DNA from: Kineosporiaceae bacterium
Lineage (GTDB): Bacteria > Actinomycetota > Actinomycetes > Actinomycetales > Kineosporiaceae
Length of the DNA: 53,476 nt
Reading direction: 5' to 3'
NCBI GenBank assembly: GCA_016794595.1
Contig: JAEUJN010000077.1
Location: forward strand, 1 to 53,476
Shown: positions 1 through 53,476 of the stretch, piece by piece
Layout: each line of letters starts with the position of its first letter
Position numbering within the stretch: the stretch's first letter is position 1
The notes under the pieces: model-generated
Database searches by the model: none
Seen by the model: the letters and a program-made list of their open reading frames with translations, nothing else
Told to the model about the DNA's origin: nothing
Position numbers and translations under genes: made by a program

Positions 1-215
1 TGGGGGAGCGGATCGCGGCCGAGCTGGGCCGCAAGTACGGTGAGCGCGGGTACGCGCCGTCCGCCGATGCCTGGTCGGGCCCGGACGCCGGGGGCCTGCG
101 TGTCCTCACCCCCCACAAGGCCATGGCGTGGTTCGCCTTTCCCGGCGACGTCACCCGGTTCCGCTTCCGGCGATCGGATCATGATCTGGACGCCGCCGCT
201 ACCGTGGAGCGATGA
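1..215 (+). CDS. 3' end of a PPOX-type flavoprotein gene (partial)
   Basis: The reading frame opens at base 3 and stops at TGA 213-215; the start lies outside the window. The visible C-terminal 70 residues contain GRKYGERGYAPSADAW, LTPHKAMAWFAFP and DVTRFRF. This pattern resembles the C-terminus of actinobacterial pyridoxamine 5'-phosphate oxidase-like FMN or F420-binding proteins with a split-barrel fold. The stop overlaps the ATG of the next gene by four bases (ATGA), so the two are probably translationally coupled. The substrate is not known. The family assignment rests on the tail only. Confidence 0.6.
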   Translation, partial: GERIAAELGRKYGERGYAPSADAWSGPDAGGLRVLTPHKAMAWFAFPGDVTRFRFRRSDHDLDAAATVER

Positions 216-853
216 CTGCGCCATCGCGGCCCGACATCGTGACCGATCTCGCTGCGTTGGAGGCGATCTACGGGGCGTTCCCCGAGAACGGCCGCCTCAA
301 GGAGACGCCGGTCATCACGCCGCTGCAACGGCGCTGGATCGAGGCGTCGCCCTTCGTGCTGATCGCCACCGCCGGCGAGGAGGGGCTGGACTGCTCGCCG
401 CGCGGTGACCCGGCGCCCGCCGTCCACATCGTCGACGAGCGCACCCTGCACCTGCCTGACCGGCGCGGCAACAACCGGCTCGACACGTTGCGCAACATCG
501 TCTCCGACGGCCGGGTGGGATTGCTGTTCCTGGTGCCCGGGCTGGGGACGACGGTGCGCGTCAACGGCACGGCGGTGCTGCGCACCGATCCGGAGCTGCT
601 GGAGCGGTACGCCATGGCGCGCCTGGACGGCCGCAAACTGCCGCAGACCGTGATCGAGATCGCCGTGCAGACGGTCTACACCCAGTGCCCCAAGGCACTG
701 ATCCGCTCGGACCTGTGGAACTCGGCGCACCACCGCAGGGCCGACGAACTGCCCACCGTGGGGGCGATCATGGCCGAGATCACCGACGGTGGCTTCGACG
801 GGGTGGCCTGGGACGCCGCCTATCCCCAGCGGATCGCGGACACCATCTACTGA
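212..853 (+). CDS. Pyridoxamine 5'-phosphate oxidase family flavoprotein (MSMEG_1061-like)
   Basis: The 213-residue product is a predicted soluble FMN-binding split-barrel protein. Residues about 35-125 carry the PPOX core: TPLQRRWIEASPFVLIAT, then CSPRGDPAPAV, HLPDRRGNNRLDTLRNI and VGLLFLVPG. These are typical of the MSMEG_1061 group of PPOX flavoproteins. The C-terminal half (QTVYTQCPKALIRSDLW) matches the CPKA segment of the same group. It starts at an ATG that overlaps the stop of the preceding PPOX gene, which suggests a two-gene operon. The reaction is probably FMN-dependent reduction or oxidation of a small molecule; the substrate is unknown. It ends before an imperfect hairpin at 914-974. 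Confidence 0.85.
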   Translation: MTAPSRPDIVTDLAALEAIYGAFPENGRLKETPVITPLQRRWIEASPFVLIATAGEEGLDCSPRGDPAPAVHIVDERTLHLPDRRGNNRLDTLRNIVSDGRVGLLFLVPGLGTTVRVNGTAVLRTDPELLERYAMARLDGRKLPQTVIEIAVQTVYTQCPKALIRSDLWNSAHHRRADELPTVGAIMAEITDGGFDGVAWDAAYPQRIADTIY

Positions 854-913
854 GCTCATTGAGCTGCTGAGTTATCCGGGGTTGGCCGAGGGCGGCCGCA
901 CCCGGACCCCACC

Positions 914-974
914 GCCGAGATCGCCGGCGTGGTGATCAACAGTCGAGAATGATCACAATCCTGGCGATCTCGGC
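914..974. terminator. Imperfect hairpin between convergent genes
   Basis: GCCGAGATCGCC at 914-925 pairs with GGCGATCTCGGC at 963-974. Inside it TGATCA pairs with TGATCA around the loop ACAGTCGAGAA, and there is a mismatched block between the two stems. It lies between the convergent PPOX gene and the small gene at 1037, so a bidirectional terminator is the simplest role. The inner TGATCA ends resemble those of the other hairpins in this window. Confidence 0.55.
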
Positions 975-1036
975 GAGTGGTGAGGGACTGCGGCGGGGGT
1001 CTCGGCGAACGGCGGGGGTGGTGAGGTGGGGACGGC

Positions 1037-1291
1037 TCAGCGCAGGTGGTGCGGTCGAGTGCCGAAACGGTTGCGCTTGCCCAGGGTCGACACTGTCTGA
1101 CGGGAGAGTTCGGCTCGATAGCGCGCGGTGACCTCGTCGGGGTAGCGATCGAAGGTGGCCAGCAGGTCAGCACGGTGCGCCGGAGTACTGTATGCCGCCA
1201 TCTCGCGACGGAGCCGTTCGCGCTCGGTGCGGGCCGAGCGCCGCAGGGTTCGCTCGGCACGCCAGATGACGTACCTGTCGGTCAGCGACAT
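1037..1291 (-). CDS. Small basic protein of unknown function
   Basis: The 84-residue product begins MSLTDRYVIWRAERTL and is rich in Arg, Glu and Ala. It looks helical, with a basic segment (RRSARTERERLRREMAAY) near residues 18-36 and a basic tail (GKRNRFGTRPHHLR). I chose the ATG at 1291 because GGGGAGG lies five bases upstream; an in-frame GTG two codons earlier would overlap that ribosome site. It has no signal peptide or membrane segment. It follows the ECF sigma gene in the same direction at a distance of about 120 bases, with its own hairpin and palindrome between. I do not recognise the family. Confidence 0.6.
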   Translation of the reverse strand: MSLTDRYVIWRAERTLRRSARTERERLRREMAAYSTPAHRADLLATFDRYPDEVTARYRAELSRQTVSTLGKRNRFGTRPHHLR

Positions 1292-1319
1292 GGGCACCTC
1301 CCCGTCGGTGCGCCGGACT

Positions 1320-1334
1320 CGAGGGTCACCCTCG
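1320..1334. promoter_or_regulatory. Short perfect palindrome upstream of the small gene
   Basis: CGAGGGTCACCCTCG is a 7-bp inverted repeat with one central base, 29 bases upstream of the start codon at 1291. It has the size of a repressor operator, but no regulator can be assigned. Confidence 0.3.
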
Positions 1335-1339
1335 CCCCT

Positions 1340-1373
1340 CCAGGGTACGTCGCCTCACCGGAAGCGACCCTGG
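1340..1373. terminator. Imperfect hairpin downstream of the ECF sigma gene
   Basis: CCAGGGT at one end pairs with ACCCTGG at the other, with a second GCGAC/GTCGC-like pairing inside. It lies in the 119-base gap between the sigma factor stop (1411) and the start of the small gene (1291). It may terminate the sigma transcript or be part of the small gene's leader. Confidence 0.35.
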
Positions 1374-1410
1374 ACGATGGGGCCTGCCCGGCGACCGGGG
1401 GCCACCCCTC

Positions 1411-2787
1411 TCAGGGCCCGGGCGTCGTGCAGGACGCCAGCCGGTCGTCGAGAAAGCGCCGCTCGGCCGGATTGGTGGTGAGCTCCAGGGCCCGGCGGTA
1501 CGCCTCAGCGGCCTGCTCCCGCCGGCCGATCCGGCGCAACAGGTCGGCCCGGGCCGCGTGCAGGTAGCGATAGTCGGCCAACGCCCCTCGCTGCCTGATC
1601 GCCTCGATCTCCGCCAGCCCCGCCTCGGGTCCCTCGAGCATCGAGGTCGCCACCGCGGCGTTGAGCGCCACCACGTCGCTCGGCGCGAGGAGCCTCAGCT
1701 GGTCGTAGAGCCCGCGGATGGAGCGCCAGTCGGTCTGCTCCCATCCGGGCGCCGTGGCGTGCAGCGCCGCGATCGCCGCCTCCACCTGGTAGGCGCCGAT
1801 GTGCCCGATGGCCAGCGCCCGGGTCAGCGTTGCCTGGCCCTGCGCGATCAGCGAGCGGTCCCACCGGGTGCGGTCCTGGTCCTCGAGCAGCACCAGCCCG
1901 CCGTGCGCGTCGATCCGGGTCGCCCTGCGGGCATCACTGAGCAGCATCAGTGCCTGCAGCCCCAGGGTCTCGGCCAGGGCCACCGCGCGCTCGTGGTCGA
2001 TGCCGGGCGAGCCGGTGATCGATCCCCTCCCCGACCCGGCCGCTGACCCGGCCCCCGCCCCCGGCCCGGTCCCGGACTCGGTCCCCCCACCGAGGTGAGG
2101 GCTCACCACCGCGGGCAGACGGTCCAGCAGCTCGGCCAGCAACCCCGCCAGCCAGCGCGCCTCGTCGCACAGGTCCCCGCGCACCAGGGCCGGCCCGTCG
2201 GCCGAGGTGTGCCCCTCGGTGAAGATCAGGTAGATCACCCGCAGCACCTCGGCGCACCGGGCCGGCAGATGTTCGCGTGCCGGGACGGCGAACGGCACCC
2301 CCGCCGTCCGGATCTTCGCCTTCGCCCGGACCAGGCGCTTGCCCAGGGTCGCCGGGGACAGCAGGAATCCGGCGGCGATCTGCCCGGTGGACAGCCCGCA
2401 CACCTCGCGCAAGGTCAGCGCCACCCGGGAGGCGGGGTCCAGGGCCGGGTGGCAGCACCCGAAGATCAGCGCGAGCTGGTCGTCGACCAGCTCCCCCGCG
2501 GGTCGCGGGGTGTGGCCCCCCTCGGCCGCCTCGACCAGGGCCGGCAGCCGTTGGGTGAACCGCTGCTCGCGGCGGATCCGGTCGATCGCCCGCCGCCGGG
2601 CGGTGGTGAGCAACCAGGCCCCCGGACGCTCCGGCGTGGTTCCCGGCCCCCAGCGGGCCGCGGCCTCGACGAAGGCCTCCTGGGCGGCGTCCTCGGCCAG
2701 GTCCAGGTCGCCCAGGTCCCGCCGCAGGGTGGCCACCAGGATGGGCCACTGGGCGGCGAAGACCTGGGCGACGCCGGGTGCGCGCAC
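1411..2787 (-). CDS. ECF42-type RNA polymerase sigma factor with C-terminal TPR-like extension
   Basis: The 458-residue protein has sigma region 2 at about 10-78 (DLAEDAAQEAFVEAAARWG, WLLTTARRRAIDRIRRE) and region 4 at about 118-165 (LTLREVCGLSTGQIAAGFLLSPATLGKRL). A long C-terminal half follows (DUF6596/TPR-like) with LPARCAEVLRVIYLIFTEG and ALHATAPGWEQTDW. This layout and the DGPF-protein gene just upstream define the ECF42 group, where the C-terminal extension is thought to control activity in place of an anti-sigma factor. The start is GTG, 33 bases after the DGPF gene's stop, in the same operon. Unusual feature: residues about 232-263 form a Gly/Ser/Ala-rich linker absent from the usual pattern, splitting the extension. 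Confidence 0.92.
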   Translation of the reverse strand: MRAPGVAQVFAAQWPILVATLRRDLGDLDLAEDAAQEAFVEAAARWGPGTTPERPGAWLLTTARRRAIDRIRREQRFTQRLPALVEAAEGGHTPRPAGELVDDQLALIFGCCHPALDPASRVALTLREVCGLSTGQIAAGFLLSPATLGKRLVRAKAKIRTAGVPFAVPAREHLPARCAEVLRVIYLIFTEGHTSADGPALVRGDLCDEARWLAGLLAELLDRLPAVVSPHLGGGTESGTGPGAGAGSAAGSGRGSITGSPGIDHERAVALAETLGLQALMLLSDARRATRIDAHGGLVLLEDQDRTRWDRSLIAQGQATLTRALAIGHIGAYQVEAAIAALHATAPGWEQTDWRSIRGLYDQLRLLAPSDVVALNAAVATSMLEGPEAGLAEIEAIRQRGALADYRYLHAARADLLRRIGRREQAAEAYRRALELTTNPAERRFLDDRLASCTTPGP

Positions 2788-2820
2788 GGTGGTCGTCTCG
2801 CGGGTCGATCCGGTGGACGA

Positions 2821-3192
2821 TCAGTCCGGCGCCCCGCCGAGGGTGCTCAGGTCGACGACCGGGCGCACCTCCACCGACCCGTAGCGAGCGGTCGGGGCCT
2901 TCGAGCCCCACGCCAGGGCGGCGTCCAGATCGGGGACGTCGACGATGTAGTAGCCGCCGAGCACCTCCTTGGTCTCGGCGAACGGGCCGTCCGTGGTCAC
3001 CGTCGCGCCGTCCCGGGTGGTGATCGTGGTCGCGGACTCGATCGGGTGCAGTGGGTCGCCGGCCACCAGGATGCCCGCCTCGGCCATGGCGCGGGTGTAG
3101 GCGAACCACTCCTGCATCTCAGCGGCGGCCTCCGGGCTGCCCTCGGCGGGGCCGGCGTGGGTGGCGGAGTAGAGCAGGAACATGTACTTCAT
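2821..3192 (-). CDS. DGPF-domain (YCII-related) protein, ECF42 partner
   Basis: The 123-residue protein starts MKYMFLLYS and carries the family signature DGPFAETKE at residues 68-76, followed by GGYYIVDVPDLDAALAW. It is a small cytoplasmic YciI-like ferredoxin-fold protein whose enzymatic role is not established. In Actinomycetota such genes are the conserved neighbours and main targets of ECF42 sigma factors. Here it is the first gene of the operon, with the sigma gene 33 bases downstream. GGAGG lies six bases before the ATG. An ECF-like promoter is visible at 3243-3271. Confidence 0.92.
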   Translation of the reverse strand: MKYMFLLYSATHAGPAEGSPEAAAEMQEWFAYTRAMAEAGILVAGDPLHPIESATTITTRDGATVTTDGPFAETKEVLGGYYIVDVPDLDAALAWGSKAPTARYGSVEVRPVVDLSTLGGAPD

Positions 3193-3242
3193 CGGTCCTC
3201 CAGTCGACCGTGAGCCGCCGGGGTGGCGAGCTCGCTACCCGG

Positions 3243-3271
3243 ACGACGAACAGCATCCCCGGGTTTGGACA
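3243..3271 (-). promoter_or_regulatory. Candidate ECF42-dependent promoter of the DGPF-sigma operon
   Basis: Read leftward, TGTCCA (-35) is followed after 17 bases by CGTCGT (-10), about 51 bases before the DGPF start codon. From memory, ECF42 promoters have a TGTCGA-like -35 and a CG(A/T)C-like -10, so this fits with one mismatch in the -35. It would make the operon autoregulated. Confidence 0.5.
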
Positions 3272-3325
3272 TCTCTCACCCGCCGAAACCCGCTCATGCT
3301 CCGCAGCCGCCGCTCGACGTCCGGT

Positions 3326-3339
3326 TGAGAACGTTTTCA
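3326..3339. promoter_or_regulatory. LacI/GalR-like operator palindrome
   Basis: TGAGAACGTTTTCA is a 14-bp palindrome with six of seven pairs matching and a central AACGTT, close to the general LacI-family consensus TGAAAACGTTTTCA. It lies about 165 bases upstream of the acyl-CoA dehydrogenase start. No LacI-family gene is in the window. Confidence 0.35.
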
Positions 3340-3502
3340 CAGCGTCACCCGCGGAGCATGAGCTGTCGGCTGGGGAACATGAGCCGGTTGGGTGGTGGGG
3401 TTCACACCTCAGCCCGGGGCCAGGCCCGGCTGGGGTGGCGATACTCGATGGCACCTGCGCCGGCGACGCACCTGCGCTCTCCACGAAGGGGTGGACACCA
3501 CC

Positions 3503-4714
3503 ATGGGACGTCTCCAGCACACCGAGGGTCTGACCGCCGACCAGCGCGAGATGCTGAAGCTGGTGCGGGAGTTCGTCGACGAGCAGATCATCCCGGTGGC
3601 CACCGAACTCGAGCACAAGGACGCCTACCCGGACGAGATCGTCGAGGGCATGAAGGAGATGGGCGTCTTCGGCCTGATGATCCCCGAGGAGTACGGCGGG
3701 CTCGGCGAGTCGCTGCTGACCTACGCCCTGGTGGTGGAGGAGATCGCCCGAGGCTGGATGAGCGTCTCCGGCATCATCAACACCCACTTCATCGTGGCCT
3801 ACATGCTGCTCCAGCACGGCACGGAGGAACAGAAGCAGCGCTACCTGCCCCGGATGGCGGCCGGTGAGGTGCGCGGCGGGTTCTCGATGAGCGAGCCGCA
3901 CTGCGGCAGCGACGTGTCCTCGATCCGGACCAAGAGCGTCCGGGCCGACGGCCCGGAAGGTGCTGCCAACTGGACGATCAACGGCCAGAAGATGTGGCTG
4001 ACCAACGGAGGGTCCTGCAACCTGGTCGCCGTCCTGACCAAGACCGACCTCGGCGCGAACTCGGTCTACAAGAACATGACCACCTTCCTGGTGGACAAGG
4101 AGTCCGGCTTCGGCGAGACCGCGCCCGGCCTGACCGTTCCGGGCAAGATCGAGAAGATGGGCTACAAGGGGGTCGACACCACCGAGCTCGTCTTCGACGG
4201 GTACGCGACCACCGACGCCCAGATCCTGGGCGGGGTCCCGGGCAAGGGCTTCTACCAGATGATGGACGGCGTCGAGGTGGGCCGGGTCAACGTCGCCGCG
4301 CGGGCGTGCGGGCTGGCGATGCGGGCCTTCGAACTCGGCATCCGCTACGCCCAGCAGCGGGAGACCTTCGGCAAGAAGATCGCCGAGCACCAGGCGGTGC
4401 AGTTCCGCCTGGCCGAGATGGCGACCAAGGTCGAGGCAGCACACCAGATGATGATCATGGCTGCGCGCAAGAAGGACGCCGGGGAGCGCAACGACCTCGA
4501 GGCGGGCATGGCCAAGTACCTGGCGAGTGAGTACTGCCGGGACGTCGTCGAGGACTCCTTCCGCATTCACGGTGGGTACGGCTACTCCAAGGAGTACGAG
4601 ATCGAGCGGCTCTACCGCGAGGCACCGATGCTGCTGATCGGTGAGGGCACGGCCGACATCCAGCGCATGATCATCGGTCGGCGCCTGCTGGAGGACTACG
4701 CGATCGAGGGCTGA
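3503..4714 (+). CDS. Acyl-CoA dehydrogenase, probable methylsuccinyl-CoA dehydrogenase type
   Basis: The 403-residue flavoprotein has the full acyl-CoA dehydrogenase fold: an N-terminal helical domain (FVDEQIIPVATELEHKD), an FAD-binding middle (GFSMSEPHCGSDVSS, WLTNGG), and a C-terminal helical domain (YAQQRETFGKKIAEHQAVQF). The catalytic Glu is in LIGEGTADIQ near residue 385. MSVSGIINTHFIVAYML and MGYKGVDTTELVFDG resemble, from memory, the dehydrogenase found in streptomycete ethylmalonyl-CoA (ccr) clusters, which oxidises methylsuccinyl-CoA to mesaconyl-CoA. A mesaconyl-CoA hydratase gene 13 kb away supports this. I chose ATG 3503; the 37 residues upstream in the same frame have no family similarity. 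A short-chain or branched-chain dehydrogenase remains possible. Confidence 0.85.
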   Translation: MGRLQHTEGLTADQREMLKLVREFVDEQIIPVATELEHKDAYPDEIVEGMKEMGVFGLMIPEEYGGLGESLLTYALVVEEIARGWMSVSGIINTHFIVAYMLLQHGTEEQKQRYLPRMAAGEVRGGFSMSEPHCGSDVSSIRTKSVRADGPEGAANWTINGQKMWLTNGGSCNLVAVLTKTDLGANSVYKNMTTFLVDKESGFGETAPGLTVPGKIEKMGYKGVDTTELVFDGYATTDAQILGGVPGKGFYQMMDGVEVGRVNVAARACGLAMRAFELGIRYAQQRETFGKKIAEHQAVQFRLAEMATKVEAAHQMMIMAARKKDAGERNDLEAGMAKYLASEYCRDVVEDSFRIHGGYGYSKEYEIERLYREAPMLLIGEGTADIQRMIIGRRLLEDYAIEG

Positions 4715-4778
4715 GACCCGGCCGGGGTCGAGGCCCTGCCAGAGCCGGACCGGCGCGACCGGCGCGACCGGGGGAGAC

Positions 4779-6407
4779 TCAGCCCTTGCGGGTGTGCCTC
4801 CCGCGCGGGGGCAGGCTCGCCGCGGGCAGGTGAAGCGCGCTGTCCGAGGCATGCCGCGGCGTGTAGGGCTGTCCCGAGGAGTCGAGCACGGGCAGGGCGG
4901 CGGTCGGCGGATCGGCCGGGGCGTGCGGCTGACCGCCGGCCGGGGGCGTCGCGGCGTCCGGCGACCTCAGCACCGACCACAGGGTCAGGAACCACAGCGG
5001 GACCAGCAGGGACTGGTTGATCATCAATCCCCAGGCCGCCCCGGCCACGCCGTCGATGACCGCCCCGCCCAGCATGAGCGAGAGCACCAGGGGCGCCTCG
5101 ACCAGCATCAGCCGGAACGTCCGCCGGGCCAGGCCCATGGCGTAGATGGTCACCGCGGGTCCGAGGCAGGCGCGGGCGGCGACCGATCCCAGGGCCACCG
5201 GCAACAGCACGCTGGCCGGACCGTCCCAGTTGTCCCGGAAGATCATCCGGCCCACCTCGTCCGGCATCAGCCAGAGGCCGGCGGTGTAGGTGAGGGCGAT
5301 GGCCACCATGGCGGCACTGGCGCCGGTGGCGATCGTCCACCGGGTCCGGGCGCCCAACCAGGCGCGGCGGGACAGCTCGGGCAGGGCGAAGGTGAACATG
5401 GCCGAGCTGAGCGTCTCCAGCGGCCCGACCAGCACCTGGGCGCCGCGGATCGCGGACACCGCCCCCTCGCCGACCAGGACGCCGACCAGCAGGAAGCCAC
5501 CGGTGAAGGCCCCGGAGGTGAGCAGGTTCTCGGTCAGGAAGAAGCGGGAGAGGTCCCAGGTGCGTCGTCCCCACGCAACGGCGGCCCGGGGGTCGGGGAC
5601 GACGCGCAGCTGGCTGAGCGCGATCACGACGCAGAACGCCGCCCCGCCTCCCCAGGCGAGGATGAGCCAGGCGGCATCGGCGTGGCCCAGGCGGATCAGT
5701 GCCGCGATCGCGCCGAACTGGATCAGTGCCCACAGGGCGTCGTTGGCTGCCGCGTTCCTCGCCAGGGACTGGGCGAAGAAGGCCATCCGGCAGGCGTCCT
5801 GCATGATCAGGGCCGGCAGGACCGCTGCCAGGGCGAGCAGGGCCCGGCCCGGGCCCGGTCGGTCGAGCACCAGCCAGAGCGCACCCCCGACCGCGGCGAC
5901 CACCACCGAGATCGTGACCGTGAGGCCGACGATGAAGCCGAACGCCTGGGTCAGCCCGGTCCTCCAGGCGGAGCCGTGCACATCGCTGAAGCGCACGCTC
6001 AGCACCTGACCCACCAGGGCCCGGCCGACGCCGATCACCAGGGTGAAGACGTAGAAGGCGTTGGTGAACGCGTCCAGCTGGGCCAGGCCCACCGATCGGG
6101 CGAGCACGACGAACAGCAGGGTGTTGGTCAGGGCGGTGATCACCTGGTCGGTGATGTTCCAGGACGCCCGGCGCGCCAGCCGCGCGTAGCGGGAACCGCC
6201 CGGCGGGGAGCCCGGGGGCGGCTCGTGCGGCGGTGGGGTGGACCCGGACCCCTGATCAGCCGTGCTCGCCGGGGTGGCGCCGTCCCGGATCGCCCGGGTC
6301 TCGACCCCCAGCTCGGGCACCGTGATCCCGCCGGTCACCGGGGGGCGCCCGTCCGGGCCGAGCTCGATCGGGCCGAGCCCGCTCGTCGCCGGCCGCTGGG
6401 TGGTCAC
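4779..6407 (-). CDS. Polytopic membrane protein, Wzx/MOP-type polysaccharide flippase-like
   Basis: The 542-residue protein has a disordered Pro/Gly-rich cytoplasmic N-terminus of about 80 residues, then 12 or more hydrophobic segments from about residue 84 (WNITDQVITALTNTLLFVV) to about 495. It ends in a Pro-rich tail. The repeated helix pattern and the FYVFTLVIGVGRALVGQVL and GAQVLVGPLETLSS segments fit the MOP superfamily, which includes Wzx flippases moving lipid-linked sugars across the membrane. It starts at GTG 6407. No glycosyltransferase lies nearby, so the substrate cannot be inferred. It is convergent with the acyl-CoA dehydrogenase, 64 bases apart. Confidence 0.7.
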   Translation of the reverse strand: MTTQRPATSGLGPIELGPDGRPPVTGGITVPELGVETRAIRDGATPASTADQGSGSTPPPHEPPPGSPPGGSRYARLARRASWNITDQVITALTNTLLFVVLARSVGLAQLDAFTNAFYVFTLVIGVGRALVGQVLSVRFSDVHGSAWRTGLTQAFGFIVGLTVTISVVVAAVGGALWLVLDRPGPGRALLALAAVLPALIMQDACRMAFFAQSLARNAAANDALWALIQFGAIAALIRLGHADAAWLILAWGGGAAFCVVIALSQLRVVPDPRAAVAWGRRTWDLSRFFLTENLLTSGAFTGGFLLVGVLVGEGAVSAIRGAQVLVGPLETLSSAMFTFALPELSRRAWLGARTRWTIATGASAAMVAIALTYTAGLWLMPDEVGRMIFRDNWDGPASVLLPVALGSVAARACLGPAVTIYAMGLARRTFRLMLVEAPLVLSLMLGGAVIDGVAGAAWGLMINQSLLVPLWFLTLWSVLRSPDAATPPAGGQPHAPADPPTAALPVLDSSGQPYTPRHASDSALHLPAASLPPRGRHTRKG

Positions 6408-6553
6408 GGGGTCCAGTCTCTCAGGCGTCGAGTTCGTGATCGGTGGATACCCCGTGGCCGGCTGCTCGCTCTCGTGGCTGCGGTCCGTGGCCCGGCCACG
6501 CCGGACGCCGGACGGTTGGGCGGCCCGGCGCGCGGTAGGCGAGGATGGGGGGC

Positions 6554-7450
6554 ATGTCGAACTTGGGACCCATGGGACGGCAGCGCCAGCCCGGACTGCC
6601 GACGCCGCCGCGCGGTGAGCCGATCGCGCGCTACGACACCTATCTGGAAGCCCAGCGCGTGGTCGACTTCCTGTCGGACAACCACTTCCCGGTGCAGTTC
6701 GTGACCATCGTGGGCAGTGGCCTGCGCATGGTCGAGCGGGTCACCGGGCGCCTGACCTACGGCCGGGTCGCCATCGCCGGCGCGGCGTCCGGGGCGTGGT
6801 TCGGCTTGTTCGTCGGCCTGCTGCTGACCCTGTTCGGCTCGAACTACCCGGCCGGTTTCGTGATCGCCTCGATGCTCATCGGGAGCGCCTTCGGCATGCT
6901 GTTCGGGGTCATCTCCTATGCGCTGACCGGGGGCCGGCGCGACTTCACCTCGACCAGCCAGATCGTGGCCAGTGAGTACGAGGTGCTGTGCATGCCCGAA
7001 CACGCGCGGGCGGCCATCGAACTGTTGCACACCATGCCGGATGGTGCCGGCCGCGATCGTCTGGGACGGCAGCCGGGTGGCCGGTCCGGCTCGCCGTGGG
7101 GCTCGGTCACCGATCCCGTGTCCGGACCGGGAGCCGAGGCGCGACCCAGTGACCCCTATGGCCCGCCACCGTCCGGGTCGCCCTCTCCCGGTCCCGGTCC
7201 GGGGGAGCCGGGCGGGCCGCCGGCGCCGCACGGCTGGCGTCCGACCTCGACGCCGTCCGCCACGTCCGAACAGCCCGGTCCCGCCGGGGAGCAACCCGCC
7301 CCCGTCCCGCCGGACCCTGATCCGGCGGCCACCCTCACCTACGGTCAGGTGATGGAGCAGCGACGCCGTGAGGCCCGCGAGCGCGCCGAGCGTGAGGCCC
7401 GAGAGCACGCCGATCGCGAAGGCCCGGACCGCAACCCCACCTCACCCTGA
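6554..7450 (+). CDS. General stress protein 17M-like membrane protein
   Basis: The 298-residue protein begins with a soluble YflT/GSP17M-like domain (RYDTYLEAQRVVDFLSDNHFP, VTIVGSGLRMVERVTGRLTYGR). Two close membrane segments follow (about residues 73-97 and 104-130), then a second small domain and a long Pro/Ser/Gly-rich tail. The tail ends in a charged helix (MEQRRREARERAEREAREH). Similar genes occur near corA in mycobacteria (Rv1234/Rv1239c region, from memory), matching the convergent corA here. I prefer ATG 6554, since GGCGAGG lies nine bases upstream; the ATG nine bases earlier is too close to that site. Its exact role is unknown. Confidence 0.75.
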   Translation: MSNLGPMGRQRQPGLPTPPRGEPIARYDTYLEAQRVVDFLSDNHFPVQFVTIVGSGLRMVERVTGRLTYGRVAIAGAASGAWFGLFVGLLLTLFGSNYPAGFVIASMLIGSAFGMLFGVISYALTGGRRDFTSTSQIVASEYEVLCMPEHARAAIELLHTMPDGAGRDRLGRQPGGRSGSPWGSVTDPVSGPGAEARPSDPYGPPPSGSPSPGPGPGEPGGPPAPHGWRPTSTPSATSEQPGPAGEQPAPVPPDPDPAATLTYGQVMEQRRREARERAEREAREHADREGPDRNPTSP

Positions 7451-7490
7451 CTCCAGCCCTCGCCCCCCTCGCCCCCCACCCCGCATCCCC

Positions 7491-7546
7491 CACCCCTCGT
7501 GATCATGCACTTTCGACTATTCGAAAGTGCATGATCACGAGGGGTG
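7491..7546. terminator. Perfect 26-bp hairpin, family A (bidirectional terminator-like)
   Basis: The 26-base arm at 7491-7516 is perfectly complementary to 7521-7546 with a CTAT loop. The arm contains the core TGATCATGCACTTTCGA. It lies between the convergent stress-protein and corA genes. The same core forms the fold point at 26721-26756, so this is a dispersed hairpin family. Confidence 0.85.
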
Positions 7547-7577
7547 AGGTCAGGGTGAGCGCCCAGCTGCGGACGGG

Positions 7578-8747
7578 TCAGAGCCAGCCGTTGCGCCGGA
7601 AGCCGCGGAACATCGTGCCGCAGACGGTGAGCATCAGCAGGGTCACCGCCGGGTAGCCCCATGGGTTGTGCAGCAGCGGGATGTAGTCGAAGTTCATCCC
7701 GTAGACCCCGGCGATCATGGTCGGGACGGCGGCGATCGCGACCCACGCCGAGATCTTGCGCATGTCCTCGTTCTCGCTGACGGTCAGCCGGGCCAGGCCG
7801 GCCTGCAGGATCGAGCCGAGCAGTTCGTCGTAGCTCTGCACCTGCTCGCGCACCCGGATCAGGTGGTCCTCGACGTCGCGGAAGTACTCGCGGATGTCGG
7901 GGTGGACCAACCCCTGTGCCCGGTGGGCCAGTTCGTGCAGCGGCCCGGCCAGCGGGCTGGTGGTGCGCTTCATCTCGATGATGTCGCGCTTGAGCTGGTA
8001 GATCCGCTCGACGTCGGTGATCCGCCGCTGGGAGAACACCGAGGTCTCGATCTCCTCGATGTCCTCGTTGACCTGGTCGACCACGGCCAGGTAGTCGTCC
8101 ACGACCTTGTCGCACACCGCGTGCAGCACCGCCGAGGGCCCCAGGGCGAGCTGCTCGGGGTCCTGCTCCAGCCGGCGGCGCAGGCCCCGCATGGAGGCGT
8201 GGCGCCCGTGGCGCACGGTCACCGCGTAGTACTCCCCGAGGAAGACCATGATGGTGCCGGTCTCGACGATGTCGCCCCCGTCCAGGCCCTCGCCGATCCG
8301 GTCGTCCCGGTCGATGTAGGCCAGGGACCGCAACGCGAGGAAGAACATGTCGTCGTAGCGTTCGATCTTCGGGCGCTGCCTGTTGTTGGAGGCGTCCTCC
8401 AGGGCCAACTCGTGCAGGTCGAACACGTCACCGAGTTGGTTCAGCTGGTTGGTGGTCGGCTCGTGCAGGCCGAGCCAGATGAACCCCTCGCCCCCGCGGG
8501 CGATGGCGCAGGCGGCATCGAAGTCCTGCTGCTCCTGCCGGACGCCGTCGATGTACAGGCCCCAGTCGACGGCGGCATCGAGCAGCAGGCGGTTGGACTC
8601 GGGAGGGGTGGCGGCCGCGGTCATCGCCGGACGGCGTCCGGTGGCCGACTTGCCGTTGGTCGACTTGCCGTTGGTCGTGGACCGCAGTGGGATGGTGCGA
8701 GCGGCCAGCGGGATCGCCCGAGCGAGCGGGCGGGTCGGACGAACCAT
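7578..8747 (-). CDS. corA: CorA-type magnesium/cobalt transporter
   Basis: The 389-residue protein is a CorA family channel: a large cytoplasmic domain with the long stalk helix (IYQLKRDIIEMKRTTSPL, VQSYDELLGSILQAGLARLTVSENEDMRKIS) and two C-terminal membrane helices at about 332-350 and 362-383. The selectivity motif GMN is at 350-352. The first 45 residues are a basic, low-complexity extension with an NGKSTNGKS repeat. GGAGGTG lies eight bases before the ATG. A 29-codon proline-rich leader ORF sits 42 bases upstream, which suggests translational control by Mg2+ or a similar signal. It imports Mg2+ (and possibly Co2+). Confidence 0.95.
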   Translation of the reverse strand: MVRPTRPLARAIPLAARTIPLRSTTNGKSTNGKSATGRRPAMTAAATPPESNRLLLDAAVDWGLYIDGVRQEQQDFDAACAIARGGEGFIWLGLHEPTTNQLNQLGDVFDLHELALEDASNNRQRPKIERYDDMFFLALRSLAYIDRDDRIGEGLDGGDIVETGTIMVFLGEYYAVTVRHGRHASMRGLRRRLEQDPEQLALGPSAVLHAVCDKVVDDYLAVVDQVNEDIEEIETSVFSQRRITDVERIYQLKRDIIEMKRTTSPLAGPLHELAHRAQGLVHPDIREYFRDVEDHLIRVREQVQSYDELLGSILQAGLARLTVSENEDMRKISAWVAIAAVPTMIAGVYGMNFDYIPLLHNPWGYPAVTLLMLTVCGTMFRGFRRNGWL

Positions 8748-8789
8748 GGGTGGTCACCTCCGGGGAAGCACCCGGCGGCGTACCGGTCG

Positions 8790-8879
8790 TCAGGACGACG
8801 CGGCGAGCGGGCCGGGCTCGGGAGTGCGGGTCGACGGGGCGGCCAGGTGGCTGGCCTCGGGACTATCACCAGATGGCAT
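8790..8879 (-). CDS. Proline-rich leader ORF upstream of corA
   Basis: A 29-codon ORF starts at ATG 8877-8879 behind an excellent ribosome site (GGAGGAGGTG) and ends 42 bases before corA. Its product, beginning MPSGDSPEASHLAAP, has prolines at positions 2, 7, 15, 20, 22 and 24. Known Mg2+-transporter leaders (mgtL and corL in enteric bacteria) work by ribosome stalling or by coupling to Rho; proline codons matter in mgtL. By analogy this could be a cis-acting leader peptide. A short CCGGG/CCCGG hairpin overlapping the corA ribosome site follows it. The role is inference. Confidence 0.5.
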   Translation of the reverse strand: MPSGDSPEASHLAAPSTRTPEPGPLAASS

Positions 8880-9150
8880 GACCCACTCACCTCCTCCAGC
8901 TCATGCGGCACGCAGGGTGCCGTTGACGGCGCAACCTGACCAAGGTTAACCGCTGGTGACGGCTGACAGCGCACCCTTGATCCCACCATTTCGCCGGTGG
9001 CCCGTCCGCTGAGCCGCCCGAGGGGTCGAAAAGGCGGACATTGGGCCTAGCCGTGGAGACGTTCGGCGAGCATTCCAGGCACTTCGTTGTGGCGCTTGTC
9101 TCGCGGCACTCTTCAGGGGCCTGCCCAGTAGGGCTGTCCGACTCCACACT
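8880..9150. other. Intergenic region between corA leader and deacetylase gene
   Basis: This divergent 271-base gap holds small inverted repeats next to the corA leader (read leftward: AACCT/AGGTT, GCCGT/ACGGC, GGCAC/GTGCC in a row), so the corA mRNA leader is probably structured. I do not recognise an M-box or another known riboswitch. Confidence 0.4.
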
Positions 9151-9945
9151 GTGCATGTGATCGCTGAGCGTCCCACCCGCCTGCTCGGACGGCGTGCGCT
9201 GCTGTCCGGATTCGGGGCCTGCCTGCTGGGGGGTGGCACGGCCGAAGCCGTCCAGGTCCTCCGGCGGCACGATCACACCGACTCCGAGAACTCCCGCCGT
9301 CGGGTCGATCCGACGTCCATCTCTCGGGTCGAGACCGCCGGGGATCTGATGGCGCTTACCTTCGACGACGGCCCGGACCCCGACCACACCCCGACGGTCC
9401 TGCGCGTCCTGAGCGCCGCGGAGGTGCGCGCCACCTTCTTCGTGATCGGCCGCAACGCGCTGCGCCACCCTCAGCTGGTTCGCGACATCCTGGCCGATGG
9501 TCACGAGGTGGCCAACCACACCCAGGATCACCGCTGGCTCGACCGGCTCGACCTCGCCTCGGTCACCGACCAGATCGTCGGGGCAGAGCGCACCCTGGCC
9601 GGGCTGGGGGCCGGCTCGGGGGGAATGTTCCGTCCGCCGCGGGGGTGGATCAGCCCGAACGTCGTCACTGCGACGCGCGCTGCACGCTTGCGCACCATCT
9701 TCTGGACGGATTGCCTCGAGGCGCATCTGAGCCACGGCATCGATCGGGCAATCGCCGAGGTGAGCCACTCCGCACGCCCTGGCGGCATCCTGCTATGCCA
9801 CGATGGTGGCCGATTGGACGGTCCCAATCCGCAGGCGATCGACAGAAGTGCCACTGTGGCGGCGCTGCCCGGACTACTACGGTGCCTGCGCGCCCGTGGC
9901 CTCGCGGCGGACCGGCTCAGCAGCCTGCTCGAGGCCTCCAACTGA
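9151..9945 (+). CDS. Polysaccharide deacetylase family protein (NodB homology)
   Basis: The 264-residue protein has an N-terminal export or anchor signal with paired arginines (LLGRRALLSGFGACLLGGG, residues 11-29), then a NodB domain. Motif 1 is TFDDGPD (70-76) with the catalytic-base and metal Asp; motif 2 is NHTQDH (122-127) with two metal His; motif 3 is RPPRGW (161-166); LCHDGG near residue 218 is motif 5. All key residues are present, so an active extracytoplasmic N- or O-deacetylase acting on cell-wall or surface glycans is expected. The GTG at 9151 has no good ribosome site, and the GTG at 9157 is an alternative. The 3' end directly abuts the pepP remnant. Confidence 0.85.
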   Translation: MHVIAERPTRLLGRRALLSGFGACLLGGGTAEAVQVLRRHDHTDSENSRRRVDPTSISRVETAGDLMALTFDDGPDPDHTPTVLRVLSAAEVRATFFVIGRNALRHPQLVRDILADGHEVANHTQDHRWLDRLDLASVTDQIVGAERTLAGLGAGSGGMFRPPRGWISPNVVTATRAARLRTIFWTDCLEAHLSHGIDRAIAEVSHSARPGGILLCHDGGRLDGPNPQAIDRSATVAALPGLLRCLRARGLAADRLSSLLEASN

Positions 9946-9960
9946 TCACCGCCCCGAGCG

Positions 9961-10189
9961 ATTTCGCCGTCCAGTCCTCGATCTCCTGGACGGTGCGCGG
10001 CATCGTGGTGAGGTTCTCGCAGCCGTCCTCGGGTGACATTTATGTCGTCCTCGCTGCGCCTGGACCGCCGCGCAACGACGCCGTGGGGCCCCAACAGCAG
10101 GTCGTCGGTGTCCAAATAGAGACCTGGCTTGATGAAGATCATGCCGGGCTCGTTCAGGGGCCGTCCATGTACATCCGCTTGCGGCCAGC
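9961..10189 (-). pseudogene. Decayed copy of the 3' end of pepP
   Basis: Read leftward, this segment repeats the last part of the intact pepP gene at 11964: GATGTACNTGGACGGC, GAGCCCGGCATGATCTTCA, GACGACCTGCTG, GAGGACGGCTGCGAGAACCT, CGCACCGT. It carries many substitutions, small indels and an in-frame stop after the first motif. The order and strand are the same as in intact pepP, so the two copies form direct repeats around the 10.3-11.9 kb cassette. It cannot encode a functional peptidase. Confidence 0.85.
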
Positions 10190-10318
10190 ACGCACCAACC
10201 GGCGGGGGCCCGACCGAGTTCAGGGGTTGCCCTGTTGGGGAACCGACCCGGTCAGGTTGTTTCTAATCACCGTGATAGGCGACATCTCACCGAGCGTCAT
10301 GGAGCGGCGACGACCCCA

Positions 10319-10347
10319 TTGACATCTTCGTCACGATAAGCGAATAT
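10319..10347 (+). promoter_or_regulatory. Candidate promoter of the secreted-protein gene
   Basis: TTGACA at 10319-10324 is followed after 17 bases by GAATAT, 50 bases before the start at 10398. The -35 is perfect and the -10 is weak. The region is noticeably richer in A and T than its surroundings. Confidence 0.4.
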
Positions 10348-10397
10348 GTAGAGAGATGGTCTGATTCTGTCGGCAGTCTTCGAATCCGGGGGGAACA

Positions 10398-10805
10398 ATG
10401 GCTACGATTAGGTGCAGGCGTGCCGTTCTCGGTGCCACCGCTTTGATTCTATCTTTCGGCGTTGCATTGGGCAGCGCGAATGAGGCAGCGGCAGGAGAGG
10501 CAGATATCTGCTCCTCGACCAGCATTAACGCTACGCCCAACTGGGCGACCGGTTATCAGCGTACGGCCAAGGAGACGGAGGATCTCTTCTGGAGCTATTA
10601 CGGCAGTGGGTGTTCGTACTGGCAGCCAGCAGGTATCACATTCCGGGCTATGGTCGGGAATTCCACCACCCCTTCATATACCCTCGCTCCCAGCGACTTC
10701 GGGAGGCGTAAACTGTGGACTCAGATGCCGGTTGGAACCACTTTTAAGTTGCAGTGGAGGATATCGCCCGCTCTTACGCAAGGGAAATGGCACTTCGAGA
10801 ACTGA
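10398..10805 (+). CDS. Small secreted protein of unknown function
   Basis: The 135-residue product has a clear Sec signal peptide: basic start (MATIRCRRAV), hydrophobic core (LGATALILSFGVALG) and an Ala-rich cleavage zone near residues 29-35. The mature part is about 100 residues with two cysteines (38 and 72) that could form a disulfide, and many aromatic residues (DLFWSYYGSGCSYW). GGGGGG precedes the ATG by a few bases. Base composition is clearly lower in GC than that of neighbouring genes, suggesting acquisition. It is followed 30 bases later by a lipoprotein gene, probably in one transcript. I do not recognise the family. Confidence 0.75.
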   Translation: MATIRCRRAVLGATALILSFGVALGSANEAAAGEADICSSTSINATPNWATGYQRTAKETEDLFWSYYGSGCSYWQPAGITFRAMVGNSTTPSYTLAPSDFGRRKLWTQMPVGTTFKLQWRISPALTQGKWHFEN

Positions 10806-10835
10806 ATGACAGCAGGGTGAAGGCATTCGGGTGAA

Positions 10836-11882
10836 GTGAGAATGATAGAGGCGACTCCAGCCGTCAGGTCGAACAGCAAGTTCCGCGATAGACTTGGCCG
10901 ATTCAAGCGGCAATACCATGCCATTCTCGGAGCGGTCTCCATCTCAATGCTGGTCGCTTGCGCCGGGGACCGTGGCTCCCCATCATTGACGGACCGCGAG
11001 CGCGGGGTTCTAGAGTCGGTGCTGTTGTGGAGGTTCGATGCAGTCTCAGATGCTGCGCGGGATGAGATCTACGGGAAGACAGTACAGGCCTGTATGGCAG
11101 AGAAGGGCCACGACTACACCTACAATGTCTCGTTGCCGACTTCGATTGTAACTTACGATTCGTTCTATGGGCTGCCTACGCCTGAGTACGCTGAGAAGTG
11201 GGGCCTGGGAGTGTACACGAACCAGATTCAAGCAGATATTGAGTTCGGTACACCCTTGAGTGGGAGCAGTTCTCAGGAGCGGAATGACAGTTTCTACGAT
11301 GCACTCTACGGCTCTTGGTGGCGCACGGAAGAAGGAGTGATTCCCGTCAATGGGGCGGCTGGCTGCGGAGGGGTTGGACTGCGACAGGCCAACCCGATTA
11401 TTTATGGCCTGAATGGTCTTCAGGGTGGAGCGGCCATGCTTGCGGAGATCCCGTCTCAGTTGGAGCGCAATTCGGCAGTGCGCTCAAGCGCTGAACTCTG
11501 GGATGAGTGCATGACAATGCGTGGCCACTCCATACCGGACGGCTTTCGTGGATTGCCTGCCTATGTAGCGGCGCAAGTGAAGCTACAGCCCACGGGCTAT
11601 CGGTATGCTACGAGTGTTTCGAAACCACCCATACGAATAAGGGTCCCCGCATACGATGAATCTCAACTGCGCCAAGCTATACAGAAAGAGAAAGCACTGG
11701 CGCGTGTTGCAGTAGCATGCGACTCGGAATCCGATCTAACAATGACGATCGGTTCAATTCGAAGGACACTCGTGATCGAGTTCATTGGATCAAAGGGAGG
11801 CTCCTTGAAGACTTATGTAGGGGAGGAACTCCAGCTGCAACTATCTCACCCGAAGGTCGCGAGTGTGAGCAGTCAACCTTGA
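10836..11882 (+). CDS. Lipoprotein of unknown function
   Basis: The 348-residue product has a signal sequence ending in a lipobox (LVAC, Cys42), so it is probably lipid-anchored outside the membrane. The mature part contains VQACMAEKGHDYTYN and LWDECMTMRGHSIPDG. These paired Cys-Met...Gly segments recur in uncharacterised actinomycete lipoproteins. The start may be GTG 10836 or ATG 10842. It lies 30 bases after the small secreted protein gene. Codon usage is unusually AT-rich for this window. Function is unknown; both products of the cassette act at the cell surface, so they may work together. Confidence 0.75.
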   Translation: MRMIEATPAVRSNSKFRDRLGRFKRQYHAILGAVSISMLVACAGDRGSPSLTDRERGVLESVLLWRFDAVSDAARDEIYGKTVQACMAEKGHDYTYNVSLPTSIVTYDSFYGLPTPEYAEKWGLGVYTNQIQADIEFGTPLSGSSSQERNDSFYDALYGSWWRTEEGVIPVNGAAGCGGVGLRQANPIIYGLNGLQGGAAMLAEIPSQLERNSAVRSSAELWDECMTMRGHSIPDGFRGLPAYVAAQVKLQPTGYRYATSVSKPPIRIRVPAYDESQLRQAIQKEKALARVAVACDSESDLTMTIGSIRRTLVIEFIGSKGGSLKTYVGEELQLQLSHPKVASVSSQP

Positions 11883-11963
11883 TCATTCGAGCCTGAGGTG
11901 GGTGGGCCCCAGATCTGCCTTTGGGTTCGTCCTTCGCGTTCTTCGGTGGCTCCCACTTGATCT

Positions 11964-13535
11964 TCACAAGAGGACCATCGCCATCCAGGTCTCGACCTCC
12001 TCGACGGTGCGCGGCAGCATCGCGGTGAGGTTCTCGCAGCCGTCCTCGGTGACCAGCACGTCGTCCTCGATCCGGATCCCGATCCCGCGCAACTCCTCCG
12101 GGGCCAGCAGGTCGTCTGCCGTGAAGTACAGGCCGGGTTCGATGGTGAAGATCATGCCGGGCTCGAGCACGCCGTCCAGGTACATCTCGCGCCGGGCCTG
12201 CGCGCAATCGTGCACGTCGATCCCGAGGTGATGGCTCACCCCGTGCACGATCCAGCGCCGGTGGTACTGGCCCTCGTCGGCCAGGGACTCCTCGGCGCTG
12301 ACCGGCAGCAGGCCCCACTCGGCGAGGCGCCGGGCGATCACCGCCTGGGCCGCGGCGTTCAGATCACGGAACCGGCTACCCGGCCGCGCGACGGCGAACG
12401 CGGCATCCGCCGCCTCGAGCACCACCTCGTACACCCTGCGCTGCGCCTCACTGAACCGCCCGGTGATCGGCAGGGTCCGGGTGACATCGGCGGTGTAGAG
12501 CGTGTCCACCTCCACCCCGGCGTCGATCAGCACCAGGTCGCCCTCGCGCACCACCCCGTCGTTGCGGATCCAGTGCAGGGTGCAGGCGTGCGCCCCGCTG
12601 GCGGCGATGGTGTCGTAGCCGGTGCCGTTGCCCTCCTCGCGGGCCCGCCGGGCGAACACCCCTTCGATCACCCGCTCACCCCGGCGGCTGGCGACCGCCT
12701 CGGGCAGGGCGCGCACGATGTCCTCGAAGGCCCGGGCGCTGACCGCGACCGCCTCGCGCATCTGTTCGATCTCGAAGGAGTCCTTGACCAGGCGCAACTC
12801 GCTCGCCGCGCGGGCCAGCTCGCCGTCCGACCGGGTCATCGCCTCGCGGGTCGCCTCGCGCGCGGTGTCGTCCGCGGCCGCCCCGACGCGGGCCTCGTCC
12901 AGCCGCTCGGTGATCTGCTGGTCACCCTCGCGGATCACCCGGACGGCGAGGCCGCCCTCGCCGGCGTCCTTGGCGATCGCATCGAGCACCTCGTCGAGGT
13001 GGCGGGCGGTGATCCCGGTCAGCGCCTCGATCTCCTCCAGGCTGGGCCGCACGCCGACCCACAGCTCGCCGTAGCGGGCGTCGGAATAGAACTCCTCGGT
13101 GTCCCGCCCCGCCCGGGGACGGAAGAAGATCACCGCGTCGTGGGTGTCCTGCCCGGCGCCGCCGCCGTGCCCGTCGCCGTCGCCGGTCGCGGTACCGGCC
13201 CTCGGTTCGAGGACCAGGACGGCATCCGGCTCCTGGTCGGTGCCCAGCCCGGTGAGGTGGGCGAACGCCGAGTGCGGCCGGAACCGGAAGTCGGTGTCGT
13301 TGCTGCGCCGGACCAGGGGCCCGGCCGGGAACACCAACCGCTCACCGGGGAATAGCGCGCCGAGGGCGCGGCGGCGGCGGGCGGCGAAGTCCGCGGCCGG
13401 TAGCCGGTCGGGCAGGGTCGCCGGCCGGGGTGCCCAGTTGTCGGCGATGAACGCCCGGAAGGCCGCGGAACGGGGGTAACTGCGATGCTCGGTCACCTCG
13501 TCGGCGGGCGGAGTCGTCTGCGAGTCCTGGCTCAT
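11964..13535 (-). CDS. pepP: Xaa-Pro aminopeptidase (M24B, aminopeptidase P)
   Basis: The 523-residue metalloprotease removes the N-terminal residue from peptides with proline in position 2. It has an AMP_N domain (about 20-200: RRSNDTDFRFRPHSAFAHLTGL) and a C-terminal pita-bread domain. The dinuclear metal ligands by comparison with E. coli PepP are D338 (LIDAG), D350 (ADVTRT), H435 (HGVSHH), E466 (IEPGLYF) and E490 (IEDDV). All are present, so it should be active. I chose ATG 13535 (MSQDSQTTPP); the upstream in-frame extension is not family-like. Its 3' end faces the low-GC cassette, and a decayed copy of that end lies on the far side of the cassette. Confidence 0.93.
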   Translation of the reverse strand: MSQDSQTTPPADEVTEHRSYPRSAAFRAFIADNWAPRPATLPDRLPAADFAARRRRALGALFPGERLVFPAGPLVRRSNDTDFRFRPHSAFAHLTGLGTDQEPDAVLVLEPRAGTATGDGDGHGGGAGQDTHDAVIFFRPRAGRDTEEFYSDARYGELWVGVRPSLEEIEALTGITARHLDEVLDAIAKDAGEGGLAVRVIREGDQQITERLDEARVGAAADDTAREATREAMTRSDGELARAASELRLVKDSFEIEQMREAVAVSARAFEDIVRALPEAVASRRGERVIEGVFARRAREEGNGTGYDTIAASGAHACTLHWIRNDGVVREGDLVLIDAGVEVDTLYTADVTRTLPITGRFSEAQRRVYEVVLEAADAAFAVARPGSRFRDLNAAAQAVIARRLAEWGLLPVSAEESLADEGQYHRRWIVHGVSHHLGIDVHDCAQARREMYLDGVLEPGMIFTIEPGLYFTADDLLAPEELRGIGIRIEDDVLVTEDGCENLTAMLPRTVEEVETWMAMVLL

Positions 13536-13665
13536 CGGACCATGGTGACACCGACCGGCGACACCGCTCACGCAGTGCCGCCCGGTGGGCCGCCTCCGGT
13601 GCCCCACGGCGGCGACGTAGGCTGCCGGAAGGCCCGCTGCCGAGACGGGCCGGGACAGAAGGTGA

Positions 13666-15120
13666 GTGGCGTTGCGCCGGATCGTGATCGTCGGCGGCGG
13701 GATCAGCGGCCTGACCGTGGCCTACCACCTGACGAGGGGCCCCCGGCCCCCCCGGGTCACGGTGCTCGAGGCAGGTTCTGCCCCCGGCGGCTGGGTGGGC
13801 TCGGCCGCGATCGCCGGGTATCGGGTCGACACCGGACCCGAGGCGCTGCTGGCCAGGATGCCCGCCGTCCAGGCGTTGCTGGCCGACCTCGGACTGGACG
13901 AGGCCCGCCGGGCCCCGCAGGGCAGCGCGTTCATCTGGGCGCGTGGGGCTCTGCGCCCGCTGCCGCAGAGCTCGGTGTTCGGCGTGCCCAACAAGCTGAT
14001 GCCCCTGCTGCGGTCCGGATTGGTGGGCCCGCTCGGCGTCCTGCGGGCGGGCGCCGATCTCGTGCTGCCCAGGCCGCGCCGGCTGCCCCCGGACCCGACG
14101 ATCGCCCAGGTGCTGCTGCCGCGCTTCGGATCGCAGGTGTTCGCCAACATGATCGAGCCCCTGCTCGGTGGGGTGCACGCGGGGGATGCGCGCCGGCTGT
14201 CGGTGCGCAGCGCCGTCCCCGAGGTGGCGGCGGCGGTCAGCGGGCGGCGCAGCATCTACCTGGCCCTGCGCGGCCGGGAACCGCGGACCGGCTCCGGCCC
14301 GGCGCTGATCGGCTTCGAGGGGGGCATCGAGCAGCTGGTGAGCGCCGTGGCGCAGGCGGTGCGTGCCGTCCCCTCCGCCGAGATCCGCTGTGGGACAAGG
14401 GTCTCGCGGCTGGACCCACTCTCGCCCGGGGGCTACCGGGTGACCATCGAGCACGGCGCGGAACTGCTCGCGGACGACGTCGTGCTCGCCGTCCCCGCCC
14501 CGGTCGCCGCGGCGCTGCTGGCCGAGACGGCACCGGACGCCGCCGCCGCTGCGGCCGCGATCCCGCACATCGGCGTGGCGACGCTGGTGCTGGCGTACGC
14601 GCCGTCCCAGATCGCGAACCCGTTGGCGGGCACCGGATTCCTGGTTCCACCCGCGGACGGCCGGCTGCTGGTCGGCTGCACCTGGCTGACCAGCAAGTGG
14701 GCCCATCTGCGCCCGGCGGACGGCGCGCCGGAGAAGGTGCTCATCCGGTGCATGGTCGGCCGGGACGGGCAGCAGTCCTGGCAGGACCTGGACGACGAGG
14801 CGCTGCTCGCCGCGGTGCGCCGGGAGCTCGCCGAGTCGATGGGCATTCACGAGCCCCCCGAGGCCGTCTCGATCCGGCGGATGCCGGGGGCGATGCCGCA
14901 GTACGTGGCCGGCCACGCGGATCGGGTGGCGGCGATCGATGCCGCACTGGTCCAGCGGCCCGGACTGCACGTGATCGGGTCCAGCTTCCGCGGGGTGGGC
15001 ATGGCCTCCTGCATCACCCACGCCGGGCTGCTGGCCGCCCGGATGACCAGCTCGATCACCGCCCCGAACACGACCCCCTCGCCGGACTCCCCGGTCGTGG
15101 CTCACCGAGGCACGCGATGA
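13666..15120 (+). CDS. hemY: HemY/CgoX-type coproporphyrinogen (protoporphyrinogen) III oxidase
   Basis: The 484-residue FAD protein opens with a dinucleotide fold (IVIVGGGISGLTVAYHL, residues 6-22) and continues ARMPAVQALLADLGL, FANMIEPLLGGVHAGDARRLSVRSAVPE and a C-terminal FAD segment (GLHVIGSSFRGVGMASCITHAGLLAA). This is the HemY family. In Actinomycetota it oxidises coproporphyrinogen III to coproporphyrin III in the coproporphyrin-dependent haem route and is then called CgoX. The start is GTG 13666 with GAAGG upstream; TTG 13672 is an alternative. Its stop overlaps the start of a radical SAM gene by four bases (ATGA), so the two are translationally coupled. It diverges from pepP. Confidence 0.92.
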   Translation: MALRRIVIVGGGISGLTVAYHLTRGPRPPRVTVLEAGSAPGGWVGSAAIAGYRVDTGPEALLARMPAVQALLADLGLDEARRAPQGSAFIWARGALRPLPQSSVFGVPNKLMPLLRSGLVGPLGVLRAGADLVLPRPRRLPPDPTIAQVLLPRFGSQVFANMIEPLLGGVHAGDARRLSVRSAVPEVAAAVSGRRSIYLALRGREPRTGSGPALIGFEGGIEQLVSAVAQAVRAVPSAEIRCGTRVSRLDPLSPGGYRVTIEHGAELLADDVVLAVPAPVAAALLAETAPDAAAAAAAIPHIGVATLVLAYAPSQIANPLAGTGFLVPPADGRLLVGCTWLTSKWAHLRPADGAPEKVLIRCMVGRDGQQSWQDLDDEALLAAVRRELAESMGIHEPPEAVSIRRMPGAMPQYVAGHADRVAAIDAALVQRPGLHVIGSSFRGVGMASCITHAGLLAARMTSSITAPNTTPSPDSPVVAHRGTR

Positions 15121-16256
15121 GCGTCGACTTCGCCCGGCGTCCGATGCTCGTCTTCTGGGAGACCACCCGAGCCTGTGCCCTGGCCTGCCGCCACTGCCGG
15201 GCGAGTGCCACCCCCGGGGCATTGCCCGGGGAACTGACCCATGCCGAGGGCATGGACCTGATCGATCAGGTCGCCGGTTTCGGACGCCCCTACCCGATCC
15301 TGGTGCTCACCGGCGGTGACTGCCTGCTGCGGCCCGACCTGTTCTCCCTGGTCGAGCACGCGACCTCGCTCGGCATCCCGACCGCCCTCTCGCCCTCGGT
15401 CACGCCGTCGCTGACCCCGGCGGCGATCGAGCGGATCGCGGCCAGCGGCGTCCGCGCCGTCTCGATCAGCCTGGACGGCGCCACCCCGGCGACGCACGAG
15501 GGGGTGCGCGGCATCGACGGGCTGTTCGTGCCGACGGTCGCGGCGATCCGCGACCTGGCCGCGGCCGGGTTGACGGTGCAGGTCAACACCACCGTGATGC
15601 GCTCGACCGTGGACGAGCTCGCCGACGTCGCGGCGATCGTGCGGGATGCCGGTGCCCACATCTGGGAGGTCTTCTTCCTGGTGCAGGTGGGCCGGGGCAG
15701 CGCGCTGGGCGAGCTGACCCCGCCGGAGAACGAGGACGTCTGCCACCTGCTCTACGACGCCTCCCGCCACGGGTTCATCGTGCGCACGGTCGAGGCACCG
15801 TTCTTCCGCCGCGTGGTGGCCGCCCGGCGGGCCGGTGGACCGGCCTCGGACGGCGCTCTCTACCACCGGTTGTCGGCTCGGCTGCGCGAGCTGCTGGGGG
15901 AGCCGGCGGACGACGTCCGGCCCAGCGCGCACACCGCTGCCACGCGGGACGGCAAGGGGATCGTGTTCGTCGCCCACGACGGCGAGGTGTACCCGGCCGG
16001 ATTCCTCCCGCTGGGGCTCGGGTCGGTGCGCGAGCAGCCGCTGGCCGAGATCTACCGCGACCATCCGCAGCTGCTCGCGATCCGCGCCGCCCGGTTCGCC
16101 GGCAGGTGCGGGCGGTGCGAGTACGCCGACCTGTGCGGCGGATCCCGGGCCCGCGCCCACGCGGCGTCCGGGGACGTGCTCGGTGAGGATCCGGCCTGCG
16201 CCTACCGGCCTGCCTTCGCTCCGGTCCCGGCGGGCGGTCACCAACCCTGTTCATGA
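15117..16256 (+). CDS. Radical SAM/SPASM protein, TIGR04053/NirJ-AhbD-like
   Basis: The 379-residue protein has the radical SAM motif CALACRHC (C20, C24, C27) for the [4Fe-4S]-SAM cluster, a TGGDCLLRPD segment near 65-74 and SISLDGATPATHEGVRG. The C-terminal SPASM/twitch part has C331, C334, C340 and C361 for a second cluster, with GGSRARAHAASGD and GEDPAC. The layout resembles NirJ and AhbD, which act on haem precursors. Translation is coupled to hemY (ATGA overlap). A role in haem synthesis or tetrapyrrole side-chain chemistry is a good hypothesis; the exact reaction is unknown. A longer ORF in this frame begins far upstream, inside hemY, but it is a composition artefact. The stop TGA is the first codon of a hairpin. 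Confidence 0.85.
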   Translation: MSVDFARRPMLVFWETTRACALACRHCRASATPGALPGELTHAEGMDLIDQVAGFGRPYPILVLTGGDCLLRPDLFSLVEHATSLGIPTALSPSVTPSLTPAAIERIAASGVRAVSISLDGATPATHEGVRGIDGLFVPTVAAIRDLAAAGLTVQVNTTVMRSTVDELADVAAIVRDAGAHIWEVFFLVQVGRGSALGELTPPENEDVCHLLYDASRHGFIVRTVEAPFFRRVVAARRAGGPASDGALYHRLSARLRELLGEPADDVRPSAHTAATRDGKGIVFVAHDGEVYPAGFLPLGLGSVREQPLAEIYRDHPQLLAIRAARFAGRCGRCEYADLCGGSRARAHAASGDVLGEDPACAYRPAFAPVPAGGHQPCS

Positions 16257-16302
16257 TCGTGACGAGTTCGTCCGTGTATCACGGACGAACTCGTCACGAT
16301 CA
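16254..16302. terminator. Perfect 23-bp hairpin, family B, left copy
   Basis: The 23-base arm beginning TGATCGTGACGAGTTC is perfectly complementary to 16280-16302 around a TAT loop. Its first three bases are the stop codon of the radical SAM gene. An almost identical hairpin in the same orientation ends the next gene (17359-17411). Confidence 0.85.
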
Positions 16303-16367
16303 CCGGTGGGTCGGGGTTGTCCACAGGGGGTGAGCGGGGGTCGGGCCCGGTGCGCCAGGGTCGGGGC

Positions 16368-17363
16368 GTGACCGGACGCCGCCCGAGGCCGCCCGAACCC
16401 TGGCAGCAGCTCGCCGCGGACCAGGGCGGGGTGATCACCCGTGGCCAGCTGCTCGCCCTCGGCCTCAGCGCGTCGGCGGCCACCTGGCTGGTCGACAAGC
16501 GCCGTTGGCCCGAGGTGCACCGCGGGGTCTACGCCACCGGAACCCTGCCCGGCCACCCGCTGCCGTACTCCAGCCGGGTGTGGGCAGGGCTGCTGGTCAG
16601 CGGGCCCGGGGCTGTGGTGGCCGGTCGTACCGCTCTGCACCTGGACGGGCTCGGCCAGGCTCCGCCGGCGGCGGTCCAGCTCGCCGTCCCGCTGGCGCGC
16701 CATCCCACGCAGCGACCCGGGCTGGTCGTCGTCCGGCGCCGTCACCTGGACGAGCTCACCCACCCGGCGGCGCGCCCGCCTCGGTTGCGCGTGGAGGCGG
16801 CCACCCTCGACGTCGCCGCGCAGGCTGCCCGAGCCGAGGACGCCGCGGGCGTGGTGCTCGCCGTCCTGCAGCGCCGCCTGACCACTGCCGAACGCCTCGT
16901 CGAGGCCTTGGCGGCCCGCTCGCGCCACCCGTGGCGGCGACTGCTGACCGACGTGCTCCTCGATGCCACCACCGGGGTGGCCAGCTTGCTGGAACGCGCC
17001 TACGTGACCGGGGTGGAGCGGGCCCACCGGCTGCCGCGCAGCGAACGGAACCTGGCCGACCGCGAGCGTGATGCCCTCGGGCTGGACCGCGGCCGGCGCT
17101 ATCGCGACATCGCCTACCTCGCCCACCGCGTGGTGATCGAGCTGGACGGCGGGACGCACCGTGAGCCGGGAGCGCGAGCCCTGGACGATCGGCGCGACAA
17201 CCGGCTGCTGCTGCGTGACGTGCTGAGCCTGCGCTACGGCTGGGTGGACGTCACCGGCCGGCGGTGCGAGGTCGCCACCGAGGTGGGTGGCGTGCTGAGG
17301 CTGCGGGGCTGGGCCGGTCACCCGGTGCGGTGTGGTCCCGCCTGCCCACTGCCCCCTTCATGA
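16368..17363 (+). CDS. AbiEi-like wHTH plus DUF559 (Vsr-fold) protein
   Basis: The 331-residue protein has an N-terminal winged-helix part (about 18-57: GGVITRGQLLALGLSASAATWLVD, HRGVYA) like AbiEi-type domains. The C-terminal DUF559-like part has a possible PD-(D/E)xK centre: D247 (RDIAYL), E258/D260 (VIELDGGTH) and a DDRRDNRLL segment. Such proteins are common, highly variable actinobacterial accessory genes. Nuclease activity is inferred, not shown. The start is uncertain: I prefer GTG 16368; GTG 16350 and TTG 16317 are possible. The gene lies exactly between two family-B hairpins in the same orientation, and its stop TGA is part of the second, which suggests it may move as a unit. Confidence 0.75.
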   Translation: MTGRRPRPPEPWQQLAADQGGVITRGQLLALGLSASAATWLVDKRRWPEVHRGVYATGTLPGHPLPYSSRVWAGLLVSGPGAVVAGRTALHLDGLGQAPPAAVQLAVPLARHPTQRPGLVVVRRRHLDELTHPAARPPRLRVEAATLDVAAQAARAEDAAGVVLAVLQRRLTTAERLVEALAARSRHPWRRLLTDVLLDATTGVASLLERAYVTGVERAHRLPRSERNLADRERDALGLDRGRRYRDIAYLAHRVVIELDGGTHREPGARALDDRRDNRLLLRDVLSLRYGWVDVTGRRCEVATEVGGVLRLRGWAGHPVRCGPACPLPPS

Positions 17364-17411
17364 TCGTGACGAGTTCGTCCGTGTATCACGGACGAACTCG
17401 TCACGATCATG
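17359..17411. terminator. Perfect 25-bp hairpin, family B, right copy
   Basis: The stem arms 17359-17383 and 17387-17411 pair perfectly around TAT. The inner 49 bases are identical to the copy at 16254-16302. It supplies the stop codon (17361-17363) of the DUF559 gene and lies 12 bases from the end of the convergent hydratase gene, so it could stop transcription from both sides. Confidence 0.85.
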
Positions 17412-17423
17412 GTTGGGTTGAGC

Positions 17424-18470
17424 TCAGCGGGGGAGGGCCACCGTGTAGTCGAGGTCGAGCACCACGTCGGGGTGGTACCGGCCGTCGACCTTGTACGGGA
17501 AGTCGGACGCAGGATGGTCCTTGGTGGCCACCGTGCGCAGCCGCAGCGCACCCAGCCCTGGGGCGCCGGGCAGCTCGAAGGAGTCCAGCACCTCGCTGTG
17601 GGCGTAGATGGTGTCACCGGCGAAGGTCGGGTTGGCGTGTGACCCGGCGTTGATCGCCAGCAGCGTGAACGCGTTGCCCAGGCCGTTGAACGACAGGCAG
17701 CGGGCCAGGCTGATGATGTGCCCGCCGTAGATCAGCCGGCGCCCGAACCGGTTGGAATTGGCGGCGAACTGGTCGAAGTGCACCTTGGCGGTGTTCTGGT
17801 AGAGCCGGGTGGCCAGCTGGTGCTCGGCCTCCTCGATGGTCATCCCGTCGACGTGGTCGATCCGCTCGCCCACCGCGTAGTCGTTCCAGCCGAACGGCGA
17901 GCCCGCCAGCACGCGGTCGTACTGCTCGATCGCCAGCTCGGGCACCACCAGGGAGTCCGCCGGCACCACGTCGGGCAGCTGCGGGACGACGGGCTCGGGC
18001 GTCGGCGCTGCGGGGTCGCCCTTGGTGACCATCACCCAGCGGGTGTAGTCGAGCACCACCTCGCCGCGTTGGTTCACCCCGACCGAGTTCACGTACACCA
18101 CGCCGGTCCTGCCGTTGGAGTTCTCCTTCAACCCGGTCACCGTCGAGGTCGTGCTGATCGTGTCCCCGGGGTAGACGGGCACCCCGAACCGTCCGTTCGC
18201 GTACCCGAGGTTGGCGACCGCGTTCAGCGAGATGTCCGGCACGGTCTTGCCGAACACGATGTGAAAGGCGAGGACGTCGTCCACCGGGGCGCGCGGCAGG
18301 CCGAGCGCACGGGCGAAGGAATCCGAGGAGTTGATCGCGAACCGCGGCCCGTACAGCGCGGTGTAGAGCGCCACGTCCCCCTCGGTGATCGTTCGCGGGG
18401 TGGCGTGCCGGATCACCTGCCCGACCCGGAAGTCCTCGAAGTAGTTCCCCGCGAACGTCTTCTCGCTCAT
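17424..18470 (-). CDS. mch: Mesaconyl-CoA hydratase (MaoC family)
   Basis: The 348-residue double hot-dog protein closely follows the Rhodobacter-type mesaconyl-CoA hydratase: GNYFEDFRVGQVI (8-20), INSSDSFARALGLPRAPVDD (46-65) and FGKTVPDISLNAVANLGYANGRF...PVYPGD (73-103), then GLKENSNG (113-120). It hydrates mesaconyl-C1-CoA to beta-methylmalyl-CoA, the step after methylsuccinyl-CoA dehydrogenase in the ethylmalonyl-CoA pathway of acetate and C1 assimilation. Length is normal. GAGAGGA lies about nine bases before the ATG. It diverges from the phosphotransferase gene and ends at a hairpin. The crotonyl-CoA carboxylase/reductase, mutase and lyase genes of the pathway are not in this window. 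Confidence 0.88.
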   Translation of the reverse strand: MSEKTFAGNYFEDFRVGQVIRHATPRTITEGDVALYTALYGPRFAINSSDSFARALGLPRAPVDDVLAFHIVFGKTVPDISLNAVANLGYANGRFGVPVYPGDTISTTSTVTGLKENSNGRTGVVYVNSVGVNQRGEVVLDYTRWVMVTKGDPAAPTPEPVVPQLPDVVPADSLVVPELAIEQYDRVLAGSPFGWNDYAVGERIDHVDGMTIEEAEHQLATRLYQNTAKVHFDQFAANSNRFGRRLIYGGHIISLARCLSFNGLGNAFTLLAINAGSHANPTFAGDTIYAHSEVLDSFELPGAPGLGALRLRTVATKDHPASDFPYKVDGRYHPDVVLDLDYTVALPR

Positions 18471-18581
18471 TGGTCCAGTCCTCTCGGGCGCGAGCCCCCA
18501 CCTCTATCGCAGACCCGGCGCCGGCACCAGCAGCTGTGGTGCGGCGCTGGCCATACTCGGCCTCGGGGGGAGAATCGGCGG

Positions 18582-19625
18582 GTGGGCAGCCCGTGGGACG
18601 ATCCGGCAGCGTCGTGGCTGCGCGCCCTCGCCGAGTCGGTGCACGCGGACCCCTCCGGCGAGCTGCGGATCACCCCGACCCGATCCGGCGCGCTGATCGC
18701 CGTCCTGCCCGAGCTGGTGGTCAAGGTCCACCAGCCTCGCCTGGACGACGGGCTGCTGGCCGCCCGGGTCGGCCTGGCCGCCTCGACCGACCTGGCCCCG
18801 TGGGTGCTGGCCCCGCTGCGCCCGGACCCGGTCGCGCTCCCCCCGGAGGTGGCCCTGGCGCTCGGGGGGCCGTGGCGGCGAGCCAGCCTCTGGCCGCGGG
18901 TCCACGTGCTCGACCCGGACCAGGCCGAGCTGCCCTGGGCGACGGCCGGCCGGCTGCTGGCGGGACTGCACCGCAGCGGCGTGCCGCAGGGCGCACCGGT
19001 GAACGGTTCGGCCGAGCGGCTGGACCGGGCGCTGACCCGGCTGGCCGGTCTCGACGGGCCGGACGCCGCGGCCGTGCGCGCCGCGGGGATGGCCGTGGCG
19101 GAGGACCTGGCCCACGAATCACCGGGGCTGGGCGCCCTGGTGCACGGGGACTGGCACCTGGGGCAGCTGGGCCGTCTGGGGGCCGTGGGCCAGCTCGGAG
19201 TCGAGGGCCAGCTCGGAATCGAGGGCTGGCGGCTGATCGATGTCGATGACCTGGGGACCGGGCCGCCCGCGCTGGACCTGGCCCGCCCGGCAGGCTTCTG
19301 GGCCGCGGGGCTGGTGCCGGACGCCGCGTGGGTCGCGTTCCTCGAGGCCTACCGCGGGGCCGGGGGGCCGGGAGTGCCGTCCGCCGGTGATCCGTGGCCG
19401 GCGCTCGACCCGTACGCCCGGGCAGCGGTCGTGGTTGCCGCGGCCCGGGTGCTGGCGGAGCAGGACCCCGGCGGGAGCCGGGGCGGACCGGCCGACACCA
19501 CCGGGCCGGCTCTGGTCGGGGCCTGTCGGCGGATGCCGCCGGCCGTAGGCTCGCGGAGGGGAACTCACGGCGCTCATCGCGGCGTCGTCCTCGGTGAGAC
19601 CACACACGTGAAGGAGTCACGATGA
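18582..19625 (+). CDS. Aminoglycoside phosphotransferase-like kinase family protein
   Basis: The 347-residue protein has the APH/choline kinase fold signature HGDWHLGQ (188-195, catalytic Asp190, with Gln in the usual Asn place) and IDVDDLGTGPPALDLA (219-234, metal Asp). The ATP-binding N-lobe is around RSGALIAVLPELVVKVH. Between the catalytic and metal motifs is an unusual Gly-rich stretch, LGVEGQLGIEG, made by an 18-bp tandem repeat (19188-19205, 19206-19223). The start is GTG 18582 with GGGGGAG upstream. The last 45 residues are low-complexity and may be a read-through tail. It overlaps the next gene's ATG by four bases. The substrate is unknown; a resistance role is not implied. Confidence 0.75.
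   Translation: MGSPWDDPAASWLRALAESVHADPSGELRITPTRSGALIAVLPELVVKVHQPRLDDGLLAARVGLAASTDLAPWVLAPLRPDPVALPPEVALALGGPWRRASLWPRVHVLDPDQAELPWATAGRLLAGLHRSGVPQGAPVNGSAERLDRALTRLAGLDGPDAAAVRAAGMAVAEDLAHESPGLGALVHGDWHLGQLGRLGAVGQLGVEGQLGIEGWRLIDVDDLGTGPPALDLARPAGFWAAGLVPDAAWVAFLEAYRGAGGPGVPSAGDPWPALDPYARAAVVVAAARVLAEQDPGGSRGGPADTTGPALVGACRRMPPAVGSRRGTHGAHRGVVLGETTHVKESR
19188..19223 (+). repeat. 18-bp tandem repeat inside the phosphotransferase gene
   Basis: Two 18-base units (GGCCAGCTCGGAGTCGAG and GGCCAGCTCGGAATCGAG) follow each other with one difference. Being a multiple of three, the repeat lengthens the loop between the two active-site motifs without changing frame. Confidence 0.85.
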
Positions 19626-20059
19626 GCGAGACGCCGCACTACGGCACCCCGCCACCGCACGGCGAGCCTGCGCGGCCCGGTGCACAGCCTGCCTACGGAT
19701 CCCCGCCCGCATACGGCACCCCGCCCGCGTACGGAGCCCCGCCCGGCCCGCACGGGGCCCCGCCCCCGGCGCAGGCCCTGGTGTGCCCGAAGTGCCGGGC
19801 GTCGATGCGCACCTACGAGCGCAACGGCGTCCACATCGACCAGTGCGAGGGCTGCCGCGGCATCTTCCTCGATTTCGGTGAGCTGGAGAGCCTGCTCCAG
19901 TTGGAGAGCCGCCTGGCCCCGCCGCAGCAGCAACACCAGCCGGCGCCGCAGTACCAACAGGCCCCACCGCCCGGCTACTACGGCGGTCCCGCCTGGGGGC
20001 ATCACGGCAGCTACCACTACCGCAAGGGCGGCCTGTCCCGGCTGTTCTTCTCCAGCTGA
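19622..20059 (+). CDS. TFIIB-type zinc ribbon protein with Pro/Tyr-rich flanks
   Basis: The 145-residue protein has a Pro-rich N-terminus with a near-perfect hexapeptide repeat (AYGSPP, AYGTPP, AYGAPP, residues 24-41). A zf-TFIIB domain follows with C55, C58, C75 and C78 (VCPKC...DQCEGCRGIFLDFGELE), then a Gln/Pro/His-rich tail. Such domains occur in many bacterial proteins of unknown role and bind one zinc. GAAGGAG lies six bases before the ATG, and translation is coupled to the preceding kinase gene. It looks cytoplasmic. Confidence 0.85.
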   Translation: MSETPHYGTPPPHGEPARPGAQPAYGSPPAYGTPPAYGAPPGPHGAPPPAQALVCPKCRASMRTYERNGVHIDQCEGCRGIFLDFGELESLLQLESRLAPPQQQHQPAPQYQQAPPPGYYGGPAWGHHGSYHYRKGGLSRLFFSS

Positions 20060-20085
20060 CAGCTCTGCCCTGCTGCCCGGTCGGG

Positions 20086-20517
20086 TCAGCCGGCGTCGGC
20101 GTCCTCGGCGGCGGCGCCCGACCGGGGAACCAGCTTCTTCTCCACGCTCGCCCAGGTGGTGCTCCACTGGACCAGCGGCGCCAGGATGCTCTCCAGCACC
20201 CCGAGTTGTTCGTCCAGGGCTCCGAGCTGACCCTGCATGGCCTGCACACTGGTCCGCTGGGCGCTGACCGTCTTGGCGATCGCCCCGAGCTGGGCCGAGG
20301 TGAGGGCTCCGGGCATCGGCGGCATGGCCGGTAGGCCGGGCAGGTTCTGCACGCTGTGAATGGACTTCAGCGCCGAGGGGATGGGCAGGGCGTCCGCCAT
20401 CTTGCCCAGGCCGGCCAGCTGCTCGGTGACTCCCCGCAACTGGTTGAAGAACACCTGCATGGGGTCGATGCCCGCCGATCCGCTCGACGTGCCCTTCTCC
20501 TTCGGCTGCTCGGCCAT
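20086..20517 (-). CDS. Small helical protein of unknown function
   Basis: The 143-residue protein begins MAEQPKEKGTSSG and is probably soluble. A helix at about 18-42 (DPMQVFFNQLRGVTEQLAGLGKMADAL) and a long helix at about 75-125 (AQLGAIAKTVSAQRTSVQAMQGQL, LGVLESILAPLVQWST) are joined by a Pro/Met-rich linker (NLPGLPAMPPMPGAL). The tail is acidic. It may form a coiled coil or a surface-binding protein. GGGAGAGG lies just before the ATG. It is convergent with the zinc ribbon gene. I do not recognise the family. Confidence 0.65.
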   Translation of the reverse strand: MAEQPKEKGTSSGSAGIDPMQVFFNQLRGVTEQLAGLGKMADALPIPSALKSIHSVQNLPGLPAMPPMPGALTSAQLGAIAKTVSAQRTSVQAMQGQLGALDEQLGVLESILAPLVQWSTTWASVEKKLVPRSGAAAEDADAG

Positions 20518-20604
20518 GGCCTCTCCCTGCTCGCATCCCGTCCGGCGATCCGGGTCGTGGTGCGCACAGCCTCACATCACCTGGCCGGATCGCGCCAGGT
20601 CGGC

Positions 20605-21024
20605 TCACCCGGCGGTTGTCCCAGGCGGCAGCACCGACCACTGCCCGAGCACCTCGAGCAATCCCGGGCTGAGCTCGCCGCGGACGGCGTCCAGGGCCTC
20701 GGCGTCGAACCAGGCCACGTCGTCGGCATCGTCACCGGCCCGCAACTCGCCGCCGACCGGGCGGCAGGCGTGGTCCTCGATCACGTAGACCCCGCCCCCG
20801 GCGGCTGCCCGCTCGACCGCACCCACCAGGGCGAGGACGACGACCACCAGGCCGGTCTCCTCCAGCACCTCGCGGACGACGGCCGCCGGCGGGCTCTCGC
20901 CCGGCTCGACCCGTCCACCCGGCAGCGACCAGCTCCCACGGGCCGGTTCGTGACCGCGCCGCACCAGCAGCAGCCTGCCGGCGGGGTCGTGGACGATCGC
21001 GCCGACGCAGGGGATGCGCACCAT
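20605..21024 (-). CDS. NUDIX hydrolase
   Basis: The 139-residue protein has a complete Nudix box from G37 to L59 (GRVEPGE...REVLEETGL), which binds Mg2+ and cleaves a nucleoside diphosphate linked to another group. The fold outside the box is minimal (MutT-like), so the substrate could be an oxidised nucleotide, ADP-ribose or another NDP-X. It lies 80 bases downstream of the unknown helical gene's start in the same direction and diverges from the zinc ribbon protein gene at 21134. Specificity cannot be read from the sequence. Confidence 0.9.
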
Positions 21025-21133
21025 GCACCTCAGTGTGGGCCCGGCGGGCCGTGTGCTCGCCGGGGAGAGGACGGGTCAGCGCGCTCCGTGCCGGTCCTTG
21101 ACCAGCGCGGTGCGGCAGAGCAGTGTCGGCACC

Positions 21134-21799
21134 GTGACCGCGCCCGTTTCCTGCCCCCGCTGTGGCCAACTGGTTCGCCCCCCCGGGCTCTGGTCGGATG
21201 CCTGGACCTGTGCCGAGCACGGTGCGATCGCCCCGGTGCACGCGCCGGTCATGCCGTCCGACCCGGCGCTGTCCCAGATCGCCCGCCGGTCTCAGGTGCC
21301 GCTGTGGTTGCCCTGGCCGCTGCCCCGGGGCTGGCTGGTCTCCGGTGTGCAGTACGCCGGGGACGATCACTCCGGGCCGGTCGCCACCGCGCTCGCGCTG
21401 TCCGGTCCGAACCCGCTGGTGATCGAGGTCGGGGACGCCCTCTCGGCGGACCTGGTGGTGGTGGCCGAGCAGCCCGGAGTGGGGTTCGCCGCCCGGCTGG
21501 CCGGGTTGCCCGGTCTCGACCCGGGCCCGACCCTGGCCGCCCACCCCTCGGACGCCCACCTGGAGGCAGCCGGTCACGCCACCCCGATGTGGTCCTTCGC
21601 GATCGGGCCGGAGGACCCGGGTGATGCCCGGGCCGGGGTGGCCTACGTGGGGGAGGCCCTGGGGGAGTGGTTGTGGGTGATCACCTGGCCGCGCCCGGCC
21701 ACGGCGGTGCTGCTCGACCACTTCACCCTGGTCGACCTGCGCGACCCGCATCACGTCTACGACCTGCCCTACGGCGCGTTGAGCCCGCGGCTCGACTGA
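21134..21799 (+). CDS. DUF6758-like protein with N-terminal zinc ribbon
   Basis: The 221-residue protein starts VTAPVSCPRCGQLVRPPG and has a short zinc-binding knuckle (CPRCG, plus CAEHG a little later). An alpha/beta region follows (WLPWPLPRGWLVSGVQYAGD, FAIGPEDPGDARAGVAYVGEALGEWLWVITWP). This is a conserved actinobacterial unknown, from memory DUF6758, often next to a PHP-domain gene as here. The chosen GTG at 21134 is the first plausible start; the upstream reading of 40 residues has no conservation features. The PHP gene follows after 10 bases, so they form an operon. The role is unknown. Confidence 0.75.
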   Translation: MTAPVSCPRCGQLVRPPGLWSDAWTCAEHGAIAPVHAPVMPSDPALSQIARRSQVPLWLPWPLPRGWLVSGVQYAGDDHSGPVATALALSGPNPLVIEVGDALSADLVVVAEQPGVGFAARLAGLPGLDPGPTLAAHPSDAHLEAAGHATPMWSFAIGPEDPGDARAGVAYVGEALGEWLWVITWPRPATAVLLDHFTLVDLRDPHHVYDLPYGALSPRLD

Positions 21800-21809
21800 G
21801 TGGCGGGAC

Positions 21810-22655
21810 ATGCGGATCGACCTGCACCTGCACTCGACCGCCTCGGACGGCACCCAGGCGCCGTCCGAGGTGATCGCGACCGCTGCGGCGGCCGGCCTGG
21901 ACGTGGTTGCCCTGACCGACCACGACACCACGTCCGGGTGGGCCGAGGCGACCGAGGCCGCTCGTCGGACGGGCGTCGTGCTGGTGCCCGGGCTCGAGCT
22001 CTCCTGCCAGTGGCGGGGGATCAGCGTGCACCTGCTGAGCTACCTGCACGACCCGGACGACGCGGGGTTGGCCGCCGAGGCCGCCCGCACCCGCGGCGAC
22101 CGGGTGGGCCGAGCCCGGCGGATGGTGGAACTCATCGCGGCCGACTACCCGCTCGACTGGCAGGACGTGGTCGGGGCCACCCCGGACGGCGCCACCGTGG
22201 GCCGCCCGCACATCGCCGACGCGCTCGTCGCCCGCGGCCACATGGCCTCGCGGGACGAGGCGTTCGACCGGGTGCTGCGCACCGGTTCGCCGTACTACGT
22301 GCGCCACTACGCCCCGGACGTGGTGACCGCCGTCCGGCGGGTGGTGGCGGCCGGTGGTGTCGCGGTGATGGCCCACCCACGGGCCGCACGGCGGGGCCGG
22401 GTGGTACCCGATGAGGTGATCGCCGCGATGGCGGACGCCGGGCTGGCCGGACTGGAGGTCGACCACCGCGATCACCTGCCCGAGGAGCGGGTCGCCTTGC
22501 GCGTCGTGGCCCGGGAGCTGGGCCTGTTCGTCACCGGGTCGAGCGACTATCACGGGGCGGGCAAGCAGAACAAGCTCGGTGAGAACCTCACGGCCCCAGC
22601 GGTTCTGGAGCAGATCGAGGACGCGGCGCGGGCCACCGAGGTGGTCAGGCCCTGA
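21810..22655 (+). CDS. PHP-domain phosphoesterase, RNase AM/YciV (TrpH)-like
   Basis: The 281-residue protein has the PHP metal motifs: DLHLHS (H6, H8), TDHDT (D37, H38), GLELSC (E63), AVMAHPR and SSDYHG near the C-terminus, giving a typical trinuclear metal site. Homologues are 5'-nucleotide or 3',5'-bisphosphate phosphatases and 5'-3' exoribonucleases (RNase AM) that mature rRNA ends. Length is normal for that group. It starts 10 bases after the DUF6758-like gene. The exact substrate is uncertain. It is convergent with the oxygenase gene, nine bases apart. Confidence 0.9.
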   Translation: MRIDLHLHSTASDGTQAPSEVIATAAAAGLDVVALTDHDTTSGWAEATEAARRTGVVLVPGLELSCQWRGISVHLLSYLHDPDDAGLAAEAARTRGDRVGRARRMVELIAADYPLDWQDVVGATPDGATVGRPHIADALVARGHMASRDEAFDRVLRTGSPYYVRHYAPDVVTAVRRVVAAGGVAVMAHPRAARRGRVVPDEVIAAMADAGLAGLEVDHRDHLPEERVALRVVARELGLFVTGSSDYHGAGKQNKLGENLTAPAVLEQIEDAARATEVVRP

Positions 22656-22664
22656 CCCTTCCGG

Positions 22665-23609
22665 TCATCGGGGGGCACCCCCTGCGGCCGGGACCGAGTC
22701 GGCCCGCCCGCGCAGGCTGGTGCGCAGGGCTCTCAGCTCGCCGGTCGTGGCCGCCGAGTCCAGCGCCGCGACGCCGGTGACGTCGTCGATGGCGTAGATC
22801 CGGCGCGCCCACTTCGGCAGCGAGGAGAACGCGAGCCCCGCCAGGTCGGCCCACGGGGGGCGGGGCAGCCGGATCGTGCCCATCGGTCCGCGGAAGGCCG
22901 GGGTCTGCTCCGGGACCGGGCTTCCCGGGGCGGGGGGCTCGATCGCGATCCGCGCTGCCCGCCGGGCGGCCGGGGTGCACTCCAGCACCGGCCGGATGGC
23001 ACCGAAGTAGTCACGCAGCTCGGCCCGGTTGCGTGGGACCTCGTCGGGTTCCAGTCCGACCAGCATGGCGAAGGTGACCTGTTCGGCGATGTAGGCGTCC
23101 TGCTCCTGGCCGGTCAACCGCAATCCCGCGCGGGTGATGACCTCCAGGAAGGAGGCCACCATGCAGCTGTGCACCCAGGCGAGGAGTTGCGGGTCGTCGG
23201 CCTCGTACGGCGAGCCGTCCGCGGTGGTGCCGCGGATGCGGGCATGGACGGCGCGCAGCCGTGACCCGGCGAACATCGCCTCGGTGAGGCTGCCGAAGGT
23301 CGCCACCCCGACGAACTCCGCAGTCCGGGCCAGCCGCCCCCAGGGGTCCTCGCTGTAGTTCGAGTGCTCGTCGATGGCCGCCATGGCCGCCGGGTGCAGC
23401 GCCTGCAACAGGAGTGCTCGCAGACCGGCCACGCCCATCAGGGGTTCGGAGTGCACCCGCCAGGTGATGCTGTCCGGCGTGAACAGTCCCGGTGGCGGAT
23501 CGTCCCTCGCCACCCCCGGGGCGTCCGGCACTCGGGGTTCGCGGCGAGCGCCGGGTTCCCGCGGGGGCGGCGGGGAGGATCGGCCCTGCGGTTCACCAGA
23601 CCGTTCCAT
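22665..23609 (-). CDS. MpaB-family oxygenase (DUF2236)
   Basis: The 314-residue protein has a disordered Pro/Arg-rich N-terminus and the DUF2236 core: FTPDSITWRVHSEPLMGVAGLRALLLQALHPAAMAAIDEHSNYSEDPWGRLARTAEF (about 43-99), with the conserved His residues thought to bind haem, and then YEADDPQLLAWVHSCMVASFLEV. The family includes MpaB-type and latex-clearing oxygenases, but most bacterial members are uncharacterised. I chose ATG 23609; the same frame stays open upstream into the parA gene, which is not real coding. It lies 59 bases downstream of the ParA-like gene in the same direction. The substrate is unknown. Confidence 0.82.
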   Translation of the reverse strand: MERSGEPQGRSSPPPPREPGARREPRVPDAPGVARDDPPPGLFTPDSITWRVHSEPLMGVAGLRALLLQALHPAAMAAIDEHSNYSEDPWGRLARTAEFVGVATFGSLTEAMFAGSRLRAVHARIRGTTADGSPYEADDPQLLAWVHSCMVASFLEVITRAGLRLTGQEQDAYIAEQVTFAMLVGLEPDEVPRNRAELRDYFGAIRPVLECTPAARRAARIAIEPPAPGSPVPEQTPAFRGPMGTIRLPRPPWADLAGLAFSSLPKWARRIYAIDDVTGVAALDSAATTGELRALRTSLRGRADSVPAAGGAPR

Positions 23610-23668
23610 GACACCCAAGCGTGGCGTCTCGGGGAGCAGATCGCACCCCCGGCTGCCCGCGGTGTCGG

Positions 23669-24568
23669 TCAGCGTGCCCGGGGTGCGCCAGGGGGTGCCC
23701 CGGAAGGAGCGGCGGGCGGTGTCGGGGACGCCGTCCTCGACGGGGCCTTGCCGGCGGGAGTCGAGGCCGGCGTGGCGGCCCGCCGGCGGCCGGCGGCTCG
23801 CCGGGGACGTGCCCAGCTGCGGGCCAGCGAGGCCGCGACGTCCCGGTAGGCCTGGGCGCCGGTCGACCCGGCGGCGGTGACCAGGATCGAGCGGCCCACG
23901 GCGGGCGCCTCGGCGAAGCGGACCGACCGCGGGATCGGTGGTTCGAGCACGGGCAGGTCGTACCGCTCGGAGACATCGGCGAGCACGGCCCGGGCGTGGG
24001 TGGTCCGGCCGTCGAACATGGTGGGCAGGATCCCGCGCACCGTCAGGGAGGAGTTCAGCAGCCGCTGCACGTCCGCGATGGTGTCCAGCAGCTGGCCCAC
24101 CCCGCGGTGGCTGAGCATCTCGCACTGCAGCGGGACGATGACCTCCTGCGCTGCGGTCAGGGCCGCCAGGGTGAGCACCCCGAGCGAGGGCGCGCAGTCG
24201 AGCAGGACGACCTGGTAGTCGTCGACCACCTCGGACAACGCCGAGCGCAGGGCGAACTCCCGGCCCGGCCGGGTGAGCAGGTGTGCCTCCACCCCGGCCA
24301 GATCGATCGCCGAGGGGAGCAGGTCGACGCCATCCGCCACCGTCATGATCACCTCGGTGGCGGGCGCCGATCCCAGCACCACGTCGTTCACACTCAGCTC
24401 GAGCTCATCGGGGTCGACCCCGAGCGAGAAGGTCAGGCAGGCCTGGGCGTCGAGGTCGACGAGCAGCACCCGCATGCCCTGCTCGGCGAAGGCTGCCCCG
24501 AGGCTGGCGACGGTGGTGGTCTTGGCCACCCCGCCCTTCTGATTGGCGACCGCCACCACTCGACCCAT
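23669..24568 (-). CDS. ParA/Soj-like ATPase (orphan)
   Basis: The 299-residue protein is a deviant Walker ATPase: KGGVAKTT at 11-18, VDLDAQA near 39-45 and LLDCAPSLGVL near 125. Such proteins polymerise or form ATP-dependent dimers on DNA and position a cargo. The last 45 residues are a basic Arg/Ala/Pro tail that may bind nucleic acid. There is no parB or parS site nearby, so it is probably not the chromosomal ParA; an orphan positioning ATPase is more likely. I chose ATG 24568; in-frame ATGs at 24577 and 24673 are possible, but the latter overlaps a likely promoter. Confidence 0.87.
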   Translation of the reverse strand: MGRVVAVANQKGGVAKTTTVASLGAAFAEQGMRVLLVDLDAQACLTFSLGVDPDELELSVNDVVLGSAPATEVIMTVADGVDLLPSAIDLAGVEAHLLTRPGREFALRSALSEVVDDYQVVLLDCAPSLGVLTLAALTAAQEVIVPLQCEMLSHRGVGQLLDTIADVQRLLNSSLTVRGILPTMFDGRTTHARAVLADVSERYDLPVLEPPIPRSVRFAEAPAVGRSILVTAAGSTGAQAYRDVAASLARSWARPRRAAGRRRAATPASTPAGKAPSRTASPTPPAAPSGAPPGAPRAR

Positions 24569-24668
24569 GCGCCTCATTCTGCCCCCGCCCCCCGGAGCCG
24601 AGGGCACCCGGAACGGCCCGAGAATCCCGTTGTCGACAGATCGCACGAACGGCTGAGCGTCAAACCGA

Positions 24669-24697
24669 GCCATAGGCGTACACGATCACCTTGTCAA
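24669..24697 (-). promoter_or_regulatory. Candidate promoter of the parA-like gene
   Basis: Read leftward, a perfect -35 TTGACA (24692-24697) is followed after 17 bases by TATGGC (24669-24674), about 100 bases before the chosen start. The -35 overlaps that of the amidase promoter on the other strand, so the two may compete. Confidence 0.4.
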
Positions 24698-24720
24698 AAA
24701 CGAATAGAGCATTCACTATT
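24691..24720 (+). promoter_or_regulatory. Promoter and probable TetR operator of the amidase-TetR operon
   Basis: AATAGAGCATTCACTATT (24703-24720) is an 18-bp inverted repeat with seven of nine pairs, the right size for a TetR dimer. It lies directly before the amidase start. A TTGTCA at 24691-24696 with a weak -10 around 24714-24719 would put the transcript start at or next to the ATG (24727), so the mRNA may be leaderless. The operator would cover the spacer and -10, so repressor binding would block transcription. Confidence 0.5.
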
Positions 24721-24726
24721 GAGGGC

Positions 24727-26130
24727 ATGACGATCCCCGAGCACGAGTACCGCAGCTGGGACGCCGTCCGGATGGCTCAGCTGGTCCGCGAGCGAGAGGT
24801 GAGCGCTGCCGAGCTGGCGCAGACCGCCGACGCCCTGCTGGCGGCGCACCCCGAGCTCAATGCCGTGGCCGGGCGGGCCGAGCCGGACGAGCGGGTCCCC
24901 CCCGATCCCGCGGGAGTGCTGTTCGGCGTCCCGTTCGCGGTCAAGGAAGTGCTGGCCTGGCCGGGGCTCGCCTGGTCGATGGGCTCTCGCCTGACCGCGG
25001 GACAACCGGCCCCGGGACTCTCCCCGTATGCCGGCGCGCTCGTCCGGGCCGGGCTGCGCGCGCTGTGGTCGACCACCAGCTCGGAGTTCGGGCTGCTGGG
25101 CAGCACCGAGACGGCGTTGCACGGCATCACGGCCAACCCCTGGGGCGCAGGGCTGTCGCCGGGTGGGTCCTCGGGAGGGTCGGCCGCGCTGGTCGCCGCC
25201 GGGGTGCTGCCGATCGCCCACGGCAACGACGCCGGTGGATCGTTGCGGGTGCCCGCCTCGCTGACCGGCATCGTCGGCTTCCTGCCCTCGGCCGGGCGGT
25301 GTGCCCCGACCGGCCAGGACGTCGGCGGGCTCACCTCGCTGGTCGTCGACCACGTGCTGAGCCGGTCGGTGCGCGACAGCGCCCAGGTCCTGGCCGTCAC
25401 TGAACGCACCGGCGCCGATGCCGTCCACCCACCGATCGGTCTGGTGTCGGGGCCGGCTTCCCGTCGGCTGCGGATCGGGGTGGTGTCGACCACCCTGACC
25501 GGGGGCCAGCCGGACTCCGTGGTCGGCCGCGAACTCCAGCGTGCGGCCGCGTTGTGTGCCGAGCTGGAGCACCAGGTGGACGTCGCGGCGCCGCCGGCGA
25601 TCGACGGTGCCGCGTTGAGCCGGGCCTTCTTCACCTCGGCGGCCCTGACGATGACCCAGGTGGCCCGATTCGCCGCCGGATTGCTCGGGCGGCCGCCGGG
25701 GCCGGACGAGTTCGAGCCGTTCACCCGGGAGCTGATCGACTGGGCCGGGGGGCTGGATCCCGAGGTGCTGGCCGGCGTCCAGGACGACCTGACGGCTGCC
25801 GCGCGCTCCTACCTGGCCCTGTTCGAGCGCCACGACGTCGTGCTCAGCCCGACCCTGGCCTCGGCGTCGGTCCCCACCGGTCACCTGGCCCCGACGCTCG
25901 GGCGCGAGGAACTGATCCGGCGCACGGAGCGAATCGTCGGGTACACCCCGATCCACAACCCGGCCGGCTGCCCGGCGATCTCGCTGCCCCTGGGGTCGGA
26001 CGACGCGGGGTCGCCGATCGGCATCCACTGCGCCGCTGCGCCCGGGCAGGACGCGCTGCTGCTCTCGCTGGCCCACGAACTGGAGCAGGCGGCACCGTGG
26101 GCGCAGCGGAGGCCCGGCATGATGACCTGA
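24727..26130 (+). CDS. Amidase signature family hydrolase
   Basis: The 467-residue cytoplasmic enzyme hydrolyses an amide bond. The Ser-cisSer-Lys triad is complete: K73 (FAVKEV), S148 (GGSSGGS) and S172 (GNDAGGS). GFLPSAGR and NPAGCPAISLPLG are typical later motifs. The substrate is not evident; the family includes Glu-tRNA(Gln) amidotransferase-like, aryl and fatty amidases. I chose ATG 24727 because the upstream part of the frame contains the operator and promoter. It overlaps the following TetR gene by one base (TGATG), so both are cotranslated. That regulator probably senses the amidase substrate or a related ligand. Confidence 0.9.
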   Translation: MTIPEHEYRSWDAVRMAQLVREREVSAAELAQTADALLAAHPELNAVAGRAEPDERVPPDPAGVLFGVPFAVKEVLAWPGLAWSMGSRLTAGQPAPGLSPYAGALVRAGLRALWSTTSSEFGLLGSTETALHGITANPWGAGLSPGGSSGGSAALVAAGVLPIAHGNDAGGSLRVPASLTGIVGFLPSAGRCAPTGQDVGGLTSLVVDHVLSRSVRDSAQVLAVTERTGADAVHPPIGLVSGPASRRLRIGVVSTTLTGGQPDSVVGRELQRAAALCAELEHQVDVAAPPAIDGAALSRAFFTSAALTMTQVARFAAGLLGRPPGPDEFEPFTRELIDWAGGLDPEVLAGVQDDLTAAARSYLALFERHDVVLSPTLASASVPTGHLAPTLGREELIRRTERIVGYTPIHNPAGCPAISLPLGSDDAGSPIGIHCAAAPGQDALLLSLAHELEQAAPWAQRRPGMMT

Positions 26131-26723
26131 TGGCCCAGGTGCTCAAGCAGGCCGTTCGGGCCCGCATCGAGGACGCGGCCCTGAGCTGCTTCGCCGCCGA
26201 CGGGTACGAGGGAACCACGATGGCGGCGATCGCGACCGCGGCGGGCACGGCGACGGCGAACGTCTACCGCTACTTCGCCTCCAAGCAGGAGCTGTTCGCG
26301 ACGGTCGTCCCCCAGCAGTTGCGCGAGGCTCACGATCGGCTGCTCGATGCCCGGATCGAGGCGCTCGGCACTGCCCCGGCAGGCGCGGCGGCCGCCGGGG
26401 AGCTGCTCGACTTCTGGATCGCGCATCGCCTGGCCGTGGTGGTGTTGCTGGGCCGGGCCGAGGGGACCACGTTCGCCGACTACCCGGCGGCCTTCGTGCA
26501 GCGGCTGGTCCGGCACACCGAACGGCTGCTGGACGGCGAGCCGTCCACGGCGCAGCGTGAGGTTCTGGAGCTGGTGTTCGACAACACGCGACGGGCGATC
26601 GCCCGGATCCTGTTCTCGGGCAAGGACTCCGAGCAGATCCGTGCGTTGGTCACGGTCTTCTGGAGCTACCAGGTGCCGGGCCTGGACGGCTTGGTGGCCC
26701 ACCTGCGCACGAACCCCCCGTGA
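26130..26723 (+). CDS. TetR family transcriptional regulator
   Basis: The 197-residue protein has an N-terminal TetR helix-turn-helix at about 10-57 (ARIEDAALSCFAADGYEGTTMAAIATAAGTATANVYRYFASKQELF) and a variable C-terminal ligand domain with a hydrophobic pocket. It is translated with the amidase and probably represses that operon through the AATAG...CTATT repeat upstream. Its stop TGA (26721-26723) is the first codon of the central palindrome, so the gene ends exactly where the sequence folds back. Confidence 0.92.
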   Translation: MAQVLKQAVRARIEDAALSCFAADGYEGTTMAAIATAAGTATANVYRYFASKQELFATVVPQQLREAHDRLLDARIEALGTAPAGAAAAGELLDFWIAHRLAVVVLLGRAEGTTFADYPAAFVQRLVRHTERLLDGEPSTAQREVLELVFDNTRRAIARILFSGKDSEQIRALVTVFWSYQVPGLDGLVAHLRTNPP

Positions 26724-26763
26724 TCATGCACTTTCGACGTCGAAAGTGCATGATCACGGGGGG
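26714..26763. repeat. Centre of the inverted repeat: family-A hairpin without loop
   Basis: TGATCATGCACTTTCGAC at 26721-26738 is followed directly by its reverse complement, with a C6/G6 run outside. The core equals that of the hairpin at 7491-7546, which has a CTAT loop. Here the loop would be only CG, so the element is a perfect palindrome. This is a natural place for an assembler or polymerase to turn back. Confidence 0.95.
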
Positions 26764-27347
26764 TTCGTGCGCAGGTGGGCCACCAAGCCGTCCAGGCCCG
26801 GCACCTGGTAGCTCCAGAAGACCGTGACCAACGCACGGATCTGCTCGGAGTCCTTGCCCGAGAACAGGATCCGGGCGATCGCCCGTCGCGTGTTGTCGAA
26901 CACCAGCTCCAGAACCTCACGCTGCGCCGTGGACGGCTCGCCGTCCAGCAGCCGTTCGGTGTGCCGGACCAGCCGCTGCACGAAGGCCGCCGGGTAGTCG
27001 GCGAACGTGGTCCCCTCGGCCCGGCCCAGCAACACCACCACGGCCAGGCGATGCGCGATCCAGAAGTCGAGCAGCTCCCCGGCGGCCGCCGCGCCTGCCG
27101 GGGCAGTGCCGAGCGCCTCGATCCGGGCATCGAGCAGCCGATCGTGAGCCTCGCGCAACTGCTGGGGGACGACCGTCGCGAACAGCTCCTGCTTGGAGGC
27201 GAAGTAGCGGTAGACGTTCGCCGTCGCCGTGCCCGCCGCGGTCGCGATCGCCGCCATCGTGGTTCCCTCGTACCCGTCGGCGGCGAAGCAGCTCAGGGCC
27301 GCGTCCTCGATGCGGGCCCGAACGGCCTGCTTGAGCACCTGGGCCAT
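26754..27347 (-). CDS. TetR family regulator, mirror copy
   Basis: Exact mirror of the regulator at 26130-26723, same 197 residues. The two copies point at each other across the fold and their stop codons are only 30 bases apart, a tail-to-tail arrangement produced by the palindrome. Confidence 0.85.
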   Translation of the reverse strand: MAQVLKQAVRARIEDAALSCFAADGYEGTTMAAIATAAGTATANVYRYFASKQELFATVVPQQLREAHDRLLDARIEALGTAPAGAAAAGELLDFWIAHRLAVVVLLGRAEGTTFADYPAAFVQRLVRHTERLLDGEPSTAQREVLELVFDNTRRAIARILFSGKDSEQIRALVTVFWSYQVPGLDGLVAHLRTNPP

Positions 27348-28750
27348 CAGGTCATCATGCCGGGCCTCCGCTGCGCCCACGGTGCCGCCTGCTCCAGTTC
27401 GTGGGCCAGCGAGAGCAGCAGCGCGTCCTGCCCGGGCGCAGCGGCGCAGTGGATGCCGATCGGCGACCCCGCGTCGTCCGACCCCAGGGGCAGCGAGATC
27501 GCCGGGCAGCCGGCCGGGTTGTGGATCGGGGTGTACCCGACGATTCGCTCCGTGCGCCGGATCAGTTCCTCGCGCCCGAGCGTCGGGGCCAGGTGACCGG
27601 TGGGGACCGACGCCGAGGCCAGGGTCGGGCTGAGCACGACGTCGTGGCGCTCGAACAGGGCCAGGTAGGAGCGCGCGGCAGCCGTCAGGTCGTCCTGGAC
27701 GCCGGCCAGCACCTCGGGATCCAGCCCCCCGGCCCAGTCGATCAGCTCCCGGGTGAACGGCTCGAACTCGTCCGGCCCCGGCGGCCGCCCGAGCAATCCG
27801 GCGGCGAATCGGGCCACCTGGGTCATCGTCAGGGCCGCCGAGGTGAAGAAGGCCCGGCTCAACGCGGCACCGTCGATCGCCGGCGGCGCCGCGACGTCCA
27901 CCTGGTGCTCCAGCTCGGCACACAACGCGGCCGCACGCTGGAGTTCGCGGCCGACCACGGAGTCCGGCTGGCCCCCGGTCAGGGTGGTCGACACCACCCC
28001 GATCCGCAGCCGACGGGAAGCCGGCCCCGACACCAGACCGATCGGTGGGTGGACGGCATCGGCGCCGGTGCGTTCAGTGACGGCCAGGACCTGGGCGCTG
28101 TCGCGCACCGACCGGCTCAGCACGTGGTCGACGACCAGCGAGGTGAGCCCGCCGACGTCCTGGCCGGTCGGGGCACACCGCCCGGCCGAGGGCAGGAAGC
28201 CGACGATGCCGGTCAGCGAGGCGGGCACCCGCAACGATCCACCGGCGTCGTTGCCGTGGGCGATCGGCAGCACCCCGGCGGCGACCAGCGCGGCCGACCC
28301 TCCCGAGGACCCACCCGGCGACAGCCCTGCGCCCCAGGGGTTGGCCGTGATGCCGTGCAACGCCGTCTCGGTGCTGCCCAGCAGCCCGAACTCCGAGCTG
28401 GTGGTCGACCACAGCGCGCGCAGCCCGGCCCGGACGAGCGCGCCGGCATACGGGGAGAGTCCCGGGGCCGGTTGTCCCGCGGTCAGGCGAGAGCCCATCG
28501 ACCAGGCGAGCCCCGGCCAGGCCAGCACTTCCTTGACCGCGAACGGGACGCCGAACAGCACTCCCGCGGGATCGGGGGGGACCCGCTCGTCCGGCTCGGC
28601 CCGCCCGGCCACGGCATTGAGCTCGGGGTGCGCCGCCAGCAGGGCGTCGGCGGTCTGCGCCAGCTCGGCAGCGCTCACCTCTCGCTCGCGGACCAGCTGA
28701 GCCATCCGGACGGCGTCCCAGCTGCGGTACTCGTGCTCGGGGATCGTCAT
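27347..28750 (-). CDS. Amidase, mirror copy
   Basis: Same 467 residues as the gene at 24727-26130, with the K73/S148/S172 triad. It again overlaps its TetR partner by one base. Confidence 0.85.
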   Translation of the reverse strand: MTIPEHEYRSWDAVRMAQLVREREVSAAELAQTADALLAAHPELNAVAGRAEPDERVPPDPAGVLFGVPFAVKEVLAWPGLAWSMGSRLTAGQPAPGLSPYAGALVRAGLRALWSTTSSEFGLLGSTETALHGITANPWGAGLSPGGSSGGSAALVAAGVLPIAHGNDAGGSLRVPASLTGIVGFLPSAGRCAPTGQDVGGLTSLVVDHVLSRSVRDSAQVLAVTERTGADAVHPPIGLVSGPASRRLRIGVVSTTLTGGQPDSVVGRELQRAAALCAELEHQVDVAAPPAIDGAALSRAFFTSAALTMTQVARFAAGLLGRPPGPDEFEPFTRELIDWAGGLDPEVLAGVQDDLTAAARSYLALFERHDVVLSPTLASASVPTGHLAPTLGREELIRRTERIVGYTPIHNPAGCPAISLPLGSDDAGSPIGIHCAAAPGQDALLLSLAHELEQAAPWAQRRPGMMT

Positions 28751-28756
28751 GCCCTC

Positions 28757-28786
28757 AATAGTGAATGCTCTATTCGTTTTTGACAA
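28757..28786 (-). promoter_or_regulatory. Amidase promoter/TetR operator, mirror copy
   Basis: Mirror of 24691-24720; the AATAG...CTATT repeat is at 28757-28774. Confidence 0.45.
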
Positions 28787-28808
28787 GGTGATCGTGTACG
28801 CCTATGGC
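28780..28808 (+). promoter_or_regulatory. parA-like gene promoter, mirror copy
   Basis: TTGACA at 28780-28785, then 17 bases, then TATGGC at 28803-28808. Confidence 0.35.
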
Positions 28809-28908
28809 TCGGTTTGACGCTCAGCCGTTCGTGCGATCTGTCGACAACGGGATTCTCGGGCCGTTCCGGGTGCCCTCGGCTCCGGGGGGCGGGGGCAGAA
28901 TGAGGCGC

Positions 28909-29808
28909 ATGGGTCGAGTGGTGGCGGTCGCCAATCAGAAGGGCGGGGTGGCCAAGACCACCACCGTCGCCAGCCTCGGGGCAGCCTTCGCCGAGCAGGG
29001 CATGCGGGTGCTGCTCGTCGACCTCGACGCCCAGGCCTGCCTGACCTTCTCGCTCGGGGTCGACCCCGATGAGCTCGAGCTGAGTGTGAACGACGTGGTG
29101 CTGGGATCGGCGCCCGCCACCGAGGTGATCATGACGGTGGCGGATGGCGTCGACCTGCTCCCCTCGGCGATCGATCTGGCCGGGGTGGAGGCACACCTGC
29201 TCACCCGGCCGGGCCGGGAGTTCGCCCTGCGCTCGGCGTTGTCCGAGGTGGTCGACGACTACCAGGTCGTCCTGCTCGACTGCGCGCCCTCGCTCGGGGT
29301 GCTCACCCTGGCGGCCCTGACCGCAGCGCAGGAGGTCATCGTCCCGCTGCAGTGCGAGATGCTCAGCCACCGCGGGGTGGGCCAGCTGCTGGACACCATC
29401 GCGGACGTGCAGCGGCTGCTGAACTCCTCCCTGACGGTGCGCGGGATCCTGCCCACCATGTTCGACGGCCGGACCACCCACGCCCGGGCCGTGCTCGCCG
29501 ATGTCTCCGAGCGGTACGACCTGCCCGTGCTCGAACCACCGATCCCGCGGTCGGTCCGCTTCGCCGAGGCGCCCGCCGTGGGCCGCTCGATCCTGGTCAC
29601 CGCCGCCGGGTCGACCGGCGCCCAGGCCTACCGGGACGTCGCGGCCTCGCTGGCCCGCAGCTGGGCACGTCCCCGGCGAGCCGCCGGCCGCCGGCGGGCC
29701 GCCACGCCGGCCTCGACTCCCGCCGGCAAGGCCCCGTCGAGGACGGCGTCCCCGACACCGCCCGCCGCTCCTTCCGGGGCACCCCCTGGCGCACCCCGGG
29801 CACGCTGA
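28909..29808 (+). CDS. ParA/Soj-like ATPase, mirror copy
   Basis: Mirror of 23669-24568 with the same KGGVAKTT Walker motif and the same basic C-terminal tail. Confidence 0.82.
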   Translation: MGRVVAVANQKGGVAKTTTVASLGAAFAEQGMRVLLVDLDAQACLTFSLGVDPDELELSVNDVVLGSAPATEVIMTVADGVDLLPSAIDLAGVEAHLLTRPGREFALRSALSEVVDDYQVVLLDCAPSLGVLTLAALTAAQEVIVPLQCEMLSHRGVGQLLDTIADVQRLLNSSLTVRGILPTMFDGRTTHARAVLADVSERYDLPVLEPPIPRSVRFAEAPAVGRSILVTAAGSTGAQAYRDVAASLARSWARPRRAAGRRRAATPASTPAGKAPSRTASPTPPAAPSGAPPGAPRAR

Positions 29809-29867
29809 CCGACACCGCGGGCAGCCGGGGGTGCGATCTGCTCCCCGAGACGCCACGCTTGGGTGTC

Positions 29868-30812
29868 ATGGAACGGTCTGGTGAACCGCAGGGCCGATCC
29901 TCCCCGCCGCCCCCGCGGGAACCCGGCGCTCGCCGCGAACCCCGAGTGCCGGACGCCCCGGGGGTGGCGAGGGACGATCCGCCACCGGGACTGTTCACGC
30001 CGGACAGCATCACCTGGCGGGTGCACTCCGAACCCCTGATGGGCGTGGCCGGTCTGCGAGCACTCCTGTTGCAGGCGCTGCACCCGGCGGCCATGGCGGC
30101 CATCGACGAGCACTCGAACTACAGCGAGGACCCCTGGGGGCGGCTGGCCCGGACTGCGGAGTTCGTCGGGGTGGCGACCTTCGGCAGCCTCACCGAGGCG
30201 ATGTTCGCCGGGTCACGGCTGCGCGCCGTCCATGCCCGCATCCGCGGCACCACCGCGGACGGCTCGCCGTACGAGGCCGACGACCCGCAACTCCTCGCCT
30301 GGGTGCACAGCTGCATGGTGGCCTCCTTCCTGGAGGTCATCACCCGCGCGGGATTGCGGTTGACCGGCCAGGAGCAGGACGCCTACATCGCCGAACAGGT
30401 CACCTTCGCCATGCTGGTCGGACTGGAACCCGACGAGGTCCCACGCAACCGGGCCGAGCTGCGTGACTACTTCGGTGCCATCCGGCCGGTGCTGGAGTGC
30501 ACCCCGGCCGCCCGGCGGGCAGCGCGGATCGCGATCGAGCCCCCCGCCCCGGGAAGCCCGGTCCCGGAGCAGACCCCGGCCTTCCGCGGACCGATGGGCA
30601 CGATCCGGCTGCCCCGCCCCCCGTGGGCCGACCTGGCGGGGCTCGCGTTCTCCTCGCTGCCGAAGTGGGCGCGCCGGATCTACGCCATCGACGACGTCAC
30701 CGGCGTCGCGGCGCTGGACTCGGCGGCCACGACCGGCGAGCTGAGAGCCCTGCGCACCAGCCTGCGCGGGCGGGCCGACTCGGTCCCGGCCGCAGGGGGT
30801 GCCCCCCGATGA
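29868..30812 (+). CDS. MpaB-family oxygenase (DUF2236), mirror copy
   Basis: Mirror of 22665-23609 (314 residues), 59 bases downstream of the ParA-like gene. Confidence 0.78.
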   Translation: MERSGEPQGRSSPPPPREPGARREPRVPDAPGVARDDPPPGLFTPDSITWRVHSEPLMGVAGLRALLLQALHPAAMAAIDEHSNYSEDPWGRLARTAEFVGVATFGSLTEAMFAGSRLRAVHARIRGTTADGSPYEADDPQLLAWVHSCMVASFLEVITRAGLRLTGQEQDAYIAEQVTFAMLVGLEPDEVPRNRAELRDYFGAIRPVLECTPAARRAARIAIEPPAPGSPVPEQTPAFRGPMGTIRLPRPPWADLAGLAFSSLPKWARRIYAIDDVTGVAALDSAATTGELRALRTSLRGRADSVPAAGGAPR

Positions 30813-30821
30813 CCGGAAGGG

Positions 30822-31667
30822 TCAGGGCCTGACCACCTCGGTGGCCCGCGCCGCGTCCTCGATCTGCTCCAGAACCGCTGGGGCCGTGAGGTTCTCACCG
30901 AGCTTGTTCTGCTTGCCCGCCCCGTGATAGTCGCTCGACCCGGTGACGAACAGGCCCAGCTCCCGGGCCACGACGCGCAAGGCGACCCGCTCCTCGGGCA
31001 GGTGATCGCGGTGGTCGACCTCCAGTCCGGCCAGCCCGGCGTCCGCCATCGCGGCGATCACCTCATCGGGTACCACCCGGCCCCGCCGTGCGGCCCGTGG
31101 GTGGGCCATCACCGCGACACCACCGGCCGCCACCACCCGCCGGACGGCGGTCACCACGTCCGGGGCGTAGTGGCGCACGTAGTACGGCGAACCGGTGCGC
31201 AGCACCCGGTCGAACGCCTCGTCCCGCGAGGCCATGTGGCCGCGGGCGACGAGCGCGTCGGCGATGTGCGGGCGGCCCACGGTGGCGCCGTCCGGGGTGG
31301 CCCCGACCACGTCCTGCCAGTCGAGCGGGTAGTCGGCCGCGATGAGTTCCACCATCCGCCGGGCTCGGCCCACCCGGTCGCCGCGGGTGCGGGCGGCCTC
31401 GGCGGCCAACCCCGCGTCGTCCGGGTCGTGCAGGTAGCTCAGCAGGTGCACGCTGATCCCCCGCCACTGGCAGGAGAGCTCGAGCCCGGGCACCAGCACG
31501 ACGCCCGTCCGACGAGCGGCCTCGGTCGCCTCGGCCCACCCGGACGTGGTGTCGTGGTCGGTCAGGGCAACCACGTCCAGGCCGGCCGCCGCAGCGGTCG
31601 CGATCACCTCGGACGGCGCCTGGGTGCCGTCCGAGGCGGTCGAGTGCAGGTGCAGGTCGATCCGCAT
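30822..31667 (-). CDS. PHP-domain phosphoesterase, mirror copy
   Basis: Mirror of 21810-22655 with all PHP metal motifs intact. Confidence 0.85.
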   Translation of the reverse strand: MRIDLHLHSTASDGTQAPSEVIATAAAAGLDVVALTDHDTTSGWAEATEAARRTGVVLVPGLELSCQWRGISVHLLSYLHDPDDAGLAAEAARTRGDRVGRARRMVELIAADYPLDWQDVVGATPDGATVGRPHIADALVARGHMASRDEAFDRVLRTGSPYYVRHYAPDVVTAVRRVVAAGGVAVMAHPRAARRGRVVPDEVIAAMADAGLAGLEVDHRDHLPEERVALRVVARELGLFVTGSSDYHGAGKQNKLGENLTAPAVLEQIEDAARATEVVRP

Positions 31668-31677
31668 GTCCCGCCAC

Positions 31678-32343
31678 TCAGTCGAGCCGCGGGCTCAACG
31701 CGCCGTAGGGCAGGTCGTAGACGTGATGCGGGTCGCGCAGGTCGACCAGGGTGAAGTGGTCGAGCAGCACCGCCGTGGCCGGGCGCGGCCAGGTGATCAC
31801 CCACAACCACTCCCCCAGGGCCTCCCCCACGTAGGCCACCCCGGCCCGGGCATCACCCGGGTCCTCCGGCCCGATCGCGAAGGACCACATCGGGGTGGCG
31901 TGACCGGCTGCCTCCAGGTGGGCGTCCGAGGGGTGGGCGGCCAGGGTCGGGCCCGGGTCGAGACCGGGCAACCCGGCCAGCCGGGCGGCGAACCCCACTC
32001 CGGGCTGCTCGGCCACCACCACCAGGTCCGCCGAGAGGGCGTCCCCGACCTCGATCACCAGCGGGTTCGGACCGGACAGCGCGAGCGCGGTGGCGACCGG
32101 CCCGGAGTGATCGTCCCCGGCGTACTGCACACCGGAGACCAGCCAGCCCCGGGGCAGCGGCCAGGGCAACCACAGCGGCACCTGAGACCGGCGGGCGATC
32201 TGGGACAGCGCCGGGTCGGACGGCATGACCGGCGCGTGCACCGGGGCGATCGCACCGTGCTCGGCACAGGTCCAGGCATCCGACCAGAGCCCGGGGGGGC
32301 GAACCAGTTGGCCACAGCGGGGGCAGGAAACGGGCGCGGTCAC
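31678..32343 (-). CDS. DUF6758-like zinc ribbon protein, mirror copy
   Basis: Mirror of 21134-21799 (GTG start, 221 residues), 10 bases upstream of the PHP gene. Confidence 0.7.
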   Translation of the reverse strand: MTAPVSCPRCGQLVRPPGLWSDAWTCAEHGAIAPVHAPVMPSDPALSQIARRSQVPLWLPWPLPRGWLVSGVQYAGDDHSGPVATALALSGPNPLVIEVGDALSADLVVVAEQPGVGFAARLAGLPGLDPGPTLAAHPSDAHLEAAGHATPMWSFAIGPEDPGDARAGVAYVGEALGEWLWVITWPRPATAVLLDHFTLVDLRDPHHVYDLPYGALSPRLD

Positions 32344-32452
32344 GGTGCCGACACTGCTCTGCCGCACCGCGCTGGTCAAGGACCGGCACGGAGCGCGCTG
32401 ACCCGTCCTCTCCCCGGCGAGCACACGGCCCGCCGGGCCCACACTGAGGTGC

Positions 32453-32872
32453 ATGGTGCGCATCCCCTGCGTCGGCGCGATCGTCCACGACCCCGCCGGC
32501 AGGCTGCTGCTGGTGCGGCGCGGTCACGAACCGGCCCGTGGGAGCTGGTCGCTGCCGGGTGGACGGGTCGAGCCGGGCGAGAGCCCGCCGGCGGCCGTCG
32601 TCCGCGAGGTGCTGGAGGAGACCGGCCTGGTGGTCGTCGTCCTCGCCCTGGTGGGTGCGGTCGAGCGGGCAGCCGCCGGGGGCGGGGTCTACGTGATCGA
32701 GGACCACGCCTGCCGCCCGGTCGGCGGCGAGTTGCGGGCCGGTGACGATGCCGACGACGTGGCCTGGTTCGACGCCGAGGCCCTGGACGCCGTCCGCGGC
32801 GAGCTCAGCCCGGGATTGCTCGAGGTGCTCGGGCAGTGGTCGGTGCTGCCGCCTGGGACAACCGCCGGGTGA
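32453..32872 (+). CDS. NUDIX hydrolase, mirror copy
   Basis: Mirror of 20605-21024; Nudix box at residues 37-59 identical. Confidence 0.85.
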
Positions 32873-32959
32873 GCCGACCTGGCGCGATCCGGCCAGGTGA
32901 TGTGAGGCTGTGCGCACCACGACCCGGATCGCCGGACGGGATGCGAGCAGGGAGAGGCC

Positions 32960-33391
32960 ATGGCCGAGCAGCCGAAGGAGAAGGGCACGTCGAGCGGATC
33001 GGCGGGCATCGACCCCATGCAGGTGTTCTTCAACCAGTTGCGGGGAGTCACCGAGCAGCTGGCCGGCCTGGGCAAGATGGCGGACGCCCTGCCCATCCCC
33101 TCGGCGCTGAAGTCCATTCACAGCGTGCAGAACCTGCCCGGCCTACCGGCCATGCCGCCGATGCCCGGAGCCCTCACCTCGGCCCAGCTCGGGGCGATCG
33201 CCAAGACGGTCAGCGCCCAGCGGACCAGTGTGCAGGCCATGCAGGGTCAGCTCGGAGCCCTGGACGAACAACTCGGGGTGCTGGAGAGCATCCTGGCGCC
33301 GCTGGTCCAGTGGAGCACCACCTGGGCGAGCGTGGAGAAGAAGCTGGTTCCCCGGTCGGGCGCCGCCGCCGAGGACGCCGACGCCGGCTGA
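32960..33391 (+). CDS. Small helical protein of unknown function, mirror copy
   Basis: Mirror of 20086-20517, 143 residues, GGGAGAGG ribosome site. Confidence 0.6.
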   Translation: MAEQPKEKGTSSGSAGIDPMQVFFNQLRGVTEQLAGLGKMADALPIPSALKSIHSVQNLPGLPAMPPMPGALTSAQLGAIAKTVSAQRTSVQAMQGQLGALDEQLGVLESILAPLVQWSTTWASVEKKLVPRSGAAAEDADAG

Positions 33392-33417
33392 CCCGACCGG
33401 GCAGCAGGGCAGAGCTG

Positions 33418-33855
33418 TCAGCTGGAGAAGAACAGCCGGGACAGGCCGCCCTTGCGGTAGTGGTAGCTGCCGTGATGCCCCCAGGCGGGACCGCCGTAGT
33501 AGCCGGGCGGTGGGGCCTGTTGGTACTGCGGCGCCGGCTGGTGTTGCTGCTGCGGCGGGGCCAGGCGGCTCTCCAACTGGAGCAGGCTCTCCAGCTCACC
33601 GAAATCGAGGAAGATGCCGCGGCAGCCCTCGCACTGGTCGATGTGGACGCCGTTGCGCTCGTAGGTGCGCATCGACGCCCGGCACTTCGGGCACACCAGG
33701 GCCTGCGCCGGGGGCGGGGCCCCGTGCGGGCCGGGCGGGGCTCCGTACGCGGGCGGGGTGCCGTATGCGGGCGGGGATCCGTAGGCAGGCTGTGCACCGG
33801 GCCGCGCAGGCTCGCCGTGCGGTGGCGGGGTGCCGTAGTGCGGCGTCTCGCTCAT
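33418..33855 (-). CDS. TFIIB-type zinc ribbon protein, mirror copy
   Basis: Mirror of 19622-20059 with C55, C58, C75 and C78 unchanged. Confidence 0.8.
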   Translation of the reverse strand: MSETPHYGTPPPHGEPARPGAQPAYGSPPAYGTPPAYGAPPGPHGAPPPAQALVCPKCRASMRTYERNGVHIDQCEGCRGIFLDFGELESLLQLESRLAPPQQQHQPAPQYQQAPPPGYYGGPAWGHHGSYHYRKGGLSRLFFSS

Positions 33856-34895
33856 CGTGACTCCTTCACGTGTGTGGTCTCACCGAGGACGACGCCGCGA
33901 TGAGCGCCGTGAGTTCCCCTCCGCGAGCCTACGGCCGGCGGCATCCGCCGACAGGCCCCGACCAGAGCCGGCCCGGTGGTGTCGGCCGGTCCGCCCCGGC
34001 TCCCGCCGGGGTCCTGCTCCGCCAGCACCCGGGCCGCGGCAACCACGACCGCTGCCCGGGCGTACGGGTCGAGCGCCGGCCACGGATCACCGGCGGACGG
34101 CACTCCCGGCCCCCCGGCCCCGCGGTAGGCCTCGAGGAACGCGACCCACGCGGCGTCCGGCACCAGCCCCGCGGCCCAGAAGCCTGCCGGGCGGGCCAGG
34201 TCCAGCGCGGGCGGCCCGGTCCCCAGGTCATCGACATCGATCAGCCGCCAGCCCTCGATTCCGAGCTGGCCCTCGACTCCGAGCTGGCCCACGGCCCCCA
34301 GACGGCCCAGCTGCCCCAGGTGCCAGTCCCCGTGCACCAGGGCGCCCAGCCCCGGTGATTCGTGGGCCAGGTCCTCCGCCACGGCCATCCCCGCGGCGCG
34401 CACGGCCGCGGCGTCCGGCCCGTCGAGACCGGCCAGCCGGGTCAGCGCCCGGTCCAGCCGCTCGGCCGAACCGTTCACCGGTGCGCCCTGCGGCACGCCG
34501 CTGCGGTGCAGTCCCGCCAGCAGCCGGCCGGCCGTCGCCCAGGGCAGCTCGGCCTGGTCCGGGTCGAGCACGTGGACCCGCGGCCAGAGGCTGGCTCGCC
34601 GCCACGGCCCCCCGAGCGCCAGGGCCACCTCCGGGGGGAGCGCGACCGGGTCCGGGCGCAGCGGGGCCAGCACCCACGGGGCCAGGTCGGTCGAGGCGGC
34701 CAGGCCGACCCGGGCGGCCAGCAGCCCGTCGTCCAGGCGAGGCTGGTGGACCTTGACCACCAGCTCGGGCAGGACGGCGATCAGCGCGCCGGATCGGGTC
34801 GGGGTGATCCGCAGCTCGCCGGAGGGGTCCGCGTGCACCGACTCGGCGAGGGCGCGCAGCCACGACGCTGCCGGATCGTCCCACGGGCTGCCCAC
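33852..34895 (-). CDS. APH-like kinase family protein, mirror copy
   Basis: Mirror of 18582-19625. Even the internal 18-bp tandem repeat (here 34254-34289) is identical, including its single difference. Confidence 0.7.
   Translation of the reverse strand: MGSPWDDPAASWLRALAESVHADPSGELRITPTRSGALIAVLPELVVKVHQPRLDDGLLAARVGLAASTDLAPWVLAPLRPDPVALPPEVALALGGPWRRASLWPRVHVLDPDQAELPWATAGRLLAGLHRSGVPQGAPVNGSAERLDRALTRLAGLDGPDAAAVRAAGMAVAEDLAHESPGLGALVHGDWHLGQLGRLGAVGQLGVEGQLGIEGWRLIDVDDLGTGPPALDLARPAGFWAAGLVPDAAWVAFLEAYRGAGGPGVPSAGDPWPALDPYARAAVVVAAARVLAEQDPGGSRGGPADTTGPALVGACRRMPPAVGSRRGTHGAHRGVVLGETTHVKESR
34254..34289 (-). repeat. 18-bp tandem repeat, mirror copy
   Basis: Mirror of 19188-19223; the unit-to-unit difference is the same. 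Tandem repeats change quickly, so identity in both arms argues that the arms are one sequence read twice. Confidence 0.8.
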
Positions 34896-35006
34896 CCGCC
34901 GATTCTCCCCCCGAGGCCGAGTATGGCCAGCGCCGCACCACAGCTGCTGGTGCCGGCGCCGGGTCTGCGATAGAGGTGGGGGCTCGCGCCCGAGAGGACT
35001 GGACCA

Positions 35007-36053
35007 ATGAGCGAGAAGACGTTCGCGGGGAACTACTTCGAGGACTTCCGGGTCGGGCAGGTGATCCGGCACGCCACCCCGCGAACGATCACCGAGGGGG
35101 ACGTGGCGCTCTACACCGCGCTGTACGGGCCGCGGTTCGCGATCAACTCCTCGGATTCCTTCGCCCGTGCGCTCGGCCTGCCGCGCGCCCCGGTGGACGA
35201 CGTCCTCGCCTTTCACATCGTGTTCGGCAAGACCGTGCCGGACATCTCGCTGAACGCGGTCGCCAACCTCGGGTACGCGAACGGACGGTTCGGGGTGCCC
35301 GTCTACCCCGGGGACACGATCAGCACGACCTCGACGGTGACCGGGTTGAAGGAGAACTCCAACGGCAGGACCGGCGTGGTGTACGTGAACTCGGTCGGGG
35401 TGAACCAACGCGGCGAGGTGGTGCTCGACTACACCCGCTGGGTGATGGTCACCAAGGGCGACCCCGCAGCGCCGACGCCCGAGCCCGTCGTCCCGCAGCT
35501 GCCCGACGTGGTGCCGGCGGACTCCCTGGTGGTGCCCGAGCTGGCGATCGAGCAGTACGACCGCGTGCTGGCGGGCTCGCCGTTCGGCTGGAACGACTAC
35601 GCGGTGGGCGAGCGGATCGACCACGTCGACGGGATGACCATCGAGGAGGCCGAGCACCAGCTGGCCACCCGGCTCTACCAGAACACCGCCAAGGTGCACT
35701 TCGACCAGTTCGCCGCCAATTCCAACCGGTTCGGGCGCCGGCTGATCTACGGCGGGCACATCATCAGCCTGGCCCGCTGCCTGTCGTTCAACGGCCTGGG
35801 CAACGCGTTCACGCTGCTGGCGATCAACGCCGGGTCACACGCCAACCCGACCTTCGCCGGTGACACCATCTACGCCCACAGCGAGGTGCTGGACTCCTTC
35901 GAGCTGCCCGGCGCCCCAGGGCTGGGTGCGCTGCGGCTGCGCACGGTGGCCACCAAGGACCATCCTGCGTCCGACTTCCCGTACAAGGTCGACGGCCGGT
36001 ACCACCCCGACGTGGTGCTCGACCTCGACTACACGGTGGCCCTCCCCCGCTGA
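35007..36053 (+). CDS. mch: Mesaconyl-CoA hydratase, mirror copy
   Basis: Mirror of 17424-18470, 348 residues, same double MaoC layout. Confidence 0.83.
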   Translation: MSEKTFAGNYFEDFRVGQVIRHATPRTITEGDVALYTALYGPRFAINSSDSFARALGLPRAPVDDVLAFHIVFGKTVPDISLNAVANLGYANGRFGVPVYPGDTISTTSTVTGLKENSNGRTGVVYVNSVGVNQRGEVVLDYTRWVMVTKGDPAAPTPEPVVPQLPDVVPADSLVVPELAIEQYDRVLAGSPFGWNDYAVGERIDHVDGMTIEEAEHQLATRLYQNTAKVHFDQFAANSNRFGRRLIYGGHIISLARCLSFNGLGNAFTLLAINAGSHANPTFAGDTIYAHSEVLDSFELPGAPGLGALRLRTVATKDHPASDFPYKVDGRYHPDVVLDLDYTVALPR

Positions 36054-36065
36054 GCTCAACCCAAC

Positions 36066-36118
36066 CATGATCGTGACGAGTTCGTCCGTGATACACGGAC
36101 GAACTCGTCACGATCATG
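36066..36118. terminator. Family-B hairpin, mirror of 17359-17411
   Basis: Perfect 25-bp stem; the loop reads ATA on this strand. It separates the mch and DUF559 copies. Confidence 0.8.
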
Positions 36119-37109
36119 AAGGGGGCAGTGGGCAGGCGGGACCACACCGCACCGGGTGACCGGCCCAGCCCCGCAGCCTCAGCACGCCACCCACCTCGGT
36201 GGCGACCTCGCACCGCCGGCCGGTGACGTCCACCCAGCCGTAGCGCAGGCTCAGCACGTCACGCAGCAGCAGCCGGTTGTCGCGCCGATCGTCCAGGGCT
36301 CGCGCTCCCGGCTCACGGTGCGTCCCGCCGTCCAGCTCGATCACCACGCGGTGGGCGAGGTAGGCGATGTCGCGATAGCGCCGGCCGCGGTCCAGCCCGA
36401 GGGCATCACGCTCGCGGTCGGCCAGGTTCCGTTCGCTGCGCGGCAGCCGGTGGGCCCGCTCCACCCCGGTCACGTAGGCGCGTTCCAGCAAGCTGGCCAC
36501 CCCGGTGGTGGCATCGAGGAGCACGTCGGTCAGCAGTCGCCGCCACGGGTGGCGCGAGCGGGCCGCCAAGGCCTCGACGAGGCGTTCGGCAGTGGTCAGG
36601 CGGCGCTGCAGGACGGCGAGCACCACGCCCGCGGCGTCCTCGGCTCGGGCAGCCTGCGCGGCGACGTCGAGGGTGGCCGCCTCCACGCGCAACCGAGGCG
36701 GGCGCGCCGCCGGGTGGGTGAGCTCGTCCAGGTGACGGCGCCGGACGACGACCAGCCCGGGTCGCTGCGTGGGATGGCGCGCCAGCGGGACGGCGAGCTG
36801 GACCGCCGCCGGCGGAGCCTGGCCGAGCCCGTCCAGGTGCAGAGCGGTACGACCGGCCACCACAGCCCCGGGCCCGCTGACCAGCAGCCCTGCCCACACC
36901 CGGCTGGAGTACGGCAGCGGGTGGCCGGGCAGGGTTCCGGTGGCGTAGACCCCGCGGTGCACCTCGGGCCAACGGCGCTTGTCGACCAGCCAGGTGGCCG
37001 CCGACGCGCTGAGGCCGAGGGCGAGCAGCTGGCCACGGGTGATCACCCCGCCCTGGTCCGCGGCGAGCTGCTGCCAGGGTTCGGGCGGCCTCGGGCGGCG
37101 TCCGGTCAC
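36114..37109 (-). CDS. AbiEi-like/DUF559 protein, mirror copy
   Basis: Mirror of 16368-17363, again bracketed by two family-B hairpins. Confidence 0.7.
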   Translation of the reverse strand: MTGRRPRPPEPWQQLAADQGGVITRGQLLALGLSASAATWLVDKRRWPEVHRGVYATGTLPGHPLPYSSRVWAGLLVSGPGAVVAGRTALHLDGLGQAPPAAVQLAVPLARHPTQRPGLVVVRRRHLDELTHPAARPPRLRVEAATLDVAAQAARAEDAAGVVLAVLQRRLTTAERLVEALAARSRHPWRRLLTDVLLDATTGVASLLERAYVTGVERAHRLPRSERNLADRERDALGLDRGRRYRDIAYLAHRVVIELDGGTHREPGARALDDRRDNRLLLRDVLSLRYGWVDVTGRRCEVATEVGGVLRLRGWAGHPVRCGPACPLPPS

Positions 37110-37174
37110 GCCCCGACCCTGGCGCACCGGGCCCGACCCCCGCTCACCCCCTGTGGACAACCCCGACCCACCGG

Positions 37175-37223
37175 TGATCGTGACGAGTTCGTCCGTGATA
37201 CACGGACGAACTCGTCACGATCA
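37175..37223. terminator. Family-B hairpin, mirror of 16254-16302
   Basis: Perfect 23-bp stem that includes the stop codon of the radical SAM copy (37221-37223). Confidence 0.8.
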
Positions 37224-38360
37224 TGAACAGGGTTGGTGACCGCCCGCCGGGACCGGAGCGAAGGCAGGCCGGTAGGCGCAGGCCGGATCCTCACCGAGCA
37301 CGTCCCCGGACGCCGCGTGGGCGCGGGCCCGGGATCCGCCGCACAGGTCGGCGTACTCGCACCGCCCGCACCTGCCGGCGAACCGGGCGGCGCGGATCGC
37401 GAGCAGCTGCGGATGGTCGCGGTAGATCTCGGCCAGCGGCTGCTCGCGCACCGACCCGAGCCCCAGCGGGAGGAATCCGGCCGGGTACACCTCGCCGTCG
37501 TGGGCGACGAACACGATCCCCTTGCCGTCCCGCGTGGCAGCGGTGTGCGCGCTGGGCCGGACGTCGTCCGCCGGCTCCCCCAGCAGCTCGCGCAGCCGAG
37601 CCGACAACCGGTGGTAGAGAGCGCCGTCCGAGGCCGGTCCACCGGCCCGCCGGGCGGCCACCACGCGGCGGAAGAACGGTGCCTCGACCGTGCGCACGAT
37701 GAACCCGTGGCGGGAGGCGTCGTAGAGCAGGTGGCAGACGTCCTCGTTCTCCGGCGGGGTCAGCTCGCCCAGCGCGCTGCCCCGGCCCACCTGCACCAGG
37801 AAGAAGACCTCCCAGATGTGGGCACCGGCATCCCGCACGATCGCCGCGACGTCGGCGAGCTCGTCCACGGTCGAGCGCATCACGGTGGTGTTGACCTGCA
37901 CCGTCAACCCGGCCGCGGCCAGGTCGCGGATCGCCGCGACCGTCGGCACGAACAGCCCGTCGATGCCGCGCACCCCCTCGTGCGTCGCCGGGGTGGCGCC
38001 GTCCAGGCTGATCGAGACGGCGCGGACGCCGCTGGCCGCGATCCGCTCGATCGCCGCCGGGGTCAGCGACGGCGTGACCGAGGGCGAGAGGGCGGTCGGG
38101 ATGCCGAGCGAGGTCGCGTGCTCGACCAGGGAGAACAGGTCGGGCCGCAGCAGGCAGTCACCGCCGGTGAGCACCAGGATCGGGTAGGGGCGTCCGAAAC
38201 CGGCGACCTGATCGATCAGGTCCATGCCCTCGGCATGGGTCAGTTCCCCGGGCAATGCCCCGGGGGTGGCACTCGCCCGGCAGTGGCGGCAGGCCAGGGC
38301 ACAGGCTCGGGTGGTCTCCCAGAAGACGAGCATCGGACGCCGGGCGAAGTCGACGCTCAT
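37221..38360 (-). CDS. Radical SAM/SPASM protein, mirror copy
   Basis: Mirror of 15117-16256 with the same C20/C24/C27 and C331/C334/C340/C361 clusters, overlapping the hemY copy by four bases. Confidence 0.8.
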   Translation of the reverse strand: MSVDFARRPMLVFWETTRACALACRHCRASATPGALPGELTHAEGMDLIDQVAGFGRPYPILVLTGGDCLLRPDLFSLVEHATSLGIPTALSPSVTPSLTPAAIERIAASGVRAVSISLDGATPATHEGVRGIDGLFVPTVAAIRDLAAAGLTVQVNTTVMRSTVDELADVAAIVRDAGAHIWEVFFLVQVGRGSALGELTPPENEDVCHLLYDASRHGFIVRTVEAPFFRRVVAARRAGGPASDGALYHRLSARLRELLGEPADDVRPSAHTAATRDGKGIVFVAHDGEVYPAGFLPLGLGSVREQPLAEIYRDHPQLLAIRAARFAGRCGRCEYADLCGGSRARAHAASGDVLGEDPACAYRPAFAPVPAGGHQPCS

Positions 38361-39811
38361 CGCGTGCCTCGGTGAGCCACGACCGGGGAGTCCGGCGAGG
38401 GGGTCGTGTTCGGGGCGGTGATCGAGCTGGTCATCCGGGCGGCCAGCAGCCCGGCGTGGGTGATGCAGGAGGCCATGCCCACCCCGCGGAAGCTGGACCC
38501 GATCACGTGCAGTCCGGGCCGCTGGACCAGTGCGGCATCGATCGCCGCCACCCGATCCGCGTGGCCGGCCACGTACTGCGGCATCGCCCCCGGCATCCGC
38601 CGGATCGAGACGGCCTCGGGGGGCTCGTGAATGCCCATCGACTCGGCGAGCTCCCGGCGCACCGCGGCGAGCAGCGCCTCGTCGTCCAGGTCCTGCCAGG
38701 ACTGCTGCCCGTCCCGGCCGACCATGCACCGGATGAGCACCTTCTCCGGCGCGCCGTCCGCCGGGCGCAGATGGGCCCACTTGCTGGTCAGCCAGGTGCA
38801 GCCGACCAGCAGCCGGCCGTCCGCGGGTGGAACCAGGAATCCGGTGCCCGCCAACGGGTTCGCGATCTGGGACGGCGCGTACGCCAGCACCAGCGTCGCC
38901 ACGCCGATGTGCGGGATCGCGGCCGCAGCGGCGGCGGCGTCCGGTGCCGTCTCGGCCAGCAGCGCCGCGGCGACCGGGGCGGGGACGGCGAGCACGACGT
39001 CGTCCGCGAGCAGTTCCGCGCCGTGCTCGATGGTCACCCGGTAGCCCCCGGGCGAGAGTGGGTCCAGCCGCGAGACCCTTGTCCCACAGCGGATCTCGGC
39101 GGAGGGGACGGCACGCACCGCCTGCGCCACGGCGCTCACCAGCTGCTCGATGCCCCCCTCGAAGCCGATCAGCGCCGGGCCGGAGCCGGTCCGCGGTTCC
39201 CGGCCGCGCAGGGCCAGGTAGATGCTGCGCCGCCCGCTGACCGCCGCCGCCACCTCGGGGACGGCGCTGCGCACCGACAGCCGGCGCGCATCCCCCGCGT
39301 GCACCCCACCGAGCAGGGGCTCGATCATGTTGGCGAACACCTGCGATCCGAAGCGCGGCAGCAGCACCTGGGCGATCGTCGGGTCCGGGGGCAGCCGGCG
39401 CGGCCTGGGCAGCACGAGATCGGCGCCCGCCCGCAGGACGCCGAGCGGGCCCACCAATCCGGACCGCAGCAGGGGCATCAGCTTGTTGGGCACGCCGAAC
39501 ACCGAGCTCTGCGGCAGCGGGCGCAGAGCCCCACGCGCCCAGATGAACGCGCTGCCCTGCGGGGCCCGGCGGGCCTCGTCCAGTCCGAGGTCGGCCAGCA
39601 ACGCCTGGACGGCGGGCATCCTGGCCAGCAGCGCCTCGGGTCCGGTGTCGACCCGATACCCGGCGATCGCGGCCGAGCCCACCCAGCCGCCGGGGGCAGA
39701 ACCTGCCTCGAGCACCGTGACCCGGGGGGGCCGGGGGCCCCTCGTCAGGTGGTAGGCCACGGTCAGGCCGCTGATCCCGCCGCCGACGATCACGATCCGG
39801 CGCAACGCCAC
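38357..39811 (-). CDS. hemY: HemY/CgoX-type oxidase, mirror copy
   Basis: Mirror of 13666-15120, 484 residues, GTG start. Confidence 0.87.
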   Translation of the reverse strand: MALRRIVIVGGGISGLTVAYHLTRGPRPPRVTVLEAGSAPGGWVGSAAIAGYRVDTGPEALLARMPAVQALLADLGLDEARRAPQGSAFIWARGALRPLPQSSVFGVPNKLMPLLRSGLVGPLGVLRAGADLVLPRPRRLPPDPTIAQVLLPRFGSQVFANMIEPLLGGVHAGDARRLSVRSAVPEVAAAVSGRRSIYLALRGREPRTGSGPALIGFEGGIEQLVSAVAQAVRAVPSAEIRCGTRVSRLDPLSPGGYRVTIEHGAELLADDVVLAVPAPVAAALLAETAPDAAAAAAAIPHIGVATLVLAYAPSQIANPLAGTGFLVPPADGRLLVGCTWLTSKWAHLRPADGAPEKVLIRCMVGRDGQQSWQDLDDEALLAAVRRELAESMGIHEPPEAVSIRRMPGAMPQYVAGHADRVAAIDAALVQRPGLHVIGSSFRGVGMASCITHAGLLAARMTSSITAPNTTPSPDSPVVAHRGTR

Positions 39812-39941
39812 TCACCTTCTGTCCCGGCCCGTCTCGGCAGCGGGCCTTCCGGCAGCCTACGTCGCCGCCGTGGGGCACCGGAGGCGGCCCACCGGGCGGC
39901 ACTGCGTGAGCGGTGTCGCCGGTCGGTGTCACCATGGTCCG

Positions 39942-41513
39942 ATGAGCCAGGACTCGCAGACGACTCCGCCCGCCGACGAGGTGACCGAGCATCGCAGTTA
40001 CCCCCGTTCCGCGGCCTTCCGGGCGTTCATCGCCGACAACTGGGCACCCCGGCCGGCGACCCTGCCCGACCGGCTACCGGCCGCGGACTTCGCCGCCCGC
40101 CGCCGCCGCGCCCTCGGCGCGCTATTCCCCGGTGAGCGGTTGGTGTTCCCGGCCGGGCCCCTGGTCCGGCGCAGCAACGACACCGACTTCCGGTTCCGGC
40201 CGCACTCGGCGTTCGCCCACCTCACCGGGCTGGGCACCGACCAGGAGCCGGATGCCGTCCTGGTCCTCGAACCGAGGGCCGGTACCGCGACCGGCGACGG
40301 CGACGGGCACGGCGGCGGCGCCGGGCAGGACACCCACGACGCGGTGATCTTCTTCCGTCCCCGGGCGGGGCGGGACACCGAGGAGTTCTATTCCGACGCC
40401 CGCTACGGCGAGCTGTGGGTCGGCGTGCGGCCCAGCCTGGAGGAGATCGAGGCGCTGACCGGGATCACCGCCCGCCACCTCGACGAGGTGCTCGATGCGA
40501 TCGCCAAGGACGCCGGCGAGGGCGGCCTCGCCGTCCGGGTGATCCGCGAGGGTGACCAGCAGATCACCGAGCGGCTGGACGAGGCCCGCGTCGGGGCGGC
40601 CGCGGACGACACCGCGCGCGAGGCGACCCGCGAGGCGATGACCCGGTCGGACGGCGAGCTGGCCCGCGCGGCGAGCGAGTTGCGCCTGGTCAAGGACTCC
40701 TTCGAGATCGAACAGATGCGCGAGGCGGTCGCGGTCAGCGCCCGGGCCTTCGAGGACATCGTGCGCGCCCTGCCCGAGGCGGTCGCCAGCCGCCGGGGTG
40801 AGCGGGTGATCGAAGGGGTGTTCGCCCGGCGGGCCCGCGAGGAGGGCAACGGCACCGGCTACGACACCATCGCCGCCAGCGGGGCGCACGCCTGCACCCT
40901 GCACTGGATCCGCAACGACGGGGTGGTGCGCGAGGGCGACCTGGTGCTGATCGACGCCGGGGTGGAGGTGGACACGCTCTACACCGCCGATGTCACCCGG
41001 ACCCTGCCGATCACCGGGCGGTTCAGTGAGGCGCAGCGCAGGGTGTACGAGGTGGTGCTCGAGGCGGCGGATGCCGCGTTCGCCGTCGCGCGGCCGGGTA
41101 GCCGGTTCCGTGATCTGAACGCCGCGGCCCAGGCGGTGATCGCCCGGCGCCTCGCCGAGTGGGGCCTGCTGCCGGTCAGCGCCGAGGAGTCCCTGGCCGA
41201 CGAGGGCCAGTACCACCGGCGCTGGATCGTGCACGGGGTGAGCCATCACCTCGGGATCGACGTGCACGATTGCGCGCAGGCCCGGCGCGAGATGTACCTG
41301 GACGGCGTGCTCGAGCCCGGCATGATCTTCACCATCGAACCCGGCCTGTACTTCACGGCAGACGACCTGCTGGCCCCGGAGGAGTTGCGCGGGATCGGGA
41401 TCCGGATCGAGGACGACGTGCTGGTCACCGAGGACGGCTGCGAGAACCTCACCGCGATGCTGCCGCGCACCGTCGAGGAGGTCGAGACCTGGATGGCGAT
41501 GGTCCTCTTGTGA
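39942..41513 (+). CDS. pepP: Xaa-Pro aminopeptidase, mirror copy
   Basis: Mirror of 11964-13535; all five metal ligands present. Comparing this strand with 43288-43516 makes the pepP remnant easy to see. Confidence 0.88.
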   Translation: MSQDSQTTPPADEVTEHRSYPRSAAFRAFIADNWAPRPATLPDRLPAADFAARRRRALGALFPGERLVFPAGPLVRRSNDTDFRFRPHSAFAHLTGLGTDQEPDAVLVLEPRAGTATGDGDGHGGGAGQDTHDAVIFFRPRAGRDTEEFYSDARYGELWVGVRPSLEEIEALTGITARHLDEVLDAIAKDAGEGGLAVRVIREGDQQITERLDEARVGAAADDTAREATREAMTRSDGELARAASELRLVKDSFEIEQMREAVAVSARAFEDIVRALPEAVASRRGERVIEGVFARRAREEGNGTGYDTIAASGAHACTLHWIRNDGVVREGDLVLIDAGVEVDTLYTADVTRTLPITGRFSEAQRRVYEVVLEAADAAFAVARPGSRFRDLNAAAQAVIARRLAEWGLLPVSAEESLADEGQYHRRWIVHGVSHHLGIDVHDCAQARREMYLDGVLEPGMIFTIEPGLYFTADDLLAPEELRGIGIRIEDDVLVTEDGCENLTAMLPRTVEEVETWMAMVLL

Positions 41514-41594
41514 AGATCAAGTGGGAGCCACCGAAGAACGCGAAGGACGAACCCAAAGGCAGATCTGGGGCCCACCCACCTCAGGCTCGAATGA

Positions 41595-42641
41595 TCAAGG
41601 TTGACTGCTCACACTCGCGACCTTCGGGTGAGATAGTTGCAGCTGGAGTTCCTCCCCTACATAAGTCTTCAAGGAGCCTCCCTTTGATCCAATGAACTCG
41701 ATCACGAGTGTCCTTCGAATTGAACCGATCGTCATTGTTAGATCGGATTCCGAGTCGCATGCTACTGCAACACGCGCCAGTGCTTTCTCTTTCTGTATAG
41801 CTTGGCGCAGTTGAGATTCATCGTATGCGGGGACCCTTATTCGTATGGGTGGTTTCGAAACACTCGTAGCATACCGATAGCCCGTGGGCTGTAGCTTCAC
41901 TTGCGCCGCTACATAGGCAGGCAATCCACGAAAGCCGTCCGGTATGGAGTGGCCACGCATTGTCATGCACTCATCCCAGAGTTCAGCGCTTGAGCGCACT
42001 GCCGAATTGCGCTCCAACTGAGACGGGATCTCCGCAAGCATGGCCGCTCCACCCTGAAGACCATTCAGGCCATAAATAATCGGGTTGGCCTGTCGCAGTC
42101 CAACCCCTCCGCAGCCAGCCGCCCCATTGACGGGAATCACTCCTTCTTCCGTGCGCCACCAAGAGCCGTAGAGTGCATCGTAGAAACTGTCATTCCGCTC
42201 CTGAGAACTGCTCCCACTCAAGGGTGTACCGAACTCAATATCTGCTTGAATCTGGTTCGTGTACACTCCCAGGCCCCACTTCTCAGCGTACTCAGGCGTA
42301 GGCAGCCCATAGAACGAATCGTAAGTTACAATCGAAGTCGGCAACGAGACATTGTAGGTGTAGTCGTGGCCCTTCTCTGCCATACAGGCCTGTACTGTCT
42401 TCCCGTAGATCTCATCCCGCGCAGCATCTGAGACTGCATCGAACCTCCACAACAGCACCGACTCTAGAACCCCGCGCTCGCGGTCCGTCAATGATGGGGA
42501 GCCACGGTCCCCGGCGCAAGCGACCAGCATTGAGATGGAGACCGCTCCGAGAATGGCATGGTATTGCCGCTTGAATCGGCCAAGTCTATCGCGGAACTTG
42601 CTGTTCGACCTGACGGCTGGAGTCGCCTCTATCATTCTCAC
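41595..42641 (-). CDS. Lipoprotein of unknown function, mirror copy
   Basis: Mirror of 10836-11882 with lipobox LVAC at Cys42. Confidence 0.7.
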   Translation of the reverse strand: MRMIEATPAVRSNSKFRDRLGRFKRQYHAILGAVSISMLVACAGDRGSPSLTDRERGVLESVLLWRFDAVSDAARDEIYGKTVQACMAEKGHDYTYNVSLPTSIVTYDSFYGLPTPEYAEKWGLGVYTNQIQADIEFGTPLSGSSSQERNDSFYDALYGSWWRTEEGVIPVNGAAGCGGVGLRQANPIIYGLNGLQGGAAMLAEIPSQLERNSAVRSSAELWDECMTMRGHSIPDGFRGLPAYVAAQVKLQPTGYRYATSVSKPPIRIRVPAYDESQLRQAIQKEKALARVAVACDSESDLTMTIGSIRRTLVIEFIGSKGGSLKTYVGEELQLQLSHPKVASVSSQP

Positions 42642-42671
42642 TTCACCCGAATGCCTTCACCCTGCTGTCAT

Positions 42672-43079
42672 TCAGTTCTCGAAGTGCCATTTCCCTTGCG
42701 TAAGAGCGGGCGATATCCTCCACTGCAACTTAAAAGTGGTTCCAACCGGCATCTGAGTCCACAGTTTACGCCTCCCGAAGTCGCTGGGAGCGAGGGTATA
42801 TGAAGGGGTGGTGGAATTCCCGACCATAGCCCGGAATGTGATACCTGCTGGCTGCCAGTACGAACACCCACTGCCGTAATAGCTCCAGAAGAGATCCTCC
42901 GTCTCCTTGGCCGTACGCTGATAACCGGTCGCCCAGTTGGGCGTAGCGTTAATGCTGGTCGAGGAGCAGATATCTGCCTCTCCTGCCGCTGCCTCATTCG
43001 CGCTGCCCAATGCAACGCCGAAAGATAGAATCAAAGCGGTGGCACCGAGAACGGCACGCCTGCACCTAATCGTAGCCAT
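42672..43079 (-). CDS. Small secreted protein, mirror copy
   Basis: Mirror of 10398-10805, 135 residues with signal peptide. Confidence 0.7.
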   Translation of the reverse strand: MATIRCRRAVLGATALILSFGVALGSANEAAAGEADICSSTSINATPNWATGYQRTAKETEDLFWSYYGSGCSYWQPAGITFRAMVGNSTTPSYTLAPSDFGRRKLWTQMPVGTTFKLQWRISPALTQGKWHFEN

Positions 43080-43129
43080 TGTTCCCCCCGGATTCGAAGA
43101 CTGCCGACAGAATCAGACCATCTCTCTAC

Positions 43130-43158
43130 ATATTCGCTTATCGTGACGAAGATGTCAA
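43130..43158 (-). promoter_or_regulatory. Secreted-protein gene promoter, mirror copy
   Basis: Mirror of 10319-10347 (TTGACA, 17 bases, GAATAT on the minus strand). Confidence 0.35.
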
Positions 43159-43287
43159 TGGGGTCGTCGCCGCTCCATGACGCTCGGTGAGATGTCGCCT
43201 ATCACGGTGATTAGAAACAACCTGACCGGGTCGGTTCCCCAACAGGGCAACCCCTGAACTCGGTCGGGCCCCCGCCGGTTGGTGCGT

Positions 43288-43516
43288 GCTGGCCGCAAGC
43301 GGATGTACATGGACGGCCCCTGAACGAGCCCGGCATGATCTTCATCAAGCCAGGTCTCTATTTGGACACCGACGACCTGCTGTTGGGGCCCCACGGCGTC
43401 GTTGCGCGGCGGTCCAGGCGCAGCGAGGACGACATAAATGTCACCCGAGGACGGCTGCGAGAACCTCACCACGATGCCGCGCACCGTCCAGGAGATCGAG
43501 GACTGGACGGCGAAAT
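43288..43516 (+). pseudogene. Decayed pepP 3' end, mirror copy
   Basis: Mirror of 9961-10189. On this strand it aligns directly with 41280-41500 of the pepP copy; GAGCCCGGCATGATCTTCA and GAGGACGGCTGCGAGAACCT are shared word for word. Confidence 0.8.
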
Positions 43517-43531
43517 CGCTCGGGGCGGTGA

Positions 43532-44326
43532 TCAGTTGGAGGCCTCGAGCAGGCTGCTGAGCCGGTCCGCCGCGAGGCCACGGGCGCGCAGGCACCGTAG
43601 TAGTCCGGGCAGCGCCGCCACAGTGGCACTTCTGTCGATCGCCTGCGGATTGGGACCGTCCAATCGGCCACCATCGTGGCATAGCAGGATGCCGCCAGGG
43701 CGTGCGGAGTGGCTCACCTCGGCGATTGCCCGATCGATGCCGTGGCTCAGATGCGCCTCGAGGCAATCCGTCCAGAAGATGGTGCGCAAGCGTGCAGCGC
43801 GCGTCGCAGTGACGACGTTCGGGCTGATCCACCCCCGCGGCGGACGGAACATTCCCCCCGAGCCGGCCCCCAGCCCGGCCAGGGTGCGCTCTGCCCCGAC
43901 GATCTGGTCGGTGACCGAGGCGAGGTCGAGCCGGTCGAGCCAGCGGTGATCCTGGGTGTGGTTGGCCACCTCGTGACCATCGGCCAGGATGTCGCGAACC
44001 AGCTGAGGGTGGCGCAGCGCGTTGCGGCCGATCACGAAGAAGGTGGCGCGCACCTCCGCGGCGCTCAGGACGCGCAGGACCGTCGGGGTGTGGTCGGGGT
44101 CCGGGCCGTCGTCGAAGGTAAGCGCCATCAGATCCCCGGCGGTCTCGACCCGAGAGATGGACGTCGGATCGACCCGACGGCGGGAGTTCTCGGAGTCGGT
44201 GTGATCGTGCCGCCGGAGGACCTGGACGGCTTCGGCCGTGCCACCCCCCAGCAGGCAGGCCCCGAATCCGGACAGCAGCGCACGCCGTCCGAGCAGGCGG
44301 GTGGGACGCTCAGCGATCACATGCAC
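43532..44326 (-). CDS. Polysaccharide deacetylase, mirror copy
   Basis: Mirror of 9151-9945 with NodB motifs intact. Confidence 0.8.
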   Translation of the reverse strand: MHVIAERPTRLLGRRALLSGFGACLLGGGTAEAVQVLRRHDHTDSENSRRRVDPTSISRVETAGDLMALTFDDGPDPDHTPTVLRVLSAAEVRATFFVIGRNALRHPQLVRDILADGHEVANHTQDHRWLDRLDLASVTDQIVGAERTLAGLGAGSGGMFRPPRGWISPNVVTATRAARLRTIFWTDCLEAHLSHGIDRAIAEVSHSARPGGILLCHDGGRLDGPNPQAIDRSATVAALPGLLRCLRARGLAADRLSSLLEASN

Positions 44327-44597
44327 AGTGTGGAGTCGGACAGCCCTACTGGGCAGGCCCCTGAAGAGTGCCGCGAGACAAGCGCCACAACGAAGTGCCT
44401 GGAATGCTCGCCGAACGTCTCCACGGCTAGGCCCAATGTCCGCCTTTTCGACCCCTCGGGCGGCTCAGCGGACGGGCCACCGGCGAAATGGTGGGATCAA
44501 GGGTGCGCTGTCAGCCGTCACCAGCGGTTAACCTTGGTCAGGTTGCGCCGTCAACGGCACCCTGCGTGCCGCATGAGCTGGAGGAGGTGAGTGGGTC

Positions 44598-44687
44598 ATG
44601 CCATCTGGTGATAGTCCCGAGGCCAGCCACCTGGCCGCCCCGTCGACCCGCACTCCCGAGCCCGGCCCGCTCGCCGCGTCGTCCTGA
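44598..44687 (+). CDS. Proline-rich corA leader ORF, mirror copy
   Basis: Mirror of 8790-8879; GGAGGAGGTG upstream, 29 codons, then 42 bases to corA with a CCGGG/CCCGG hairpin at 44702-44717 touching the corA ribosome site. Confidence 0.45.
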   Translation: MPSGDSPEASHLAAPSTRTPEPGPLAASS

Positions 44688-44729
44688 CGACCGGTACGCC
44701 GCCGGGTGCTTCCCCGGAGGTGACCACCC

Positions 44730-45899
44730 ATGGTTCGTCCGACCCGCCCGCTCGCTCGGGCGATCCCGCTGGCCGCTCGCACCATCCCACTGCGGTCCAC
44801 GACCAACGGCAAGTCGACCAACGGCAAGTCGGCCACCGGACGCCGTCCGGCGATGACCGCGGCCGCCACCCCTCCCGAGTCCAACCGCCTGCTGCTCGAT
44901 GCCGCCGTCGACTGGGGCCTGTACATCGACGGCGTCCGGCAGGAGCAGCAGGACTTCGATGCCGCCTGCGCCATCGCCCGCGGGGGCGAGGGGTTCATCT
45001 GGCTCGGCCTGCACGAGCCGACCACCAACCAGCTGAACCAACTCGGTGACGTGTTCGACCTGCACGAGTTGGCCCTGGAGGACGCCTCCAACAACAGGCA
45101 GCGCCCGAAGATCGAACGCTACGACGACATGTTCTTCCTCGCGTTGCGGTCCCTGGCCTACATCGACCGGGACGACCGGATCGGCGAGGGCCTGGACGGG
45201 GGCGACATCGTCGAGACCGGCACCATCATGGTCTTCCTCGGGGAGTACTACGCGGTGACCGTGCGCCACGGGCGCCACGCCTCCATGCGGGGCCTGCGCC
45301 GCCGGCTGGAGCAGGACCCCGAGCAGCTCGCCCTGGGGCCCTCGGCGGTGCTGCACGCGGTGTGCGACAAGGTCGTGGACGACTACCTGGCCGTGGTCGA
45401 CCAGGTCAACGAGGACATCGAGGAGATCGAGACCTCGGTGTTCTCCCAGCGGCGGATCACCGACGTCGAGCGGATCTACCAGCTCAAGCGCGACATCATC
45501 GAGATGAAGCGCACCACCAGCCCGCTGGCCGGGCCGCTGCACGAACTGGCCCACCGGGCACAGGGGTTGGTCCACCCCGACATCCGCGAGTACTTCCGCG
45601 ACGTCGAGGACCACCTGATCCGGGTGCGCGAGCAGGTGCAGAGCTACGACGAACTGCTCGGCTCGATCCTGCAGGCCGGCCTGGCCCGGCTGACCGTCAG
45701 CGAGAACGAGGACATGCGCAAGATCTCGGCGTGGGTCGCGATCGCCGCCGTCCCGACCATGATCGCCGGGGTCTACGGGATGAACTTCGACTACATCCCG
45801 CTGCTGCACAACCCATGGGGCTACCCGGCGGTGACCCTGCTGATGCTCACCGTCTGCGGCACGATGTTCCGCGGCTTCCGGCGCAACGGCTGGCTCTGA
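44730..45899 (+). CDS. corA: CorA-type transporter, mirror copy
   Basis: Mirror of 7578-8747, 389 residues, GMN at 350-352. Confidence 0.9.
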   Translation: MVRPTRPLARAIPLAARTIPLRSTTNGKSTNGKSATGRRPAMTAAATPPESNRLLLDAAVDWGLYIDGVRQEQQDFDAACAIARGGEGFIWLGLHEPTTNQLNQLGDVFDLHELALEDASNNRQRPKIERYDDMFFLALRSLAYIDRDDRIGEGLDGGDIVETGTIMVFLGEYYAVTVRHGRHASMRGLRRRLEQDPEQLALGPSAVLHAVCDKVVDDYLAVVDQVNEDIEEIETSVFSQRRITDVERIYQLKRDIIEMKRTTSPLAGPLHELAHRAQGLVHPDIREYFRDVEDHLIRVREQVQSYDELLGSILQAGLARLTVSENEDMRKISAWVAIAAVPTMIAGVYGMNFDYIPLLHNPWGYPAVTLLMLTVCGTMFRGFRRNGWL

Positions 45900-45930
45900 C
45901 CCGTCCGCAGCTGGGCGCTCACCCTGACCT

Positions 45931-45986
45931 CACCCCTCGTGATCATGCACTTTCGAATAGTCGAAAGTGCATGATCACGAGGGGTG
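45931..45986. terminator. Family-A hairpin, mirror of 7491-7546
   Basis: Perfect 26-bp stem with a four-base loop (ATAG on this strand). Confidence 0.8.
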
Positions 45987-46026
45987 GGGGATGCGGGGTG
46001 GGGGGCGAGGGGGGCGAGGGCTGGAG

Positions 46027-46923
46027 TCAGGGTGAGGTGGGGTTGCGGTCCGGGCCTTCGCGATCGGCGTGCTCTCGGGCCTCACGCTCGGCGCGCTCGC
46101 GGGCCTCACGGCGTCGCTGCTCCATCACCTGACCGTAGGTGAGGGTGGCCGCCGGATCAGGGTCCGGCGGGACGGGGGCGGGTTGCTCCCCGGCGGGACC
46201 GGGCTGTTCGGACGTGGCGGACGGCGTCGAGGTCGGACGCCAGCCGTGCGGCGCCGGCGGCCCGCCCGGCTCCCCCGGACCGGGACCGGGAGAGGGCGAC
46301 CCGGACGGTGGCGGGCCATAGGGGTCACTGGGTCGCGCCTCGGCTCCCGGTCCGGACACGGGATCGGTGACCGAGCCCCACGGCGAGCCGGACCGGCCAC
46401 CCGGCTGCCGTCCCAGACGATCGCGGCCGGCACCATCCGGCATGGTGTGCAACAGTTCGATGGCCGCCCGCGCGTGTTCGGGCATGCACAGCACCTCGTA
46501 CTCACTGGCCACGATCTGGCTGGTCGAGGTGAAGTCGCGCCGGCCCCCGGTCAGCGCATAGGAGATGACCCCGAACAGCATGCCGAAGGCGCTCCCGATG
46601 AGCATCGAGGCGATCACGAAACCGGCCGGGTAGTTCGAGCCGAACAGGGTCAGCAGCAGGCCGACGAACAAGCCGAACCACGCCCCGGACGCCGCGCCGG
46701 CGATGGCGACCCGGCCGTAGGTCAGGCGCCCGGTGACCCGCTCGACCATGCGCAGGCCACTGCCCACGATGGTCACGAACTGCACCGGGAAGTGGTTGTC
46801 CGACAGGAAGTCGACCACGCGCTGGGCTTCCAGATAGGTGTCGTAGCGCGCGATCGGCTCACCGCGCGGCGGCGTCGGCAGTCCGGGCTGGCGCTGCCGT
46901 CCCATGGGTCCCAAGTTCGACAT
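46027..46923 (-). CDS. General stress protein 17M-like membrane protein, mirror copy
   Basis: Mirror of 6554-7450, 298 residues, two membrane segments. Confidence 0.7.
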   Translation of the reverse strand: MSNLGPMGRQRQPGLPTPPRGEPIARYDTYLEAQRVVDFLSDNHFPVQFVTIVGSGLRMVERVTGRLTYGRVAIAGAASGAWFGLFVGLLLTLFGSNYPAGFVIASMLIGSAFGMLFGVISYALTGGRRDFTSTSQIVASEYEVLCMPEHARAAIELLHTMPDGAGRDRLGRQPGGRSGSPWGSVTDPVSGPGAEARPSDPYGPPPSGSPSPGPGPGEPGGPPAPHGWRPTSTPSATSEQPGPAGEQPAPVPPDPDPAATLTYGQVMEQRRREARERAEREAREHADREGPDRNPTSP

Positions 46924-47069
46924 GCCCCCCATCCTCGCCTACCGCGCGCCGGGCCGCCCAACCGTCCGGCGTCCGGCGTGGCCGGGCCACGGACCGCAGC
47001 CACGAGAGCGAGCAGCCGGCCACGGGGTATCCACCGATCACGAACTCGACGCCTGAGAGACTGGACCCC

Positions 47070-48698
47070 GTGACCACCCAGCGGCCGGCGACGAGCGGGC
47101 TCGGCCCGATCGAGCTCGGCCCGGACGGGCGCCCCCCGGTGACCGGCGGGATCACGGTGCCCGAGCTGGGGGTCGAGACCCGGGCGATCCGGGACGGCGC
47201 CACCCCGGCGAGCACGGCTGATCAGGGGTCCGGGTCCACCCCACCGCCGCACGAGCCGCCCCCGGGCTCCCCGCCGGGCGGTTCCCGCTACGCGCGGCTG
47301 GCGCGCCGGGCGTCCTGGAACATCACCGACCAGGTGATCACCGCCCTGACCAACACCCTGCTGTTCGTCGTGCTCGCCCGATCGGTGGGCCTGGCCCAGC
47401 TGGACGCGTTCACCAACGCCTTCTACGTCTTCACCCTGGTGATCGGCGTCGGCCGGGCCCTGGTGGGTCAGGTGCTGAGCGTGCGCTTCAGCGATGTGCA
47501 CGGCTCCGCCTGGAGGACCGGGCTGACCCAGGCGTTCGGCTTCATCGTCGGCCTCACGGTCACGATCTCGGTGGTGGTCGCCGCGGTCGGGGGTGCGCTC
47601 TGGCTGGTGCTCGACCGACCGGGCCCGGGCCGGGCCCTGCTCGCCCTGGCAGCGGTCCTGCCGGCCCTGATCATGCAGGACGCCTGCCGGATGGCCTTCT
47701 TCGCCCAGTCCCTGGCGAGGAACGCGGCAGCCAACGACGCCCTGTGGGCACTGATCCAGTTCGGCGCGATCGCGGCACTGATCCGCCTGGGCCACGCCGA
47801 TGCCGCCTGGCTCATCCTCGCCTGGGGAGGCGGGGCGGCGTTCTGCGTCGTGATCGCGCTCAGCCAGCTGCGCGTCGTCCCCGACCCCCGGGCCGCCGTT
47901 GCGTGGGGACGACGCACCTGGGACCTCTCCCGCTTCTTCCTGACCGAGAACCTGCTCACCTCCGGGGCCTTCACCGGTGGCTTCCTGCTGGTCGGCGTCC
48001 TGGTCGGCGAGGGGGCGGTGTCCGCGATCCGCGGCGCCCAGGTGCTGGTCGGGCCGCTGGAGACGCTCAGCTCGGCCATGTTCACCTTCGCCCTGCCCGA
48101 GCTGTCCCGCCGCGCCTGGTTGGGCGCCCGGACCCGGTGGACGATCGCCACCGGCGCCAGTGCCGCCATGGTGGCCATCGCCCTCACCTACACCGCCGGC
48201 CTCTGGCTGATGCCGGACGAGGTGGGCCGGATGATCTTCCGGGACAACTGGGACGGTCCGGCCAGCGTGCTGTTGCCGGTGGCCCTGGGATCGGTCGCCG
48301 CCCGCGCCTGCCTCGGACCCGCGGTGACCATCTACGCCATGGGCCTGGCCCGGCGGACGTTCCGGCTGATGCTGGTCGAGGCGCCCCTGGTGCTCTCGCT
48401 CATGCTGGGCGGGGCGGTCATCGACGGCGTGGCCGGGGCGGCCTGGGGATTGATGATCAACCAGTCCCTGCTGGTCCCGCTGTGGTTCCTGACCCTGTGG
48501 TCGGTGCTGAGGTCGCCGGACGCCGCGACGCCCCCGGCCGGCGGTCAGCCGCACGCCCCGGCCGATCCGCCGACCGCCGCCCTGCCCGTGCTCGACTCCT
48601 CGGGACAGCCCTACACGCCGCGGCATGCCTCGGACAGCGCGCTTCACCTGCCCGCGGCGAGCCTGCCCCCGCGCGGGAGGCACACCCGCAAGGGCTGA
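47070..48698 (+). CDS. Wzx/MOP-type flippase-like membrane protein, mirror copy
   Basis: Mirror of 4779-6407, 542 residues, GTG start. Confidence 0.65.
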   Translation: MTTQRPATSGLGPIELGPDGRPPVTGGITVPELGVETRAIRDGATPASTADQGSGSTPPPHEPPPGSPPGGSRYARLARRASWNITDQVITALTNTLLFVVLARSVGLAQLDAFTNAFYVFTLVIGVGRALVGQVLSVRFSDVHGSAWRTGLTQAFGFIVGLTVTISVVVAAVGGALWLVLDRPGPGRALLALAAVLPALIMQDACRMAFFAQSLARNAAANDALWALIQFGAIAALIRLGHADAAWLILAWGGGAAFCVVIALSQLRVVPDPRAAVAWGRRTWDLSRFFLTENLLTSGAFTGGFLLVGVLVGEGAVSAIRGAQVLVGPLETLSSAMFTFALPELSRRAWLGARTRWTIATGASAAMVAIALTYTAGLWLMPDEVGRMIFRDNWDGPASVLLPVALGSVAARACLGPAVTIYAMGLARRTFRLMLVEAPLVLSLMLGGAVIDGVAGAAWGLMINQSLLVPLWFLTLWSVLRSPDAATPPAGGQPHAPADPPTAALPVLDSSGQPYTPRHASDSALHLPAASLPPRGRHTRKG

Positions 48699-48762
48699 GT
48701 CTCCCCCGGTCGCGCCGGTCGCGCCGGTCCGGCTCTGGCAGGGCCTCGACCCCGGCCGGGTC

Positions 48763-49974
48763 TCAGCCCTCGATCGCGTAGTCCTCCAGCAGGCGCCGAC
48801 CGATGATCATGCGCTGGATGTCGGCCGTGCCCTCACCGATCAGCAGCATCGGTGCCTCGCGGTAGAGCCGCTCGATCTCGTACTCCTTGGAGTAGCCGTA
48901 CCCACCGTGAATGCGGAAGGAGTCCTCGACGACGTCCCGGCAGTACTCACTCGCCAGGTACTTGGCCATGCCCGCCTCGAGGTCGTTGCGCTCCCCGGCG
49001 TCCTTCTTGCGCGCAGCCATGATCATCATCTGGTGTGCTGCCTCGACCTTGGTCGCCATCTCGGCCAGGCGGAACTGCACCGCCTGGTGCTCGGCGATCT
49101 TCTTGCCGAAGGTCTCCCGCTGCTGGGCGTAGCGGATGCCGAGTTCGAAGGCCCGCATCGCCAGCCCGCACGCCCGCGCGGCGACGTTGACCCGGCCCAC
49201 CTCGACGCCGTCCATCATCTGGTAGAAGCCCTTGCCCGGGACCCCGCCCAGGATCTGGGCGTCGGTGGTCGCGTACCCGTCGAAGACGAGCTCGGTGGTG
49301 TCGACCCCCTTGTAGCCCATCTTCTCGATCTTGCCCGGAACGGTCAGGCCGGGCGCGGTCTCGCCGAAGCCGGACTCCTTGTCCACCAGGAAGGTGGTCA
49401 TGTTCTTGTAGACCGAGTTCGCGCCGAGGTCGGTCTTGGTCAGGACGGCGACCAGGTTGCAGGACCCTCCGTTGGTCAGCCACATCTTCTGGCCGTTGAT
49501 CGTCCAGTTGGCAGCACCTTCCGGGCCGTCGGCCCGGACGCTCTTGGTCCGGATCGAGGACACGTCGCTGCCGCAGTGCGGCTCGCTCATCGAGAACCCG
49601 CCGCGCACCTCACCGGCCGCCATCCGGGGCAGGTAGCGCTGCTTCTGTTCCTCCGTGCCGTGCTGGAGCAGCATGTAGGCCACGATGAAGTGGGTGTTGA
49701 TGATGCCGGAGACGCTCATCCAGCCTCGGGCGATCTCCTCCACCACCAGGGCGTAGGTCAGCAGCGACTCGCCGAGCCCGCCGTACTCCTCGGGGATCAT
49801 CAGGCCGAAGACGCCCATCTCCTTCATGCCCTCGACGATCTCGTCCGGGTAGGCGTCCTTGTGCTCGAGTTCGGTGGCCACCGGGATGATCTGCTCGTCG
49901 ACGAACTCCCGCACCAGCTTCAGCATCTCGCGCTGGTCGGCGGTCAGACCCTCGGTGTGCTGGAGACGTCCCAT
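48763..49974 (-). CDS. Acyl-CoA dehydrogenase (methylsuccinyl-CoA type), mirror copy
   Basis: Mirror of 3503-4714, 403 residues, GEGTADIQ active-site segment. Confidence 0.8.
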   Translation of the reverse strand: MGRLQHTEGLTADQREMLKLVREFVDEQIIPVATELEHKDAYPDEIVEGMKEMGVFGLMIPEEYGGLGESLLTYALVVEEIARGWMSVSGIINTHFIVAYMLLQHGTEEQKQRYLPRMAAGEVRGGFSMSEPHCGSDVSSIRTKSVRADGPEGAANWTINGQKMWLTNGGSCNLVAVLTKTDLGANSVYKNMTTFLVDKESGFGETAPGLTVPGKIEKMGYKGVDTTELVFDGYATTDAQILGGVPGKGFYQMMDGVEVGRVNVAARACGLAMRAFELGIRYAQQRETFGKKIAEHQAVQFRLAEMATKVEAAHQMMIMAARKKDAGERNDLEAGMAKYLASEYCRDVVEDSFRIHGGYGYSKEYEIERLYREAPMLLIGEGTADIQRMIIGRRLLEDYAIEG

Positions 49975-50284
49975 GGTGGTGTCCACCCCTTCGTGGAGAG
50001 CGCAGGTGCGTCGCCGGCGCAGGTGCCATCGAGTATCGCCACCCCAGCCGGGCCTGGCCCCGGGCTGAGGTGTGAACCCCACCACCCAACCGGCTCATGT
50101 TCCCCAGCCGACAGCTCATGCTCCGCGGGTGACGCTGTGAAAACGTTCTCAACCGGACGTCGAGCGGCGGCTGCGGAGCATGAGCGGGTTTCGGCGGGTG
50201 AGAGATGTCCAAACCCGGGGATGCTGTTCGTCGTCCGGGTAGCGAGCTCGCCACCCCGGCGGCTCACGGTCGACTGGAGGACCG
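49975..50284. other. Divergent intergenic region, mirror copy
   Basis: Mirror of 3193-3502: inverted repeat at 50114-50126 and 50173-50185, LacI-like palindrome at 50138-50151. No coding region seen. Confidence 0.55.
50206..50234 (+). promoter_or_regulatory. ECF42-like promoter, mirror copy
   Basis: TGTCCA at 50206-50211, 17 bases, CGTCGT at 50229-50234. Confidence 0.45.
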
Positions 50285-50656
50285 ATGAAGTACATGTTCC
50301 TGCTCTACTCCGCCACCCACGCCGGCCCCGCCGAGGGCAGCCCGGAGGCCGCCGCTGAGATGCAGGAGTGGTTCGCCTACACCCGCGCCATGGCCGAGGC
50401 GGGCATCCTGGTGGCCGGCGACCCACTGCACCCGATCGAGTCCGCGACCACGATCACCACCCGGGACGGCGCGACGGTGACCACGGACGGCCCGTTCGCC
50501 GAGACCAAGGAGGTGCTCGGCGGCTACTACATCGTCGACGTCCCCGATCTGGACGCCGCCCTGGCGTGGGGCTCGAAGGCCCCGACCGCTCGCTACGGGT
50601 CGGTGGAGGTGCGCCCGGTCGTCGACCTGAGCACCCTCGGCGGGGCGCCGGACTGA
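50285..50656 (+). CDS. DGPF-domain protein, mirror copy
   Basis: Mirror of 2821-3192, DGPFAETKE at residues 68-76. Confidence 0.87.
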   Translation: MKYMFLLYSATHAGPAEGSPEAAAEMQEWFAYTRAMAEAGILVAGDPLHPIESATTITTRDGATVTTDGPFAETKEVLGGYYIVDVPDLDAALAWGSKAPTARYGSVEVRPVVDLSTLGGAPD

Positions 50657-50689
50657 TCGTCCACCGGATCGACCCGCGAGACGACCACC

Positions 50690-52066
50690 GTGCGCGCACC
50701 CGGCGTCGCCCAGGTCTTCGCCGCCCAGTGGCCCATCCTGGTGGCCACCCTGCGGCGGGACCTGGGCGACCTGGACCTGGCCGAGGACGCCGCCCAGGAG
50801 GCCTTCGTCGAGGCCGCGGCCCGCTGGGGGCCGGGAACCACGCCGGAGCGTCCGGGGGCCTGGTTGCTCACCACCGCCCGGCGGCGGGCGATCGACCGGA
50901 TCCGCCGCGAGCAGCGGTTCACCCAACGGCTGCCGGCCCTGGTCGAGGCGGCCGAGGGGGGCCACACCCCGCGACCCGCGGGGGAGCTGGTCGACGACCA
51001 GCTCGCGCTGATCTTCGGGTGCTGCCACCCGGCCCTGGACCCCGCCTCCCGGGTGGCGCTGACCTTGCGCGAGGTGTGCGGGCTGTCCACCGGGCAGATC
51101 GCCGCCGGATTCCTGCTGTCCCCGGCGACCCTGGGCAAGCGCCTGGTCCGGGCGAAGGCGAAGATCCGGACGGCGGGGGTGCCGTTCGCCGTCCCGGCAC
51201 GCGAACATCTGCCGGCCCGGTGCGCCGAGGTGCTGCGGGTGATCTACCTGATCTTCACCGAGGGGCACACCTCGGCCGACGGGCCGGCCCTGGTGCGCGG
51301 GGACCTGTGCGACGAGGCGCGCTGGCTGGCGGGGTTGCTGGCCGAGCTGCTGGACCGTCTGCCCGCGGTGGTGAGCCCTCACCTCGGTGGGGGGACCGAG
51401 TCCGGGACCGGGCCGGGGGCGGGGGCCGGGTCAGCGGCCGGGTCGGGGAGGGGATCGATCACCGGCTCGCCCGGCATCGACCACGAGCGCGCGGTGGCCC
51501 TGGCCGAGACCCTGGGGCTGCAGGCACTGATGCTGCTCAGTGATGCCCGCAGGGCGACCCGGATCGACGCGCACGGCGGGCTGGTGCTGCTCGAGGACCA
51601 GGACCGCACCCGGTGGGACCGCTCGCTGATCGCGCAGGGCCAGGCAACGCTGACCCGGGCGCTGGCCATCGGGCACATCGGCGCCTACCAGGTGGAGGCG
51701 GCGATCGCGGCGCTGCACGCCACGGCGCCCGGATGGGAGCAGACCGACTGGCGCTCCATCCGCGGGCTCTACGACCAGCTGAGGCTCCTCGCGCCGAGCG
51801 ACGTGGTGGCGCTCAACGCCGCGGTGGCGACCTCGATGCTCGAGGGACCCGAGGCGGGGCTGGCGGAGATCGAGGCGATCAGGCAGCGAGGGGCGTTGGC
51901 CGACTATCGCTACCTGCACGCGGCCCGGGCCGACCTGTTGCGCCGGATCGGCCGGCGGGAGCAGGCCGCTGAGGCGTACCGCCGGGCCCTGGAGCTCACC
52001 ACCAATCCGGCCGAGCGGCGCTTTCTCGACGACCGGCTGGCGTCCTGCACGACGCCCGGGCCCTGA
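50690..52066 (+). CDS. ECF42-type sigma factor, mirror copy
   Basis: Mirror of 1411-2787, 458 residues, including the Gly-rich linker at 232-263. Confidence 0.87.
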   Translation: MRAPGVAQVFAAQWPILVATLRRDLGDLDLAEDAAQEAFVEAAARWGPGTTPERPGAWLLTTARRRAIDRIRREQRFTQRLPALVEAAEGGHTPRPAGELVDDQLALIFGCCHPALDPASRVALTLREVCGLSTGQIAAGFLLSPATLGKRLVRAKAKIRTAGVPFAVPAREHLPARCAEVLRVIYLIFTEGHTSADGPALVRGDLCDEARWLAGLLAELLDRLPAVVSPHLGGGTESGTGPGAGAGSAAGSGRGSITGSPGIDHERAVALAETLGLQALMLLSDARRATRIDAHGGLVLLEDQDRTRWDRSLIAQGQATLTRALAIGHIGAYQVEAAIAALHATAPGWEQTDWRSIRGLYDQLRLLAPSDVVALNAAVATSMLEGPEAGLAEIEAIRQRGALADYRYLHAARADLLRRIGRREQAAEAYRRALELTTNPAERRFLDDRLASCTTPGP

Positions 52067-52103
52067 GAGGGGTGGCCCCCGGTCGCCGGGCAGGCCCCAT
52101 CGT

Positions 52104-52137
52104 CCAGGGTCGCTTCCGGTGAGGCGACGTACCCTGG
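52104..52137. terminator. Imperfect hairpin after the sigma gene, mirror copy
   Basis: Mirror of 1340-1373, CCAGGGT...ACCCTGG. Confidence 0.3.
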
Positions 52138-52142
52138 AGGGG

Positions 52143-52157
52143 CGAGGGTGACCCTCG
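52143..52157. promoter_or_regulatory. Short perfect palindrome, mirror copy
   Basis: Mirror of 1320-1334, upstream of the small gene at 52186. Confidence 0.25.
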
Positions 52158-52185
52158 AGTCCGGCGCACCGACGGGGAGGTGCCC

Positions 52186-52440
52186 ATGTCGCTGACCGAC
52201 AGGTACGTCATCTGGCGTGCCGAGCGAACCCTGCGGCGCTCGGCCCGCACCGAGCGCGAACGGCTCCGTCGCGAGATGGCGGCATACAGTACTCCGGCGC
52301 ACCGTGCTGACCTGCTGGCCACCTTCGATCGCTACCCCGACGAGGTCACCGCGCGCTATCGAGCCGAACTCTCCCGTCAGACAGTGTCGACCCTGGGCAA
52401 GCGCAACCGTTTCGGCACTCGACCGCACCACCTGCGCTGA
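52186..52440 (+). CDS. Small basic protein of unknown function, mirror copy
   Basis: Mirror of 1037-1291, 84 residues, GGGGAGG five bases before the ATG. Confidence 0.55.
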   Translation: MSLTDRYVIWRAERTLRRSARTERERLRREMAAYSTPAHRADLLATFDRYPDEVTARYRAELSRQTVSTLGKRNRFGTRPHHLR

Positions 52441-52502
52441 GCCGTCCCCACCTCACCACCCCCGCCGTTCGCCGAGACCCCCGCCGCAGTCCCTCACCAC
52501 TC

Positions 52503-52563
52503 GCCGAGATCGCCAGGATTGTGATCATTCTCGACTGTTGATCACCACGCCGGCGATCTCGGC
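52503..52563. terminator. Imperfect hairpin between convergent genes, mirror copy
   Basis: Mirror of 914-974. Confidence 0.5.
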
Positions 52564-52623
52564 GGTGGGGTCCGGGTGCGGCCGCCCTCGGCCAACCCCG
52601 GATAACTCAGCAGCTCAATGAGC

Positions 52624-53265
52624 TCAGTAGATGGTGTCCGCGATCCGCTGGGGATAGGCGGCGTCCCAGGCCACCCCGTCGAAGCCACCGTCGGTGATCT
52701 CGGCCATGATCGCCCCCACGGTGGGCAGTTCGTCGGCCCTGCGGTGGTGCGCCGAGTTCCACAGGTCCGAGCGGATCAGTGCCTTGGGGCACTGGGTGTA
52801 GACCGTCTGCACGGCGATCTCGATCACGGTCTGCGGCAGTTTGCGGCCGTCCAGGCGCGCCATGGCGTACCGCTCCAGCAGCTCCGGATCGGTGCGCAGC
52901 ACCGCCGTGCCGTTGACGCGCACCGTCGTCCCCAGCCCGGGCACCAGGAACAGCAATCCCACCCGGCCGTCGGAGACGATGTTGCGCAACGTGTCGAGCC
53001 GGTTGTTGCCGCGCCGGTCAGGCAGGTGCAGGGTGCGCTCGTCGACGATGTGGACGGCGGGCGCCGGGTCACCGCGCGGCGAGCAGTCCAGCCCCTCCTC
53101 GCCGGCGGTGGCGATCAGCACGAAGGGCGACGCCTCGATCCAGCGCCGTTGCAGCGGCGTGATGACCGGCGTCTCCTTGAGGCGGCCGTTCTCGGGGAAC
53201 GCCCCGTAGATCGCCTCCAACGCAGCGAGATCGGTCACGATGTCGGGCCGCGATGGCGCAGTCAT
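52624..53265 (-). CDS. PPOX family flavoprotein (MSMEG_1061-like), mirror copy
   Basis: Mirror of 212-853, 213 residues. Confidence 0.8.
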   Translation of the reverse strand: MTAPSRPDIVTDLAALEAIYGAFPENGRLKETPVITPLQRRWIEASPFVLIATAGEEGLDCSPRGDPAPAVHIVDERTLHLPDRRGNNRLDTLRNIVSDGRVGLLFLVPGLGTTVRVNGTAVLRTDPELLERYAMARLDGRKLPQTVIEIAVQTVYTQCPKALIRSDLWNSAHHRRADELPTVGAIMAEITDGGFDGVAWDAAYPQRIADTIY

Positions 53266-53476
53266 CGCTCCACGGTAGCGGCGGCGTCCAGATCATGATC
53301 CGATCGCCGGAAGCGGAACCGGGTGACGTCGCCGGGAAAGGCGAACCACGCCATGGCCTTGTGGGGGGTGAGGACACGCAGGCCCCCGGCGTCCGGGCCC
53401 GACCAGGCATCGGCGGACGGCGCGTACCCGCGCTCACCGTACTTGCGGCCCAGCTCGGCCGCGATCCGCTCCCCCA
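53262..53476 (-). CDS. 3' end of a PPOX-type flavoprotein gene (partial), mirror copy
   Basis: Mirror of 1-215; truncated at exactly the same base as the left copy, which is expected if the sequence is a folded copy of itself. Confidence 0.55.
   Translation of the reverse strand, partial: GERIAAELGRKYGERGYAPSADAWSGPDAGGLRVLTPHKAMAWFAFPGDVTRFRFRRSDHDLDAAATVER

Follow-up and report, generated by a model that had tools for sequence, protein, structure and literature searches.

A TIGR04053-Family Radical SAM Gene Overlapping cgoX: A Candidate Oxygen-Independent Coproheme Decarboxylase in a Kineosporiaceae Bacterium

In the genome of a Kineosporiaceae bacterium, a radical SAM/SPASM gene of the family TIGR04053 overlaps cgoX, the gene for a HemY-type coproporphyrinogen III oxidase. 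Judged by family, phylogeny, cysteine motifs and gene linkage, the radical SAM gene probably encodes an oxygen-independent coproheme decarboxylase, which would represent a sister group of AhbD with one auxiliary cluster and operate alongside the coproporphyrin-dependent haem pathway. On the best reading, this candidate enzyme would be used beside ChdC at low oxygen. TIGR04053 is an NCBI family (NCBIfam) of uncharacterised radical SAM/SPASM proteins without a named function, and our literature search found no paper naming it.

The cgoX-Radical SAM Gene Pair

The window, i.e., the whole stretch of DNA that was analysed, is a contig of 53,476 bases that forms a perfect inverted repeat from end to end with 0 mismatches; because of this, the two genes recur in mirror image at 37221-39811 on the minus strand. 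Despite the mirrored copy, the pair is one locus, not two. Its features are as follows:

13666..15120, plus strand: cgoX (coproporphyrinogen III oxidase, HemY type), GTG start, 484 amino acids, TIGR00562 and Pfam Amino_oxidase matches
15117..15120, plus strand: ATGA, 4 bases shared by the cgoX stop and the start of the radical SAM gene, read from the sequence; a similar overlap is found in other genera
15117..16256, plus strand: TIGR04053-family radical SAM/SPASM gene, candidate oxygen-independent coproheme decarboxylase (profile score, tree, structural model, fold matches), ATG start, 379 amino acids
37221..38360, minus strand: mirror copy of the radical SAM gene in the inverted repeat, probably an assembly duplicate
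38357..39811, minus strand: mirror copy of cgoX in the inverted repeat, probably an assembly duplicate

The first-pass annotation had described a CgoX gene overlapping a radical SAM/SPASM gene by four bases, and the ATGA at 15117-15120 confirms this; we infer from it that the two genes are translationally coupled. As the first gene of the pair, cgoX resembles its HemY-type relatives in scoring above the TIGR00562 cut-off (209.7 versus 97.85 bits), and what is unusual here is how closely it is coupled to a TIGR04053 gene. It is the sole clear copy in the genome, where a whole-genome protein search recovered, apart from the window copy and its mirror, a single 20-bit match. Since the genome carries chdC, the coproporphyrin route is implied, with coproporphyrinogen as the presumed substrate of CgoX.

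Family Assignment and Cluster Motifs

By NCBIfam profile score, the radical SAM protein is a full member of TIGR04053 (492.8 bits, cut-off 395). The next best family is AhbD (haem b synthase, TIGR04545), where it stays under the cut-off (266.1 bits versus 500), as does a TIGR04053 member from Haloferax marisrubri (340.6 bits). The scores for NirJ (TIGR04051; 155 bits, cut-off 515.45), AhbC (149 bits, cut-off 650) and MftC (TIGR03962; 108.9 bits, cut-off 265) also lie under their thresholds. The family cut-offs place the protein outside both NirJ and AhbD. The following codons bear on its cluster content:

15174..15197, plus strand: C20-X3-C24-X2-C27, radical SAM [4Fe-4S] cluster motif, invariant in 23/23 and 51/51 aligned members
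15792..15794, plus strand: E226, at the place of Cys in most AhbD-like rows (KPTCAP), aligned by flanking conserved columns
15996..15998, plus strand: A294, by residue comparison Cys in 11/11 AhbD rows and Ser in 90% of 106 TIGR04053 rows
16107..16199, plus strand: C331 to C361, CX2CX5CX20C, one auxiliary [4Fe-4S] cluster (AuxII type of AhbD), invariant in both member alignments
16143..16145, plus strand: S343 of CGGS, Ser in 106/106 TIGR04053 rows, Cys in 11/11 AhbD rows (CGGC)

The smaller alignment of 23 members left out L039, L041, L048 and L050. The CX3CX2C motif required of AhbD is present (C20, C24 and C27), and the C-terminal cysteines with a GGSRARA segment, to which the first-pass annotation had drawn attention, are indeed found as C331-X2-C334-X5-C340-GGSRARA-...-C361. 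With X20 between C340 and C361, their spacing matches the AuxII motif CX2CX5CX20-38C reported for AhbD (PMC10452713). AuxI cysteines belong to the full SPASM motif, which is found in only a subset of AhbDs, and the window protein has none of them: T276, A294 and S343 occupy AhbD Cys columns and E226 the fourth place. The AhbDs of most non-methanogenic archaea are likewise described as devoid of AuxI cysteines, with one Glu and two Ser there, and passages of the same paper state that AhbDs of this kind have not been assayed (PMC10452713).

Beyond the cysteines, the residues E15, R28, A29, Q155, F186, R232, F284 and G295 are common to TIGR04053 (106 rows) and AhbD (11 rows). Among 8 AhbC/NirJ-type rows, A29 is different in 5 and the other seven residues are each different in at least 7; E15 is also found in MftC. 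This comparison left out the GDL row and two Paenibacillus rows.

Phylogenetic Placement

Phylogenetic analysis of 131 rows separated the 106 TIGR04053 rows from all others by a single branch (SH-aLRT 100). These rows group with AhbD and one Paenibacillus protein (support 83), apart from the AhbC/NirJ-type rows and from MftC, including one MftC from the same genome. The window protein lies on the sister side of the AhbD group and not within it, the AhbD rows coming from 11 genomes and comprising no biochemically tested AhbD. NirJ and AhbC belong with these proteins to a wider set of radical SAM enzymes that act on tetrapyrroles, but lie outside AhbD plus TIGR04053 and set cut-offs that the window protein does not reach; an annotated Ruegeria NirJ falls among the AhbC-side rows. 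The tree left out L039, L041, L048, L050, L104, whose contig is short, and L110, which shares a contig with L052, as well as two AhbD entries, L058 (97% like L059) and the over-long AhbD frame of L069. A tree with AhbD, NirJ and MftC had been proposed in the first-pass annotation, which named firm placement in a peptide-modifying group as an outcome that would speak against its reading; the protein sits beside AhbD instead.

The likeness to AhbD thus comprises the next best score, the sister position, the radical SAM and AuxII motifs as well as R28, Q155, F186, R232 and F284, whereas the score under the cut-off and the E226, T276, A294 and S343 at the AuxI Cys places set the window protein apart.

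Gene Neighbourhoods and Co-Occurrence with ChdC

Genes of the haem pathway recur beside TIGR04053. Within 3 kb, hemE, cgoX, cpfC or chdC is found in 22/111 distinct related loci (Actinomycetota, Bacillota, Chloroflexota and haloarchaea), and at the loci L047, L100, L116 and L135 the TIGR04053 gene stands beside chdC or cpfC. The commonest direct partner is cgoX, which lies within 200 nt and on the same strand in 14 of the 111 distinct loci; because of this direct adjacency, the pairing is more than chance. Where the junction of a cgoX-first locus was shown (eight loci), five overlap by 4 bases at the start chosen by the script, two reach a 4-base overlap with a downstream start, and one has a 10-nt gap. 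Denitrification genes (narG, nirK, nirS, norB or nosZ) occur within 7 kb in 28/111 loci. No pathway gene lies within 3 kb in 89/111 loci, and 64/111 have neither pathway nor denitrification genes, in a neighbour search that used one reference protein per gene and may have missed some. The strict neighbour count left out L110, and G151, for which no locus was fetched, is in no neighbour count.

The window genome carries both chdC (hemQ) and cpfC, the two genes that the first-pass annotation had proposed to look for. Its suggestion that the radical SAM protein replaces or backs up ChdC is therefore rejected for this genome as far as replacement is concerned. The backing-up part currently has the best support, from AhbD as the next family, the place in the tree, the linkage to cgoX, cpfC, hemE and chdC, and a Haloferax gene in print (see below). 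ChdC and the radical SAM protein would perform the same step, the conversion of coproheme to haem b, but they belong to unrelated protein families, and ChdC is reported to need H2O2 (PMC10965808).

Across genomes with named TIGR04053 loci, ChdC is found in 46/49 (two matches being weak, 42 and 49 bits) and ferrochelatase in 45/49. In a phylum draw of 296 genomes, ChdC is present in 22/27 TIGR04053 genomes versus 139/269 others (p = 0.004, not corrected for kinship). It occurs in 0/42 genomes with weaker, mostly AhbD-like matches, of which 11 were put in the tree and two were scanned, both above the AhbD cut-off; TIGR04053 differs from AhbD in being found in ChdC genomes. Six sampled genomes have TIGR04053 and ferrochelatase with no ChdC match, all of them multi-contig assemblies or records titled MAG where gaps are possible, and in some TIGR04053 genomes ChdC may be replaced. 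A rule that TIGR04053 makes ChdC dispensable is unsupported: among ferrochelatase genomes, ChdC is missing in 3/19 with TIGR04053 versus 20/103 without any such protein (p = 1). Genome G135 was dismissed as a replacement case; its missing chdC may reflect an assembly gap, and its ferrochelatase gene sits close to the end of a contig where no other haem genes were found. The window genome also has narG (1650 bits), which in the phylum draw shows a modest association with TIGR04053 (8/27 genomes versus 30/269 others, p = 0.013, not corrected for kinship).

Haloferax and Thermus Members and Alternative Functions

Published work on Haloferax volcanii reports that deletion of ahbD (HVO_2144) harms anaerobic growth only, and that haem restores growth of the deletion strain on DMSO; its denitrifying growth is partly recovered when haem is given together with DMSO (PMC5746218). 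By synteny, this ahbD would belong to TIGR04053: the gene order nirK, rSAM, halocyanin, norB in H. marisrubri and H. sp. Q22 equals the published H. volcanii order HVO_2141/2144/2145/2147, and the H. marisrubri rSAM protein scores 502.9 bits with TIGR04053. H. volcanii is described as having AhbC and no cpfC (PMC5746218), and the H. marisrubri genome yielded no ferrochelatase. The Haloferax member is therefore assumed to act in the sirohaem route, another setting than that of the window genome. Here, the TIGR04053 search matches include none at AhbC level (an AhbC scores 226 bits with TIGR04053) and, besides the window copies, list only MftC fragments; as far as AhbC is concerned, a sirohaem (Ahb) route is unlikely.

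In Thermus, the TIGR04053 gene is flanked by genes for a nitrite reductase and a cytochrome c. The published nirSJM operon has nirJ at this position (PMC5748679, PMC7694296), and there the family has entered the literature as NirJ. This position, and the presence of NirJ in the same wider clade, would fit a NirJ-like enzyme that strips propionates off a ring derived from sirohaem on the way to haem d1, or produces a different modified tetrapyrrole, with only an indirect link to cgoX. We regard such a function as unlikely, given the NirJ-family score (155 versus 515), the Ruegeria NirJ outside AhbD plus TIGR04053 and the lack of an AhbC-level match among the search matches of the genome. Moreover, several haloarchaeal members adjoin copper NirK with no NirS match there, and in H. 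volcanii the loss of the gene abolishes DMSO respiration as well, with rescue by haem (PMC5746218).

No more probable is a substrate without metal, i.e., that coproporphyrinogen or coproporphyrin is decarboxylated or oxidised together with CgoX before iron insertion. The frequent direct partnership with cgoX, often by a 4-base overlap, would suit this scheme, but AhbD is reported to turn over metal-free coproporphyrin very poorly (PMC11306076), the gene elsewhere adjoins chdC or cpfC, and TIGR04053 accompanies ChdC and ferrochelatase genome-wide.

The window subclade departs from otherwise conserved sites: A294 replaces Ser in the window protein and 7 near relatives, R and V stand at 223 and 225, and the window protein also has Q190 and C69. 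Its function may have shifted. That it has decayed into a non-catalytic or regulatory homologue in this organism is very improbable, since all seven cluster cysteines as well as R28, Q155, F186 and R232 are intact, the frame is open and the AlphaFold2 model has a mean pLDDT of 91.2.

Fold searches with this model yielded generic matches to radical SAM/SPASM enzymes, the best among solved structures being the peptide or small-molecule enzymes SkfB, BlsE, SuiB and PqqE; these searches cannot discriminate, because neither an AhbD nor a NirJ structure is among the 4 sequence matches and 50 fold matches shown. A peptide-modifying SPASM enzyme beside cgoX by accident is the least credible explanation and was set aside, as tree and residues separate the protein from MftC and haem genes recur beside TIGR04053 in several phyla.

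Proposed Role in Haem Biosynthesis

An oxygen-independent coproheme decarboxylase thus remains the preferred reading, and its chemistry can be drawn from papers on AhbD. By this analogy, the N-terminal [4Fe-4S] cluster would cleave SAM to a 5'-deoxyadenosyl radical, which would abstract a hydrogen at the beta carbon of either the ring A or the ring B propionate of coproheme, and subsequently at that of the other. CO2 would leave, the spare electron would reach the C-terminal cluster via the haem iron, and the two vinyl groups formed would yield haem b. CgoX, presumably translated in coupled fashion from a shared mRNA, would supply coproporphyrin III, and CpfC would insert the iron. The last step would fall to ChdC with H2O2, or to the radical SAM enzyme without it.

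No CgoN was found in the window genome, and Streptomyces coelicolor cgoX did not function anaerobically in Staphylococcus aureus (PMC6620371). For these reasons, a fully anoxic pathway would need a CgoX that uses another acceptor.

Significance

Bacteria that use ChdC can respire nitrate without oxygen, and haem is required for that. An account of the coproporphyrin route from 2024 states that its bacteria need an oxygen-independent coproheme decarboxylase and leaves its identity open (PMC10965808), and reviews, as far as consulted, already let AhbD finish this route. On the sequence comparisons made here, TIGR04053 has an even chance of being that missing decarboxylase: a sister of AhbD that works with a single auxiliary cluster, retained alongside ChdC in Actinomycetota, Bacillota, Chloroflexota, Deinococcota, Acidobacteriota and haloarchaea, forming a cgoX-coupled low-oxygen haem module, and acting as the sole coproheme decarboxylase in a few lineages (e.g., locus L040).

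The comparison offers a concrete, widespread and uncharacterised family for the oxygen-independent step, and the gene neighbourhoods make the claim directly testable. If true, it would call for re-annotation of the haloarchaeal "ahbD" and possibly of the Thermus "nirJ", and it predicts that the CgoX partners of these enzymes can work at low oxygen.

The gene pair and its contig

The coupling of cgoX to a radical SAM gene described in the first-pass annotation is real, with the four bases ATGA common to the end of cgoX and the start of its partner. Because an aminopeptidase P-type gene upstream is divergent, the two genes seem to form an operon of their own:

11964-13607, aminopeptidase P-type gene, divergent, upstream of cgoX
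13666-15120, + strand, cgoX, first gene of the pair
15117-16256, + strand, radical SAM/SPASM gene (rSAM), second gene of the pair

Over its full length (1-53476, 0 mismatches, centre 26738/26739) the contig forms a perfect inverted repeat, and hence carries the pair twice. The repeat turns at a hairpin-like sequence, which makes an assembler fold-back likely. Identical 53-base blocks at 16250-16302 and 17357-17409, each with a 23-pair hairpin (z -8.9 for the first one, which was folded), flank an AbiEi_4-domain gene (16317-17363); besides the mirror copies, the exact block pattern was found nowhere else in the genome.

Family and cluster pattern of the radical SAM protein

The window protein contains the Pfam domains Radical_SAM and SPASM and belongs to the NCBIfam family TIGR04053 (492.8 bits versus a cut-off of 395), while its scores for AhbD (266), NirJ2 (188), NirJ (155), AhbC (149) and MftC (109) each lie below the respective cut-off. 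The first-pass annotation had likened it to enzymes of haem d1 and alternative haem synthesis. In a tree of 131 proteins (quick method, LG+C20+F+G4 by PMSF, SH-aLRT support) it groups with the radical coproheme decarboxylase AhbD: TIGR04053 (106 rows, support 100), AhbD (11 rows, 97) and one Paenibacillus protein cluster together (83), separate from the AhbC/NirJ side (99) and from MftC (100), including the MftC of the same genome. TIGR04053 and AhbD have R28, Q155, F186, R232, F284 and G295 in common, each of which is changed in 7 or more of the 8 AhbC/NirJ-side rows. The tree neighbours of the window protein come from other families of its phylum, the nearest being 64% identical. Two further members from its order are scattered, one (G062) on a long branch within the same 12-row group and one (G139) elsewhere in the tree, a placement that points to horizontal transfer or to old duplication with loss.

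Seven cluster cysteines (C20, C24, C27, C331, C334, C340 and C361) are invariant in 51/51 aligned members. Full-SPASM AhbDs harbour four additional cysteines for the first auxiliary cluster, which TIGR04053 proteins lack. Among 12 AhbD-like proteins three of these are invariant and the fourth appears in the consensus only. TIGR04053 proteins carry S343 at one of the places (106/106 rows), Ser (90%) or Ala at the second, a hydrophobic residue or Thr at the third and commonly Glu at the fourth. Non-methanogenic archaeal AhbDs, with one exception, are also described as lacking four of the cysteines, with one Glu and two Ser at three of those places, and these proteins have had no biochemical study according to the same source (PMC10452713). 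At this site the two sets appear alike in sequence; membership of archaeal AhbDs in TIGR04053 was tested for haloarchaeal loci (Haloferax marisrubri). At 795 aa, one AhbD-like frame (L069:9281-11668) is roughly double the usual length; it has an additional C-terminal part and is perhaps a fusion.

Genomic linkage to haem and denitrification genes

We compared 111 distinct loci, comprising 27 from the window and phylum draw (G229 in, G151 out), 5 from plasmids and 79 from named genomes, with neighbours identified by tblastn using one reference protein per gene. hemE, cgoX, cpfC or chdC lies within 3 kb of rSAM in 22 of them, 21 of which belong to the 89 loci flanked by 3 kb or more on each side; a rough estimate puts the chance of meeting any of these four among six neighbours in 4000 below 1%. 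In 14 loci, each from another genus or lineage, cgoX directly adjoins the TIGR04053 gene. It precedes rSAM in actinobacteria, and four-base overlaps recur in Tessaracoccus, Mobilicoccus, Piscicoccus, Cellulomonas and an Acidimicrobiia MAG; cgoX lies 3' of rSAM in Cryobacterium sp. N22, Saccharibacillus, Bacillus sp. FJAT-49711 and L100.

Gene arrangements at further rSAM loci
L100: hemE-cpfC-rSAM-cgoX
L047: hemE-cpfC-cgoX-chdC-rSAM
L116: rSAM-chdC-cpfC-cgoX
L135: rSAM-chdC-cpfC
L040: rSAM divergent from hemE-cpfC
L146: rSAM divergent from hemE-cpfC-cgoX
L080 (Halorussus): hemG-annotated gene near rSAM
L158 (Halolamina): relative of the Halorussus hemG-annotated gene near rSAM

The L100 cluster, which is without chdC, is near norB, and its genome (G314) has four ChdC-family matches elsewhere.

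Denitrification genes occur within 7 kb of rSAM in 28/111 loci, and the TIGR04053 gene has narG close by in Micromonospora (three genomes), Cryobacterium (one genome) and a single genus of the phylum draw (two genomes). In the latter pair (L038 and L039, the TIGR04053-positive genomes among the 8 of that genus) the distances are about 2.3 kb and 0.5 kb. Three Cryobacterium genomes (L089, L090, L094) have two ferrochelatase matches each and a TIGR04053 gene close to norB, in L089 also with cgoX within 5 kb; this is possibly a second, low-oxygen haem set.

In Haloferax volcanii, ahbD (HVO_2144) is located near nirK (HVO_2141), a halocyanin gene (HVO_2145) and norB (HVO_2147). Its deletion harms anaerobic growth only, whereas deletion of the ChdC-type pitA harms aerobic growth instead; added haem restores growth of the ahbD mutant by DMSO respiration and, with DMSO, partly by denitrification. 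The authors assign ahbD to the sirohaem route and report cgoX and cpfC as absent (PMC5746218). H. marisrubri and H. sp. Q22 share the gene order of this region, with a TIGR04053 gene; two of three TIGR04053 control genomes passed the cut-off, and that of H. volcanii has a match at E <= 1e-60, at genome level and not tied to HVO_2144. Five haloarchaeal loci (L111, L112, L115, L123, L144) carry, near the TIGR04053 gene and on the other strand, a second radical SAM gene (28-33% identity to reference queries).

The Thermus gene at the position of nirJ in the published nirSJM (L077:8995-10122) is a member of TIGR04053 rather than of the NirJ family. Expression of Thermus nirJ depends on DnrS and DnrT, which belong to the nitrate respiration cluster (PMC5748679, PMC7694296), and the role of the gene at this position in haem d1 synthesis may merit a new look.

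Co-occurrence with the coproporphyrin route

TIGR04053 exceeds the cut-off in 27 of 296 genomes of the phylum draw. ChdC is present in 22/27 of these versus 139/269 others (p = 0.004, kinship ignored), and narG in 8/27 versus 30/269 (p = 0.013, kinship ignored). Weaker radical SAM matches (E <= 1e-60, below cut-off) occur in 43 genomes, one with ChdC (G229); since the G229 protein falls inside the TIGR04053 clade, the count becomes 0/42. The sister groups TIGR04053 and AhbD thus appear to sit in opposite haem backgrounds, with the AhbD branch placed for the 11 of 42 genomes in the tree, some of the others being partial or low matches.

Among named-locus genomes (50/80 loci taken in), 46/49 have ChdC, two by weak matches, and 45/49 ferrochelatase. 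Ferrochelatase without a ChdC match was seen in G010, G135, G157, G312, G330 and G337. The best case is G010 (94% complete), with hemC, cobA/hemD, cgoX, rSAM, hemE, cpfC and hemB but no chdC in about 12 kb, and a genome search yielded no ChdC candidate. ChdC absence was not commoner with TIGR04053 (3/19) than without it (20/103). CgoN is present in 13/15 Bacillota genomes with TIGR04053, the only ones counted.

A candidate backup to ChdC

The genome holding the window encodes ChdC (248 bits, contig C106, 206 aa frame), CpfC (247 bits, contig C42) and one clear copy of cgoX; accordingly, the genome is complete for the final steps of the peroxide-using coproporphyrin route. Neither CgoN nor an AhbC-level protein was found in the genome search. 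MftC is also encoded (608 bits, contig C42, locus L004), and therefore mycofactocin is probably made as well.

Reviews allow AhbD to complete the coproporphyrin route (PMC7242693, PMC10548856, PMC12670364), and ahbD has been noted with hemY/hemH/hemQ or with ahbABC (PMC10548856, citing Bali 2011 and Dailey 2015); an oxygen-independent coproheme decarboxylase is called unknown in Gram-positive bacteria in PMC10965808. Our literature search found no paper on TIGR04053 by name, and an earlier forerunner may exist; the novelty claimed here is confined to naming the family and to describing how its clusters are patterned and which genes it is linked to.

Staphylococcus aureus CgoX is required both with and without oxygen, and is replaced anaerobically by cgoX from four other Firmicutes but not from S. 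coelicolor (PMC6620371). Coupling of CgoX to an oxygen-free coproheme decarboxylase would make sense if the CgoX is of the flexible sort. Bacillota with CgoN and TIGR04053 would, on paper, be able to carry out every late step with an oxygen-independent enzyme. The Kineosporiaceae organism has NarG (1650 bits) and may respire nitrate. Of the two roles first proposed for its radical SAM protein, replacement of ChdC is countered by the presence of ChdC and CpfC, and the likeliest is that of a candidate backup, a putative oxygen-independent coproheme decarboxylase beside H2O2-needing ChdC.
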